From positions 13,682,798-13,746,797 of the forward strand of contig NC_083596.1 in NCBI RefSeq assembly GCF_027579695.1: a stretch of 64,000 nucleotides of DNA, read 5' to 3'. The notes beneath the pieces are model-generated. The model made no database searches. It saw only the letters and a program-made list of their open reading frames with translations, and was not told the DNA's origin. A program made the position numbers and the translations under genes. The DNA comes from Neoarius graeffei. Taxonomy: Eukaryota; Chordata; Actinopteri; Siluriformes; Ariidae. Shown in pieces: positions 1 to 64,000 of the stretch; the first letter of the stretch is position 1, and each line of letters opens with the position of its first letter.

Positions 1-957
1 CAATCCACAGTCAGACAGATTGTGTACAAATGGAGGAAATTCAAGACCATTATTACCCTCCCCAGGAGTGGTCGACCAACAAAGATCACTCCAAGAGCAA
101 GGCGTGTAATAGTCAGCGAGGTCACAAAGGACCCCAGGGTAACTTCTAAGCAACTGAAGGCCTCTCTCACATTGGCTGATGTTAATGTTCATGAGTCCAC
201 TGTCAGGAGAGCACTGAACAACAATGGTGTGCATGGCAGGGTTGCAAGGAGAAAGCCACTGCTCTCCAAAAAGAACATTGCTGCTCGTCTGCAGTTTGCT
301 AAAGATCATGTGGACAAGCCAGAAGGCTATTGGAAAAATGTTTTGTGGACGGATGAGACCAAAATAGAACTTTTTGGTTTAAATGAGAAACGTTTTGTTT
401 GGAGAAAGAAAAACACTGCATTCCAGCATAAGAACCTTATCCCATCTGTGAAACATGGTGGTGGTAGTATCATGGTTTGGGCCTGTTTTGCTGCATCTGG
501 GCCAGGACGGCTTACCATCATTGAAGGAACAATGAACTCTGAATTATACCAGCAAATTCTAAAGGAAAATATCAGGACATCTGTCCATGAACTGAATCTC
601 AAGAGAAGGTGGGTCATGCAGCAAGACAACGACCCTAAGCACACAAGTCGTTCTACCAAAGAATGGTTAAAGAAGAATAAAGCTAATGTTTTGGAATGGC
701 CAAGTCAAAGTCCTGACCTTAATCCAATCGAAATGTTGTGGAAGGACCTGAAGCGAGCAGTTCATGTGAGGAAACCCACCAACATCCCAGAGTTGAAGCT
801 GTTCTGTACGGAGGAATGGGCTAAAATTCCTCCAAGCTGGTGTGCAGGACTGATCAACAGTTACCGGAAACGTTTAGTTGCAGTTATTGCTGCACAAGGG
901 GGTCACCAGATACTGAAAGCAAAGGTTCACATACTTTTGCCACTCATAGATATGTAA
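1..957 (+). CDS. Tc1/mariner transposase, N-terminus outside window
   Basis: The frame is open from base 1 to a TAA at 955-957, about 318 codons, against about 340 for a whole Tc1 transposase. It would cut and paste its own element at TA sites. The start lies upstream of the window. The end of the first helix-turn-helix (STVRQIVYKWRKF) is followed by a GRPTKITPRARR linker, a second HTH, then the DD34E catalytic core: [21 protein letters not shown] and SPDLNPIEMLW. Counting from the first Asp of QDND to the Glu of NPIE gives 34 residues between them, as in active Tc1 enzymes, and the glycine-rich [10 protein letters not shown] box is present. No stop or frameshift is visible, so this copy may be young. 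Whether the missing N-terminus is intact cannot be seen. Confidence 0.92.
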   Translation, partial: QSTVRQIVYKWRKFKTIITLPRSGRPTKITPRARRVIVSEVTKDPRVTSKQLKASLTLADVNVHESTVRRALNNNGVHGRVARRKPLLSKKNIAARLQFAKDHVDKPEGYWKNVLWTDETKIELFGLNEKRFVWRKKNTAFQHKNLIPSVKHGGGSIMVWACFAASGPGRLTIIEGTMNSELYQQILKENIRTSVHELNLKRRWVMQQDNDPKHTSRSTKEWLKKNKANVLEWPSQSPDLNPIEMLWKDLKRAVHVRKPTNIPELKLFCTEEWAKIPPSWCAGLINSYRKRLVAVIAAQGGHQILKAKVHILLPLIDM

Positions 958-1137
958 TATTGGATCATTTTCCTCAATAAATAAATGACCAAGTATAATA
1001 TTTTTGTCTCATTTGTTTAACTGGGTTCTCTTTATCTACTTTTTAGGACTTGTGTGAAAATCTGATGACGTTTTAGGTCATATTTATGCAGAAATCTAGA
1101 AAATTCTAAAGGGTTCACAAACTTTCAAGCACCACTG
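1..1137 (+). mobile_element. Tc1-like DNA transposon, left end cut by window edge
   Basis: The element runs from before the window to a terminal repeat whose last bases are CAAGCACCACTG (to 1137), followed by the TA target dinucleotide at 1138-1139. It holds a long open transposase frame (1-957) and a roughly 180-bp 3' part with an AATAAATAAA signal near 977. The sequence right after the TA looks like the 3' end of a different Tc1-like family, so this copy seems to have inserted into that one. Confidence 0.9.
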
Positions 1138-1139
1138 TA

Positions 1140-1247
1140 TAGAGTGTATTTCTGATTAGTTTAAAGTGATCTTCATTGAAAAGAACAGTGCTTTTCTTTC
1201 AAAAATAAGGACATTTCAAAGTGACCCCAAACTTTTGAACGGTAGTG
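1140..1247 (+). mobile_element. 3' end of a second Tc1-like element
   Basis: The stretch ends in CCAAACTTTTGAACGGTAGTG followed by TA, the terminus of a very common fish Tc1 family (its reverse complement starts CACTACCGTTCAAAAG). Only about 105 bp are present. The rest would lie left of the Tc1 copy that ends at 1137, which suggests nesting. Its outer TA (1248-1249) falls inside a TIR repeat of the family also seen at 5089-5490. Confidence 0.7.
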
Positions 1248-1653
1248 TACATTCTTACCATCAAATAATTTTATTCATAGTTTGTTGCTTTTTTTTGGTA
1301 TTTTTTAGGGTTTTGTTTTCGAGTAGAGTTTTTTTTTTCATCCTCGGTTGGTTCAGTAACACGCGCCGCCATTTTCTTTTCTTTCTTTTTTTTTGTCACT
1401 TGGCAAACCAACTTAAACGTGCATTACCTCCACCGACTGGGCTGGAGTGTGGAACAGGAGCTATTAGGGGAAAATTTTATTCTTTTATTTTGCTATTTCT
1501 GTTTCTTTTAAATACTTGATAATAAAGTGATATATCTGACTTGATGCACTCCGCCATTTTGTTTTTCTCTACTCACGGTATATGAGCTGATAGCGTAGTA
1601 GTAGAGTAGCCAATCAGAGCACGCGATTGCTCATATCAATGAATGTGGATAGA
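1248..1653 (-). mobile_element. TIR repeat 'P', copy 1 (first-exon-bearing repeat)
   Basis: Read on the minus strand, it starts with TATCCACATTCATTG, then a block shared with copies at 3215, 5089 and 23909 (a CAATCGCGTGCTCTGATTGG-like segment), then ATGGCGG and the start of a short ORF, ending in GATGGTAAGAATGTA where a Tc1 element has inserted. It is interrupted at 1376-1550 by a retroposed LINE-like tail that duplicated ten bases (CCGCCATTTT). The family is not one I can name. Confidence 0.65.
1376..1550 (-). mobile_element. LINE-type 3' tail inserted in repeat P
   Basis: About 175 bp flanked by perfect 10-bp duplications CCGCCATTTT (1366-1375 and 1551-1560). On the minus strand it reads through CTCCAGCCCAGTCGGTGGAG and GGTAATGCAC and ends in an A-rich tail with AAGAAA units, which recalls the 3' ends of RTE-like LINEs in fish. 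A related segment sits in copy 4 of the same host repeat (24077-24212). Confidence 0.6.
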
Positions 1654-1956
1654 ATAAATAACAAATATAATGTAGCATACAGTATTTGTAATAACTATGA
1701 GAAGATCCAGGGGTAGATGTAGAGGCAGTTACATATTCAATACATATTTTTGTACAATGTCGTCAATACTTAGTTTTTAAAAAATTATGCTCTAAATTTG
1801 TATACTTTGTTCACAAGACTATCTTTTTGTTCTAGCGTAATCGTACAGGTCTGACGGTGCAGGATCAGTATAAAACCAATAGGAATACAATAAACAGGAT
1901 TTGATTTTTACTGTATTGAGCTATTGTTGGAAAACTATACAAAATTACATAGAAAA
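1654..1956. other. no recognised feature
   Basis: AT-rich sequence without a long ORF or recognised repeat. Confidence 0.5.
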
Positions 1957-1969
1957 AACTTTCTGATGT

Positions 1970-2343
1970 GGGCGGCACGGTGGTGTAGTGGTTAGTGCTG
2001 TCGCCTCACAGCAAGAAGGTCCGGGTTCGAGCCCCGTAGCCGCCGAGGGCCTTTCTGTGCGGAGTTTGCATGTTCTCCCCGTGTCCGCGTGGGTTTCCTC
2101 CGGGTGCTCCGGTTTCCCCCACAGTCCAAAGACATGCAGGTTAGGTTAACTGGTGACTCTAAATTGAGCGTAGGTGTGAATGTGAGTGTGAATGGTTGTC
2201 TGTGTCTATGTGTCAGCCCTGTGATGACCTGGCGACTTGTCCAGGGTGTACCCCGCCTTTCTCCCGTAGTCAGCTGGGATAGGCTCCAGCTTGCCTGCGA
2301 CCCTGTAGAAGGATAAAGCGGCTAGAGATAATGAGATGAGGTG
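1970..2343 (+). mobile_element. Mermaid-type V-SINE, full length
   Basis: Reference copy for the family. A tRNA-like head (A box around GGTGTAGTGGTTAG, B box GGTTCGAGCCC) is followed by the V-core (GGGTTTCCTCCGGGTGCTCC and CCACAGTCCAAAGACATG), a body related to LINE tails, and an (ATGAG)n end. Perfect 13-bp target duplications AACTTTCTGATGT flank it (1957-1969 and 2344-2356), proving retroposition. It belongs to the subgroup with GTAGAAGGATAAAG near the tail. Short ORFs seen in all copies are by-products of repeated sequence and are not genes. Confidence 0.95.
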
Positions 2344-2356
2344 AACTTTCTGATGT

Positions 2357-2862
2357 CTCATGTCTTGCTGCAGTATCATTATTGCTAGTGTAAATGCCAG
2401 TGACATTTTGTCATGATATTGAAAGGGGTGCCTAAAACATTTTACTACCTATCAGTAACTCAGCTTTACTATTATGAATTCATTAAGGTTTAGCCTCATA
2501 GCTCAAGGTCTCACAGGCATAAAAGTGTTACGCCTACACATAGACACACACTCCTCGAAAGACAGGCAGCACCATTTTTCATGACTATTTTTTTTAAGGG
2601 TGGTGTTTTCAAGTCTGTAATTATGTTGTGTCTCTTCTGAATAGTATGCATGGTAAATAGAGAAGCTGTCGTTTGCCATTAGACAGTTATTTCACTCAAA
2701 CCACACAAAGCATATAGTTGTGCCATTCCTGAGTATAATTTGTTTGTGTAATCTACTGACTTTCTTCAAAGGCAATTTGAAAAAAAAATCAGTAAATGAG
2801 AAAGTAATCCACCTTTAGGTTTACTTTATTTTAGGTATGAAAATATTTCCCTGTCTAGTTTT
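2357..2862. other. no recognised feature
   Basis: About 500 bp of AT-rich DNA with homopolymer runs. Nothing coding or repetitive was recognised. Confidence 0.5.
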
Positions 2863-3153
2863 AGCAGTGAACACACACATACCCAGGGCAGTGGGCAGCC
2901 ATGCAAACAGCGCCCAGGGAACAGTTGGGGGTCAGGTGCCTTGTTCAAGGGCACTTCAGCCCAAGACCGCCCCATATTAACCTAACCACATGTCTTTGGA
3001 CTGTGGGGGAAACCGGAGCACCCGGAGGAAACCCACACAGACATGGGAAGAACATGCAAACTCCACACAGAAAGGCCCCCATCAGCCACTGGGCTTGAAC
3101 CCAGAACCTTCTTGCTGTTAGGCGACAGTGCTAACCACTGCACCACCGTGCCG
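2863..3153 (-). mobile_element. V-SINE, second family (distinct tail), 3' incomplete
   Basis: Same tRNA-like head (ends GCACCACCGTGCCG on the plus strand) and V-core as the Mermaid copies, but joined to a different 3' part: GGGCAGTGGGCAGCC and CAAGGGCACTTCAGCCCAAG. The copy at 30655-32055 shows the same 3' part with a fuller tail. No clear target duplication. Confidence 0.8.
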
Positions 3154-3214
3154 ATTTTATAGTCTGAGCTAGAATGAAATCAGCTCCAGCTTCTACTTCA
3201 TACAATTCTGTTTA

Positions 3215-3533
3215 TTCTATCCACATTCACTGGATATGAGCAATCGCGTGCTCTGATTGGCTACTCTACTACTAGGCTATCAGCACATATACCGTGAGTA
3301 GACAAACAAAATGGCGGAGCGTGTTGCTGAACCAACCGAGGACGAAATAAAAACTCTACATGAAAAATACAAAAAAAGTAACAAAATATGGAATAAAAGG
3401 ATTTGATGGTAAGAATATATCTTTTTTAATTTCTCAAGAATTATTATTATAGCATTTTTCACAAATTGCTCCTGTCATTTCGCCGGTTTGTTTACATTAT
3501 AAGCAGAAATGATTTTTGTTGGACGTTTTGTCT
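3215..3533 (+). mobile_element. TIR repeat 'P', copy 2, 3' part replaced
   Basis: Begins TTCTATCCACATTCACTGGA and carries ATGGCGGAGCGTGTTGCTGA at about 3311, then GATGGTAAGAAT, a good splice donor. The repeat stops after GTTGGACGTTTTGT, where a truncated Mermaid SINE begins. Confidence 0.7.
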
Positions 3534-3872
3534 CACAGCATGAGGCTTCTGGGTTTGAGCCCAGTGGCCAATGGGGGTCTTTCTGTGTGGAGTCTGTATG
3601 TTCTCCCCATGTCTGCATGGGTTTCCTCTGGGTGCTCCGGTTTCCCCCACAGTCCAAAGACATGCAGGTTAGGTTAACTGGTGACTCTAAATTGACCGTA
3701 GGTGTGAATGTGAGTGTGAATGGTTGTTTGTCTCTATGTGTCGGCCCTGCGATGACCTGGCGACTTGTCCAGAGTGTACCCCGCCTTTCGCCCGTAGTCA
3801 GCTGGGATAGGCTCCGGCTTGCCTGTGACCCTGCACAGGATAAGCGGCTACAGATAATGGATGGATGGATGC
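3534..3872 (+). mobile_element. Mermaid-type V-SINE, head truncated, ATGG tail
   Basis: The tRNA-like A box is missing; the copy starts near CTCACAGCATGAGG. Its tail is (ATGG)n, and it carries the CCTGCACAGGATAAGCGGCT variant found only in ATGG-tailed copies. No target duplication is obvious. Confidence 0.85.
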
Positions 3873-4025
3873 TTGATTTAGAATGTCTCTCAAATCCCAT
3901 ACAAATACATGAGATTTTATTTGAGCATATGTATCACGTAAACACAGTGAATTTCTTAAATGATAAATTATATTCAGGATTGTTATGAGGATTGTAAGAA
4001 AGGAAAGCAGGGGAAAATGATACAG

Positions 4026-4962
4026 CAGTGATTCTCAAACTGTGGTACGCCAAAGAATTACTTAATTAAATATAAATAAAATAAAATTAAAAAAACGTGA
4101 AATACTATCCATAATATCCGAATGGATGAAAATATCTTATCAACCGATGACAAGAAAATGAAAGGAGATACAAATTAAGTTAATAATTTTAAAAAGTTTG
4201 CAAGTGCTTCTGGGTAGCCATACGTAGCGTACGTACGGATTCCCGCCGGTTCTGCTGACAGACGGTTATCCGCCATTGGTAGACTAGGCTGTGATGGGAA
4301 AAGGTGGAGGTGGCTTTGCTAGTTATGACGAGTAGGACAAAATTACTGTCGTGGCTTAAATCCGCGAATGGGAGCGTGGATCAGGAGAGAGGGAGAACTG
4401 AAGAGGACGTGTGTGAGCCGAGCGCAGATGCTAACGACAGTGGCAAAACCAGCCCCAGAACTGCTAGCAAACGGCAGAAACCAGTGAGGAGGAAGTATGA
4501 CGAAAAATACATAAAACTGGGATTCATTTGGAGCGGGACAGAGGAGCTGCCCAGGCCGCAGTGTGTTGTATGCAGGGACAGTACTTTTTTTTTACTTAAC
4601 ATTTAAGTACAGTAATTTAACTTTTAAGTACATTTTCATTTAATCTTTAAGAACTGTCTAATATTTATTTTAGTACAACGTTTATTTCACTTTTATGTGC
4701 AATTAATTTTATTTGATTCATTATTTAAGGACAGTGTTTTATTTTCCTATATTTAAACACTGTTACTGTTCAAAGTACTGTGCGTAATGTTACAGTGGCC
4801 AACAATATTAAATATACTTCTTAAATAAAACCTCCGCCTTGTTTTTAATGAATACTTAGGCCTACTACGCTACTGTATTTTAATGTTGGTCATTATGGTG
4901 GTACTTGGAGAGCCAAGTATTTTCTGAGGTGGTACTTGGTGAAAAAAGTTTGAGAACCACTG
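4026..4962 (+). mobile_element. hAT derivative with BED-finger fragment, copy 1
   Basis: Terminal inverted repeats start CAGTGATTCTCAAACT (4026) and end AGTTTGAGAACCACTG (4962). Flanking octamers TGATACAG and ATATACAG agree at six of eight positions, fitting the 8-bp duplication of hAT elements. It encodes only the N-terminus of a transposase (4304-4606) and then runs into AT-rich sequence. The copy at 60555-61514 has the same internal junction, so this is an amplified deletion derivative. Confidence 0.85.
4304..4606 (+). pseudogene. hAT transposase N-terminus with partial BED zinc finger
   Basis: The 100-codon frame starts MEVALLVMTSRTKLLSW and has a basic stretch followed by KYDEKYIKLGFIWSG and PQCVVC. 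The pattern K-Y-x(3)-Y-x(2)-x-GF ahead of PxCVVC is that of BED fingers in ZBED5/FAM200-like hAT transposases. Only the first cysteine pair is present; after CVVCRDS the frame runs into STFFLLNI and stops, so the finger's histidines, the catalytic RNase H-like core and the dimerisation domain are absent. It cannot encode an active transposase. A short DNA-binding or decoy peptide is possible but unproven. Confidence 0.75.
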
Positions 4963-5088
4963 ATATACAGATTGCATAATTTTCCAAATATCTGGTCTTC
5001 GAATTGGAAAAACAGTCAATCAATGTCAGTCCGCTCTGTTTTGAAAATGGAGAAACATTATTTCATCTCACTGTGTACTGTCTATTGT

Positions 5089-5490
5089 TCTATCCACATT
5101 CACTGCAATCGCGCGCTCTGATTGGCTACTGTACTAATAGTCTATCAGCTCATATACCGTGAGTAGAGACAAACAAAATGGCAGAGCATGTTGCTGAACC
5201 AACCGAGGATGAAATAAAAACTCTACTCGAAAACAAAACCCCAAAAAATACAAAAAAAGGAACAAAATGGAATAAAAGTATTTGATGATAAGAATGTATC
5301 TTTTTTTTCTTCAAGAATTATTATTATTATCGCATTTTTCACAAATTGCTCCTGTCATTTCGCCGGTTTGTTTACATTCTAAGCGGAAATTATTTTGTTG
5401 GACGTTTTGTGTAAAGTTTTTATTTACTGAATTTGCAAAAAACAGAAATAAAAATGATATGTTTCTCAAAATCCAGTGAATGTGGATAGA
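5089..5490 (+). mobile_element. TIR repeat 'P', copy 3, with both ends
   Basis: Best copy for the structure: TTCTATCCACATTCACTG at the left and CAGTGAATGTGGATAGAA at the right form an 18-bp inverted repeat. Inside is ATGGCAGAGCATGTTGCTGA (5178), whose frame reads MAEHVAEPTEDEIKTLLENK then TPKNTKKGTK before diverging. In better-kept copies the frame meets TTTGATGGTAAGAATGT, which looks like an exon end and splice donor. The N-T-K-K spacing recalls the N-terminal domain of Crypton-type tyrosine recombinases, but the similarity is short. Confidence 0.7.
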
Positions 5491-5493
5491 ATA

Positions 5494-5604
5494 AAACAGT
5501 TATTCCACTCAATCTCGTCGTACATGGCTTATAGCCGACTCGGCACTATGTGCCTCATCGGCTGTCGGCGCATATCCAACTCAATTTCACGCAATAACTG
5601 TTAA
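5494..5604. repeat. fold-back segment beside repeat P
   Basis: AACAGTTATTCCACTCAATC at the left and CGCAATAACTGTTAA at the right are inverted. The same pair in a tighter form follows copy 4 (24316-24394), so the hairpin belongs to the repeat family. Its terminal TTAA (5601-5604) was used as target by the palindromic element that follows. Confidence 0.65.
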
Positions 5605-6337
5605 AGGAACAGTCCACCGTACTTCCATAATGAAATATGCTCTTATCTGAATTGAGACGAGCTGCTCCGTACCTCTCCGAGCTTTGCGCGACCTCCCAGT
5701 CAGTCAGACGCAGTCAGACGCGCCGTCACTCCTGTTAGCAATGTAGCTAGGCTCAGTATGGCCAATGGTATTTTTTGGGGCTGTAGTTAGATGCGACCAA
5801 ACTCTTCCGCGTTTTTCCTGTTTACATAGGTTTATATGACCAGTGACATGAAACAAGTTCAGTTACACAAATTGAAACGTAGCGATTTTCTATGCTATGG
5901 AAAGTCCGCACTATAATGACAGGCGTACTAACACCTTCTGCGCGCTTCGACAGTGCATTGATACGGAGCTCAGATATCAATGCACTGCTGAAGCGCGCAG
6001 AAGGTGTTAGTACGCCTGTCATTATAGTGCGGACTTTCCATAGCATAGAAAATCGCCACGTTTCAATTTGTGTAACTGAACTTGTTTCATATCACTGGTC
6101 ATATAAACCTATGTAAACAGGAAAAACGCGGAAGAGTTTGGTCGCATCTAACTACAGCCCCAAAAAATACCGTTGGCCATACTGAGCCTAGCTACATTGC
6201 TAACAGGAGTAACAGCGCATCTGACTGCGTCTGACTGACTGGGAGGTCGCGCAAAGCTCGGAGAGGTACGGAGCAGCTCGTCTCAATTCAGATAAGAGCA
6301 TATTTCATTATGGAAATATGGTGGACTGTTCCTTTAA
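5601..6337. mobile_element. palindromic MITE with TTAA target duplication
   Basis: An almost perfect inverted repeat of about 365 bp per arm, with its centre at the GAGCTC around 5966-5971. Ends are TTAAAGGAACAGTCCACC and GGTGGACTGTTCCTTTAA. TTAA duplications (5601-5604, 6334-6337) fit piggyBac or Kolobok transposons. Mirror-image ORFs on the two strands arise from the palindrome and are not genes. Confidence 0.9.
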
Positions 6338-6951
6338 ATATTTTTTCTTACAGCCATTGGTGGTGCTGCAAAAAAATAATCTATTTTCCTATCTATTTAT
6401 TTATAGCAAATAAAATCAACTGGATGTCAAAAGTTAACCCTTATTTTTATGTATAGTATGTTTTCCTTAAAAAAAATAGAGGGAAGGCTTAGCCATGCAA
6501 ACTCGCTCATACCAGTCAGGCCTTATAGTTCACACTGCAGTGTTTTGCAACAGTAATATGTCTGCATATGTTAACAAATTTTAAATAATATTAATTTTGA
6601 TTTTTTTTAATAAATTTGATTATAATTTGATTAATTTTAATGAACTGTATTTATTTACGCTATGTTATATTTTATCTATTTACACTATGTTGTAGTTTAA
6701 TAATTAATTGTGTTGAGTGTGTAAGCATGGAAACATGTTTGGTATCATTAATTGTATTCCCTTCTCTCCAGCACCTGCTTAATTATTAAAATCACGACTC
6801 CATATGCTCTGTAATCCCACACACCTTCCTCTGTCAGTGACTTTTCTTTACCTCTCTCACTCTAGACTCTTTTCAGTTGTATATCAAAGAAGTGACCCAA
6901 ATACCCTGTGCTTGTCAATGGATTCATCTGGCCAGCTGTTTCATCTCAAAC
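6338..6951. other. no recognised feature
   Basis: AT-rich, no convincing ORF or repeat. Confidence 0.5.
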
Positions 6952-7751
6952 ACTACGTTCAGACTGCAACCTGAAACGACCCATATCCGATTTGTTGTGA
7001 AATCCGATTTTTTTGTTAGGCCGTTCACATTACCAATTATATGAGACTTGTATGCGATCTCCAATATGAACGGAAAACGACCCAAAAGTGTCCTGTATGC
7101 GCAAATTGACACGTAATAAGCACATCTACGTAATACGTAAACAAAAAAAAAGCGCACTCTTCAAGTTTGCAAGTAAAGCATGGAGATGAGGCGAGACCTG
7201 GCGATGTGGTTTTTGTGGCGGCGGCGGAACTCACACGATAATCTGATTAATGTGGGCAGCAGACTAATGAGACCGAAGGTGTCAAATTACTGGAAATTTC
7301 CAGAACAATCTTGTAATACAGGATGGTTTAAGTTATAAATCAGTTATAGGAACTGTTTTATTTAATCAGGCTAACAGATCAACATCCAGGTCCCTACCAA
7401 ATCCACCATTAGCTTGATCAATTCTATAAAAGTCTATTTAAATTCTGAAAACTGTACAAATGTTGTTGTTTTCCACCAAAGAGGCGGGATTAGCCAATCC
7501 AGAATAGTGACGTTTGTCTCTTGTTGATGACGTGTAGATCGCATGAAGGCGACCTGTCCGGTCAGACTGCAGTCGCATGTGAAAATAACGGATATGCATC
7601 GGAATTAGGACCACATATCCAAGCGGCCTGGGTCGCATGTGAAAAAAATCGGATCTGTGTCGTTCAGATTGTCAATAACAAATCGGATACAGGTCGCATA
7701 TGGGCAAAAAAATCGGATATGGGTCGTTTCAGGGTGCAGTCTGAACGTAGT
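6952..7751. mobile_element. MITE of about 800 bp
   Basis: Ends ACTACGTTCAGACTGCAACC and GGTGCAGTCTGAACGTAGT are inverted, with further inverted subterminal sequence (GAAACGACCCATATCCGAT against ATCGGATATGGGTCGTTTC). No target duplication is clear, so the superfamily is undecided. A short frame from 7180 (MEMRRDLAMWFLWRRR) could be a transposase N-terminus. Confidence 0.8.
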
Positions 7752-8013
7752 CCAATATTCCCTTATCACCTACCCTAAACCAACTTTCCCTGACAAATGG
7801 GTTCTCAAATACGCACAAACACACAGAGGTGCAAAACCACACATGCACACGTGAGCTGACTTGAAAGTCTTGTCAATAAACTGAGGTTGTACCAGGGAGT
7901 ATATGAAGGATGGTCATGTTTGAAAATATGTGTGATGCTTAGACAGAAATCATTATGTACATACACTTCAGCATGAAAGGGATGCAAATGCTTTGCATAG
8001 CCATTTAGAATGT
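7752..8013. other. no recognised feature
   Basis: No feature recognised. Confidence 0.4.
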
Positions 8014-8052
8014 ATATATGTGTATATATGTATATATGTGTGTATGTATGTG

Positions 8053-8121
<69 letters not shown>

Positions 8122-8260
8122 GTGTGTATGTATGTATGTGTATATATATATGTATATGTATATATATATATGTGTATATGTATATATGTATGTATATATG
8201 TATGTATGTGTGTATGTATATGTGTATATATGTATATGGATATGGTATGTAGTATATATT
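8014..8260. repeat. TA/TATG microsatellite
   Basis: A pure (TA)n core (about 8057-8110) flanked by interrupted TATG and TGTA units. Long Tyr/Ile/Cys/Val ORFs here are simple-repeat artefacts. Confidence 0.95.
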
Positions 8261-8339
8261 TATTTTTGTAATTATAAATTTATATGGATAATCATGAAGT
8301 GTATATATGGTATATATTTTTATAGGTGTATTAATGTAG

Positions 8340-8572
8340 TTTGGATTTCGGGGTAGTTAAAAAGGGGTGGGAAATTTAAAAAAAAGTATTGTACTTCTTC
8401 CCACTCCTTTTTCGAACAATGTGCGGTGTATTGTAATGTATTAGCTCTTTATGTTATTTTATTTATTCTTTTTTTTGTCACTTTTTTCATTTTCTTTCTT
8501 TTGTATGTACAAATAGTTACATACATTTTTATACATGTTCGAAATAAATAAATTCATTCATTCATTCATTCA
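8340..8572 (+). mobile_element. LINE 3' end with (ATTC)n tail
   Basis: The sequence TTGTACTTCTTCCCACTCC, a T-rich stretch, then ACATGTTCGAAATAAATAAA followed by (ATTC)n is the 3' untranslated end of an L2/CR1-type LINE. No reverse transcriptase remains, so it is a 5'-truncated insertion. Confidence 0.75.
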
Positions 8573-8930
8573 GAATGCACGATACATCCCATCATTTGTT
8601 ACCTACAAAGATGACAATGCTGCATTTAAACAGCATCATATTGTGTTCTGTTCAGTAAATTCAGCATCTTGATCACTCAGATGAGAAAGATGTCAAAAAT
8701 GTCGCTTTGGCCCAATTTTCTTGATCTTCCTCAAAGTGTCTTTTTGCTGCATGATGATTGGTGTCGACCTCTTCGGTAGAGTTGTGGATGCATAATTGTT
8801 TTAGATCAGTTTGAACATGCAATTTAATTAGCTTATAGAGTTTGTGGCATTTTAGGTTTTAATTGGAAACTCAGAGGGACCTTCAGTGCTTTAGGTATTA
8901 ATTCAAGCTTATTTCTCTCTCTTTCCTCAG
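8573..8930. other. intron 5' of the flrt1 coding exon
   Basis: No transposon recognised. It ends in a pyrimidine tract (TTTCTCTCTCTTTCCTCAG, AG at 8929-8930) that makes a strong splice acceptor just before the flrt1 exon. Confidence 0.6.
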
Positions 8931-9079
8931 GCTGGCTGCCTTAGTCCTACTGTGGCTAAGCACTAAACTGCTCTGCAGCTTAAAAGGAGACCTACATTCT
9001 AGGTATCTGAAGTAGCTACACAGAAGAAAAGGGCACAAAATTAAGGAAACAAGAAAAGGAAAGGTTCGCCATTGGAATC
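8931..9079 (+). other. flrt1: flrt1 5' UTR in the coding exon
   Basis: About 149 bp between the predicted splice acceptor and the flrt1 start codon. Upstream non-coding exons probably lie further left but could not be identified. Confidence 0.6.
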
Positions 9080-11173
9080 ATGGCTCCTGAAGTCATGGCT
9101 GAGCTTCGTGATTGGCTATTTCTTCTCCTTCTGTGCCTCACGCTATTGGCCGAAGTGCTGCAGTGTGCTGCAAATGCCTCGCAAGGAATGGATACAGAGA
9201 GGGACATAGTGTGTCCCTCTGTGTGCCGCTGTGATGAAGACTTTATTTACTGCAATGACCGTGGTCTAAGTGCTATCCCACCACTCCCCCCATCAGCCTC
9301 CATTCTTTATCTTCAAAACAATCACATAGATAATGCAGGACTTCCCACATCCTTGGAGTACCTCACGACTGTGGAGGTTATATATCTCTATGATAATGAG
9401 CTGGATGACTTTCCCATGCACCTACCACCCTCATTACGGGAACTTCATCTCCAAGACAACAACATCCGGGTGTTACCACGGGCTGCATTAGCCAGGTTGC
9501 CTCTCCTGGAGAAGTTGCATTTAGATGACAACTCAGTGTCCACAGTTAGTATAGAAGACCAGGCTTTTGCAGACAATCCTCGTCTTCGTCTGCTCTTCCT
9601 TTCCAGAAACCACCTTTCTAGCATTCCCTCAGGGCTTCCAGCCTCACTTGAGGAGCTCCGCTTAGATGATAATCGTATCTCAACAATTCCCACGCATGCC
9701 TTCCGAGGTTTATCTTCTCTGCGCCGTCTTGTCTTGGATGGTAACCTTCTGGCCAATCAGCGCATTGCAGATGACACCTTCTCACGCCTCTCAAACCTCA
9801 CTGAACTGTCTTTAGTGCGGAACTCCCTTCAAACTCCACCTCTCAATTTACCTAGTGCACACCTGCAAAGACTCTCTCTCCAGGACAATGCCCTGATCCA
9901 CATGCCACGGGGCTCCCTTGATGGAATGCGTAGTCTTCAGAGGCTGGACCTTTCCGGGAACAACCTGACCACACTTCCCAGAGGCTTGTTCCGGGACTTG
10001 GAGAGCTTGGGGCAGTTGCTTGTGCGTGGCAACCCTTGGCACTGTGGATGCAATCTGCGCTGGCTGTACGACTGGCTGGAAGCCAAAGGGAACACTATTA
10101 CAGTCCGAGGACTAGCTTGCCAATCTCCAGAGCGAGTGCGCGACATGCCACTAAGGGAACTTACTAGCCAAATGGATGAGTGTGAATTGGCAGCTGCTGG
10201 AGGTGGGGGGATAGGTGGAGTGGGTTCACCAGGTGGGGGAGGTACTACTGGCAATAGAATGGGTGGAGCAGGAGTCAGTTCCACAACTCTGTCCCCTCCA
10301 CAGGGATCCCTGTTCACGCTGCGGTCCAAGCGACCAGGTCTGGGGTTTCCAGACAAAGGCTTGGACTACACACTTGGCAGCAGTGGTGTGGGCAAGAACC
10401 TGGCCCTGAATGTAAAGCCACTATCCCATGATAGCGTCAGGGTCACATGGAGTGTGGCTCAAACATCATCATCTTTCAGGCTTAGTTGGCTCCGTCTGGG
10501 GACTACTGCTGCAATGGGTTCCATTACTGAGACTCTAGTGAGGGGTGACCGAAGAGAGTATCTGCTTACTGCCCTCCAGCCAGCATCCAGCTACATCATC
10601 TGCATGGTGCCCCTAGCCTCTGGCACTGGGAACAAAGGCAGTATGTCTGGAAGGAACACAGACACAGATGAGGCTCCAGTGTGTGCAAAGGCTGAGACAT
10701 CCGATCCCAACCTGTCTGATGTTGACCAAGGGGAGAATCAGGGCTCGGAGCACATCACCTCACTTCCACTCGCTGGGATTATTGGTGGAGCCACTGCGCT
10801 AGTCTCTCTGACACTTATTCTTGGAATATTCTGCTGGTATGTTCATCGCTCCAGACGCTTTTCCTCAAGAGATCACTATAGCCGCAGTAGCTCACGCAAA
10901 AGCAAGCATTATGATGACTACATTGAATCAGGCACTAAAAAAGATACCACCATCCTGGAGATCCGAGGACCTGGATTCCAGATGACACCAATGGCTGCCA
11001 GAGAGACACTGCAGCCCAAGCCAGTACAGGAAGACTACATAATACACACAATCTTCCCTTCCAATGGCACAGGTCTATACAAACCGTCCCACCACACAAC
11101 TAATGCAGGCTATGGCACAAACCGTGGCTATAGAGAAGGAGGTATTCCAGATATAGATTACTCTTACACGTGA
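9080..11173 (+). CDS. flrt1: FLRT1, fibronectin leucine-rich transmembrane protein
   Basis: Single-exon gene of 697 codons for a type I membrane adhesion protein; FLRTs bind latrophilins and UNC5 through the LRRs and FGF receptors through the FNIII domain. Seen in order: signal peptide (about 1-31); LRRNT with C45, C49, C51, C58; about ten LRRs (75-318); LRRCT with C322, C324, C347, C368; a glycine-rich linker (372-398); FNIII (about 438-540); TM segment (562-588); a 109-residue tail ending [10 protein letters not shown]. Blocks [16 protein letters not shown] and ESGTKKD match FLRT1 better than FLRT2 or FLRT3. Sequons lie at N32, N239 and N295. The start at 9080 has A at -3; Met6 (9095) is also possible and aligns with the MDLRDWLFL of human FLRT1. 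It is slightly longer than the human protein, mainly through the linker. Fish may have two flrt1 copies; which this is cannot be told. Confidence 0.96.
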
Positions 11174-12305
11174 TAAGCCTGATTTAGTGAACACTATTAA
11201 AAATATGGTACTGGATAGATGCACATTTTTTAGCTGCATGGGGTCTACACAACCCCGTTGTGCCTTCTGTCTCCATTCCAACCTAGCCTGCTGTTCATGG
11301 CACCAAGGAAGCTCTAAATCGACCTGAATGCCTACTAAGAACCTGATTTCTGTGTTTGGCACCAGGAAGTGGCTATACCATTTTAAGCAGTGATTCCAAC
11401 TGGCATTTTCACTCCCCCCAGTGTAACCTGGTGTGTCCTCAGCATCACCGCTTTATCCTTGGATCCCTCAATGAGGTGGATTCAAGGGCGGTACAAACTG
11501 TATTTTACACAGAGATTCGTTCTATTTAGAGCTCAAATCATATGTGATATGGATAAATGGCACTTACTGAAACGAGAACAAATTTGTATGTAAACCTTCA
11601 TCTCCTGTGACTCTAACTGTTAGCTGCCCAACTCCTTCATAGCGTTGCTCCTGACATGATGTGGAGGAGTACAGTACTGGCTAGAGTGGCTAGAAAGAGA
11701 GAGAACACCATGGTGGATAAGGATTTCTCAAAATCCACTGCTGTACAGGGAATCAAAAGATATTTTGGCAGTGCAGCTCTTCGGGGACTATAAGCTTGCT
11801 GCAACAAACATGGCCTACCATTTTGGTTCCGGTTTTCATAAGCAACTTTGGACTTGGACACCTGGTGTAGGATTTTATGGGCGAGTATATGGAGTTACAA
11901 TCCGTGGTCGTGAATAGTGCTGCACACTAGTTTTAAACACCTCAAAATGATCTTGATATGGTAGCAAGTTTCTTGGTCTCTGGGTCCTTTTAACATGGAG
12001 TTATGGGGAAACGTGATCTGTAAGGTTCAATTTGACTGAAATTTTTTTAAAAAGAAAATCGCAAGACTATTATAAATATTGAACACAGGCAAGGTGTGTA
12101 GATATTTGAATCCAACACAAGACTTTTGGAAGTGAAAGTGAAGTGTGCAAACATATTGTGTTCCAGACTTGTTCTGTATTATTATTTTTTTTTTCTGTAA
12201 GTTTATTTATCCCATACTGCTGTCTTTTTTGGTTTATATCTGTTCTATGGTTTAAGTAATCTGTTTAGATAGAACTCAGTCAGTCCTGCTGCTGGTGACA
12301 TTAAA
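11174..12305 (+). other. flrt1: flrt1 3' UTR (probable)
   Basis: Non-coding sequence after the flrt1 stop with no transposon insertion. An ATTAAA at 12300-12305 is a possible polyadenylation signal; the true 3' end may be elsewhere. Confidence 0.4.
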
Positions 12306-13159
12306 AACACTGTGGATTTGCCCTGTAAAGATGACGGATTATTTTGTGTTAAATTAATTGCCATTTTATCACTATGAACGCTCCGCCTGACCAATTATAC
12401 CCCAAAACTTTACTATCGTTCGAGTCAGATCCTCCCCTAAATCGATCAGTGTGACTTATTCACTCTACCCCAAAAAGAAATGAGTATTGATAATATTCCT
12501 GTTAATGAAAACGCGCTAAGATGGCCCTCAAACTCTTAACAAGTCTCCTGATCTGAGGTCAGTTTTAATGCATTTAATATTAGTGAAGGGAAGCTGATTC
12601 TATCTCAGCACAAAAGAAAAGGGCCACCTCTACCCAATAACGTTTCTCCTGGAAATGGAGTCCGTTCAGTGTCTGGTGGGCACATGGGCAGGACATCAAG
12701 CTGACACTTTCCTGTGTGATTACTCACTATAATTCATTTGGCTCCCCAAACCCAGCTGTAGTAGATAAGGTTGCTATCAACTCCAAATAGATATAGCTGT
12801 AAATTAGAGGTAGTGTTGAATGAAATGAAAGATAACAAAGAGAAGGCATACAAACCGTAACACTGTGGACCTACACTGTGGGAGAACAGGGCACTTGTTG
12901 CATGAATCTGACAGATATATATTTATTATTTCTTTTTCTTTTCTTTTTTTCTTTACACATCTTTCATGGATGTAAGGGAAGTAGGAAATGTGTCAGTCGG
13001 AGTTATTCATTTTCTGTATATTCTAAACAGGCTGTGTTCACACGTGAAGAGAGTATTTTTGTCCTCTGTGTGTCTACATGAATACACGTCACCTCTTCAT
13101 TTATTTTCCTTTCCTTCTCTTCACCTTCAAACTGAACTCAATATCTCTTTGTCCTGCCC
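12306..13159. other. no recognised feature, repeat-poor
   Basis: No ORF or repeat recognised. Part of an insertion-free block around flrt1 that may hold regulatory sequence. Confidence 0.4.
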
Positions 13160-13420
13160 CCTTTCCTTTCCACTTTGTCCCTTTTCTTTTCTTTTCTTTT
13201 CTTTTCTTTTCTTTTCCTTTCCTTTCCATTTCTTTCTGCTGTCACTTTTCTTTTTAGGACCCGAGCACCAGAGGTGCAACTCTAGGGGACACCTAGGAGT
13301 GCTAAAGCCCTATTGTTTTGTTTTTCTTTTCTTTTCTTTTTTTGTTCTTTTCTGTTCCTTTCTGCTCTGTCCTTTTTCTTTTCTTTTCTTTTCCTCTTCT
13401 ATTCCCCTCAAGGAAAGGAT
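13160..13420. repeat. CTTTT-rich low-complexity tract
   Basis: (CTTTT)n and CCTTT units around 13180-13230 and 13320-13400, separated by about 60 bp of unique sequence. Confidence 0.85.
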
Positions 13421-13740
13421 TTTAACATTTAATGTTTAAAAGATGGAAGCAAAATTAAATTCACCTGTCAAGTATATCTGGCTCGTCTGTCACTGTATTT
13501 GACATTACAACATAATAGAATGTTGGGCTTTTTTTTTTTTGTGGAAAGTGGAAATTGAACATGGTACATAGAAATTACAGGCCTGATCGCACTATTTTCA
13601 TGTTGCTGTTCCTCTTTTTTGTCAGATCATACTGTGTATGGTTATTGCTAATATCATAGCTCCTACTGAAAAAAACAAACAAAACATCTTTCTTTAGCAA
13701 AAGACTGCTCAATATTTTAATGATTACTATTATTCATATG
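13421..13740. other. no recognised feature
   Basis: AT-rich, with a T run near 13530. Confidence 0.4.
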
Positions 13741-14115
13741 GGGCGGCACGGTGGTGTAGTGGTTAGCGCTGTCGCCTCACAGCAAGAAGGTCCGGGTTCG
13801 AGCCCCGTGGCCGGCGAGGGCCTTTCTGTGCGGAGTTTGCATGTTCTCCCCGTGGGTTTCCTCCGGGTGCTCCGGTTTCCCCCACAGTCCAAAGACATGC
13901 AGGTTAGGTTAACTGGTGACTCTAAATTGACCGTAGGTGTGAATGTGAGTGTGAATGGTTGTCTGTGTCTATGTGTCAGCCCTGTGATGACCTGGCGACT
14001 TGTCCAGGGTGTACCCCGCCTTTCGCCCGTAGTCAGCTGGGATAGGCTCCAGCTTGCCTGCGACCCTGTAGAACAGGATAAAGCGGCTAGAGATAATGAG
14101 ATGAGATGAGATGAG
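13741..14115 (+). mobile_element. Mermaid-type V-SINE, full length
   Basis: Complete head and tail; GTAGAACAGGATAAAG variant with (ATGAG)n end. The V-core region lacks the eleven bases TGTCCGCGTGG present in most copies. No clear target duplication. Confidence 0.93.
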
Positions 14116-14310
14116 ACTAATTGGGGAAGCCATGGCCTAATGGTTAAAGAAACAGCTTTGGGACCAAAAGGTTGCTGGTTTGATTCCCTGGACTAGCAGG
14201 ATTGGCTTAAGTGCCCTTGAGCAAGGCACCTAACCCCCAACTGCTCTGGCAAGAGTGGTGGCGTACCTTGTGTCTGATTAGTCAAAGAAAAAACAATGAT
14301 GTGATTATCA
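14116..14310 (+). mobile_element. tRNA-derived SINE, other family, copy 1
   Basis: A box CATGGCCTAATGGTTAAAG and B box GGTTTGATTCC, followed by AGTGCCCTTGAGCAAGGCAC and CCCCCAACTGCTCTGG. It abuts the preceding Mermaid copy. A minus-strand relative lies at 61986-62175. Confidence 0.75.
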
Positions 14311-15960
14311 GTTCGGGCATTGAACCTGACTGACTGACTATTATAAAAACCTACTTAACAGGTGAGTGTAGTACAACAAGCTTCAGTTCTGACTAAAATC
14401 CTTATCACAGAGAACCTGCCTTGCACATGAAAGAGACGCCTTTGCAAAATCTCATCTTTCCTTCGTCACACACTTTTTTCTATTGCCTTTGATGTATTAC
14501 CGTTCCTTCGCTTTGACATTGCTGAATGTGGCACAAGGGTGCAAGCATGTTTTCGTATGTTTATTTTGTAAATATGTAAGGAAGCATATTGTTATGTTGT
14601 GTCTAGGTGGGGTCGAGGTGTTTGAAGCATATGGGGTCAGTCGTGGTTTTTCTTTTGTCTTTTTTTAAAACCATCTGCAGATTCTGCACCTCCTGCTGAC
14701 ACGGACCAGCAGTTGTTCCACCTGCAGCCCATTTGCACAGATGTCTCCATACACACACAAATACGCACAGTGCCAAACTCAGCTATAAGCCACACACATT
14801 CATAGTGCTACTGTCTCACTCCTGAGACGAAGCCCTCACTTCCGTACTTTCTAAAAATAACACTATTTTCGTTGTTTACGCTCACAATATAATGCCACTA
14901 TTACACTGCAGTGCAAAGGGGTTTAGCTGAGGTCTCCATTTTCCTCCTGTCTCTTCATGCCCTTTTATTTTCTTCGGGGGTTTTTTTAACCTCTTCATAT
15001 CTGCTTGTCCTTATTTATCTCTATCATTGTCTGTTTCCGTAACGTTCCCTTAGGTGCCACCATCAGCTTGTTCTGATCATCATCTCTTCAGAGTTATAAT
15101 CATCAGCCTTGTCGATGAAGAGTTATAGCACTTTCAATCTGTCTAAGTGATGTAGTCTGTCTGCAATGACATCATACCGATGAAGGCTACAGTACTTATG
15201 CAGAGCTTGACGAGCCGTCATAAGGACGTCACATCACACGCTTCAAGGTCTGGTTTTAATTCACACTGGTATAGAATCGTTTTACAACCACTAGAGTCAA
15301 TCTGCCTGTAAAACAACCATGCAGTATGGGTCCCAGACTATAGTACCCAGCATCAGCAGAGATACCAAAGTGTGCTTGCGTGGTGAAGGTGCCGTTCTAT
15401 CAAACCTACGGAGCAGCTGTTAAGTCAAAATAGCTACTCGGTAATACAACGCCATTTTGTGCAAAGAATGCAATCCATCACAGGGACATAAGGAGCAAAG
15501 ATGCAATGCCATCTGCCAGTATAGCGAAAACCATAATCGTTAAAGGCAATGAAATGAAACCTATCATTTGGAAATGACTAGGCAAGGTTGCGTTTGGCTG
15601 GACCAGTCTGCCATTGGACTTTTAAGAAATCATTCACTGTAGCAGTCATAAGCAAACAGAGGAACTTGAGAAGCATCAACGCTACATGTACTGTTTTTTT
15701 CCTGAGCCATATTCTGACAAATCACTTTTACTGGATAACTGGCTCCATTTTCCAACTGTAGCTCCTTGTTTTCTAAGTTTATGGATGGATTACTAGTCCA
15801 CATCCTAGGTGTATGTATGCTAATGCCTGGTGAACATTTGAACAATACGGGTCAGTCAGTGAGTGCCTCGACAGTACAACGAAAAGAATTATTAGAGTGT
15901 TTTCTGTCAAAGAAATATATTTTTTCATGCTATAAATCATGACTGACCAAGTGACACAAC
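14311..15960. other. repeat-poor intergenic or intronic sequence
   Basis: About 1.65 kb without a recognised transposon. Short ORFs on both strands resemble no known protein. It could contain non-coding exons or regulatory elements. Confidence 0.4.
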
Positions 15961-16035
15961 TTAAAGTGCTAGTCTTACGAAAATGACATCACTCCTGGAA
16001 ATTATACCTTATAGAACTAGACATGTTAAATAGTT

Positions 16036-16413
16036 CTCATCTCATCTCATTATCTGTAGCCGCTTTATCCTGTCCTACAGGGTCGCAGGCAAGCTGGAGC
16101 CTATCCCAGCTGACTACGGGCGAAAGGCGGGGTGCACCCTGGACAAGTCGCCAGGTCATCACAGGGCTGACACATAGACACAGACAACCATTCACACTCA
16201 CATTCACACCTACGGTCAATTTAGAGTCACCAGTTAACCTAACCTGCATGTCTTTGGACTGTGGGGGAAACCGGAGCACCCGGAGGAAACCCACGCAGAC
16301 ATGGGGAGAACATGCAAACTCCGCACAGAAAGGCCCTCGCCGGCCACGGGGCTCGAACCCGGACCTTCTTGCTGTGAGGCGACAGCGCTAACCACTACAC
16401 CACCGTGCCGCCC
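16036..16413 (-). mobile_element. Mermaid-type V-SINE, full length
   Basis: Perfect 12-bp duplications TGTTAAATAGTT at 16024-16035 and 16414-16425. Variant GTAGGACAGGATAAAG, shared only with the neighbouring copy at 16614-16994. Inserted in the Kolobok element. Confidence 0.96.
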
Positions 16414-16613
16414 TGTTAAATAGTTTACTGTCTAAATTGTATTTTAATACGAGACCTGGAACATGTTCTATTTAGCCGGTAAAGTGTGACTCTTTGAGTC
16501 CACCATTACACAAATCCATTCCTGGTAAGTTATTGTTAATTCAAAGGAAGTGACATCATATGTGCAACGCTTGAAAGTTCATGGCATTTCTGGCTTCATC
16601 TGCCTTGCAAAAT

Positions 16614-16994
16614 CTCATCTCATCTCATTATCTCTAGCCACTTTATCCTGTCCTACAGGGTCGCAGGCAAGCTGGAGCCTATCCCAGCTGACTACGGGCG
16701 AGAGGCGGGGTACACCCTGGACAAGTCGCCAGGTCATCACAGGGCTGACACATAGACACAGACAACCATTCACACTCACATTCACACCTACGGTCAATTT
16801 AGAGTCACCAGTTACCCTAACCTGCATGTCTTTGGACTGTGGGGGAAACCGGAGCACCCGGAGGAAACCCACGCGGACACGGGGAGAACATGCAAACTCC
16901 GCACAGAAAGGCCCTCGCTGGCCACGGGGCTCGAACCCGGACCTTCTTGCTGTGAGGCGACAGCGCTAACCACTACACCACCGTGCCGCCCACT
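16614..16994 (-). mobile_element. Mermaid-type V-SINE, full length
   Basis: Flanked by TTGCAAAAT (16605-16613 and 16995-17003). Same GTAGGACAGG variant and orientation as the copy 200 bp to the left, but with separate target duplications, so it is a separate insertion. Confidence 0.95.
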
Positions 16995-17055
16995 TTGCAA
17001 AATGTCGGATGTTTTTAACGATTTTTTAATTCCAAAACAAAATTAAAATCAAAGC

Positions 17056-17309
17056 ATGCCTCCTCCTAAGAAGTGTGTTGTTCAAGGCTGTTCAAGTGTA
17101 GCTGATAAAAAAAAAAAAGCAGAATTTCAATCCATTATAGCCCAAAGTCGGCAGGGCACTTACAGAATGAACGGGTTCGATTTGTATGGACAAAGAGACG
17201 TAACTTCAAGCTGACAGGACAGTTTGGTGTCTGCTCTATACATTTTGTAAAGCAAATTTACATAGAAGGATTTGAGCAATGTCTGGTACACGGAGCAGTT
17301 CCTAAATAG
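17056..17309 (+). pseudogene. THAP-domain fragment of a Kolobok-type transposase
   Basis: From ATG at 17056 the frame reads MPPPKKCVVQGCSSV, the first cysteine pair of a THAP zinc finger. After a one-base frame change near 17160 it continues as VRFVWTKRRNFKLTG, FGVCSIHF and HGAVPK to a stop at 17307-17309. The order C-x4-C, VCSxHF, then AVP is that of THAP (C2CH) DNA-binding domains, which in Kolobok and P transposases recognise the element ends. The invariant Trp is present in FVWTK. No catalytic domain follows. The shift plus the missing downstream part make it a dead fragment. Confidence 0.8.
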
Positions 17310-17709
17310 AAGTCAGAAGCACCGTCTCAAAGAGCTCGCCGCCGCACAGGAAGTGTCGAGCTTGTGTTTAGCCTGTTGCTTGAATTTATTAGTTGTCCTT
17401 AGTTAGATAAATCAATAACGTTCTAAGGTCGTTTCTATGTGGCCGAATATAATACGGCAGACAATTACTGATCTAAAAGCAAACCAAAACATGCTTATTC
17501 ACTCTGAGTCACTTCTTTTTCATCCTTGTTGTCATAGAGTTTTACAGAAGAAGGCATTGGCGTATATGGCGTCACACATGCAGCGCTGCTGACCAATAAA
17601 TCGCTGCGATCTAATAGCGGACAAACTTTTAGTGATTTTTGGAACAGAATTCAGATGCAAAAAATTTCTTTTTCAAACCAATTTTTTATTTATCGGTGAA
17701 CTCTATCTA

Positions 17710-18532
17710 TACTCAACAAAAATAAAAACTTTACACTCGTTTCAAAGTCAATAATTTGAACATTTCGGAAAATAGGTTTGAAATAACGATTGTATTCAAT
17801 TATCTTGTCATTAAAGATGCTATAGCATACAGATCATGTTTGTCATGGAATCGGTTCCACCGGAAATGCGACGACAATGTCCATGATCAAAAACTGTGAG
17901 TCACAACTTAATGAAATCATGTCAATATCGGGTGTGTCCTCCATGGGCGTTCACAACTGCGATACAACGTCTCCTCATGGATTGGATGATGCGTCTGAAC
18001 ACAGCTTGGGGAATGCGCCGCCATATTTGTACCAACATGGCACCAAGCTCCTGCAAGTTCTGTGGAGGGTTCCTTACGGTCGGCTGTGGTGCCAGTTTGA
18101 TGGAGACGTGTCTGGAGATTATGGATGGTCTGTCGACTGCATCCCATAACCCTCGCAACGTCAGTGACGGATGTTCCCGTATTCAGCATGCCAATGGCAC
18201 GTTCACGCTGAATGTTTGACAGTCGTGGCATTGCAAATTAACGAATAATTAACCATCAAACCTTGTTTTTCTGAGATGACACTCTACTCTGCTACCGTGA
18301 GATCAACTGTACGTGTATCAATAGGTCACGTCACTTGTGTCACGTGGAAACCTGATTTTAGCGTGCAGTGCTCTCGCACGTGCTACGTAGGCCCGACCAG
18401 TAGAATGAATGTGTGACGTAATGCCCTTGACAATGCATTTAACCATAATCACAACAAGAACTCTTTCAAGAAAAGTTTCTAAACACTATTTGAAAAATAA
18501 TGAGTGTCAAGTTTTTATTTTTGCTGAGTATA
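17710..18532 (-). mobile_element. Tc1-like deletion derivative
   Basis: Inverted ends TACTCAACAAAAATAAAAAC and GTTTTTATTTTTGCTGAGTA sit at TA sites. At about 820 bp it is roughly half an intact Tc1. It holds the first and last parts of a transposase joined without the catalytic core. Confidence 0.88.
17922..18231 (-). pseudogene. Tc1-like transposase, N-terminus joined to C-terminus
   Basis: Minus-strand frame from 18231 gives the N-terminal helix-turn-helix: MPRLSNIQRERAIGML, DVARVMGCSRQTIHNLQTRL and TGTTADR. The next 150 bp, read in another frame to 17922, give the last residues of the same kind of protein: QELGAMLVQIWRRIPQ, RIIQSMRRRCIAVV and NAHGGHTRY. The central region with the DDE triad is missing, so the element depended on transposase from elsewhere. 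The deletion joint lies close to 18070. Confidence 0.82.
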
Positions 18533-18591
18533 TTTGAACATACCACACACAGAAAACCCGGGATGTCATTTTCATAAGACTAGCACTTTAA

Positions 18592-18702
18592 ATGACAATC
18601 AGTCTTAGTGTAAAAATATTACATATGTTGGCTTTTGCCAATATGTTTATCCAAACTGACCAACAATTGAGGCAGAGTCCAACTTGAAAAACTTCATCGC
18701 TG
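18592..18702. other. no recognised feature
   Basis: Short unique stretch after the Kolobok end. Confidence 0.4.
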
Positions 18703-18868
18703 GGGACATGAGTGGTGGCTTAGCTCTTAAGGCTCTAGGCTACTCATTGTGAGGTTATGACTTCAAATCCCAGCACTGCCAAGCTGCCACTGCTACCCTT
18801 GAGCAAAGTGCTTAACCCTCAACTGCTGAGCTCAATTGTAAGTCATGTTGGATAAAAGCAGCAGTCCA
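18703..18868 (+). mobile_element. SINE-like repeat, diverged
   Basis: AGTGGTGGCTTAGCTCTTAA resembles a tRNA A box; it is followed by CTTCAAATCCCAGCACTGCC and CCCTTGAGCAAAGTGCTTAA, a body common in fish SINEs. No duplications seen; an old copy. A related minus-strand fragment is at 43262-43385. Confidence 0.6.
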
Positions 18869-19035
18869 GTGGCCTCCATTGTAGTCCTGGGATTTAAATT
18901 CAAAACCTTCTAGCGTTCTATTTTAGACTCTAAGTGAAATACGTATAACCGGATATGATTATTCAGAATGAACAGATAATGTGTTTAAACACACATATGA
19001 ATAGGAGGTGCACTATTCTTTTTTTTTTCTCACAA

Positions 19036-19345
19036 TAAAGCCTCGGTCACAACCGGCCGTACGTGCTCCTACGGCCGGTCTACGTGCAAAAATCGCAAGA
19101 AACGCACGGAAGGCGCGCATGTGACGTGCTGATTTTCGAGCCGTAGACTGGCCGCAGACCGGCTGCAGAGGTTCTTTGTCATGTCAAACAAACTCTACGG
19201 GCGCTTACGTTTTTTTCAGGTTGCCAGACAAACTTACGGCCAACGCGCGTCTTTCTCCAGGAACAAAAAAAACCGCAGCGATTTGGGAAACGCCAAAAAT
19301 CGCACGGCCAAAAAATCGTACGTCCAGTTGTGACCTAGGCTTTAG
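19036..19345. mobile_element. GC-rich MITE of about 310 bp
   Basis: Inverted ends AAAGCCTCGGTCACAAC and GTTGTGACCTAGGCTTT enclose a GC-rich body with many CGTACG-like motifs, unlike the AT-rich surroundings. Target duplication unclear. Confidence 0.75.
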
Positions 19346-20220
19346 TGACCTAGGTCCTAAGCTTGTAGGACGAAGAAAGACATCTTCATTAATGTGAACG
19401 TGCACAGCTGCGCGATACATTTACAGAGCTCATTCATCCTTAGTCACTGCCTGGTCATGACCATGGTAGTTTTTGCTATTTATGCTGCTAATTTGTTTAT
19501 ATTTGAGGCTATGGCACTAGGTTCATTATAAAATATCATGGACAGTTGCAAAAAAAATTAATAACTGCACAAGCAGGTTGAAGAAAAACAGTTGTGTGTA
19601 TATTTCTAGTCAGAACCAATTATGAACTAGAGTGACGTCGTTGAGTTTGAGGAACTGTCAGAGTCACAGACCATGCTGACAGTCGTGGTGTTTTCAGTAT
19701 TTTCTTGGTTTTTATTTTATTTTTTTATATTTTTATTTTTTTCCCAGTGGCATAGTGCTGGTTCATATTTAATTTAAAAAAATTTAAAATTAAAATAAAT
19801 AAAAGACCCTTCCAGTATAGGTCACGTACACTTAAGGTGACGCAGGTAGTGTCATAGTGTTATGCCCGTACTCAAGTCCCACCGCCCCTTTGTTAGATAA
19901 ATGAATAAATCCTAAGTTTTCACAAGGCCAATATGTTGAGGCTTGATGAACCGGTCCTCTGCTGTCACTGCTTCCTATATGTGTCCTGTGTCCTGTGGGA
20001 GGCTTTAGAACTACTGTCTCATCACTGTCTTTGCAGAATGGCTGGACACAGCAAAATGTATGCTGCCGCCCTTCCTAAAACAGAAAAGAAAATTCCTGGA
20101 GGATATGATGTACCAGTTATTTTAGTTTTATTGCCCCATTCCTAAAGATACAATCCAACACTGACTGTTAAGTGTAATGGGATTTTTTTTTTGTCTACCT
20201 TGCCAGAAAGAAACAAATAA
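19346..20220. other. no recognised feature
   Basis: A 35-codon frame after a possible splice acceptor at 20035 (MAGHSKMYAAALPKTEKK) matches nothing I know. Otherwise AT-rich. Confidence 0.4.
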
Positions 20221-20221
20221 G

Positions 20222-20222
<1 letters not shown>

Positions 20223-20282
<60 letters not shown>
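20223..20282. repeat. (TA)n microsatellite
   Basis: Uninterrupted TA dinucleotides, about 30 units. Confidence 0.97.
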
Positions 20283-20285
<3 letters not shown>

Positions 20286-20795
20286 CCCTCTACCAATTTT
20301 TGTACATTGCTGCTTTTGAAAACAGGGCTCTCTTCTTTTTCTTCTGTTGGACTGGCTGATTTATGACTCAAAAAGAAGGGAAAAAAAGACTATTTTGTAT
20401 AAAGTATGTTTTTTTTTAATGTGATTAAAAAGAGATGTACTGAAACTGGCTCTGTTTTTTTCCCATTCATTCGGAGTGCTTTAAATTCTGTTTTCTTTAT
20501 ATGCTTCTGTCTCTTTCTCTTCCACACATAATTCGTAATTCTCCGTCCTCTGTTACATACTGTCACTAACACAGAATACAGAGTGATGACTGATACAGAG
20601 CATAAAAGATTTAAACTTGTTTTCAATTATTTATCACGACCATGTCATGGACCACTGTGACACAATATTTGAAATATGAAATTAAAAATCCTGTTGGAAA
20701 AATGAGGCAAATGGATATATAATAACCTGCGTGTTGAGACACATTTAGAATTCATCTTTCATTTTCACCAATTCATCTTTATCTGATTCAGCCCA

Positions 20796-20826
<31 letters not shown>

Positions 20827-20984
20827 GTTGTTTTACTGTCCCTGTAAGGACCTTCCATTAACAATATTACTGCCGCTAATTAATCCGATACCTACACTTC
20901 GATCTAACACTAACCTTAACCTCAGTAAGTGAAAGGAAAACTTTTATTTTTTAAATGAATGCTACCATTTTGGTTTCTACAGAA
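20283..20984. other. no recognised feature
   Basis: Contains a short (CA)n at about 20797-20821. No gene recognised. Confidence 0.4.
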
Positions 20985-20995
20985 TACTGCATTTT

Positions 20996-21323
20996 CTCAT
21001 CTCATTATCTCTAGCCGCTTTATCCTGTTCTACAGGGTCGCAGGCAAGCTGGAGCCTATCCCAGCTGACTACGGGCGAAAGGCGGGGTACACCCTGGACA
21101 AGTCTCCAGGTCATCACAGGGCTGACACATAGACACAGACAACCATTCACACTCACATTCACACCTACGGTCAATTTAGAGTCACCAGTTAACCTAACCT
21201 GCATGTCTTTGGACTGTGGGGGAAACCGGAGCACCCGGAGGAAACCCACGTGGACACGGGGAGAACATGCAAACTCTGCACAGAAAGGCCCTCGCCGGCC
21301 ACGGGGCTTGAACCCGGACCTTC
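20996..21323 (-). mobile_element. Mermaid-type V-SINE, head truncated
   Basis: Perfect 11-bp duplications TACTGCATTTT (20985-20995, 21324-21334) enclose a copy lacking the first part of its tRNA-like head, so the truncation happened during insertion. Variant GTAGAACAGG. Confidence 0.94.
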
Positions 21324-21334
21324 TACTGCATTTT

Positions 21335-22439
21335 TAAAAACAAAAAACATTTTTCCTCATGAGGATGAGCCGAAAGTTACCACAAATTCAAAATCATCAG
21401 ATGCTCTTTTGGGGACATGTGAACATTTTCTATGAATATAGAAAAACATGAACCACTACCACCACCACCCCCCCACACACACACATCCAGATTCAGTCTG
21501 TTTAGCTGCCACATTCCCATATTGTACACTGCCCTCACCATGTACTCTCATTCCAATTTCAGCTTTTACAGCTCCCTTTGCTGATTACTGCATACAGGGA
21601 GAAAGAGAGCGAGAGATAGAAAGAGAGAGGTGGAGGTGAAAGTTGCTGTGGACGATGGCTAAAAACCAACACAGGACAAAAAAAAAAACAGGTTTCGAAT
21701 TACATCAAGCATCATTTTAGGCTGGTAAGAGCGATGTTTCTGTCTATCTGTGCACCTGGGTTCTCCATGAACAGAAGGACGGAGAGAGAGAGAGAGAGAG
21801 AGAGAATTATTATTCTGAGTCAACAGCCTCCTGGTCTGTAGGGAAATAATCTGCTGAAAAATAATTCTTTTAGTCGACACATTTGGCTGTTCAGAAATGT
21901 GTTTCTCACCTCAGTGGCGGAAAAGCTCGCATCATTGTTTCCACACAATCTCTCATGTTTTAATGGCAGACTGCTTCTTTCTCTGTTTCTAGTTTAGGCC
22001 CGACACAGTATTCATTCCTGAACGCAGCCACTTGGGTGTGTAAATATCAAAAATGACTGATTAAAACACATCTTTATAGTGTAACTACATATGCAAACCC
22101 ATTATTCTTGCCTGATTTCCATCGCCAAAACACACACACACACACACACACACGCACATCTGGAATGTGTATACTCACTTTCTTATCCACTGAGTGGATC
22201 TATGGGATTAGGTTTCAGTGTGAAGTGATGTGTCTGAAGGCACAGTGTTCAAATATGCAGTATGTGTAGCCTAGATGGATCATCTGGGACTAAAGATACA
22301 ACAAGACAAACAAAATCCAACAAAAGGCAGAACAAAAAATATAGACGTTATTGGAATTCTTTAAAATCTCATGGGATGATAACTCTACAACTTTAACACC
22401 TGATCTGTTTTCGGTACCTCATGCTATATTCTTACAACT
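21335..22439. other. no recognised feature
   Basis: Contains (GA)n near 21786-21806 and (CA)n near 22128-22153. No coding potential recognised. Confidence 0.4.
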
Positions 22440-22451
22440 TACAACATTTTT

Positions 22452-22826
22452 CTCATCTCATCTCATTATCTCTAGCCGCTTTATCCTTCTACAGGGTCGC
22501 AGGCAAGCTGGAGCCTATCCCAGCTGACTACGGGCGAAAGGCGGGGTACACCCTGGACAAGTCGCCAGGTCATCACAGGGCTGACACATAGACACAGACA
22601 ACCATTCACACTCACATTCACACCTACGCTCAATTTAGAGTCACCAGTTAACCTAACCTGCATGTCTTTGGACTGTGGGGGAAACCGGAGCACCCGGAGG
22701 AAACCCACGCGGACACGGGGAGAACATGCAAACTCCGCACAGAAGGGCCCTCGCCGGCCACGGGGCTCGAACCCGGACATTCTTGCTGTGCAGCGACAGC
22801 GCTAACCACTACACCACCGTGCCGCC
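22452..22826 (-). mobile_element. Mermaid-type V-SINE, full length
   Basis: Perfect duplications TACAACATTTTT at 22440-22451 and 22827-22838. Variant GTAGAAGGATAAAG. Confidence 0.96.
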
Positions 22827-22838
22827 TACAACATTTTT

Positions 22839-23384
22839 TTATTACAAAAAAGACATGGTGTGGGTTAATGTTCGCAGTAGATTAGCATTTCCTCAGTCGT
22901 CTTAAAGAAATGAGGCAAACACCAGAGGAGATTATGTATTACCAAATGGTTGGCTTGCCAGACATCTAAAAAATAGTAATGCTACAGTCACAACATAAAT
23001 GTTTATTTTGCATGTTATTGTGATACACTGGAAGATGAGAGACAAAACAAGTCCTCTGTACTGGTGTAGTTTATAAGACAGGCTGCATCAAGCAATACCA
23101 TGGTTGGAATCAAGAAACTTCAGAGAAGAGTAGTGTTAGGTCTACTACCACTGTAGAGTAGGATGAGCAGAAAAGGTTTTGGCTTCATGCTATTCTTGGT
23201 GTGAGTGAGACAGCTTGGGAATTTCACAAACAAAATATTGTACATTGGGAGTTTGTTGGCAGGCTAATGTGGTAGTTGCTAGCAAGAACCAGTCAGAAAC
23301 AGGAAAAAATCAACACCACAAAAACTAGTGAGTTATATCAACTTATCAAGCCACTTCACATGACTGTGTACTGTGATACCTTTC
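22839..23384. other. no recognised feature
   Basis: No repeat or gene recognised. Confidence 0.4.
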
Positions 23385-23398
23385 CTTTATGGAATCAT

Positions 23399-23778
23399 CC
23401 ATCCATCCATCCATCCATTATCTGTAGCCGCTTATCCTGTGCAGGGTCGTGGGCAAGCTGGAGCCTATCCCAGCTGACTACGGGTGAGAGGCAGGGTACA
23501 CCCTGGACAAGTCGCCAGGTCATCTCAGGGCTGACACATAGAGACAAACAACCATTCAGACTCACATTCACACCTACAGTCAATTTAGAGCCACCAATTA
23601 GCCTAACCTGCATGTCTTTGGACTGTGGGGGAAACCGGAGCACCCGGAGGAAACCCACGCGGACATGGGGAGAACATGCAAACTCCACACAGAAAGGCCC
23701 TCGCCAGCCGCTGAGCTCGAACCCGGACCTTCTTGCTGTGAGGTGACAGTGCTAACCACTACATCACTGTGCCGCCTG
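23399..23778 (-). mobile_element. Mermaid-type V-SINE, ATGG-tail subgroup
   Basis: Perfect 14-bp duplications CTTTATGGAATCAT (23385-23398, 23779-23792). Tail is (ATGG)n and the body has the CCTGCACAGGATAAGCGG variant, marking a separate source lineage. The head is complete but diverged. Confidence 0.95.
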
Positions 23779-23792
23779 CTTTATGGAATCAT

Positions 23793-23908
23793 TTGTAGTG
23801 AAATCAGGTGAAATATGAAATCCCAAGGCTGACATGCTGCAAAAATGATCTCCTTTGTAGTAATAATAATAATAATAATTATTATTATTATTATTATTAT
23901 TATTATAA
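23793..23908. repeat. AAT/TTA trinucleotide tract
   Basis: (AAT)n running into (ATT)n from about 23858 to 23908, which forms a short palindrome. Confidence 0.85.
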
Positions 23909-24311
23909 TATCCACATTCACTGGATATGAGCAATCACACGCTCTGATGGGCTACTCTACTACTAGGCTATCAGCTCATATACTGTGAGTAGAGTAAAAC
24001 AAAATGGCAGAGCATGTTGCTGAACCAACCGAGGATGAAATAAAAACTTTCCTCAAAAACGAAACCCCAAAAAATTATCAGGTATTTAAAAGAATCAGAA
24101 ATCGCTAAAATAATATAGCCCCCCCCATCCTGTTCTACACTCCAGCCCAGTCAGTGGCAGTAATGCACCTTTAAGTTGGCTTGCCAACTGTCAAAAAAAC
24201 CCTAAAGAAGACGAAAAATGATTTTGTCGGACGTTTTCTGTAAAGTTTTTATTTATCACATTTGCTAAAAATAAAAATGCTCTGTTTCTCAAAATCCAGT
24301 GAATGTGGATA
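23909..24311 (+). mobile_element. TIR repeat 'P', copy 4
   Basis: TATCCACATTCACTGGATAT on the left and ATCCAGTGAATGTGGATA on the right are inverted. ATGGCAGAGCATGTTGCTGA begins the short ORF at about 24004. The middle is replaced by a LINE-like tail (24077-24212), so the splice-donor segment is lost. Confidence 0.75.
24077..24212 (+). mobile_element. LINE-type 3' tail inside repeat P copy 4
   Basis: CTCCAGCCCAGTCAGTGGCA then TAATGCACC and AACCCTAAAGAAGACG parallel the insert at 1376-1550. It sits at a different place in the host repeat, so the two events were independent. Confidence 0.6.
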
Positions 24312-24315
24312 GAAT

Positions 24316-24394
24316 AAAACAGTTATTCCACTCAATCTCGTCGTACATTGCTTATCAGCTCATGTACGACTCGATTTCGTGGAATAACTGTTAA
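24316..24394. repeat. hairpin of repeat P
   Basis: Arms ACAGTTATTCCACTCAATCT and ATTTCGTGGAATAACTGT enclose inner arms GTCGTACAT and ATGTACGAC with a 13-base loop. The same layout, more diverged, follows copy 3. Confidence 0.8.
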
Positions 24395-25068
24395 TTATCA
24401 CTGCTATAAAACATAGGACCTCCCTTTTAGACGTTAATGCCATCAAAGCAGTTGTGCAACTGGTTAACAATGCAAATTCCCCTGTTAGATTTCAGTGAAG
24501 TTAAAACTGATGTGAAGTTTCACTCAGTTGATCACAGTGAAATTTTATCAAAATATAAAATTTGGATTTTTTTCTGAAATTTCTCTATCAAAAATAGCAT
24601 AGGTTTGGCTGTAATGAAATATATATAAAGCTATACCATCTGCTTGAAATTCCCAGTTGTAATCCACAGATGTATTTAAATCTGCTTTGCTGTTGCATGT
24701 CAAGATACATCAAAAGCCAACTTGAACCAAATGTACTCGTACATATGAAAAATGTTATGATCAATCATTAATGATATTGGAGGACTGAGATGTGATTTGA
24801 CTGCTCCATTGACTTCCATTAAAATGAATATCATTTCACAGGTATTGTTTTTAGACTGGTGCTGGCCTGTTTGCAAACTGGTACCATAAAACCTACACTT
24901 GAGTACTCGATGTATTCTCGACAGTACTGTCCATCATGCTTTATTATGCATTTTATGTCATTATGCTTTGACAGGGAGTGCATCTGGAATATAGAGATGA
25001 GAGGATGGGGAAAAGAAGAAAAGATGAGCAGGAAGGAAACAGGATGGCAGGTGACTGTGTTAAACCCC
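24395..25068. other. no recognised feature
   Basis: AT-rich, no gene recognised. Confidence 0.4.
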
Positions 25069-25072
25069 GTTT

Positions 25073-25104
<32 letters not shown>
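25069..25104. repeat. TA/CA microsatellite
   Basis: Short (TA)n followed by (CA)n. Confidence 0.85.
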
Positions 25105-25604
25105 GCCCATTTACACGCCCCATACCAATTATCGATTAGCCTAAAGTGCAGTCGAGGTCAGTAGTCATGCATCTGACTTTTTTCCATCCCTCGTTCATTG
25201 GCCTTCCATTTGTCTCTGTCTCCATTGCCCATCCCATCCCCATCCCCTTCCCTGTTCCTGCCATCCACTTTCTCTCTGTCTGCCTGCATGTCCTTCATTC
25301 GACACTCGTAAATCAATCAATCAATCCAATTTTTGTGTCGGGAGCCAGTGTGAGCATGGCTGCCTGAAGCGACACCCGGCAAAATGCAGTGAACGATAAA
25401 GGGGGGGAAGAGACTGACAGACAGAGAAAGACAAGGGAACATTGTGCTTAATCTCCATTCAAATCTTATTAAGATAAAGGACTGAATAATGAGACGACGT
25501 ATTATTTGATTAGTGCATTTCAAACTCACTGATTAGGTGTGGAGAACCAGAGTTAGGGCCAGCAAAATAAGGTGCAGATTCCTAACCGTAGCAAATAGGG
25601 CTCT

Positions 25605-25605
<1 letters not shown>
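25105..25605. other. no recognised feature
   Basis: Unique sequence with a C- and T-rich stretch near 25230-25280. Confidence 0.4.

Positions 25606-25656
<51 letters not shown>
25606..25656. repeat. (GT)n microsatellite
   Basis: About 24 uninterrupted GT units. Confidence 0.97.
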
Positions 25657-25658
<2 letters not shown>

Positions 25659-25818
25659 TGTGCTTGGCTGCATGATGAGGTCAGTAGCATTTTGCTGTGC
25701 TGTTTATAGAGAAAATTAGAAAATCGAAGTGACCGATGCGGCACCCTGCACTGGGCCAGGACAGGACAGGACAGCAAGATGCACAGGAAGCAGAGGAAAT
25801 TCTAATGAATCTGTCATC

Positions 25819-25856
<38 letters not shown>
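25819..25856. repeat. (CA)n microsatellite
   Basis: About 18 CA units. Confidence 0.95.
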
Positions 25857-25858
<2 letters not shown>

Positions 25859-26422
25859 AAACATACAGTTTGAGAATATGATCTGTGATAAGATGGCTAG
25901 TTGTACTTTGACATTCTGACCAGTGGCCTGTTTATTTCTATTGTGACTAAATGTGCCTGACAACAAAGTCCTGACAGTGTCAGAATTTTTTTATTAAAAT
26001 CTCAGTGTACCCATGGCTACGACACTCACCTACCAAAAGGAGGGCGGCATAGGATGAAGCAAATCTCACAGCTAACTGCAAAATATGATTGTGGAAATGG
26101 CAAAATGTAAAGAAAGCATGCTAATGGACAAAAGAAATCTTTATTACCTCAAGCTCACATAAAAGAAATTCTTAATGGGAGTCCAATTTGTGCATAAGAT
26201 CTCGCTGAATAATGATGTAAGCAAAATTGAGTAATAGTCTTCAATCACAGATCTATCGTTAGAGGATCTTCATTGTATATATTAGATATTACTTGGTGGC
26301 ACAAAGATATGAAGTTTATCTTCGAGTGGTGAATGTATATATTATGAGTGTGCGAAGTGAATGAGTGAAATATTTTCAACACCAGACGATAAACTTCATA
26401 CAACACTACTAAGCTGTTAGGG
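25857..26422. other. no recognised feature
   Basis: Unique AT-rich sequence. Confidence 0.4.
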
Positions 26423-26490
26423 TTTTGCTGGGAATCGAACCCAGGTCACTGGTGTAATAATCCAGCAAACCCCCACTAGGCCACCAGGTG
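26423..26490 (-). mobile_element. tRNA-like SINE head
   Basis: On the minus strand GGTGGCCTAGTGGG (A box) and GGGTTCGATTCCCAGC (B box) are about 35 bases apart, as in a tRNA. It is not a tRNA gene, because the arms do not pair over their full length. It may belong to the larger repeat to its right. Confidence 0.5.
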
Positions 26491-26601
26491 AATGACTCAA
26501 GTGCAGAGGAGTGAGGCAAAAGTAGAGTAGAAAAAAAAACAGTTTATTTACAATGCAAAAAGGCAAAAAACAAAAGTATAAGCCCAACGCTCAGAAGATA
26601 T

Positions 26602-26976
26602 CTCATCTCATCTCATTATCTCTAGCCGCTTTATCCTTCTACAGGGTCGCGGGCAAGCTGGAGCCTATCCCAGCTGAGTACGGGCGAAAGGCGGGGTACA
26701 CCCTGGACAAGTCGCCAGGTCATCACAGGGCTGACACATAGACACAGACAACCATTCACACTCACATTCACACCTACGGTCAATTTAGAGTCACCAGTTA
26801 ACCTAACCTGCATGTCTTTGGACTGTGGGGGAAACCGGAGCACCCGGAGGAAACCCACGCGGACACGGGGAGAACATGCAAACTCCACACAGAAAGGCCC
26901 TCGCCGGCCACGGGGCTCGAACCCGGACCTTCTTGCTGTGAGGCGACAGCGCTAACCACTACACCACCATGCCGCC
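26602..26976 (-). mobile_element. Mermaid-type V-SINE, full length
   Basis: Perfect 14-bp duplications CGCTCAGAAGATAT at 26588-26601 and 26977-26990. Variant GTAGAAGGATAAAG. Confidence 0.96.
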
Positions 26977-28070
26977 CGCTCAGAAGATATACAAGAAAAA
27001 ATAAAAAATCCAAAAGTTCAAAGTCAAAAACAAAAAGCCAAAGATAAGAAAAGAAAAGGCAAAAATCCAAACGCTCAGAAGATCCCAAAATGGTAAACAC
27101 AAAGTCCAAAATGTCCACAAGAAAACAAAGTACAAAAGACCACAAAGACAAAGGCAAGGAACACGGAACAGAGATCTCAGGTGATAACATAACAGCACAA
27201 AGACTCCGTGACTAGGGACCAAACTGAGGAAGTATTTATACACAGGGAAATTAGAAACTAGGCGGGGCAGGAAATAAGGAACAGGGGCCTCATGTACAAA
27301 GACCTGCGTGGATTTCCCACTAAATATGTGCACACATCAAAATCGTGAAATTTGCGTACGACCAAAAAAATCCGGATGTATCAATCAGTGCGTACGAAGG
27401 TTTCCACACACTCTCCTGTTGTACATCCCAATCAACGTGGAATTCGGTGCACATGCACGAGCCCCGTTCCCCGCCCCGTCTCCTCCCTCAATTATTCCAC
27501 ACTGAATATGTTAATTAGTATAAATAGACCTGCAGTAAGGCCCGCGTTAGGTAAAAGACATGGCAACTTTTACTAACGTGTTAATGTTAATTAAATGTTA
27601 GAAATCTCGGGTTAATCAAATTAACATTTAACATTTATTATTAACATTTAACATTAACATTTATTCGCGTTAATCCCTGCCTTTAGCACAGTGTAATAGA
27701 ATTCACATACATCACTTAATTGTTCTGTCACCTCCAATTAAAGTGATGTTCAAAGTGTATGCTATGAGACATGCAACGGTCACTGATTGTATGCCACTGA
27801 ATGTGAATGTAGCCTATACCAAGATAACGGTATGATTCGCATCGACCGCAGTGCCTGTGCCACAATGAGTGTCTATTTGAGTTACATGGGTTTTGAAAAC
27901 AAAAAAAACACCTTTAGTGCTCTAATGTGTACATTTTTTCGGGGACACCCTGTATTTGAGGAAATGTCTTCCTCTCTTAGTAGGCCCAATATTCCTAGCC
28001 ACATGTAACCAGAAATAAAACATGTGCACATATTTTCCACAATAGGATTTTAATGACAAATGTATTCTAG

Positions 28071-28345
28071 CAGGGTGCCAGGGAACAACAGGAGGCCCCC
28101 AGTCCATCCCACCCGAGCAGGAAGAGGACCCCCAGCCGAGCGGATCCAGCGTCACTGTCACCTGCCCCCCTTCTCCACCGCCTGCCCCTGTTGCCGGGTC
28201 CACAGGCCGGGTGCTGATGCGCGCGGTCCTTGAGTCGCAGGGGGAAATTTTAAAGGGGATAGAGGCGATTAACGACAACCTCGAGGGAATCCGCGAGGAA
28301 TTGAAGGAACTGAATAACACATTAAAAGAATATCTTAAAAAATGA
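28071..28345 (+). pseudogene. C-terminal exon of Harbinger Myb/SANT-like partner protein
   Basis: A splice acceptor (AATGTATTCTAG, AG at 28069-28070) opens a frame to a TGA at 28343-28345. It is Pro/Ser-rich at first (GGPQSIPPEQEEDPQPSG, then PPSPPPAPVAG) and ends in a predicted coiled coil: LESQGEILKGIEAINDNL and REELKELNNTLKEYLKK, with heptad-spaced I/L. Harbinger elements encode a Myb/SANT-like DNA-binding protein that helps the transposase reach the nucleus and the element ends, and such proteins often end in a coiled coil. No SANT repeat is visible upstream, so only the last exon remains. The function is inferred from position and fold type. Confidence 0.6.
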
Positions 28346-28378
28346 ATGGTGTCCCGTGTCCCGTCTGTCCTTACCTTT

Positions 28379-28618
28379 TCACATTGTGGCTATTAAGCAC
28401 TGCCGGGTTTGTATGCCATGTCGCTGTGGCACCTCGTTGTGAGGCCCAGGGTCTGGGTCCTCTGGCAGGTCTCGCTCCATTATTGGCACGCCGTGCCGCT
28501 GCGCCACATTGTGTAACACGCCACACACCGCGGTTGTGTCTGATTTGTACGCACTTGGAAATCGTTTCATATATTGATCTTGGTAATTATGTGATAAGGC
28601 TACCCCATGCAACATCAA
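28379..28618 (-). pseudogene. C-terminus of Harbinger DDE transposase
   Basis: Minus-strand frame of 79 codons. The block MKRFPSAYKSDTTAVCGVLHN then VAQRHGVPIME matches the end of DDE_Tnp_4/HARBI1-like transposases, where a CxVLHNxA motif follows the last catalytic residue. The N-terminal HTH and all three acidic residues should lie to the right, but only about 540 bp separate this ORF from the element end and they encode nothing similar. The enzyme part is therefore deleted. Confidence 0.72.
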
Positions 28619-29335
28619 CTAATAATATTTCAGTCTGACACCTCGCGGCAAATGCGCGAGGAAGATCTATTAAGCTAGCTGCAATGCATGGTCCTGCATG
28701 TGCATTCTTTAATTTAATTAATTAACCAATAGTCAATGGGAATAATATCGAAATGATATTGCTGGGGTTTCTCATTTCCCGTAATTACAATATGGAAGGG
28801 ATGGTTGATGGATCTGTTGGCATTTACCCAACAGTCTCGCATTATGTGTCTTGACAATGTCGTATGACTGACATACATTTCAATTCATGCATCCTGATGT
28901 TCCGATGCATTTTTGGATGCCTCTTATCGCCATGTCATGACTCTTGACCGAGTAGGCCTAAATGTAGTTGCGTTGCTCTGCCTCTAAGTGTTGCCAAGTA
29001 CCAAGATGCACCAGAAATGTGTGTATGCCAGCCATGAGGTTTGCATAGAGTACCGCACTTTTCCACGCCAAGTCAATCTTTGTACATACGAATGTTTGTG
29101 CAGAAAGTGACGTACGTAGCTTTTTTGTGCGTACGCAAGCTTTGTACATGAGGCCCCAGGTGAGGCAAAAAGCACATGAAAACAAGCAATCAAAACAAAC
29201 ACAAAACACAGAAGCAGTGGCGGCCTCTAGAGGCCAAAACAAACATGACAAGAAAACGCAATGACAGCGGCCTCTAGAGGCCAAGACAGTCCCCAGGCCT
29301 AACATAAGCAAGCAACATGAAAACCAAGGAGCCTC

Positions 29336-30516
29336 CAAACAGGTCAGAGAAAAAGTTGTGAAAAAGTATGGATCAGGGTTGGGTTATAAAAATATCCCAA
29401 ACTTTGAATATCCCAGGGAGCACCATTAAATCCATTATAGCAAAATGGAAAGAGTATGGCACCACTACAAACCTGACAAGAGAAGGCCACCCACCAAAAC
29501 TCACAGACCAGGCAAGGAGGACATTAATCAGAGATGCAACAAAGACACCAACGATAATGCTGACAGAGCTGCAAAGATCCACAGTGGAGATGGGAGTATC
29601 TGTCCATAGGACCACTTTAAGCCATACATTCCACAGAGCGGGGCTTTATGGAAGAGTGGCCAGAAAAATCACATTTGGAGTTTGCCCAACAGCATGCGGC
29701 AGACTCCCTGAACACATGGAAGAAGATTCTCTGGTCAGATGAGACAAAAATTGAACTTTTTGGCCATCATAGGCAATATCATGCGTGGCGCAAACCCAAC
29801 ACCCTGAGAACACCATCCCTACAGTGAAGCATGGTGGTGGCAGCATCATGCTGTGGGGATGTTTTCATCTGCAGGGACAGGAAAGCTGGTCGGGACTGAA
29901 GGAAAGATGGATGGCACTAAATACAGGACAGTTCTGGAGGAAAACCTGTTTGAGTCAGGCAGAGGTTTGAGACTGGGACGAAGGTTCACGGTCCAGCAGG
30001 ACAATGACCCTAAACATACTGCGAAAGCTACACTGGAGTGGTTTAAAGGGAAACATTTAAATGTCTTGGAATGGCCTAATCAAAGCCCAAACCTTAATCC
30101 AATTGAGACTCTGTGGCATAACTTGAAGATTGCTGTACACCAATGCAACCCATCTAACTTGAAGGAGTTGGAGCAGTTTTGCCTTGAGGAATGGACAAAA
30201 ATCCCAGTGGCTAGACGTGCTAAGCTAATAGAGACACACCCCAAGAGACTTGCAGCTGTAACTGTATCAGAAGGTGGCTCTATAAAGTATTGACTTTTTT
30301 TTTGGGGGGGGTACTTATGCACACTCCAGATTTCTGTTTTTTCATCTTAAATTATTGTTTGTGTCACAATAAAACAACAATGTGCACCTTTAAAGTGGTA
30401 GGCATGTTGTGTAAATCAAATGGTACTAACCCTCCAAAAATCCATTTTAATTCCAGCTTGCAATGCAACAAAACAGGACAAACACCAAGGGGGATGAATA
30501 CTTTTGCAAGACACTG
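29336..30516 (+). mobile_element. Tc1-like transposon, 5' truncated
   Basis: Right end CCAAGGGGGATGAATACTTT then TGCAAGACACTG (to 30516) plus TA matches the left end of the minus-strand copy at 36471. The left terminal repeat is missing; the copy starts inside the transposase 5' region. Confidence 0.88.
29368..30293 (+). pseudogene. Tc1-like transposase, frameshifted
   Basis: From 29368 the frame gives an HTH (ISQTLNIPGSTIKSIIAKW) and the linker LTREGHPPKLTDQARR up to GLYGRVARK. A small deletion near 29670 and further shifts near 29720-29780 and 29870 break it into pieces. [13 protein letters not shown] is readable near 29735, [20 protein letters not shown] from about 29806, and from about 29990 [17 protein letters not shown] with NPIETLWHNLK. 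All three DDE acidic residues can be found, with 34 residues between the second and third, but not in one frame. The enzyme is dead. Confidence 0.88.
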
Positions 30517-30654
30517 TAAGCCCCATGGAATATCAAAATTGTGTATTACACAGCACATGCCTTGAAAAATAACCCCATGTTCTCATGCCATCCCAAGAAA
30601 TTAGTTAGCTAGCTAATCGCTAATCTGTTATGTCACATTTGTCACAAGTGAAAA

Positions 30655-32055
30655 AAGAAGAAGAAGAAACCTTTATTTGTCACATGCACACTTCAAGCAC
30701 AGTGAAATTCATCCTCTGCATTTAAAGGCCCGGTCCCACTGGCCGATGGACACAAAACGTATGCAAAAAGGACACAGCGGACGAGCAAAATTTCGGGGGT
30801 GGCTCTATCCGTTTTCATCCGCTCCAGAAATGGACAAAATTGGCGAAAATTTGCGAAAACAGAACGGAAAAGAATGGACGTGGGTAGTATATAGCGGGGA
30901 TGTTAAACGCATGTTCATAGGAAGCCTAGCGGATGGAAGTGGATGACAGCTCTGAAGGGGTTACCGGTGATAACTGAGAAGCGGACGCATAGCAGAAAGA
31001 GTGGATGCATAGCGGATGAAGGGGATGCATCACGTACGCCTAACGGAAACAAAGGGGATGTTGCGCGGATGTATATCGGATGCAGACCGTTCACTGTGCA
31101 TGCGGGGGGTATGAATTGCGTCTGCTCCGCGGATATAAAGGGATGCAGCACGCACGCCGTCAGCATAAAGCGGAAAGACGTGCTGGCGGCTACATCAAGA
31201 AATCCAGATTTTCTCCCCCTTTTTATACAAAATATCGATTGTCCGCTAGGTGTCCTTCTACATACTCTAGACATACTCCAGACATCCTAAATATATGAGA
31301 TACATCCCAGATATAAACGCTTTGTCCGTTTTGAATACTTTATATACGAGATGCATACGCTTACATCCTTTCTATTTCCGTGCTACTAACGATGAATAGA
31401 CGTTTCATGTACCTTATCTTTCCTCCCTCTTTCAGTTTTCAGCTGCAGCGGATGTGAGTTGCGAGGATGCCCAGAGGATGCAGAGAGGATACAGCAGACG
31501 TTTAACGGATGATAACGGACATAGAACGTTTGTTGCTCGTATATGTCGCGGATTTACATCGTACACGGCGGAAAGTTCATCCGTTCTAAAAGTTTTGTGC
31601 AGCTCAAAACTTTTTGCGCGGATGAAATCACAGTGGACGGATGCTCGATGGATAGAGCGTATGAAGCACGTATGCAATGAGTACACAACGGATGCATAGT
31701 GTTTTCCAATGGATGGCAAAGATTTTTTTACGTTTTACATCCTCTTTGCATCCGTAAGTGCAGTGGGACCGGGCCTTAAACCATCTGAAGCAGTGAACAC
31801 ACGCACTCACACCCAGAGCAGTGGGCAGCCACACTACAGCGCCCGGGGAGCAGTCAGGGGTGAGGTACCTTGCTCAAGGGCACTTCAGCCCAAGGCCGCC
31901 CCACGTTAACCTCACTGCATGTCTTTGGACTGTGGGGGAAACCGGAGCAGACACGGGAAAAACATGCAAACTCCACACAGAAAGGCCCTCGCCAGCCGCG
32001 AACCCGGAACCTTCTTGCTGTGAGGCAACCGTGCTAACCACTACACCACCGTGGC
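30655..32055 (-). mobile_element. V-SINE, second family, split by a Harbinger MITE
   Basis: The head ends at CACTACACCACCGTGG (about 32053). The V-core is shortened, missing the AGCACCCGGAGGAAACCCAC segment. The 3' part GGGCAGCCACACTACAGCGC then CTTGCTCAAGGGCACTTCAG runs to TAAACCATCTGAAGCAGTG, is broken by the MITE at 30726-31776, and resumes with CATCCTCTGCATTTAA and TTTATTTGTCACATGCACAC, ending in GAAGAAGAAGAAA (an AATAAA and (TTC)n tail on the minus strand). Confidence 0.82.
30726..31776. mobile_element. MITE with TAA target duplication, probably Harbinger
   Basis: Perfect inverted ends AGGCCCGGTCCCACTG and CAGTGGGACCGGGCCT are flanked by TAA (30723-30725, 31777-31779). The 1051-bp body is rich in GCGGATG and CGGATGNA motifs. 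No convincing coding sequence. It interrupts a V-SINE tail exactly at TAA. Confidence 0.85.
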
Positions 32056-32440
32056 TATTGGTGGAGAATTATATTCTCAGTGATTTATCTAACAGTAGCT
32101 AAACCTGTCACAATACACCTTAACAACCTAGAATTAGCTATGTTTGCTAGCTAGTCAGTTTAGCATGCAAGTTCTGTGCTGAAAGTCACTGAGAATACTG
32201 CACTAGCCTCCACTATTAGCTGTGACTGATTAAGCTGAGTATCTGAGCTCATAGATATTGCTCCTTGAATCACTTTCATACAGATGTACTGAGCAAGTCT
32301 GCTTTTTATTGGAAAAAAGTTAATTTAGCACTGTGTTCGCAACATAGCAGATCAATTCCATAATGCAATGTGGTGTGATGTCGAGTCCCAAGTCCTATAA
32401 GCCTAGACTCTCTTACACACACACATGCTTCCTACCTTAC
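32056..32440. other. no recognised feature
   Basis: Unique AT-rich sequence. Confidence 0.4.
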
Positions 32441-32445
32441 CTTAC

Positions 32446-32502
<57 letters not shown>

Positions 32503-32520
32503 GCAAACACACACACACAC
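32441..32520. repeat. (CT)n(CA)n microsatellite
   Basis: (TC)n followed by (AC)n with an ATACGC interruption. Confidence 0.95.
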
Positions 32521-32829
32521 TGATGTGATTTACTGTTCACTCTTTCCCTGGTGCACATGGACTATTCATTACACAAGCCACTGGTTTAATCCTCACACAC
32601 ACTCCCCACACGGCCAGTGCTGTCCTCTGATCAGTGCAGCCAGAATAAATCAATCGATGGCCCTGCTACACTAATACACAATCTCTCGTCCTTCCTTCCT
32701 CTTTCTGGCCTTCATTTCTCTCTCTCTCTCTCTCTCTCGCTCTCATGCTATTTCATTTTCCCTCTCTTTCTGTGTGAATATGGCTGAAAATACATAACAT
32801 AGTCAAGCCTTTTGTTACTCGCTTTTTAT
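32521..32829. other. no recognised feature
   Basis: Unique sequence with a short (TC)n near 32718-32742. Confidence 0.4.
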
Positions 32830-33040
32830 TAGGTAAAGGAGCAGATCTGGAGGGTTCTCAGGCATAAAGTGTTTTGGTAAACCGGGATGTTTGGATGCTG
32901 TCATCCTCACCAATGGAGTCGTGAGCCGCTTTATGTCCCAAGGTACCCTCATGTCTGTGTTACATTCTGGCTCTTCACGTAATGCTTTCATAGTCTTGCC
33001 AGAGTTCCTGCTTTCCCTCAGCGCACAGTGTACACTGTTC

Positions 33041-34259
33041 TTAACCCTTTGATGCAAAACATGGGTCAAAAGTGACCCGGCTGAGTTTTTATCTTCTATA
33101 TCTTTGCAATAAATTAATTCCATCATTCAGTATTCAAGGTATTCCTCAATTAACTTGTTTTTGATCATCATACATCCTTATTTTATTTTTTCCTTTCTTA
33201 CTTTTTGAATAAAAACCCTTTTTGTATCACTACCCTTCTAATGCACAACATGGGTCAAAAACGACCTGCATTCATTTTCCAGGTTATTTCATGTATGGCT
33301 GAGTGTTTCTAGGATATACTTTTGAAATAAATTCATTTTGTCATTTACTTTTCCAAATATGCAGTAAATATCTTGTTTTTGTTTAGCACAAATCATCATT
33401 TTTATTTTTCCTTTCTTAAGTTACGAACAAGCACAGCTTACCTTGAGAGTGAGTAGATTACTTGTCAGAAAGTTACAAGTAATTACTATTAGCTACCGAG
33501 CTGTTGACATATTCTACTTTAGTTAGCTAATTTTATTGTAGTTGGCTTAGCTAACTACATAGTTAAAACAAATTATTATTATAGTATTAAGACAAGGGTG
33601 GCACGGTGGTGTAGTGGTTAGCGCTGTCGCCTCACAGCAAGAAGGTCCGGGTTCGAGCCCCGTGGCCGGCGAGGGCCTTTCTGTGTGGAGTTTGCATGTT
33701 CTCCCCGTGTCCGCGTGGGTTTCCTCCGGGTGCTCCGGTTTCCCCCACAGTCCAAAGACATGCAGGTTAGGTTAACTGGTGACTCTAAATTGACCGTGAG
33801 TGTGAATGGTTGTCTGTGTCTATGTGTCAGCCCTGTGATGACCTGGCGACTTGTCCAGGGTGTACCCCGCCTTTCGCCCGTAGTCAGCTGGGATAGGCTC
33901 CAGCTTGCCTGCGACCCTGTAGAACAGGATAAAGTGGCTAGAAATAATGAGATGAGAATGAGATGAGTATTAAGACATTTAATTTTAAATCACACTTGGA
34001 TGACCCATGTGTAGTAATATAAAAAGTATTTTTGTTCATAAAGTAGGAAAGAAAAAATTAAATTAATGCTTTGTGGTAATTAAAAACGAGATATTTAAAG
34101 AATACTTGGAATATTCAATCATAAAATAAATTGATTTCAAAAGATAGAGCAAAGAAAAACTCAGTCAGCATGAAATACCCTGGAAAATGAATGCGGGTCA
34201 TTTTTGACCCATGTTGTGCATTAGAAGGGGTGTGCATATGGTTTGCATCAAAGGGTTAA
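33041..34259. mobile_element. piggyBac-like MITE holding a SINE
   Basis: TTAA target duplications (33041-33044, 34256-34259) and inverted ends CCCTTTGATGCA and TGCATCAAAGGG. Subterminal copies of AACATGGGTCAAAA sit at both ends, one near 33059, another near 33248, and inverted near 34200. Without the SINE inside it is about 840 bp and encodes nothing recognisable. Confidence 0.82.
33595..33965 (+). mobile_element. Mermaid-type V-SINE, full length
   Basis: Perfect duplications AGTATTAAGACA (33583-33594, 33966-33977). Lacks the GTAGGTGTGAAT unit in the body. Variant GTAGAACAGG. Inserted in the piggyBac-like MITE, so it is younger than that element. Confidence 0.96.
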
Positions 34260-34487
34260 CCATTACGTGACAATGAGCATACCTAACAATCTGTGCTTCT
34301 CTCTGCTGAGATAAAAAAAATGCCACTCCGGGGATACCAGTGATGCTGACCTGTCCTGCTCTCTGGATGTGCCTGATCCATCCTGATGCCCTACTTTTGG
34401 CTGGAGTTCTCATCGCTTCACTCCTGTAGAGGATGACCTCAAATGGACAGCTTAAAGATACACAGACAGTTTTGTTACGATGGCTTA

Positions 34488-35201
34488 GGTGGGGTTTACA
34501 TTAGACCGTATCAGCGAATCATCAGATTAACGTTTTTAAAACGATTAGTGTGCACACAGCAACGCCAATACACGATTCACCTGCACACAGCAACGCCAAT
34601 ACACGGATACGCTCGGCTCCGCAGGCATCCTGCGCTCCAAATCACTCCGCCCTGAACAGCGAGTGCCCTCTGGAGGGTGCGCACTCCGGCCCTGCGCAGC
34701 TCACAGAGCACGCGAGTGAAGTGCACGAGCAGTGATTTGGGACTGAGCCGCTGTGTGTGTGATCTCAGTGCATGTCGGGCATGCGCGTCACTTACCACTT
34801 GCAAGTAGAAGGATGGCAAGCCTAAAGACAATCATAACTACACAATGGGCAGTATTTGCATCAGTATTTGCAGTATTTTCATACTTTTATACTCTTTAAT
34901 GAAAGGTGATACAAGGCGGAAGTCTGCGTCGTTTTTCAGCAGTCGCGTCACATGACCAACGCCAGCGAATCAGGAAGGTGGATGTCACAGTGACGTTGTC
35001 CAATGACGACGCCAGCTAGAGCTCAGCACAGCGTATCCACGTATTCTCAATGTTTACACAGCACCGGACCAGACACGATCTAGATTGAATACGTGGACGC
35101 TGGCGGATTCCCGTTTCCCGGCGTTTCCAGGCATTTTAATGTAAACGGACAGTGCATCCGCAAAGAAAACGAGACAGATACAGTCTAATGTAAACTTGGC
35201 C
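34488..35201. mobile_element. Harbinger-type MITE, TTA duplication
   Basis: Ends GGTGGGGTTTACATTAGACC and CAGTCTAATGTAAACTTGGC with one more C are imperfect inverted repeats flanked by TTA (34485-34487, 35202-35204). GC-rich body of 714 bp, non-coding. Confidence 0.82.
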
Positions 35202-35847
35202 TTAGGACTACAGTTGCCATGATAACTTTAGGACTGCAGTTGTCATGAACAGTTTTGCATTCAAGTCTCTATTAATGAACAGTTGATAACTTAAAAAAAA
35301 TAGACTTTTATTTATAATCACGCTATCTGTTATCACCCAGATGAGGATGGGTTCCCTTTTGAGTCTGGTTTCTTCCTCATGTCGCCTGAGGAAGTTTTTT
35401 CTTGCTTCTGTCACTTCTGGCTTGCTCATTAGGGAAAAATTCATGTCTAAAATTGATATTTTTCTGTAAAGCTGCTTTGCGACAATATCTATTGTTAAAA
35501 GCGCTATACAAATAAAATCGATTTGACTTGCTCGTAATCTCTACTGCTGTCCATCTGACTGACCTCTTACCTGTGAGGTGCCATTAAGGCTAGTATTCTC
35601 TTTTATGCACAAAATGCTCTCATGTACACTTGTTTTACCTCAAACACACACTAGTTTGACTTGTCACATACACATAAAACACTAGCGATGTGAATCCGAG
35701 AAGGAAAATGGTAAATATTAAAGCAGTTGACAGTATTTTCAAGTGGGAGGCAAAGTGATAAATATGAAAGAATTTTATGCTTACTTGAAGGGTAAAATGG
35801 TGAGTGTAACTGCATTTTATTTAATTTTTTTAAATGGGTAGAATGGG

Positions 35848-36208
35848 GGCGGCACGGTGGTGTAGTGGTTAGCGCTGTCGCCTCACAGCAAGAAGGTCCT
35901 GGGTTCGAGCCCCGGGGCCGGCGAGGGCCTTTCTGTGCGGAGTTTGCATGTTCTCCCCGTGTCCGCGTGGGTTTCCTCCGGGTGCTCCGGTTTCCCCCAC
36001 AGTCCAAAGACATGCAGGTTAGGTTAACTGGTGACTCTAAATTGACCGTAGGTGTGAGTGTGAATGGTTGTCTGTGTCTATGTGTCAGCCCTGTGATGAC
36101 CTGGCGACTTGTCCAGGGTGTACCCCGCCTTTCGCCCGTAGTCAGCTGGGATAGGCTCCAGCTTGCCTGCGACCCTGTAGAAGGATAAAGCGGCTAGAGA
36201 TAATGAGA
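35848..36208 (+). mobile_element. Mermaid-type V-SINE, full length
   Basis: Perfect duplications GGGTAGAATGGG (35836-35847, 36209-36220), which are themselves part of a tandem-array unit. Variant GTAGAAGGATAAAG; the GTGAATGTGAGT repeat is one unit short. Confidence 0.96.
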
Positions 36209-36470
36209 GGGTAGAATGGGAAATGTAAGAGCATTTTATTTTAGTTTGAGAGGTAAACTGCTAAATATAAGAATGTTTGATTTTCCTGCTAGAGGTAAAA
36301 TGGCAAATGTAAAAACATTCATTTTATTTTCTCATGTGCAAGGTAATCCATAAGGGCATTTTGTTTGTATGTGCGAGTCAAAATGGTGAATCTAAGAGCA
36401 TTTTAGTTTTGCACGAAAGCTAATATGTTGAAAGCAAGACCATGGTATTTTACGTGAGATGTACAATGTA

Positions 36471-37358
36471 CAGTGCCTTGCAAAAGTATTCATCCCCCTT
36501 GGTGTTTGTACTGTTTTGTTGCATTACAAGCTGGAATTAAAATGGATTTTGGGGGGGTTAGCACCATTTGATTTACACAACATGCCTACCACTTTAAAGG
36601 TGCACAGTGTTTTGTTTTGTTTTGTTTTTATTGTGACATGAACAATAATTAAGATGGAAAAAAAACCAAAACAGAAATCTCGAGTGTACATAGGTATTCG
36701 ATCCCCAAAGTCAATACTTCGTAGAGCCACCTTTTGCTGCAATTACAGCTGCAAGTCTCTTGGGCTATGTCTCTATTATCTTAGCACATCTAGCCACTGG
36801 GATTTTTGCCCATTCCTCAAGGCAAAACTGCTCCAACTCCTTCAAGTTAGATGGGTTGCATTGGTGTACAGCAATCTTCAAGTTATGCCACAGATTCTCA
36901 ATTGGATCGAGGTCTGGGCTTTGACTAGGGTATTCCAAGACATTTAAATGTTTCCCTTTAAACCACTCCAGTGTAGCTTTAGCAGTATGTTTAGGGTCAT
37001 TGTCCTGCTGGAACGTGAACCTTTGTCTCAGTCTCAAACCTCTGGCTGACTCAAACAGGTTTTCCTCCAGAATTGCCTTGTATTTAGTGCCATCCATCTT
37101 TCCTTCAGTCCTGACCAGCTTTCCTGTCCCTGCAGATGAAAAACATCCCCACAGCATGATGCTGCCACCACCATGCTTCACTGTAGGAATGGTATTCTCA
37201 GGGTGACGGGAAGTCTTGGGTTTGCGCCACACGTGACATTTTCCATGATGGCCAAAAAGTTCAATCTTAGTCTCACCTGACCAGAGAATCTTCTTCCATG
37301 TGTTCAGAGAGTCTGCCACATACTGCTGGGCAAACACCAAACGTGTTTTTTTTTTTCT
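36471..37358 (-). mobile_element. Tc1-like transposon, 5' truncated, minus strand
   Basis: Terminal repeat CAGTGCCTTGCAAAAGTATT at 36471 after TA. The copy ends around 37358 inside the transposase 5' half, at a T-run. Same family as 29336-30516. Confidence 0.88.
36765..37340 (-). pseudogene. Tc1-like transposase C-terminal two thirds
   Basis: Open minus-strand frame of 191 codons covering the catalytic domain: [16 protein letters not shown] (the consensus WSDE has become WSGE, so the first catalytic Asp is lost), [35 protein letters not shown] and [13 protein letters not shown]. The last Asp and Glu are kept, with 34 residues between them. The HTH domains are missing through 5' truncation. 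The C-terminus reads [10 protein letters not shown] and then a stop, where the usual tail would continue. Inactive on three counts. Confidence 0.88.
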
Positions 37359-37544
37359 TAATGCAAGAGGTAAAATTGTTCACATAAAAGCAATTATGCT
37401 TATGTAGTAAGTAAAATGGTAAATATTGAGGATTATCTCCACTTTTTGATCTCTCTGTATTTAGCACGTCACTACAGTGATGTGGCCACTCTGACTTCCA
37501 TCAGAGTTTCTGGGGGCAATTACAGTAGTGGTTTCCTGTTGCCT

Positions 37545-37795
37545 TCTACTAGGTTATTATTGAGGTTTTCTCCTCTCAACCATTCACACACATTCACACC
37601 TATGAGCAATTTAGAGTAGCCAGTTAACCTATCCACATGTCTTTGGACTGTGGGAAGAAACCGGAGCAAACCCACACAGACACAGGAAGAACATCCAAAA
37701 TCCACACAGAAAGGCCCCCATTGGATGCTGGGCTGGAACCCAGAACCTTCTTGCTGTGAAGCGATTGCACCACTGTGCCACTCCACATTTTGATA
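37545..37795 (-). mobile_element. old V-SINE copy, diverged
   Basis: V-core recognisable (ACATGTCTTTGGACTGTGGG) and head B box region GGGCTGGAACCCAGAACCTT, but with many substitutions and gaps compared with the Mermaid copies. No target duplication. Confidence 0.75.
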
Positions 37796-38130
37796 CTTGT
37801 ACAATATGCTAAAATCTTTTATATAATCCTTTTATATAAACTGATCCAAAGACTTTTTCTAAAAATACTACTCTTGTACAAGGATTCAATGGTCAGTGTA
37901 ATTGTTAATGTAATTTTTTCCCCTTATACAAACATATGGTGAATTTAAAAGAATTTTATGTCTATGGAAGGGATAAACTCATAAATATGACATATGAGGT
38001 GATTTTTAGGATTCGGTGCTCATTGGTGTTATAATTTGTGAATATAAATGCATTTGAAGCTTAAGCCAGAGGTAAAATGGTGAATATGAGAGGATTTTGT
38101 GCTGATTTTGTGAAAGCATTTTGCGTGTAT

Positions 38131-38548
38131 ATAAGAGATTAAGTTTGAATAATGGCCTAAATGGCACCTCATAATCATCTGCTTTCCTCCCTTTTCATTT
38201 TGAAATCCCTCATTCTCTCTCCTCCGTAGCTGTGCTCACTCCCTCTTTTTATCTCGTTTGCCAATTTCATTTCATTCTCTTCATCCCTCCTGTGTGGCTT
38301 CCTCTCTTTCCCTTTTGGGAGAAAAACTCATCGTCCATCCCTCTCTGTTTCTATTTTACAATTTTTTCCAGTGCCGCCCCACCTTCCTTCCCTAGTCTTT
38401 ACTCGTTTATCGTTCACCTGCTCCACCTCTCGTTCCCTGTGCCCTCTTCTGTGTGTGGCTCTCGCTCTCTTTTTGGCACTACCTCCCTCATTTTTCTCCT
38501 CATGCTGTCGCTTCTTCTGCAGGCAATCTAGCTGTGCACTGGGCTGTG
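38131..38548. other. C/T-rich sequence without recognised feature
   Basis: Pyrimidine-rich, from TCATTCTCTCTCC at 38210 onward. No gene recognised. Confidence 0.4.
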
Positions 38549-38551
38549 AAA

Positions 38552-38624
<73 letters not shown>
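38549..38624. repeat. (CT)n(CA)n microsatellite
   Basis: (TC) run of about 25 units followed by (AC) of about 11 units. Confidence 0.97.
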
Positions 38625-39088
38625 CCTGTCCAAGACTGTGAATGAGCACAGAATTCATACACATTATCAAACGGTCTTTCTCTCACACATGCTTTAAGAA
38701 CGGAAGCCACGTTGCAGATAATAACTATAGGTTTGCTGATGAAATATCACTTGCTACTAACTGCTTTTCCTACAGATTTACCATCTCTACAGCAGGTATT
38801 ACACACACCAAAGCTGAGAAATGATGGAAGCTGCACAGCTTTTTTGAGTTCAGTGGGTTTTTAAGCAGTGCAGTAGCTTGTCACTCAGCATTACAACCAT
38901 TCACAAATACACACAGGCACCTACCTGTGCCTTAAAGAGCTTTTTACATCACCATCAGTATGTTTGTCAAAACAGTTGGTGGACTCATTAGGGTTACACT
39001 GGCATGCTAGTGTTGATTTTAATGACTAGTGATGAGACAGACAGATCGGTGCTCCCTACACTCCTTGTTTTCCCTCAACACTCCTCAG
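38625..39088. other. no recognised feature
   Basis: Unique sequence ending in a possible splice acceptor (TTCCCTCAACACTCCTCAG, AG at 39087-39088). Confidence 0.4.
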
Positions 39089-39286
39089 GTTCCCAGTGCT
39101 GTGAACCTGGAACTGTCAATTTGAGGCAAAGCAGAGTGGAGAGGTGGCATCGCAAACACTCAGACGGTAGATTCTACTGCACATTCAAAAACAAGGACTG
39201 GCCTAAACAGGAGCCAGGGATATTTGAAAACCTAGTTTATTTCCAGTCAACTACAGAGTTGACAGGAATGGTCACCATGACAACAG
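39089..39286 (+). other. open frame after a possible splice acceptor
   Basis: After the AG at 39088 one frame stays open for about 66 codons: QSRVERWHRKHSDGRFYC, TFKNKDWPKQEPGIFE and NLVYFQSTTELTGMV. The composition looks like protein, not repeat, but I recognise no family and see no donor before a TTAA MITE begins at 39287. It may be an exon fragment, an old processed copy or chance. Confidence 0.25.
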
Positions 39287-39971
39287 TTAAAGGAGAACTG
39301 AAGGCAAATATTTTATTATCAAAATTCTATTTATCTCACTTTATTAAATATAGGAATGCGTTTCTGATCGCTATTTTGTCACTGCTATAGCAAGTTATGA
39401 GTGTTTGAAATATGCTCTGTAATATATCAGTCCATATGTCAAAGCAACGGCCGGAAACGAGATACGTTGAGACCTGTGCGAGACATCGTAGGACGGAAGT
39501 AAAACGTACAGCGGAAATCGAAGTGACCGACATCTGCCAACGTTGTCAAAAGACGCGCGCGCCCTCTTTCGAATGCTGACGTAATCAAACCGGAAGTTTT
39601 GTTTGTTTTGATAGCAATCAGGAAAGTTTGAAAAAAGTAGGCAGTAATCATCATTTAAACTCGTTTTTGTGCAGTATTTCGTTTGGAAAACAGTTTTCAA
39701 AATGGCGGCACTGACACCTGGCTGACACTTCACGTTTCGAAGTCTCGCACAAGTCTCGTGAAGATCGCGCGGATAAGCGACGCCTGCCGTGGACCAAACT
39801 AACTAAATACAACACGGCTAAAAAACGACAAGGCCGATAAGTATAATATTTAATTGCAATTAGTTGACAATACAAGTCACGATATAAGGTTATTAAAACT
39901 GAAAACGTAATTGAATAACACGTTAATTAAGAAATAAAGCAAGTTTACGAATGACTTCTGTTCCCTTTTAA
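39287..39971. mobile_element. MITE with TTAA duplication
   Basis: TTAA at 39287-39290 and 39968-39971; ends AGGAGAACTGAAGGCAAAT and ATGACTTCTGTTCCCTT are imperfect inverted repeats. Body contains GC-rich promoter-like sequence and AAAATGGCGGCACTGAC near 39700. Kolobok or piggyBac type; no transposase recognised. Confidence 0.7.
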
Positions 39972-40079
39972 AGCAAATGTGTTATAATTATGTTGTTCAA
40001 CAATGCCATTATTAACCATTTATTAACCATTATTAACCAGGATTTACACCGGGACACTACTGAATTCTCACAACGGTTT

Positions 40080-40276
40080 GACATGCAGGTTAGGTTAATT
40101 GGTGGCTCTAAATTGACCGTGAGTGTGAATGGTTGTCTGTGTCTATGTGTCAGCCCTGCGATGACCTGGCGACTTGTCCAGGGTGTACCCCGCTTCTCGC
40201 CCATAGTCAGCTGGGATAGGCTCCAGCTTGCCTGCGACCCTGCACAGGATAAGCGGCTACAGATAATGGATGGAAT
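40080..40276 (+). mobile_element. Mermaid-type V-SINE, 3' half only
   Basis: Starts at ACATGCAGGTTAGGTTAATT and runs to the GATAATGGATGG tail, with the CCTGCACAGGATAAGCGG variant. Head and V-core missing. No duplication seen. Confidence 0.85.
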
Positions 40277-41185
40277 ATTCAAGATATTGAACATTTTACT
40301 TTCTTCATTTTAAATATTCCAAAAATCTTAATCCTTTACATGAGAGAGAGAAAGAAAGGGGAAAAATCCCAGATTTTGATTGTGGTCTCAGACTTTTGGA
40401 CTCCACTGTATGCGTAACCAGCAGGCAAAAAACAGAGCTACTGGCCATGCCCCCAAGTGCAGGCACTGATCTGGAACAGGTAGGAAAAACCATACAACTG
40501 GAACCTTTCCGAGGGGAATGGGACTGTAATGCAAAAAAGCACAGGTGCTGAAAATTTTCAGTATTAAATGAAGCAAGCAGAAATTGAATTACAGTACAGG
40601 AGAAATATTTAAGGAACACACATTCATTCGACTGTCTATCTGCAGAGCTTCCTTTCTTAATGCTTTTCCGTCACTGATTAGTGTTTAATAGCATCACATG
40701 AGACATGATGTCACCAGTGAGCAACCTATAGAGAACAGGTACTCATCTAAGGAATGGGTAACTCATGATTCTGATTAGTAAATGTACCAATGTACCAAAT
40801 GTACAGTACGGAGCTGTAGAAAAGTGCAATTATTAAGTAGTTAAATCCTGATCTGGAGAATGTAAATTGATAATTAACCAAAAAACTTGTAAATGATTAC
40901 TGAAACGGTCTCAAAATCACATTAGCATGATTTGGTTTTGATTCAGTATGCGTTCAGCTGGATTTTTTATTGCACGTGAAATGGTTGACGTATGATAGGC
41001 TATGAATATACACAGCCATACATTACACATACTGCAGAGGTATACATCATAATGAAAGATGTCAAGCCAAGTGACTCATGCGTGCACACACACACACCTT
41101 ATATTACTATCTCTGAGTAATTTATGGTGACAAAATTAAGGGGAAAAAAAGCCCATAAAAACAAAATGTTAGTAAGGCCATGATA
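40277..41185. other. mostly unrecognised; Tc1 end remnant
   Basis: GTGGTCTCAGACTTTTGGAC then TCCACTGTA (40383-40411) looks like a terminal repeat of another Tc1 family. Otherwise nothing recognised. Confidence 0.45.
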
Positions 41186-41480
41186 AGCCACCAGACCAGC
41201 TTCAATGCACCTTAACATTGATTCGACAAGTCTGCCAAAAACTGTACTGGATTGATGAACACCATTCTTCTAAAAGATCCTTCAGTGATGGTGGTGGACT
41301 CTGCTGTCTCCCATCCAACTCCACAATCTCCCATAGTTGTTCAATTTGGTTGAGGTCTGGCGACGTCTGAAGGCCATAGCATATGACTGACATCATGTTC
41401 ATCCTCATCAACCTACTCAGTGAGCCTTTTGTCCTGTGGATGAGGATGGGAAGAGGATGGAAGTGTTTCATCATAGAATA
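41186..41480 (-). pseudogene. old Tc1/mariner transposase C-terminal fragment
   Basis: The minus-strand frame reads LQTSPDLNQIEQLWEIVE followed by SPPPSLKDLLEEWCSI, corresponding to the SPDLNPIEHLW block with the third catalytic residue and the C-terminal part of a Tc1-like transposase. Pro is replaced by Gln in NPIE, the Glu is kept, and the sequence is diverged. Upstream catalytic blocks are absent. No terminal repeats are visible. A more ancient insertion than the other Tc1 copies here. Confidence 0.7.
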
Positions 41481-42106
41481 AAGCTGATCTGTCAGAAGAA
41501 ATTTGTATAGATTTGCAGTGGCACTTCCTTCTGAGATGAAAAGTGGACCCAGATCATGCTAGCAAAATGCCTCCAGAACCACCTTTTTAAAAAAAAACAA
41601 TTGTCAACTGTTTTATATGTTACTGTAGCCTTAATCTCAATATACAAAGGAAATTTGTATATTGGCTCTTTTAATGTACGTTTCTTCATGGCTACCATGC
41701 CAAAAAATTGCCACGTATTCCCATCATAAGGCTATTTAGCCCTGAAAACATGCCAGATGTATTCACCAAACACAAACTTGGGCTTGAACAGACAGTCAGA
41801 CAAAAGAAATCAATTCTACAATGGATGTTGTGAATTAAAAAGGTAACACATACTTCCAGTGTGCAGGCAAACATTGCCCTCTTCTGTATGACAAAGGAAG
41901 CTACAATGAATGAATGAATGAGTGAGTGAGTGAGAGGCAAGGCATGTGGATGAATGAACAGTTGTTCAGATCACTCAGCTTTACTGACTGGTTGAGAATT
42001 TACAGAACACAAGGACGTTTATAGAAATCTGGGACTAACTGAAAATGTGGATACAAATAATTCATTATGAACAATTAATTACAATAAGGTCTCTACTAGC
42101 ACTGTA
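41481..42106. other. no recognised feature
   Basis: AT-rich; short (TGAG/TGAA)n near 41905-41935. Confidence 0.4.
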
Positions 42107-42119
42107 TCAGTTTGCCTCT

Positions 42120-42496
42120 CATCTCATCTCATCATCTCTAGCCGCTTTATCCTGTTCTACAGGGTCGCAGGCAAGCTGGAGCCTATCCCAGCTGACTACG
42201 GGCGAAAGGCGGGGTACTCCCTGGACAAGTCGCCAGGTCATCACAGGGCTGACACATAGACACAGACAACCATTCACACTCACATTCACACCTACGGTCA
42301 ATTTAGAGTCACCAGTTAACCTAACCTGCATGTCTTTGGACTGTGGGGGAAACTGGAGCACCCGGAGGAAACCCACGCGGACACGGGGAGAACATGCAAA
42401 CTCAGCACAGAAAGGCCCTCACCGGCCACGGGGCTCGAACCCGGACCTTCTTGCTGTGAGGCGACGGCGCTAACCACTACACCACCGTGCCGCCCC
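42120..42496 (-). mobile_element. Mermaid-type V-SINE, full length
   Basis: Perfect 13-bp duplications TCAGTTTGCCTCT (42107-42119, 42497-42509). Variant GTAGAACAGG. Confidence 0.96.
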
Positions 42497-42509
42497 TCAG
42501 TTTGCCTCT

Positions 42510-42741
42510 ATTGGACTATATGGCACAAAGGTGTAGTCATGCTGTTTAGTCATATTCCTTTAATATATTTGGCACTACCTTTTATATAATAGGAATCCCA
42601 GACAGAGAGAGAGAGAGAGAGAGCAGGGATTTTGGCAAATGAGTGAGGTATTGATTGCAGCTGGCGCTGTTTTGTGAAGTGTGAGAGCTTTTGAGTGAGA
42701 GCTGCTCCTCAATCAGACCGACTTAACAGCTACAGCCCTGT

Positions 42742-42779
<38 letters not shown>

Positions 42780-43027
42780 AGGCAGAGGATCAGTAATTGT
42801 AATCAGTGAGACCACAGACACAGCAGTATGAAAATGTGAGTGGAATAAGAAGGCTAAAATCTGTCCTCTTAGCTGAAGCAATGCCCTCAAAACCACGGCA
42901 AAGATGTTCCAAAGATAAAAATGGCTCTCTGAGACAGAATTTTAAGCGTTTGGGATTGTGTTTTTATATGCTCATCTATGATGGATGGATTGAGCCAGGA
43001 AAGTAAGAGCCAAAAAGAATAAACACT
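42510..43027. other. no recognised feature; short simple repeats
   Basis: (GA)n at 42606-42623 and (GT)n(GA)n at 42740-42779. Confidence 0.5.
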
Positions 43028-43250
43028 ATACGGTATATGGATGAAAGTATGTGGACACCTGAGTAATGAGCATCCTATTCCAAAACCATGGGTATTAATA
43101 CTGAGTTCTTCCCATCTTACTCATGTAACATCTTCAACTCTTCTGAGAAAGGCTTCCATTAGATTTTGGAGCGTGGCTATGGGGATTTGCTCATCCAGCC
43201 ACAAGCGCATTAGTGAGCCCAGGGACACTTTATAAACGACATATATTCCA
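43028..43250. mobile_element. MITE remnant with one end
   Basis: ACACTATACGGTATATGGAT then GAAAGTATGTGGACACCTGA followed by CCAAAACCATGGGTATTAAT resembles a fish MITE family whose ends read CACTATATGGNNAAAAGTAT. Only the left end is seen. Confidence 0.55.
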
Positions 43251-43261
43251 TGACAGAGTGA

Positions 43262-43385
43262 ATCAGTTTACATTACATTTGCTTTTTGTAAAGCATCTTA
43301 CAGTTGCGCAAAGGATCTAAGGGTCTTACTCAAGACTGGGCAGTTGGGCAGTACCAGGATTTGTACTCACAACCTTCCAATCAGT
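43262..43385 (-). mobile_element. SINE-like fragment, diverged
   Basis: TTACTCAAGACTGGGCAGTT and GGATTTGTACTCACAACCTT are the reverse of the body and B box of the SINE type at 18703-18868. Confidence 0.5.
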
Positions 43386-43518
43386 CGTTTGAAGTTGAAG
43401 TTTGGAGTGGCTAATCATCCTTTCACGCAGCTCGACATGGCCAAATCAAAGGCATACAAAGGCACCACTGGCAGCTGCCATACTACTCATGTCTGACCAC
43501 GGAACACAGCTCAGATAT

Positions 43519-43716
43519 TCATACCTATAGGCAATTTAGAGCAGCCAATTAACCTAACTGCATGTCTTTGAACTGTGGAGGAAACCAGAGCACCCAGAGG
43601 AAACCCATGCAGACACGGGGAGAACATGAAAACTCCACACAGAAAGGTTCTGGACTCAAACCCAGAACCTTCTTGCTGTGAGGCCACAGTGCTAACCACT
43701 GCACCACTGTGCCACT
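43519..43716 (-). mobile_element. old V-SINE copy, 3' truncated
   Basis: V-core GCATGTCTTTGAACTGTGGA and head GAACCTTCTTGCTGTGAGGC present with substitutions; tail half missing. Confidence 0.75.
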
Positions 43717-43761
43717 GCAAAGCCTTAACCAGTGAGCTACCACTTTTATCAGATATAGTAG

Positions 43762-43930
43762 ATACACTATATGGCCAACAATTAATGGACACCTGACCAT
43801 CACATCCATACGTGGGCTTTCTCCAAACTTTTGCCACAAAGCTGGAAGCACACAATTGCTTTACAAGTATTACAAGTGTTGCCAGGCAAAACAACCTCGC
43901 CCGGTAGCACTTATGATGAATATGAAGGAA
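43762..43930. mobile_element. MITE remnant
   Basis: TACACTATATGGCCAACAAT then AATGGACACCTGACCATCAC is the end of the same MITE type as 43028-43250; body about 150 bp, right end missing. Confidence 0.55.
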
Positions 43931-43978
43931 GATACCGTGAAAAAAATAAGTAACCTATGGGTCCATGTGGCTACTGCT

Positions 43979-44348
43979 CATTCTCATTATCTCTAGCTGC
44001 TTTATCCTGTTCTACAGGGTCGCAGGCAAACTGGAGCCTATCCCAGCTGACTACGGGCGAAAGGCGGGGTACACCCTGGACAAGTCGCCAGGTCATCACA
44101 GGGCTGACACATACGTAGACGCAGACAACCATTCACACTCACATTCACACCTACGGTCAATTTAAAGTCACCAGTTAACCTAACCTGCATGTCTTTGGAC
44201 TGTGGTGGAAACCGGAGCACCCGAAGGAAACCCACGCGGACATGGGGAGAACATGCAAACTCCACACAGAAAGGCCCTCGCCGGCCACGGGGCTCGAACC
44301 CGGACCTTCTTGCTGTGAGGCGACAGCGCTAACCACTACACCACCGTG
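43979..44348 (-). mobile_element. Mermaid-type V-SINE, head end trimmed
   Basis: Perfect 14-bp duplications ATGTGGCTACTGCT (43965-43978, 44349-44362). The head stops at ACCACCGTG, lacking the last bases (CCGCC). Contains an ACGT insertion in the body. Confidence 0.95.
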
Positions 44349-44539
44349 ATGTGGCTACTGCTTATAAATAAAATTGTTTTCTGATACCATGTCCATACAG
44401 TAAATATAGCATATATATTTAATCTATGAGATAGTAGCCACAAGAATGAAGCGTAATCCAAAAATGAACAATTTAAAAATCACAGAAGTAAAATATACCA
44501 AGTGTCTGTACTTTATTATTTGACTCTTACCTCTTACAG

Positions 44540-45400
44540 CAGGGGTGCCCACAATATTTTGATTCGCGAGCTACTTTTAAAATTACCATGTTAATATGAT
44601 CTACTCGGACTAGGTTGTTACCACTACTAGGCCTACTATGACTACTAGTACTGCTACTACTACTACTACTAATAATAATAATAATAACAATAATGACACT
44701 TGTTTTGATTTATAAACATTCATATGCAATTTGTTTAATAATATGCAAACATGCATACAAAAAGGTGACTGAAATTTACATTCAAATTATGTTAAATGCA
44801 TAAGCTTTGTACTCCTAAACGTATTTTTGTTCAAATCACTGTTAAATTTTATAAACCACAAACTACTAATAAGTAAACATGAAACAAGTCCACTGTAAAA
44901 AAAAAATGGGCTATGTTTAGAAAAAAAAGTTAAATGCATCCAGACAGGCATTATAAACCCCAAAACATTTTTGTTCACATCAATTGACTTTTGTATAGCC
45001 TGCTAGACAGAGATTTGACATTTACAACAATTTTATATAAAAACATTTTTCCTTCTTTTATATTTTTTTTAAATTTTTTTTTTTAACCGTGGAACTTAGC
45101 AACAGCACAACATTAATACATAGCATACTGATGTAGGCCCTAAATCAGATCTTAATCCGATGATGATCGGCACTAGAGGGAGTCAGAGAGGGCTGCATAG
45201 TCCGGACAGTAGCTGCTGGTAGCGAGCCTCAAGCAGGCCTCGAGATGATCGTCGGACATACTGGAGCGGTATTTGGACTTAATGATCTTCATATGCGAAA
45301 TGGCCGACTCGCACAAATAAGTGGAGCCGAACAATGCGGTTAAGGAGGTGGCACATTGCCGCATGTTCGGGTACTTCGCCTCCATGAGTAAATTCCAAAC
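44540..45400 (-). mobile_element. hAT element, 3' half
   Basis: The terminal sequence CAGGGGTGCCCACAATATTT at 44540 is the outer end; reading inward on the minus strand comes an AT-rich 3' UTR and then the transposase C-terminus (45173-45400). It stops abruptly where another hAT end begins at 45401. Confidence 0.75.
45173..45400 (-). pseudogene. hAT transposase C-terminal dimerisation domain
   Basis: The minus-strand frame reads VWNLLMEAKYPNMRQCA, then TALFGSTYLCESAISHMKII and SKYRSSMSDDHLEACL to a stop after ALSDSL. FGSTYxCExxFSxMKxIKSKxRSxMxDxHLxxxLRLA is the typical C-terminal block of ZBED5/FAM200-type hAT transposases, used for dimer formation. Here FS has become IS. The upstream catalytic region is not on this strand. 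Residues encoded before 45400 on the minus strand come from the neighbouring element, so the ORF as called is a fusion. Confidence 0.8.
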
Positions 45401-45990
45401 CTGGGTGCCCACTACGTCGATCGCGATCGACCGGTCGATCTCGAAGGCAGGGATGGTAGATCTCATGATTGATATGTAAATATTAATATATTTGTTATGA
45501 AATTTAAAAAAAAAAAACGTCGTGGTCATTTTTACATGTAAACAAATTCGCTTTTTCCCTGAAGCGAAATGTCAGCCAAGCGCTGCGTCAAAAAAAAATG
45601 TTACATTAGGTTACCATGACAACCAGTAAAATGAAACTGCTGGTTTCAAAGATGCAGCGCCGTGATTTAGGAAACTTCCGAAACCTCACCTCGGAGCTGG
45701 AGATGCAAGGGAGGGCGTTTGCGCAACTTAACAGTGCGCGCTACACTGAGCAGATTGAAATTCTCCAGTCAGAGTTTGAGAAGCGATTTCAAGACTTTGC
45801 TTTGCTCGAGCCACTAGCTACATTCATGTGCCACCCATTCGGGGAAGATACTGAGGTGGAGTCCCTCGCCTCAAAAGTCGCGGCACTGTTTCAGCTGAAC
45901 ACGTCTGCCGTGGAAGACGAGATGCTGATGCTGCAGTCTGACATCGAGTTGAAGTCCAGGGCGCATGGGCCTTACAGTTTTTGAAACTGA
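45401..45990 (+). mobile_element. hAT element, 5' end joined to middle of transposase
   Basis: Starts CTGGGTGCCCACTACGTCGA with a GATCGCGATCGACCGGTCGA segment, like the end of a CAGGGGTGCCCA-type hAT. Possible start codon ATGTCAGCCAAGCGC at 45569, then an A-run and the middle transposase part. The BED domain and first catalytic block are deleted. No 3' end was found. Confidence 0.65.
45616..45984 (+). pseudogene. hAT transposase middle domain
   Basis: Open frame of 122 codons. LQSEFEKRFQDFALLEPL, FMCHPFGEDTEVESLASK and AALFQLNTSAVEDEMLMLQS match the helical region between the RNase H-like blocks of ZBED5/FAM200-like hAT transposases, ending DIELKSRAHG. In intact proteins the block FWNL...KYPNM follows; here it is found only on the opposite strand, 600 bp away (45173-45400). 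The two pieces may therefore come from one element by inversion or from two copies. Confidence 0.78.
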
Positions 45991-46532
45991 AATCTCCAAA
46001 CCGAGGCTGACATACACACGCTGTCGCCATGACCTAAACTCTTATTTCCTGGAAATGGCCCGGCGCTAGAGCTCAGTGGAATGCACTTTCCCTCTGTAAT
46101 AAGCATAAACATGTCTGAAAGCGATTTCTTTAGTCTAGTCCATTTATTTCAAATGGTGAACCGAATTGTCTACACTCACCGGTCATTTTAATCGGAACAG
46201 GTGTATGCGCATGCACAGTGCATGACTGTTACACTCTTACATTCTTATAGCACGATGATGTAGTGGCTAGCACCTGTATATGAGGCAGTAGCCACAACAA
46301 AAACGATTTTGACCTTATTGGTGACCTTGACCAGATGACCCTCAAAATGTTGGAGGTTCTATTTGAGACCAATGCCCATCTATCCTGAAAGTTTCATGAA
46401 GATTGATCCAGCCGTTTTCCAGTAATATTGTTTACAAAAAACAAAAACAAAGAAACCCGACCGAAAACAATACCTCACCCTGCTTACTCCGTAGTGGGCG
46501 AGGTAATTATATTACAAATTACCTTCACTGGA
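45991..46532. other. no recognised feature
   Basis: Unique sequence; GATTGATCCAGCCGTTTTCC near 46402 is common near some repeats, but nothing was assigned. Confidence 0.4.
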
Positions 46533-46655
46533 GGGTGGCATGGTGGTGTAGTGGTTAGTGCTGTCGCCTCACAGCAAGAAGGTCCGGGTTCGAGCCCCGT
46601 GGCCGGCGAGGGCCTTTCTGTACGTCGCTCTGGAGAGTGTCTGCTCAATGCCATT
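46533..46655 (+). mobile_element. chimeric SINE: Mermaid head on another tail
   Basis: The first 88 bp are a normal Mermaid head up to GCGAGGGCCTTTCTG; then the sequence switches to TACGTCGCTCTGGAGAGTGT plus CTGCTCAATGCC, the tail typical of other fish SINEs. No duplication seen. Confidence 0.6.
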
Positions 46656-46666
46656 AACATAATGGA

Positions 46667-47240
46667 ACAGTCAAGTTTATTTGTATAGCGCTTTTAACAA
46701 TAAACATTGTCGCAAAGCAGCTTTACAGAATTTGAACGACTTAAAACATGAGCTAATTTTATCCCTAATCTATCCCCAATGAGCAAGCCTGTGGCGACGG
46801 TGGCAAGGAAAAACTCCCTCAGACGACATGAGGAAGAAACCTCGAGAGGAACCAGACTCAGAAGGGAACCCATCCTCATTTGGGCAACAACAGACAGCCT
46901 GACTATAATATTAACAGTTTTAACATGAGGACAGTTTCGTTGATGTTATAACTCTTCATTGATGGAAACTTGAGTGCAAAACTGTTCATGATAACTGCAG
47001 TCCTAAAGTTAGCAAGACAACTGTAGTCCTCAGCCATAAAAGCATTACTGTAAGAGTCCAGAGCATCCTCCAGGTATAACCCTCAACTGTCCTCATGGGG
47101 CCGTCCTTCACAGGAGCGGTGCGATAAAACTCCGACCAGACACAGGGCACCAGGATGGATCAAGCAGGTCCGAGGGGCAGAAGAGGCCAGCATCTCAATC
47201 GCAGGACCAACATGTAACTCAGAGGGACAGATTGGGGGGG
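46667..47240 (-). mobile_element. retroelement-like repeat 'A', partial copy
   Basis: Reverse of the 3' part of 32830-35530: TTGTATAGCGCTTTTAACAA then GTCGCAAAGCAGCTTTACAG, and CAGTCCTAAAGTTAGCAAG, up to CACCAGGATGGATCAAGCAG. Neither MITE found in the other copy is present, giving a clean empty-site comparison. Ends near a G run at 47233. Confidence 0.7.
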
Positions 47241-47367
47241 GGGGGGAGAGAACAGTGACTTTATTCATTTCTTGAAGCCTTAGAGCCATGGTTCTAAAAG
47301 TGGGGTTCAGGTTCCCCAAATTATTATATCTATTATTGCGTTCTTAGAGTTACTTCTTAGAGTTACT

Positions 47368-47939
47368 AGCAAGTTGATGAATTCAAGTACCTGGGGTCAA
47401 CTGTGCAGGAAAATGGGGGCTGCGATAATGAGGTGAGAAAGAGAGTGCAGGCAGGGTGGAGCAGTTGGAGAAGGATTTCGGGAGTCATTTGTGATAGGAA
47501 AGTCCCAGCAAAAGTGAAAGGTAAGATGTATAAGACAGTAGTGAGACCAGCTGTGATGTATGGATTGGAGACCGAACCCTTAACGAAGAGACAGGAGGCA
47601 AAGTTGGAGGTGGCGGAGTTGAGGATGTTAAGGTCGGACAGGATAAGGAACGAGCACATCAGAGCACATGTGGAGAGCTTGGGAATTAAACTAAGCGAGA
47701 TGAGACTGAGATGGTATGGGCACATCCTGAGAAGAGATGCAGAGCTTGTTGGAAGGAGAATGTTGAGGATGGAGCTGCCAGGCACACGAAAACGAGGAAG
47801 GCCAAAGAGGAGATACATGGATGTGATGAGAGAGGACATGAAAGTGCCAGGTGTGGTAGAGAAAGATGCGGAAGACAGGGAGCAATGGAGACGAAAGATC
47901 CGCTGTGGTGACCCCTAATCAGGAGCAGCCAAAAGAAGA
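47368..47939 (+). mobile_element. 5'-truncated LINE with target duplication
   Basis: Flanked by AGAGTTACT (47359-47367, 47940-47948). Contains the C-terminal end of a LINE ORF and a very short 3' UTR ending in AAAAGAAGAA. The short UTR with an A-rich trinucleotide tail suggests an RTE-like or related clade; the clade is not certain. Confidence 0.82.
47372..47918 (+). pseudogene. LINE ORF2 C-terminal part
   Basis: The frame gives DEFKYLGSTVQENGGCDNEV, KRVQAGWSSWRRISGVICDR, KMYKTVVRPAVMYGLET, RLRWYGHILRR and GRPKRRYMDVMREDM, and ends RKIRCGDP at 47918. This is the region after the reverse transcriptase catalytic domain (thumb and C-terminal part) of a LINE ORF2 common in fish. The YLG motif and VRPAVMYGLET are typical. 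The RT active site YADD and the endonuclease lie upstream and are missing. About eight residues are deleted between LRMLR and SDRIRNEHIR by comparison with the usual sequence. Not functional. Confidence 0.85.
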
Positions 47940-47996
47940 AGAGTTACTTGCATAAATGACTGGTCATTTGAATTGAATAACACAAAAACAAGTAGG

Positions 47997-48372
47997 GGCG
48001 GCACGGTGGTGTAGTGGTTAGCGCTGTCGCTTCACAGCAAGAAGGTCCTGGGTTCGAGCCCAGCAGCCGGCGAGGGCCTTTCTGTGTGGAGTTTGCATGT
48101 TCTCCCCGTGTCTGCGTGGGTTTCCTCCGGGTGCTCCGGTTTCCCCCACAGTCCAAAGACATGTAGGTTAGGTTAACTGGTGACTCTAAATTGACCGTAG
48201 GTGTGAATGTGAGTGTGAATGGTTGTCTGTGTCTATGTGTCAGCCCTGTGATGACCTGGCAACTTGTCCAGGGTGTACCCCGCCTTTCGCCCGTAGTCAG
48301 CTGGGATAGGCTCCAGCTTGCCTGCGACCCTGTAGAAGGATAAAGCGGCTAGAGATAATGAGATGAGATGAG
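47997..48372 (+). mobile_element. Mermaid-type V-SINE, full length
   Basis: Perfect 13-bp duplications AAAAACAAGTAGG (47984-47996, 48373-48385). Variant GTAGAAGGATAAAG. It lies 47 bp before another same-strand copy. Confidence 0.96.
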
Positions 48373-48419
48373 AAAAACAAGTAGGTGTTGTGTTGAATAA
48401 TGTGAACTAGTATAAAGCT

Positions 48420-48776
48420 GGCGGCACGGTGGTGTAGTGGTTAGCACTGTCGCCTCACAGCAAGAAGGTCCTGGGTTCGAGCCCAGCGGCCGGCGAGGGC
48501 CTTTCTGTGTGGAGTTTGCATGTTCTCCCCGTGTCTGCGTGGGTTTCCTCCGGTTTCCCCCACAGTCCAAAGACATGCAGGTTAGGTTAATTGGTGGCGC
48601 TAAACTGACCGTAGGTGTGAATGGTTGTCTGTGTCTATGTGTCAGCCCTGCGATGACCTGGCGACTTGTCCAGGGTGTACCCCGCCTTTCGCCCGTAGTC
48701 AGCTGGGATAGGCTCCAGCTTGCCTGCGACCCTGTAGAACAGGATAAAGCGGCTAGAGATAATGGATGGATGGATG
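48420..48776 (+). mobile_element. Mermaid-type V-SINE, intermediate subgroup
   Basis: Body of the ATGAG group (GTAGAACAGGATAAAG) but with the (ATGG)n tail and the ATTGGTGGCGCTAAACTG and CCTGCGATGACC changes of the ATGG group. V-core is ten bases shorter. Imperfect duplications AGTATAAAGCT and AGTAAAGCT. Confidence 0.93.
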
Positions 48777-49352
48777 GAGTAAAGCTCTAGAGCTGAGATA
48801 GCAGTGTTGGACACATTTAAATAATGTGAACATTTGATTATTTAAATTATGTGCATAAAGTTAAAAAAGCTCTACTAAGTGGATATGTGGATTATTCTTA
48901 TTCTTATTGTTATGGCTGTAAACAGCTTGAGGCCCCTTCCTGAGTGAATACTCGATGTTTCTGGTGCTTTCTGACACTCTTCTCTCCTCAGCCTCAGCAT
49001 ACTGACTGTTGATTCGTCGAAAAGTCACCACGTGCCATGGACTAACCAATGACAGAAGAGTGCGATGAGAAACGTTCTGCTGAGGCAGTTCACTTTTCCT
49101 GTATGAGGTGAGTGGGTTGCCATGGTGTCAGGATTACAAATCCGTCAAGTTAGTTCCCGCCTGAAACCCAACTTCAGATTACGAATTTATCACAGAAAGT
49201 GTTTTAAATCATACATTTAAAAAAATAAAAGCCAATAATTTGTGTTTTTTTTAAATAAAATGACAAATAAAGTGGCAGATTAGTAGATATAGAGGAGTTG
49301 ATTAGATATAAACATGGCAACCGAGCTTTTCGGCAAGGCTGATATTATGAGA
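48777..49352. other. upstream region of the candidate stip1 promoter
   Basis: Unique sequence without recognised transposons. Contains TTCTGGTGCTTTCTGA near 48959, a possible weak heat-shock-type motif. Confidence 0.35.
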
Positions 49353-49409
49353 GGGCGGGGCTTCACCACTGTCGTCTCATAGTAGTTTCTGGAACCTCAT
49401 GGTTACACC
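49353..49409 (+). promoter_or_regulatory. putative promoter: GC box and heat-shock element core
   Basis: GGGCGGGGC at 49353-49361 is a Sp1/KLF box. TTCTGGAA at 49387-49394 has the TTCnnGAA arrangement bound by HSF1, and the next five bases (CCTCA) are close to a third unit. The start codon follows 16 bases later. Suits a heat-inducible chaperone gene, but promoters cannot be proven by sequence alone. Confidence 0.45.
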
Positions 49410-49418
49410 ATGGAGAAG
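49410..49418 (+). CDS. stip1: candidate first coding exon of stip1 (Hop co-chaperone)
   Basis: ATG GAG AAG (Met-Glu-Lys) is followed directly by GTAAGT at 49419-49424, a consensus splice donor, and preceded by ACACC, a good initiation context. As I recall, fish Stip1 starts MEKV and the human gene has a very short first coding exon (MEQ). Stip1/Hop is a cytosolic TPR co-chaperone linking HSP70 and HSP90. In human 11q13, STIP1 lies downstream of FLRT1/MACROD1 on the same strand as FLRT1, as here. The GC box and heat-shock core just upstream fit. Against it: nine coding bases prove little, and no second exon (expected to encode a TPR with GNKAL) was found up to 64000, which would require an intron over 14 kb. 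Confidence 0.45.
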
Positions 49419-50519
49419 GTAAGTATCAGGAATTAGCCTTAATTTCTAAAATAGAGTACGTATTATTAATAAACAGTTGTATAGATTATATCTATATGCT
49501 AAATTATTATATACTAGTTAAGCATTTGTTTTTTCTGTCAATTGACTCGCCTGTAAAACACCGGCACTGCATTAGCGCTTATTGTTAGCCACGATGCTAG
49601 CTTGCTAGCTTACTAGCTAACTAGCTAGCTATACTAGCTAGCTAGTATATAAGCTTAAAAGAAAGAAAGAGATGTAAAACTGAGAAATTGGTTTGTTAGT
49701 TTGTTTAATTTCGCATTAAAGTCAAATTATTATCGCAAATCATATTGTGCATAGTATCACCTAGTGGATATGGCTAAGCACATGAGAGCCAAGGTTAGCT
49801 AATTAGCTAGCGCATACAGTACAGTTTTATTTCTGATAAAACTCAGAAATATTATTAGTGCATGCTCAGAGGTCTGTGTTTGCAATCTGTGTATTTATTT
49901 ATAGCATGTGCACATGTGTGAGTTTCTACAAAACTAAACAAGGCACCCATGAATGTCATTGTCAAACGAGCTGATTGTTCGAATCATCTGGAACTTTCTA
50001 GATGGTTCAGCTCATAACCAGGTGCTGAGTTTGGTCTGGGGCTCATCTGCAGGAGTGGATCAAAATCATCATGCTGTTATCTTACAAAGATCTTGTTAGT
50101 TTCTGTCTTGTGAAGCTCAAATAGCTGTTTGATAAAAGGTTTATTCACAGTGTACAGTTTGTTCACTAGCAAGATACTCAACTGACTCATTGAAGATTCT
50201 AGTCAGTTAGACAGGGATGGCATAGTAGTCTGTATAAACCTGACAACTGCGGGCTTTAAGAGAAGGAAAATAAGGTTTTGTTCTTTTATCTAGATTTATA
50301 AGTTATCCAGGTTGCAGCTGCTGTCAGTGACCAGCTGTCGGTGGCATTTTTCACACACACATGCATGGAGGAACAGGTGTCTCTTGTACCTGACACTCCG
50401 AACAGACTCTGGGCTGCTTGTTTTGTTAAAGCGTACATGTAATTTAAAACATTTTGAAGCAACCTCTCTAGAGTAATAAATTGCTTCATATTTCTAAAAC
50501 CCAAGAAAGTAATAATAAT
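49419..50519. other. putative stip1 intron 1, 5' part; CTAG-rich tract
   Basis: No exon seen. AGCTAACTAGCTAGCTATAC and neighbours (about 49590-49650) form a dense run of GCTAG/CTAGC palindromes. Confidence 0.4.
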
Positions 50520-50531
50520 AGGTTCAATTTA

Positions 50532-50904
50532 GGGGCGGCACGGTGGTGTAGTGGTTAGCGCTGTCGCCTCATAGCAAGAAGGTCCTGGGTTCGAGCCCCG
50601 TGGCCGGCGAGGGCCTTTCTGTGCTGAGTTTGCATGTTCTCCCCGTGTCCGCGTGGGTTTCCTCCGGGTGCTCCGGTTTCCCCCACAGTCCAAAGACATG
50701 CAGGTTAGGTTAACTGGTGACTCTAAATTGACCGTAGGTGTGAATGTGAGTGTGAATGGTTGTCTGTGTCTATGTGTCAGCCCTGTGATGACCTGGCGAC
50801 TTGTCCAGGGTGTACCCCGCCTTTCGCCCGTAGTCAGCTGGGATAGGCTCCAGCTTGCCTGCGATCCTGTAGAACAGGATAAAGCGGCTAGAGATAATGA
50901 GATG
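50532..50904 (+). mobile_element. Mermaid-type V-SINE, full length
   Basis: Perfect 12-bp duplications AGGTTCAATTTA (50520-50531, 50905-50916). Variant GTAGAACAGG; CGATCCTGTAG change near the tail. Confidence 0.96.
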
Positions 50905-51189
50905 AGGTTCAATTTATGTAGCGCCTTTCTCAAAACCCAAGGTCACTTTACAAAAAAAAAAAAAAGTCCACCAAATAGAGGTCAGGATGTCATTCTAGTG
51001 GTGTAGCAGCCACAGTCCCATCAAAAGGTGCACGAAAACAAGTCCCACGCCGCCAGCAACATCGCTCGGAACACCACGCCATGGATCCACAAAGCAAGCA
51101 CAGAAGCACCACCATGCAGAGCGCTGGTATCTCCCAAACTGAGCCTGGGCCCGCCCATCCTAAGCGTGACGCAACACGAGGGCCTGTTG
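50905..51189 (-). mobile_element. LINE-like 3' tail and GC-rich repeat
   Basis: TTATGTAGCGCCTTTCTCAA then AACCCAAGGTCACTTTACAA is, in reverse, a common fish retroelement tail. It runs into a GC-rich part with GCAACATCGCTCGGAACACC. That motif recurs at 51748 (GCAACATTGCTCGGAACATC), which suggests the helicase-fragment element between has split or duplicated the unit. Confidence 0.5.
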
Positions 51190-51715
51190 CGAGCTTAGTC
51201 TGGCCAGGCAAGCTATCTACAGCTCTTCCAAGCTCCTGAAAAATCAGGAGCCAATCAACTTTGAGCATCTCCAACAGCCCTGGGTAGAGGCGTGTTCAAG
51301 GCAGTGACGTAGTAGAACTGCGACCGGAAGCCATAGATTGTTTACAGAATCTATGCCGGAAGCGCTTCATTCACTAGAAACATTATGAACATGGAGCAAG
51401 TTCTCATTGAAAACGGAGCAAAGAGCAGCCCTGGAGGTATTTATTGAAAGGAAGGACGTTTTCGCCTTGCTCCTGACCAGCTTCGGTAAGAGTTTAATCT
51501 ACCAGTTAGCCCCGTCGCGTCACATACGTCAGAGGAAAGAGTGATGTGATTGGTTTAAGCTTTGTCACAGCCTTTTCTGGCTTCGACCAGTAGCAAACTG
51601 AGGCATTTCAGGGAGGCGGGTCAGCCACGCACTTTGGGGAAACGGTTGGGCTTAATATCTTTGCCAGACCAAATGCTCGCAGAGCTTTGAAGTCACGTTA
51701 GCCAGACTATCCCAA
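51190..51715 (+). mobile_element. helicase-fragment element, diverged copy
   Basis: Borders TTAGTCTGGCCAGGCAAGC on the left and TTAGCCAGACTA on the right resemble the ends of the 891-bp element at 62589. Inside is a recognisable but changed RecQ-like N-terminal segment (51401-51517). Exact ends and target duplication could not be fixed. Confidence 0.5.
51401..51517 (+). pseudogene. RecQ-like helicase N-terminal fragment, diverged
   Basis: One frame reads FSLKTEQRAALEVFIERKD then VFALLLTSFGKSLIYQLAPS. It lines up with FSLKPEQEEALRSFLFKKDV and FAVLPTGYGKSLIYQLAPLV of the minus-strand copy at 63023-63373. The Walker A motif has changed from PTGYGKS to LTSFGKS, so nucleotide binding would be lost. 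No start codon in frame close upstream and the frame closes soon after. About 60 percent identity over 39 residues shows a shared origin and long divergence. Confidence 0.6.
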
Positions 51716-52978
51716 ACTGCCTGCACAGCCGCCGCGACGCCACCGAGCAACATTGCTCGGAACATCACGCCAAGCATTAAAGCACAGAGCGCTGGACAAC
51801 CACGATGTTAAAATGAGCAATGAGCTCACTGCAGTCCATAGCTAGGAGCACAGGCATCACCCACGGCGAACCAAGGCCTGGAGGGAACCGACGCCCAAAC
51901 TGGGTCCAGAGCTACGCCACAACTGGCGGACAAAACACTCAAACATCAAACTACACAAACACGCAGAAAAAAGAATAAAAAATGTAAAAAAAAAAAAAAA
52001 GTGAGAAAATAAAAAAAGCTCCGGTGAGAAGCGGCAGCCAGAATGCGCACGATGTACTCTCAACCGAAAACAGAAAGTAGGTTTTAAACTGGCTCAAAAA
52101 TATTTCTAGTCATTAAAATAGCCAGGGTTATGAACGCCCTCTGTCAGCCTCAATCGCGAACTTAGTGAGTCTCTCTCACATATACAATGTTGTATTGTAT
52201 TGTTTTGTAAGAGCATCATGTTTTAACATCAGCATATACTGGTATGGGTTCAGAAAAACAGCACATGACATGACCCACTTGAGATATGAATCTGTACCAT
52301 GTAGGTGTTTTTGGATGTTCTGATATTAAAGCTAGACTGCCTTTCAGATTTTTCAAGTGCAGGTCATAAAAAGAATTTTCCCCGACACTTGATTATATTT
52401 GTCTAGTGGACCGAAAGCTACCGAATTCGAATCACAGACTTCAAATTTGATTATTATTATTTTTTAAAAATGTAACAATTAATGGGCCACATGACCCTAA
52501 ATTCTCCGCTATTTTTTTTCCTGCTTCACCATGACCCAATTCAAGATACTATGTCATGCATGACATGGTGGGCTTTCCCTGTTCGTGCAAGGCATTGTGG
52601 GATACAAATTTGAAACAGGAGAGAAAAATGGAGGACGTGGGTGTGCGAATGAAACGTGAAAGACCGACTACGGAAAGCGAGAAGAAAAGACATTGTTATA
52701 TATGAAGGAAAGGAAACGCAGGACCAAACTAAAAAATATCGGCGGTCAGCGAGCACCTCGGTGTGATCAGCTGTTCATTTAGCAACAGAATGATGGAACG
52801 GTCAGTGCACGCTCAAAGGTAAACCTGCACATGCGCGCGCGTACACACATGGACTTCCTCTGTCTGCTTGACTGCGTGAAGCGAGCGATTTCATGCGCGT
52901 TATTTGCTGTGAATTCCCCTCAAATTAAAAAACTTCCCAGCCACAGAATGGCCTGTATTACAAAGATAAATATGTATC
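51716..52978. other. mixed repeat and unrecognised sequence
   Basis: To about 52075 it continues the GC-rich repeat; the rest is unassigned. A frame from 52629 (MEDVGVRMKRERPTTESEKK) is short and unknown. Confidence 0.4.
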
Positions 52979-54758
52979 CAGGCCTAGACATTAAGCATTT
53001 ACCACTGGTGGCCCATTGGGCCAGTGGAATTGAAAAGTTACTGGCCCAAATGGAAAATGTGGTGGCCCGAATGGGCGCGGTACCCGAACCACAGCTGCCG
53101 CAGGCAGCCGCTGCAAGCACCATAGGTGCTTGCACAAAGAGGGGGGGGTCCGGGGGCCCTCCCCTGGAAAACTTTGATTTTTCAATTCATATTCGTGCAT
53201 TCTGGTGCATTTTAAGGTGAAATTAATGAAAATAAGATTATTCATATTTTGCTAACATTATTATATCTTTATTGTTTGTTCACATTGATATTTTGTTTGC
53301 ATTTCTTGTTCTATCAATTTCTTAGTTACATTTAAAAATTTCCTTTGTTCTTGTTCTCTGTTTGTTTAACACATGCTGTTGATTACTGTTTTACATTAAC
53401 AATTGTTTTTAGAATAAGCTAAGTTTTGCCTCACCATGCAACTAACTTGTTTATAGAATAAGCTTTGCCTGTAACCCACCCTGTGTGATGTAGACACATT
53501 TTCCTTTTTTGTCATGGTTTCAACTTTGGCTCATATATTCTCAACATTGTAGATATTGAATTCGCAACACTGTAGATATTCTAATAGAAATAGAGGTACA
53601 ATGAACTTTTTACATACACCTTTATATAATCACCACAAGACACACACAGGCCAGTCCCGAGTCTGGATGAAAGGTGAGGGTGGCATACTAACCCTCATAT
53701 GCTGGATTTAAATGGGTGTTTTTATTGCCCATGAAGAAGTTTTATTTCTTAATTAATAAAATATCATGAGAATCACTGACAAACCAAGGGTGGACTTTGG
53801 GGAATAATCTAGTGAGATTTTTGCAAAGCCTTACCTGCTCGGGGGTGATTTATAACCCTAATTACCTGTTAATTAGCTAATTAACAGGAATGCTCAGGTG
53901 AGCCAAAAAGGGGTGAAAATGTTTGGTTTTTTTAATAAGACAAGATATAAACACCAAATTTTCAGGATATGTCCTTGGGGGAAATAGTAATAAATTTTTG
54001 CAAATTCAGCTCATTTGCATAAACCGTTGCCATGGCAACAGCAGATACCCTAGCGACTGGGGGTATACTGGGTTTAGCATGGTCTGGTTGTACCAGAGAG
54101 GGTCAGAATAGTTATTATTTTTGTTGTAATGAACTAATGTAAACCTAGTTTGGCTATTTTGATAGATTTCATCATCTTTGGATATTTGAATAATATAATA
54201 TATGGGATCAGATCTAATTTACCACATTATTTTATCTGTTCTTCTATTTCAGTCATAATAACCAACATTTATACTTAATTCTTGAATCACTAAAAGTTGA
54301 TACACATGTAGCCATATTTCTTGGCAGTGTATCCTGAAATTTTGATATTAATATACAAAGTCTGAACGATTTTACACCATCTGAAGCTAAAGCGCGTGTG
54401 TTGAAATGCTGTTTTACGATTTGGCGAGTTGTAAACCGAGCGTGACGTCGCGCGCTCTGATTGGCTGCCGAGTTCAAAATGAAGCCAGACATCTCCGAAG
54501 ATGCACGAAGACGACACACTCCTGCCGCGGAGCGGAGGATGACAAAAACAAAGATGGCGGACCTCGTATCGAAAAGGTGCATTTTACGAACAATTTCTTC
54601 ACAATTCTGGGTAAAATATGGGTAATAAAATTTAATTTGTATCGAAAACGTACTGGCCCGCCCGGGCCACTGTTTGGCCAAACTTAGTGGCCGGAACTGG
54701 CCCGAAAGACGTAAAAAACACCGCCGGGCCATCGGGCAAGTGCTAATGTCGAGCCCTG
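52979..54758. mobile_element. 1.8-kb TIR element with 5-bp target duplication
   Basis: Inverted ends CAGGCCTAGACATTAAGCA and a right end TGCTAATGTCGAGCCCTG, flanked by GTATC at 52974-52978 and 54759-54763. Both subterminal regions are full of TGGCCC/GGGCCA palindromes. Five-base duplications and CAGG ends leave hAT-like, Transib or Ginger-like as options. The GC-rich right half has AAAATGAAGCCAGACATCTC near 54476 and AAGATGGCGGACCTCG near 54551, which look like 5' exon material. No transposase recognised. Confidence 0.65.
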
Positions 54759-55494
54759 GTATCACAATGACCAAGTTTCAGCGGGAACTAAATTTCACCA
54801 GTTTTATGAAATCGAAAGGCCATCTACTTTTAAGTGACACCCCTGGAAGCCCCGCCTTCCCTCCATCACCGCTGGCTAAAAGATTAGTAATAGTGTAGTG
54901 TGTCTTAGGGCTGTTTCTTTGCTCCTTGCCCTGCGTTTCATAATATAACTGGGTAAGCTGGCTCAACCTGTGTATGTGCAATTATCATGAATACGTTAAT
55001 AAAGACACAGAGGAGGGAGTAAAGAAACAGCCCCAATCCACACTACAATATTTTAGACACTTCTTTTCCAAAATGAAAGGTGTGCTGATGCGGCGTCTTT
55101 GTAGCACCATTTGTGTCTGCACGCTGAAACTGCGGATAATGAGATCTAGGGTTGGGGTTAATTATCACTCGTGGGATCACGATGGAAGTCTTTCAAAAAT
55201 ATCACAAACATGTGTGATATGATTATGGATCATCAATATTGTATTTTGAGTGGTGTTTTGGAGATGAGACGCAGCACGCACACCAAACATTTCCAAATCG
55301 TATTTACAAATTTGATACCGGAGGTGCAAATTGAGTTTCGTTAACCGGATTTGTAAATCTGAGATGTACACAAAAACAGTGTAACATCTTCACTTTCTAT
55401 TAAGGTAAATGTAGAATGTTTTTGCGTTCATTCATGTGAAATGAAATCGGGTAATATCCAGCTTGGCTGACTGATGTTAGACAAATATCATATA
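54759..55494. other. unassigned; contains inverted AAAGAAACAGCCC pair
   Basis: GGGCTGTTTCTTT at 54908 and AAAGAAACAGCCCC at 55020 could form a 100-bp hairpin or be the ends of a small element. A frame to 54898 (TMTKFQRELNFTSFMKSKGH) is not recognised. Confidence 0.35.
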
Positions 55495-56112
55495 CAACCC
55501 CGATTCCAAAAAAGTTGGGACAAAGTACAAATTGTAAATAAAAGCGGAATGCAATAATTTACAAATCTGAAAAACTGATATTGTATTCACAATAGAGCAT
55601 AGACAACATATCAAATGTCGAAAGTGAGACATTTTGAAATTTCATGCCAAATATTGGCTCATTTGAAATTTCATGACAGCAACACGTCTCAAAAAAGTTG
55701 GGACAGGGGCAATAAGAGGCTGGAAAAGTTAAAGGTACGAAAAAGGAACAGCTGGAGGACCAAATTGCAACTCATTAGGTCAATTGGCAATAGGTCATTA
55801 ACATGACTGGGTATAAAAAGAGCATCTTGGAGTGGCAGCGGCTCTCAGAAGTAAAGATGGGAAGAGGATCACCAATCCCCCTAATTCTGCGCCGACAAAT
55901 AGTGGAGCAATATCAGAAAGGAGTTCGACAGTGTAAAATTGCAAAGAGTTTGAACACATCATCATCTACAGTGCATAATATCATCAAAAGACTCAGAGAA
56001 TCTGGAATGTTCTATTCTGAATAAAATATGGAATTTTGAAACTTCCACATCATTGCATTCCGTTTTTGTTTACAATTTGTACTTTGTCCCAACTTTTTTG
56101 GAATCGGGGTTG
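55495..56112 (+). mobile_element. Tc1/mariner-type deletion derivative
   Basis: Inverted ends CAACCCCGATTCCAAAAAAG and CTTTTTTGGAATCGGGGTTG (with TTGGGACAAAGTACAAATTG inside) sit at TA. 618 bp long. It keeps the first part of a transposase (55858-56024) and has lost the rest. Confidence 0.88.
55858..56024 (+). pseudogene. transposase N-terminal helix-turn-helix
   Basis: MGRGSPIPLILRRQIVEQYQ, KGVRQCKIAKSLNTSSSTVH and NIIKRLRESG form the first HTH (PAIRED-like) of a Tc1-type transposase, followed at once by FYSE and a stop at a deletion joint. The catalytic domain is missing. The frame is also open upstream from 55803, but Met at 55858 matches the usual start of this protein family. Confidence 0.78.
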
Positions 56113-56116
56113 TGTA

Positions 56117-57593
<1,477 letters not shown>

Positions 57594-59101
57594 AATATCA
57601 TCATCAAACTTAGTGGCTGTTCTGTCTTAGTTCTTCACCAGGTATGTCTTCCACCTTTCTACCTTCATTTAGGTTTCAACAGAACTTCCCAAAGACAGTG
57701 AGGTCGTAGGTCGTCTTTTTTGTTGTATTTTCTGCCCTTTGCTCCTCAATAAACTGCTGGATTTGCTCAGCGTTAGCAACAGTTACAGGTTTTCGGCTTT
57801 CTTCTGGAAAGTTATTTTATTTTGTCTTCATCAGGATAGTAAAACTCGCTTTCGCTGTGAACACTGTCATTATCGCTATCCATGCTGTAAAATTAATGCT
57901 ATTGTACTGAGAAATGCGAAAATAAATGTTGACAAAAAATTGCTACTGTGTTTGTTGTTGTGAACGAGCGAGTCGCCAAAGGTCCGTATCGCGGGATTCC
58001 GGACCGCTCGCGAGCCAATCGGAGCGCATAATTTAATGGAAGCCGGACTGCGAAAAAAATAAATAGTGAATATCATTCATTCATTTATTTATTAAGGATG
58101 CATTGGCCACTGACATTTTTAAGCTGCGAAAAAAGATAAAATATTCCACACAAACAAGCATTAAGATTTAATTAACAAATCTTTATTGTGCTTTATTTCA
58201 CATTGGGGCAATTCCATGTAAATGTCAACCTCACCATGCAAAAATAAAGCAACATGTAATACATCAAAACCACTCCCAGAGATCTCACCTAGGCCTGTAT
58301 TTTACAGATGTGAATAAGTTGAACCAATTTGTAACCAACCTAATATGTCACTGTCAGTCTTTTTCTTATAATGTAAAACCCAAGCTAAAATCAACTTTGA
58401 TCATGTACAATTCTATATTATTGCCACAAGCCACAGAAATGTATGCAAAAATCCACAAAACAGCAAAACAATAGCCATCCTAAATATTATTTAAGAACTT
58501 TGATAGTTTTAGCTGATATTTAGAGAGTTTTTCAAAGGGTTATGGTGGTTAAATTGCTGATTTTCTAAACATACGCCATGTCTATTTCAGACGCGTCACA
58601 TCCATAACGGAATTTCGTCACATCCATAACGCTGACTTTTCCTTCCGAAACTCTGCATGAAATACAAAATATTTTAAACAAAGATTTTTTAATATTCACC
58701 TTGGACCCCTCTATCAAATGGATCTCTCCATTTCGACATTAGGTTTACAATTTCACAGAGTTTGATAAAAATGTAGTCACCCAAGAAAAGTGATACTTTT
58801 TCTGTCACATCCATAACGCATCTTTTATTGGCATTTTCTGGCATGCCCTAGATGTACTATGGGAATTGTTCTTGTTCTATCACTTCTCCAGTATGGTACA
58901 GCCTTAAAATATGCAACACCTGTTTAAATACTGGGAGACAATAAAACATGCACTGGGTCATTTGTTGCCATTTTGAGTTCAAGTGTCACGTCCATAACGC
59001 TGGAATTGCTCATTAACAAGTTAAGTTCATAAGTGATATCAAAAAGTTATGGCATATAACTGATAATTGCTAAAATGTTAAACACTTGTATTGACTGATC
59101 T
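57594..59101. other. unassigned; four GTCACATCCATAACG motifs
   Basis: No gene recognised. The 15-mer GTCACATCCATAACG occurs at 58595, 58617 and 58804 and once with one change at 58985. A GC-rich patch near 57965-58030 has TCCGTATCGCGGGATTCCGG. Poorly kept transposon is possible. Confidence 0.4.
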
Positions 59102-59114
59102 TGATTCAGACCAT

Positions 59115-59480
59115 CTCATCTCATTATCTGTAGCCGCTTTATCCTGTTCTACAGGGTCGCGGGCAAGCTGGAGCCTATCCCAGCTGACTACGGGCGAAAG
59201 GCGGGGTACACCCTGGACAAGTCGCCAGGTCATCACAGGGCTGACACATAGACACAGACAACCATTCACATTCACACCTACGGTCAATTTAGAGTCACCA
59301 GTTAACCTAACCTGCATGTCTTTGGACTGTGGGGGAAACCGGAGCACCCGGAGGAAACCCACGCGGACACGGGGAGAACATGCAAACTCCGCACAGAAAG
59401 GCCCTCGTCGGCCACGGGGCTTGAACCCGGACCTTCTTGCTGTGAGGCGACGGCGCTAACCACTACACCACCGTGCCGCC
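59115..59480 (-). mobile_element. Mermaid-type V-SINE, full length
   Basis: Perfect 13-bp duplications TGATTCAGACCAT (59102-59114, 59481-59493). Variant GTAGAACAGG; body lacks one GTGAGTGTGAAT unit. Confidence 0.96.
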
Positions 59481-59493
59481 TGATTCAGACCAT

Positions 59494-60359
59494 TACTAAA
59501 AAAAAAGTCTGCATAAGTTAAATGAGCAAAAATTAAATTACTACATGTTCCTAAATGTCAAGAATTTACTGAACAACTTCTGGGCTCCAGGTGTAAATAT
59601 TATTATATGCTTTTCATCCTCACTTCTGAATTTTACAATTAGTGTGATAAATTTGCAGTCAAGGGAACCTTAATTGAAAGTGTTTCCAAAACATAATCCA
59701 CTATGGAAGAGGAATTAACCATGTCTGAGATACATTGGAGCGCAGATCCAATAGTGAAGTGCGTTTGATCAAACTGTTTCATGCACCGTGAGGTCTACAG
59801 ACAGAATGCATTTTATCTGACCCGTTCAAACTGCAGTGCTGAGGCTCTCAACACCTGGCATCGTACCCTTCATGCCGGCTTTAACTTGGAGCTCGGAACA
59901 AGCTTTGGAATTGTACCTCCTGTTGACCTTGGGCCATTCCGGTTTATAAATTCAGAGAAGACTTGAAGCATTCTCACCTGTTTGGAAAATTGCGGTTGTA
60001 AAATATTTTTTTTTTGTATCGTAGCATCTGTTTCCAACGGTTACTTTTGTGCATGTAGCCAGCTATTGGAAACAGTGGAGTGTGTTTACGATCAGTAGCG
60101 GTGATGGATATGACGGAGACAAAAACAATCTTCAGTTCAGCCTTGAATAATCTCCTTGTAACAGTTGTTCCAGCGTTGTATAAGTATTGACAATACCGCT
60201 GAGCATGTTGCAGAGGTGTTTTACAATTTGTCATGTTCCATCTGACACAATTCAAACATAACGTACTTCCTTGAGAGGAGGTCAAAAGTCAAAGTCCTTC
60301 CCGTACCATTCATGGCATGTTTGGCAGCGCCGAGCTCTGTTTCGTAGCCCTCGGCCTCT
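59494..60359. other. no recognised feature
   Basis: A frame at 59781 (MHREVYRQNAFYLTRSNCSA) is short and unknown. Confidence 0.4.
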
Positions 60360-60554
60360 CACCTATATTACATAGCTAGGGTTACAGTGGGGGCTAGTCC
60401 TCTGGTAACCGTGAGAGTTTGACTCCACACTCGCATCTGTATTGCAGCGTGCCTTGTCAGAAGGCACCATTTTTATGATGGTCTTTGGTATGACCTGACC
60501 ATGAGTAGAACTCACAATCTCTCGATCGAGAGGTGGACACGGTAACCATTAGGC
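60360..60554 (-). mobile_element. tRNA-derived SINE, third type
   Basis: On the minus strand TGGCCTAATGGTTACCGTGT (A box) and GATTGTGAGTTCTACTC (B box region), then GGTCATACCAAAGACCATCA and GGTTACCAGAGGACTAGCCC, ending CCCTAGCTATGTAATATAGG. It directly abuts the hAT derivative at 60555. Confidence 0.75.
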
Positions 60555-61514
60555 CAGTGGTTCTCAAACTTTTTTTCACCAAGTACCACCTCAGAAAATA
60601 CTTGGCTCTCCAAGTACCACCATAATGACCAACATTAAAATACAGTAGCGTAGTAGGCCTAAGTATTCATTAAAACAAGGCGGAGGTTTTATTTAACAAG
60701 TATATTTAATATTGTTGGCCACTGTAACATTACGCACAGTACTTTGAACAGTAACACTGTGTTTAAATATAGGAAAATAAAACACTGTACTTAAATAATG
60801 AATCAAATAAAATTAATTGCACATAAAAGTGAAATAAACGTTGTACTAAAATAAATATTACAGTTCTTAAAGATTAAATGAAAATGTACTTAAAAGTTAA
60901 ATTACTGTACTTAAATGTTAAGTAAAAAAAAAGTACTGTCCCCGCATACAACACACTGCGGCCTGGGCAGCTCCTCTGTCCCGCTCCAAATGAATCCCAG
61001 TTTTATGTATTTTTCGTCATACTTCCTCCTTACTGGTTTCTGACGTTTGCTAGCAGTTCTGGGGCTGGTTTTGCCACTGTCGTTAGCATCTGCGCTCGGC
61101 TCACACACGTCCTCTTCAGTTCTCCCTCTCTCCTGATCCACGCTCCCATTCGCGGATTTAAGCTATGACAGTAATTTTGTCCTACTCGTCATAACTAGCA
61201 AAGCCACCTCCACCTTTTCCCATCACAGCCTAGTCTACCAATGGCGGATAACCGTCTGTCAGAGGAACCGGCGGGAATGCGTACGTACGCTACGTATGGC
61301 TACCCAGAAGCACTTGCAAACTTTTTTTAAAATTATTAACTTAATTTGTATCTCCTTTCATTTTCTTGTCATCGGTTGTTAAGATATTTTCATCCATTCG
61401 GATATTATGGATAATATTTCACGTTTTATTTTATTTTTTGAATTTTATTTATATTTAATTAAGTGATTCTTTGGCGTACCATTAGAATGGAGCCCGCGTA
61501 CCACAGTTGGTAGG
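60555..61514 (-). mobile_element. hAT derivative with BED-finger fragment, copy 2
   Basis: CAGTGGTTCTCAAACTTTTT at 60555 is the intact end. The other end is altered: GGCGTACCA, then a 15-base insert, then CGTACCACAGTTGG, without the last dozen bases. Opposite orientation to copy 1 and near-identical over about 900 bp, including the internal deletion joint. Confidence 0.85.
60911..61191 (-). pseudogene. hAT transposase N-terminus, copy 2
   Basis: Same peptide as at 4304-4606: RRKYDEKYIKLGFIWSG, LPRPQCVVCGDS, then STFFLLNI and stop. Here CGDS keeps the residue expected for a BED finger, where copy 1 has CRDS. The Trp codon in the upstream KLLSWLKS is TAG, so translation from the upstream Met stops early and only Met in MDQERGRTEE could start the rest. 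The finger's second half and the catalytic domain are absent. Confidence 0.75.
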
Positions 61515-61985
61515 CTTGGACCCATGAACCGGTTTTGATTCAAAACTAAAACCCGTGGTTTTATTGTCCGCTCTTTGGTTCTCCCTCAGACATTAGACAT
61601 TGCCCTGTTATATAGGTACTAGTGTTCCAGAGAGGTCACCAAATCCCAAAAAGTTGCATCTTTTTGCGTCTCTCCAGTCAGCACTTTGTAACAGTCAGAG
61701 GATAAGGTTCTAAGTTTCAGTTTTTATCTTCACACTGGAAAACTTTGCCGTTTCTCAATAACACAAGCTGCTTTTTTTTTTTTTTTTTTAAATTATTATT
61801 ATTAATGTAAAGAAGGCCAGAAAGGTAAGCGATAAGAAGAACCAAATTAAACATACATTACCTATAACCTGAGAAAAACTATGGTATGTTATTCTTTAAT
61901 AAATGCCTTTTGTAATGTTTTGTATGTTGCTGTGGCGTAAGGGGAATCAAGCACTATCGCAGGTGCTGTTTTCGGGAAATAATCA
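61515..61985. other. no recognised feature
   Basis: Unique sequence with a T run near 61771-61790. Confidence 0.4.
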
Positions 61986-62175
61986 TTACAGGCATTTTGC
62001 AGACACTGTTATCCAGAGCGACATATGACATACCCCGAGCAGCTTGGGGAGCAATAAGGGGTTAGGTGTCTTGCTCAAAGGCACTTCAGCCATTCCTACT
62101 GGTCCAGGGAATCAAACCAGCAACCTTTTTGGTCCCAAAGATGCTTCTCTAAGCATTAGGCCAAGGCTTCCCCCA
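61986..62175 (-). mobile_element. tRNA-derived SINE, copy 2 of the 14116 type
   Basis: Reverse of the 14116-14310 family: GAATCAAACCAGCAACCTTT (B box) and GCATTAGGCCAAGGCTTCCC (A box), with GGTGTCTTGCTCAAAGGCAC. It ends with AACAGTGTCTGCAAAATGCC on the minus strand, the tail also seen at 46621. Confidence 0.75.
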
Positions 62176-62588
62176 TTCTTAAGTTGATTTCTAATCAACT
62201 GAAATTTGCTTTCTGTTGGGCTGCATTACACCACCATATTGCTGATTATTTTTCTAGAGCAGCATATTTTATTCCTCACTTAGGCCACACCAATTCGATT
62301 AGTTGGTCCTCGGAATCGCCGCTTGGAGAAAATGCAAAATGAAAGAAAAATTCTGAAGACTGCAGGTTGAGGTCACGTGACGTCGAAAACCAATCAAATC
62401 GCCCCTTTCACTTTAGATAAAGACTTGTGGAAGAAACATACCTGTGGAGGGGAATCCTGCAAAGCCTGTGTTGGTTAGGATATTCAGCGAACAGAAGCGT
62501 AAAATCTTTGACAGGCGTGTCGAAATTCAAGAGGGCACGTTGATGAATATTCATCTCTGTTAAATTGATCGCGGAGTTTGTCACATAG

Positions 62589-63479
62589 TAGCCTGGCAAG
62601 CCAGACTAAATGTGAATATTTAGTCTGGCCTCGATCCGTAGACATTTCCGAAGGGGGTGGGTGGAACAAACCGCTGTCTTTCAAACTGTCTCTGTGCGTA
62701 TAGGCCAACGCTCTGACCAATCAGCGCAACAGTGACTGTGACATAGTCAGAGCGACAGAAAGGAGTGGGGGAGACCTTGAAATAAACAATTTTTCAAAAT
62801 GCGTATTAATTAATAAACAGGTTCTAGATATTAAGAAGTTTGGAGATAATGACCACAAGTTTGGAGTCTGTACCACATACACTCTTCCCCCCCCCCCCCC
62901 AAGTGTTTTTCAAGGGTTTGCTTAAACTGTTTTTGAGAGTTTTTATTTAGTGGTGTTTGGTGAAATAATTTCCCTTAAATTTAAAATAACGGGAAAATAA
63001 GAAACAATCAAAAAGTAATGTTTCAAAGCTGTTTATTAATTCTTCGTACTGCACAAACTAGCCCCATCCTTTTGGCTACGAGCGGAGCCAGCTGGTAGAT
63101 CAGACTTTTGCCATAGCCGGTCGGCAAAACAGCGAAAACGTCCTTCTTGAAAAGGAATGAGCGGAGAGCCTCTTCCTGCTCAGGTTTCAACGAAAACTCC
63201 AAGTCTAATTCTTCTAAAACTGATTCCAAAGCGGAGTCAAACGCGCGCTGTTCACTAGCCGTAGCCATCTTTCCTGCTGCGCTTTCTCCAGCGTCGCACA
63301 GCTTTGTCGTCACTCCTGCAAAAGCCCGCCCAAAGAATCCAAACAAAAACCTTGCGTTGTGATTGGCGGGCACGATTTGATGCCTGGGGTGTTTTTGTTT
63401 ATATGGTGCGAGGCTAGACCCACTCGCTAGGCAAAAATATTTTTGCCCGCTAGGCGGGTGGGTCTAGTTTACTAGGCTA
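62589..63479 (-). mobile_element. 891-bp TIR element carrying a helicase fragment
   Basis: Flanked by 9-bp duplications GTCACATAG (62580-62588, 63480-63488). Ends TAGCCTGGCAAGCCAGAC and GTCTAGTTTACTAGGCTA are inverted repeats. Next to each end is a hairpin: CCAGACTAAAT with ATTTAGTCTGG on the left (about 62600-62628) and GGCAAAAATATTTTTGCC on the right (63430-63447). Nine-base duplications fit Mutator-like elements; an 8-bp hAT or P-type duplication is also possible if one base matches by chance. The encoded piece is not a transposase. Confidence 0.8.
63023..63373 (-). CDS. RecQ-like helicase N-terminal fragment inside a TIR element
   Basis: Minus-strand frame of 116 codons, with a second in-frame Met at codon 36 (63268, MATASEQRAF) as the more likely start. 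FSLKPEQEEALRSFL is a Q-motif-like segment and DVFAVLPTGYGKSLIYQLAP contains helicase motif I (Walker A, PTGxGKS), in the order and spacing of RecQ-family DNA helicases. After LVAKRMGL the similarity ends in VCAVRRINKQL and a stop; AATAAA overlaps the end of the frame. Motifs Ia to VI, including the DEAH box, are missing, so no helicase activity is possible. A dominant-negative or regulatory role is speculation. The frame is intact and is shared with the diverged copy at 51401, so it belongs to the element. It is either a captured host gene 5' part or the 5' end of a larger helicase-encoding transposon. Confidence 0.7.
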   Translation of the reverse strand: MPANHNARFLFGFFGRAFAGVTTKLCDAGESAAGKMATASEQRAFDSALESVLEELDLEFSLKPEQEEALRSFLFKKDVFAVLPTGYGKSLIYQLAPLVAKRMGLVCAVRRINKQL

Positions 63480-63803
63480 GTCACATAGGCTACCGTCCGC
63501 ATATCTGGTGAAACAGCGCAATCTTGTCGTTCTAATGCTTTTAGTCACAAGACTGTTGTTTCAGACTTTTATTTTCAATTATCCTTAATGCATACCGTAT
63601 GGGTGGAAATAAGATAAGCTATTAAAAGAGCCATATGAAATTTGTAACAATAATGTATTGTCTTTGTTTTGTTTCTCTATTATGAAAGCCCTCTATTTCC
63701 ACCGCTAACTTTACCATCAGAGCATTTTTTTTTTCCGCTCGCTCGCTTCATGTTTTTCCTGAAAAAAATCTGAGAACCAACTAATTAAATTGGTGTGGCC
63801 TTA

Positions 63804-64000
63804 ATATTAATAAAAATGTAATCAAGAATTCCCACATTTCATGTTTATTTCCAAGCTAAACTCAAACCTAAATGAACTGACACCTGACAGCAGAGTAGTC
63901 AAATCCTGCCTCTTTTGCTTGGAGCACAATTGTGTGGTTTTTTTTTTTTTTAAGTATTTACCCCTGCAGTTGAAATATTTTGGAAAGCATACTTATAAAT
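63804..64000. other. no recognised feature
   Basis: AT-rich end of window. Confidence 0.4.

Follow-up and report, generated by a model that had tools for sequence, protein, structure and literature searches.

The window, by which we mean the whole 64,000-nucleotide stretch of Neoarius graeffei DNA analysed here, contains an 891-bp element with a piece of a RecQ helicase gene inside it. We regard this element, e1 (62589..63479; minus strand, taken as the strand of the RecQ fragment), as a MITE-type element left by internal deletion of a cut-and-paste transposon that duplicates 9 bp of its target and encodes two convergent genes, one for a RecQ helicase and one for a DUF6589 protein, the latter being the putative transposase that would act on e1 in trans. 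We give this reading a probability of roughly nine in ten. On this account a MITE can contain a gene fragment without having captured a gene; DUF6589, to which Pfam assigns no function, acquires a concrete, testable candidate role; and a RecQ helicase is seen travelling, under purifying selection, inside a TIR transposon of a fish genome.

e1, its ends and its copies

The element lies between exact 9-bp target duplications, GTCACATAG, at 62580..62588 on the left and 63480..63488 on the right. This sequence occurs twice in the whole window, each time abutting an end of e1 exactly. The termini start TAGCCTGGC and finish ACTAGGCTA, an inverted match that is perfect over 6 bp and holds at 7/9. Scanning the window for TAG..CTA ends accompanied within 4 kb by an exact 9-bp repeat returned four places, three of which were pairs of a dispersed repeat with merely 3/9 matching ends; 50 shuffled windows, scanned as a control, yielded four places with ends matching at 6/9 or better, or 0.08 per window. 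Subterminal hairpins lie at 62600..62629, toward what we call the DUF6589-side end, and at 63414..63467, toward the RecQ-side end, and when both were folded as DNA none of 200 shuffles equalled either (z -4.78 and -4.61, respectively). A preliminary description of this DNA had reported inverted ends, a hairpin at each end and 9-bp duplications, and all of these stand.

The only coding content we recognised in e1 is an 81-aa open reading frame on the minus strand (63023..63268). RecQ exon 1, as far as Walker A, accounts for its first ~70 residues; the last ~11 are not helicase. The frame matches the DEAD helicase profile at 2.9e-6 and human RECQ5 at 4.9e-5, which bears out the earlier proposal that it is the start of a RecQ-type helicase to just past Walker A. 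Bacterial genomes held 302 relatives of the RecQ piece, of which the best 80 were kept; no fish contaminant was recognised among their alignments, and the best match (L001, 63%) lies in a contig that is bacterial by eye. Viral contigs searched for the RecQ piece, the end pattern and DUF6589 gave nothing confirmed. Helitrons are not known to have inverted ends or target duplications, and we rejected them as a home for e1, which has inverted ends and 9-bp duplications.

e1 is one copy of a young, high-copy family. The preliminary description had proposed a genome-wide search for its ends, and of the 2338 first-look candidates found in its own genome (2.34 Gb, 38 contigs) the best 40 were scored. 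All 40 match over the full length (1-891), with identities of 100% for the window copy and 96-98% for the rest. We examined 28 of the 40, namely, the window copy and 27 others: every one begins TAGCCTGGCAAG and ends TTTACTAGGCTA, with all 28 agreeing in the 12 bases at each terminus. The 9-bp duplication varies in sequence between copies and is exact in 25/28, 8/9 in two and 7/9 in one, against none of 756 mispaired flanks (the control) reaching 8/9. The copies stand 0.56-2.71% from their consensus, an age estimate that is biased low because the examined copies are the best-scoring ones. Short, with inverted ends, a duplication of constant length, many homogeneous copies and ends shared with a longer coding element, e1 fits the description of a MITE.

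The long element from which e1 derives

That longer coding element came from a genome search with the RecQ profile TIGR00614, which gave 44 matches, none above the family cut-off because exons were scored singly. Long stretches were fetched at four of these places: 10 kb at C20:6.25 Mb, 8 kb on C1, 7 kb on C2 and 10 kb at C20:1.56 Mb. The one long copy examined with both ends, C1:66384384-66393986, lies on a different contig from the window, is 9,603 bp in length, starts TAGGCTAGTAAACTAGACCC, ends GTCTGGCTTGCCAGGCTA and has an exact GGGAAGAGA duplication on both sides. A RecQ gene runs inward from one end and a DUF6589 gene inward from the other, on opposite strands. RecQ exon 1 comprises 159 codons to VDEVHLIYKW, followed by GTAAGAGG; the second exon is long, begins after TTTCAG and carries motifs III-VI and a Cys-rich stretch (by eye). 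The helicase motifs, again by eye, read LPTGYGKSLIYQL, IVSPLVALMEDQ, VVVDEVHLIYKW, LALTATA, YCRTL and QEVGRAGRDG. Motifs I-VI are present in both the C1 and C2 copies, with consensus-like donor and acceptor sites, and in C1 they occur in one gene, as expected of the RecQ helicase family. RecQ profile scores are 3e-17 (Helicase_C) and 3.1e-16 (DEAD); profile stretch 143-163, which falls between exons, was not identified.

The long copies on C20 (L139/L116/L123) and C2 (L141/L114/L125) share 92-99% identity with C1 where they align, and contain other insertions of ~0.9 to 1.6 kb, which sit between the two genes or among second-gene exons. No wholly intact long copy was found among C1, C20, C2 (fetched part) and L150, the second-lineage copy described below. 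The last DUF6589 exon has a frameshift and a stop in C1 and is open over 314 codons in C20; the C20 copy has GC at its exon 1 donor and LTETA instead of LTATA, and its far end is missing from the fetched stretch.

Positions 1-185 and 466-886 of the e1 consensus map to the two ends of the C1 element, at 97% and 95% identity and in the same polarity. In the window these correspond to 185 bp retained from the DUF6589-side end (62589..62773) and ~421 bp retained from the RecQ-side end (63059..63479, minus strand), the latter comprising the terminus, the leader and the start of exon 1. From terminus to breakpoint the RecQ piece and the long element are collinear. The breakpoint falls inside RecQ exon 1, and the idea that e1 ends at a splice site was dropped. 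Between the two retained parts is a filler (62774..63058), 285 bp long in the window copy and 280 bp in the consensus, which matches the fetched long copies C1 and C20 over 14 bp at most. Most of it is a 222-bp inverted-repeat segment (62814..63035) that lies between TTAA sites and whose inverted ends, TAAACAG/CTGTTTA, are 7 bp long. Genome matches continue through this segment in 40/40 scored e1 copies; it is probably an older insertion carried by the amplified e1 master, and looks like a piggyBac- or Kolobok-type MITE trapped in the master copy.

Six other shortened elements mapped on C1 (L119, L121, L129, L131, L136 and L137, the first two sharing one target sequence) have left breakpoints at 174-225 and right breakpoints at 8529-8731, a spread which tells us that internal deletion occurred repeatedly. 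The 9-bp duplications at eight mid-size loci are exact in six and 8 of 9 in two. L119/L121/L122 share one target sequence and L130/L136 another, and these look like duplicated genomic segments rather than separate insertions, so the eight loci amount to five insertions. The mid-size derivatives were all found via the RecQ exon, and RecQ-less ones would therefore have been missed.

The preliminary description had likened e1 to a Pack-MULE, with deletion of a helicase-encoding transposon as the alternative. It is the alternative that prospers, supported as it is by long copies with the same ends and motifs I-VI. Had a known TIR element (a Pack-MULE or Pack-TIR) picked up part of a host RecQ gene before multiplying, this would suit the 9-bp duplications, which fit Mutator-like elements, and the some 280 bp of e1 foreign to the long element; Pack-TIRs are, moreover, known in fish, with eight in zebrafish according to PMC8277862. 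We nevertheless give capture almost no credence, for the RecQ piece occupies the same place in the long element and is joined to that element's own terminus, and PMC8277862 also records no Pack-MULE in its animal reference genomes. The preliminary description had also suggested comparison with the host's RecQ genes. These we presumed from many exons clustered at one place on each of C6, C21 and C22, and compared exon by exon: against exon 1 of the transposon they reach 43% over 46 aa, 34% over 47 aa and 68% over 19 aa, whereas the other transposon lineage (below) reaches 59-61% over 155 aa. With host-like exons this distant and the piece collinear with a long transposon, we hold a captured host gene refuted as its source. 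e1 shares with Pack-MULEs the presence of gene pieces in non-autonomous copies, but its gene piece is the element's own. Like the animal Pack-TIRs (zebrafish and frog among others) it is a TIR element with gene sequence inside; unlike them, it holds transposon sequence at high copy, where PMC8277862 has non-TE host sequence, mostly single copy.

Might the N-terminal RecQ peptide of e1 itself have a use, such as regulating transposition in trans? The first 72 codons are without stops or indels in 25/28 e1 copies, and e1 and a second family, e2, both stop shortly after Walker A. Open frames are, however, to be expected in copies this young (0.56-2.71% from consensus), and in the e2 consensus (eight copies) the start ATG of its relatives is out of frame with the RecQ stretch. 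Changes in e1 fall 16, 7 and 15 by codon position, and 24/38 changed codons are nonsynonymous, two of them stops. Both families, too, were found by RecQ homology, so their retention of RecQ is partly ascertainment. A working peptide is highly unlikely.

Between lineages, RecQ exon 1 is under purifying selection (pS 0.74-0.79, pN 0.24-0.26; three comparisons, 154-156 codons), synonymous sites being near saturation, so these values give the direction and not the rate. Within the first lineage, exon 1 has pS 0.098 and pN 0.029-0.032, and exon 2 of C1 and C2 differs by 7 synonymous changes over 270 sites and 13 nonsynonymous over 936 (pS 0.026, pN 0.014). Codon counts for DUF6589 in three close copies show no consistent constraint: for example, piece B gives pS 0.016 and pN 0.047 between C1 and C20, and piece D gives pS 0.088 and pN 0.011 between C2 and C20 (piece A was matched in C1 only, and piece B was unmatched in C2). 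Close DUF6589 copies may have diverged largely after insertion.

e2 and a second lineage

The window also holds e2, a copy of a second, diverged non-autonomous family of the same kind (51141..51709, 569 bp; plus strand, that of its RecQ fragment), with target duplications TCCCAAACT at 51132..51140 on the left and 51710..51718 on the right. Neither e2 nor the 222-bp TTAA segment of e1 appeared in the preliminary description. The RecQ fragment of e2 (51320..51514, plus strand; tblastn 3.8e-13, 50% over 66 columns) is a damaged gene start that ends at QLAP and has one in-frame stop in the window copy. The genome search used 51196-51709 as query, and the best 40 of 2427 candidates, when scored, returned 40 full-length matches (the window copy at 100%, the others at 97-98%) and one partial match. 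Eight copies share 24 bases to the left of 51196, and we placed the left end where, within 110 bases, nine bases best match the right flank; this point is 55 bp left of 51196. Among these eight the 9-bp duplication is exact in five and 8/9 in two, with the same 55-bp offset in all seven; the remaining copy, L149, has no 9-bp duplication, its best match being 5/9 and elsewhere. A 62-bp direct repeat, 71% alike, flanks e2 at 51055-51116 and 51746-51807 (691 bp apart), and e2 may have landed in a sequence that is a repeat in its own right.

The RecQ-side end of e2 folds into a hairpin (no shuffle control); the hairpin at its other end is not significant (z -0.07). The leaders of e1 and e2, taking 51196-51709 as the bounds of e2, score 18 for similarity against a shuffle mean of 19.5, with 148/200 shuffles as good, and we therefore claim no shared promoter. 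The non-RecQ ends of e1 and e2 score 39 against a shuffle maximum of 35, which is weak alone.

Longer relatives bring e2 closer to a complete element. In L132 (1,133 bp) and L133 (951 bp), RecQ exon 1 extends to a DEVH or NEVH box. In L150 (C20:1563500-1573499), the non-RecQ end of e2 (91%) is joined to a DUF6589 gene and a RecQ gene, convergent as in C1. Relative to the first lineage, the L150 RecQ is 56-61% identical and its DUF6589 43-53% in 3/4 query pieces; the piece with GGD and FEDWHA had no match in L150 at E 1e-3. There is one stop in the L150 RecQ, and no RecQ-side end turned up within the 1.5 kb fetched upstream.

DUF6589 as the candidate transposase

DUF6589 (PF20231) is, in Pfam, a family of unknown function, and a text search of the literature for either name returned no describing publication. 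The last exon of the second gene matches the profile at 8.6e-24 in the C20 copy and 5.2e-25 in L150 (84.4 and 88.4 bits, against a Pfam cut-off of 27), and by eye includes a C2H2-like zinc finger; the upstream piece with GGD and FEDWHA, taken by itself, scores 21 bits, under that cut-off. We scanned five second-gene pieces with Pfam, four from the first lineage and one from L150 (the exons between pieces are not all identified). They gave DUF6589 or sub-threshold FBA_2, Wzy_C_2 and DUF3974. No DDE family appeared at E up to 1, a negative that is limited by HMMER filters, which drop most matches above ~0.1. Nor, in the same five pieces at the same threshold, was there a Mutator (MULE) or Kolobok transposase domain. 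A PDB sequence search with DUF6589 found nothing below E 0.58. By eye, the D of VGGD, the D of FEDWHA and the E of LDLHLEHL would be the candidates for the acidic triad of an RNase-H fold. The preliminary description had proposed looking in longer copies for helicase motifs and a transposase between the same ends: the motifs, I-VI, are there, and a transposase of a described type is absent from the pieces scanned, with DUF6589 in its place. Because it accompanies RecQ in both lineages and the five pieces hold no other transposase domain, DUF6589 is the best candidate and, judged from sequence, the likely transposase of e1 and the long element.

More tentatively, animal cut-and-paste elements with DUF6589 as transposase, 9-bp duplications and RecQ as a conserved partner could form an undescribed superfamily, e1 and e2 being its mass-amplified MITEs. 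We are somewhat less than evenly inclined to this. Alternatively, the 9.6-kb element belongs to a superfamily already described (divergent Mutator-like, KolobokH-like or a Repbase-only group such as IS4EU, which we take to be a Repbase name), with DUF6589 a passenger and the transposase too diverged or in an unscanned exon. The two accounts overlap on everything except the enzyme. To the credit of a passenger DUF6589, 9-bp duplications are typical of Mu (PMC2774946), RecQ accompanies KolobokH (PMC9587614), and the second gene has exons still to be placed as well as one piece without a match in L150. We consider it unlikely, since no DDE family turned up in the five pieces at E up to 1, two lineages whose DUF6589 sequences are 43-53% identical both retain it next to RecQ, and Kolobok duplicates TTAA where these elements duplicate 9 bp.

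KolobokH is the closest precedent we found for RecQ in a TIR transposon. As described in PMC9587614, it is a lineage of TIR DNA transposons with a RecQ helicase, reported only from fungi, and Kolobok-1_CCri also has its RecQ on the complementary strand. Kolobok elements, from the same source, have TTAA (4 bp) duplications and RR..YY termini. Ours starts TA and ends TA, and differs from KolobokH as described in its varied 9-bp duplications, its TAG..CTA ends, its fish genome and the presence of DUF6589 where a transposase is expected. With Mutator the likeness is in the 9-bp target duplications (for Mu, PMC2774946), found in e1, the long and mid-size elements and e2; unlike Mu, with ends of ~215 bp, the matching ends here are short and accompanied by hairpins. 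Pfam offers no function for PF20231; here it is part of a mobile element whose ends and duplications are defined. Literature searches by end sequences, RecQ with transposons, superfamily names and DUF6589 found no description of the element among the top-ranked papers.

How might such an element move? If DUF6589 is the transposase, the protein would bind the ends, possibly through the zinc finger of its last exon, and move e1 in trans, cutting the target with a 9-bp stagger. A transposon with its own RecQ raises the question of what part a helicase plays in cut-and-paste movement; it might unwind hairpin or repair intermediates, and could assist donor-site repair or replication of the element. 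The RecQ piece in e1 would be a relic, kept because it adjoins an end that the transposase needs.

One practical consequence is that gene models in such genomes that look like RecQ may belong to transposons. The rest of the window holds other frames, all identified by eye. A 720-aa open frame at 9011-11173 has leucine-rich repeats and a membrane segment and is FLRT-like, and those at 29808-30293, 36765-37379 and 56976-57383 resemble remnants of Tc1-type transposases. A recurrent SINE-like repeat (e.g. 13660-14192, 35651-36193 and 50529-51006) is open on both strands for at least 130 codons, a property that can mislead gene finders.
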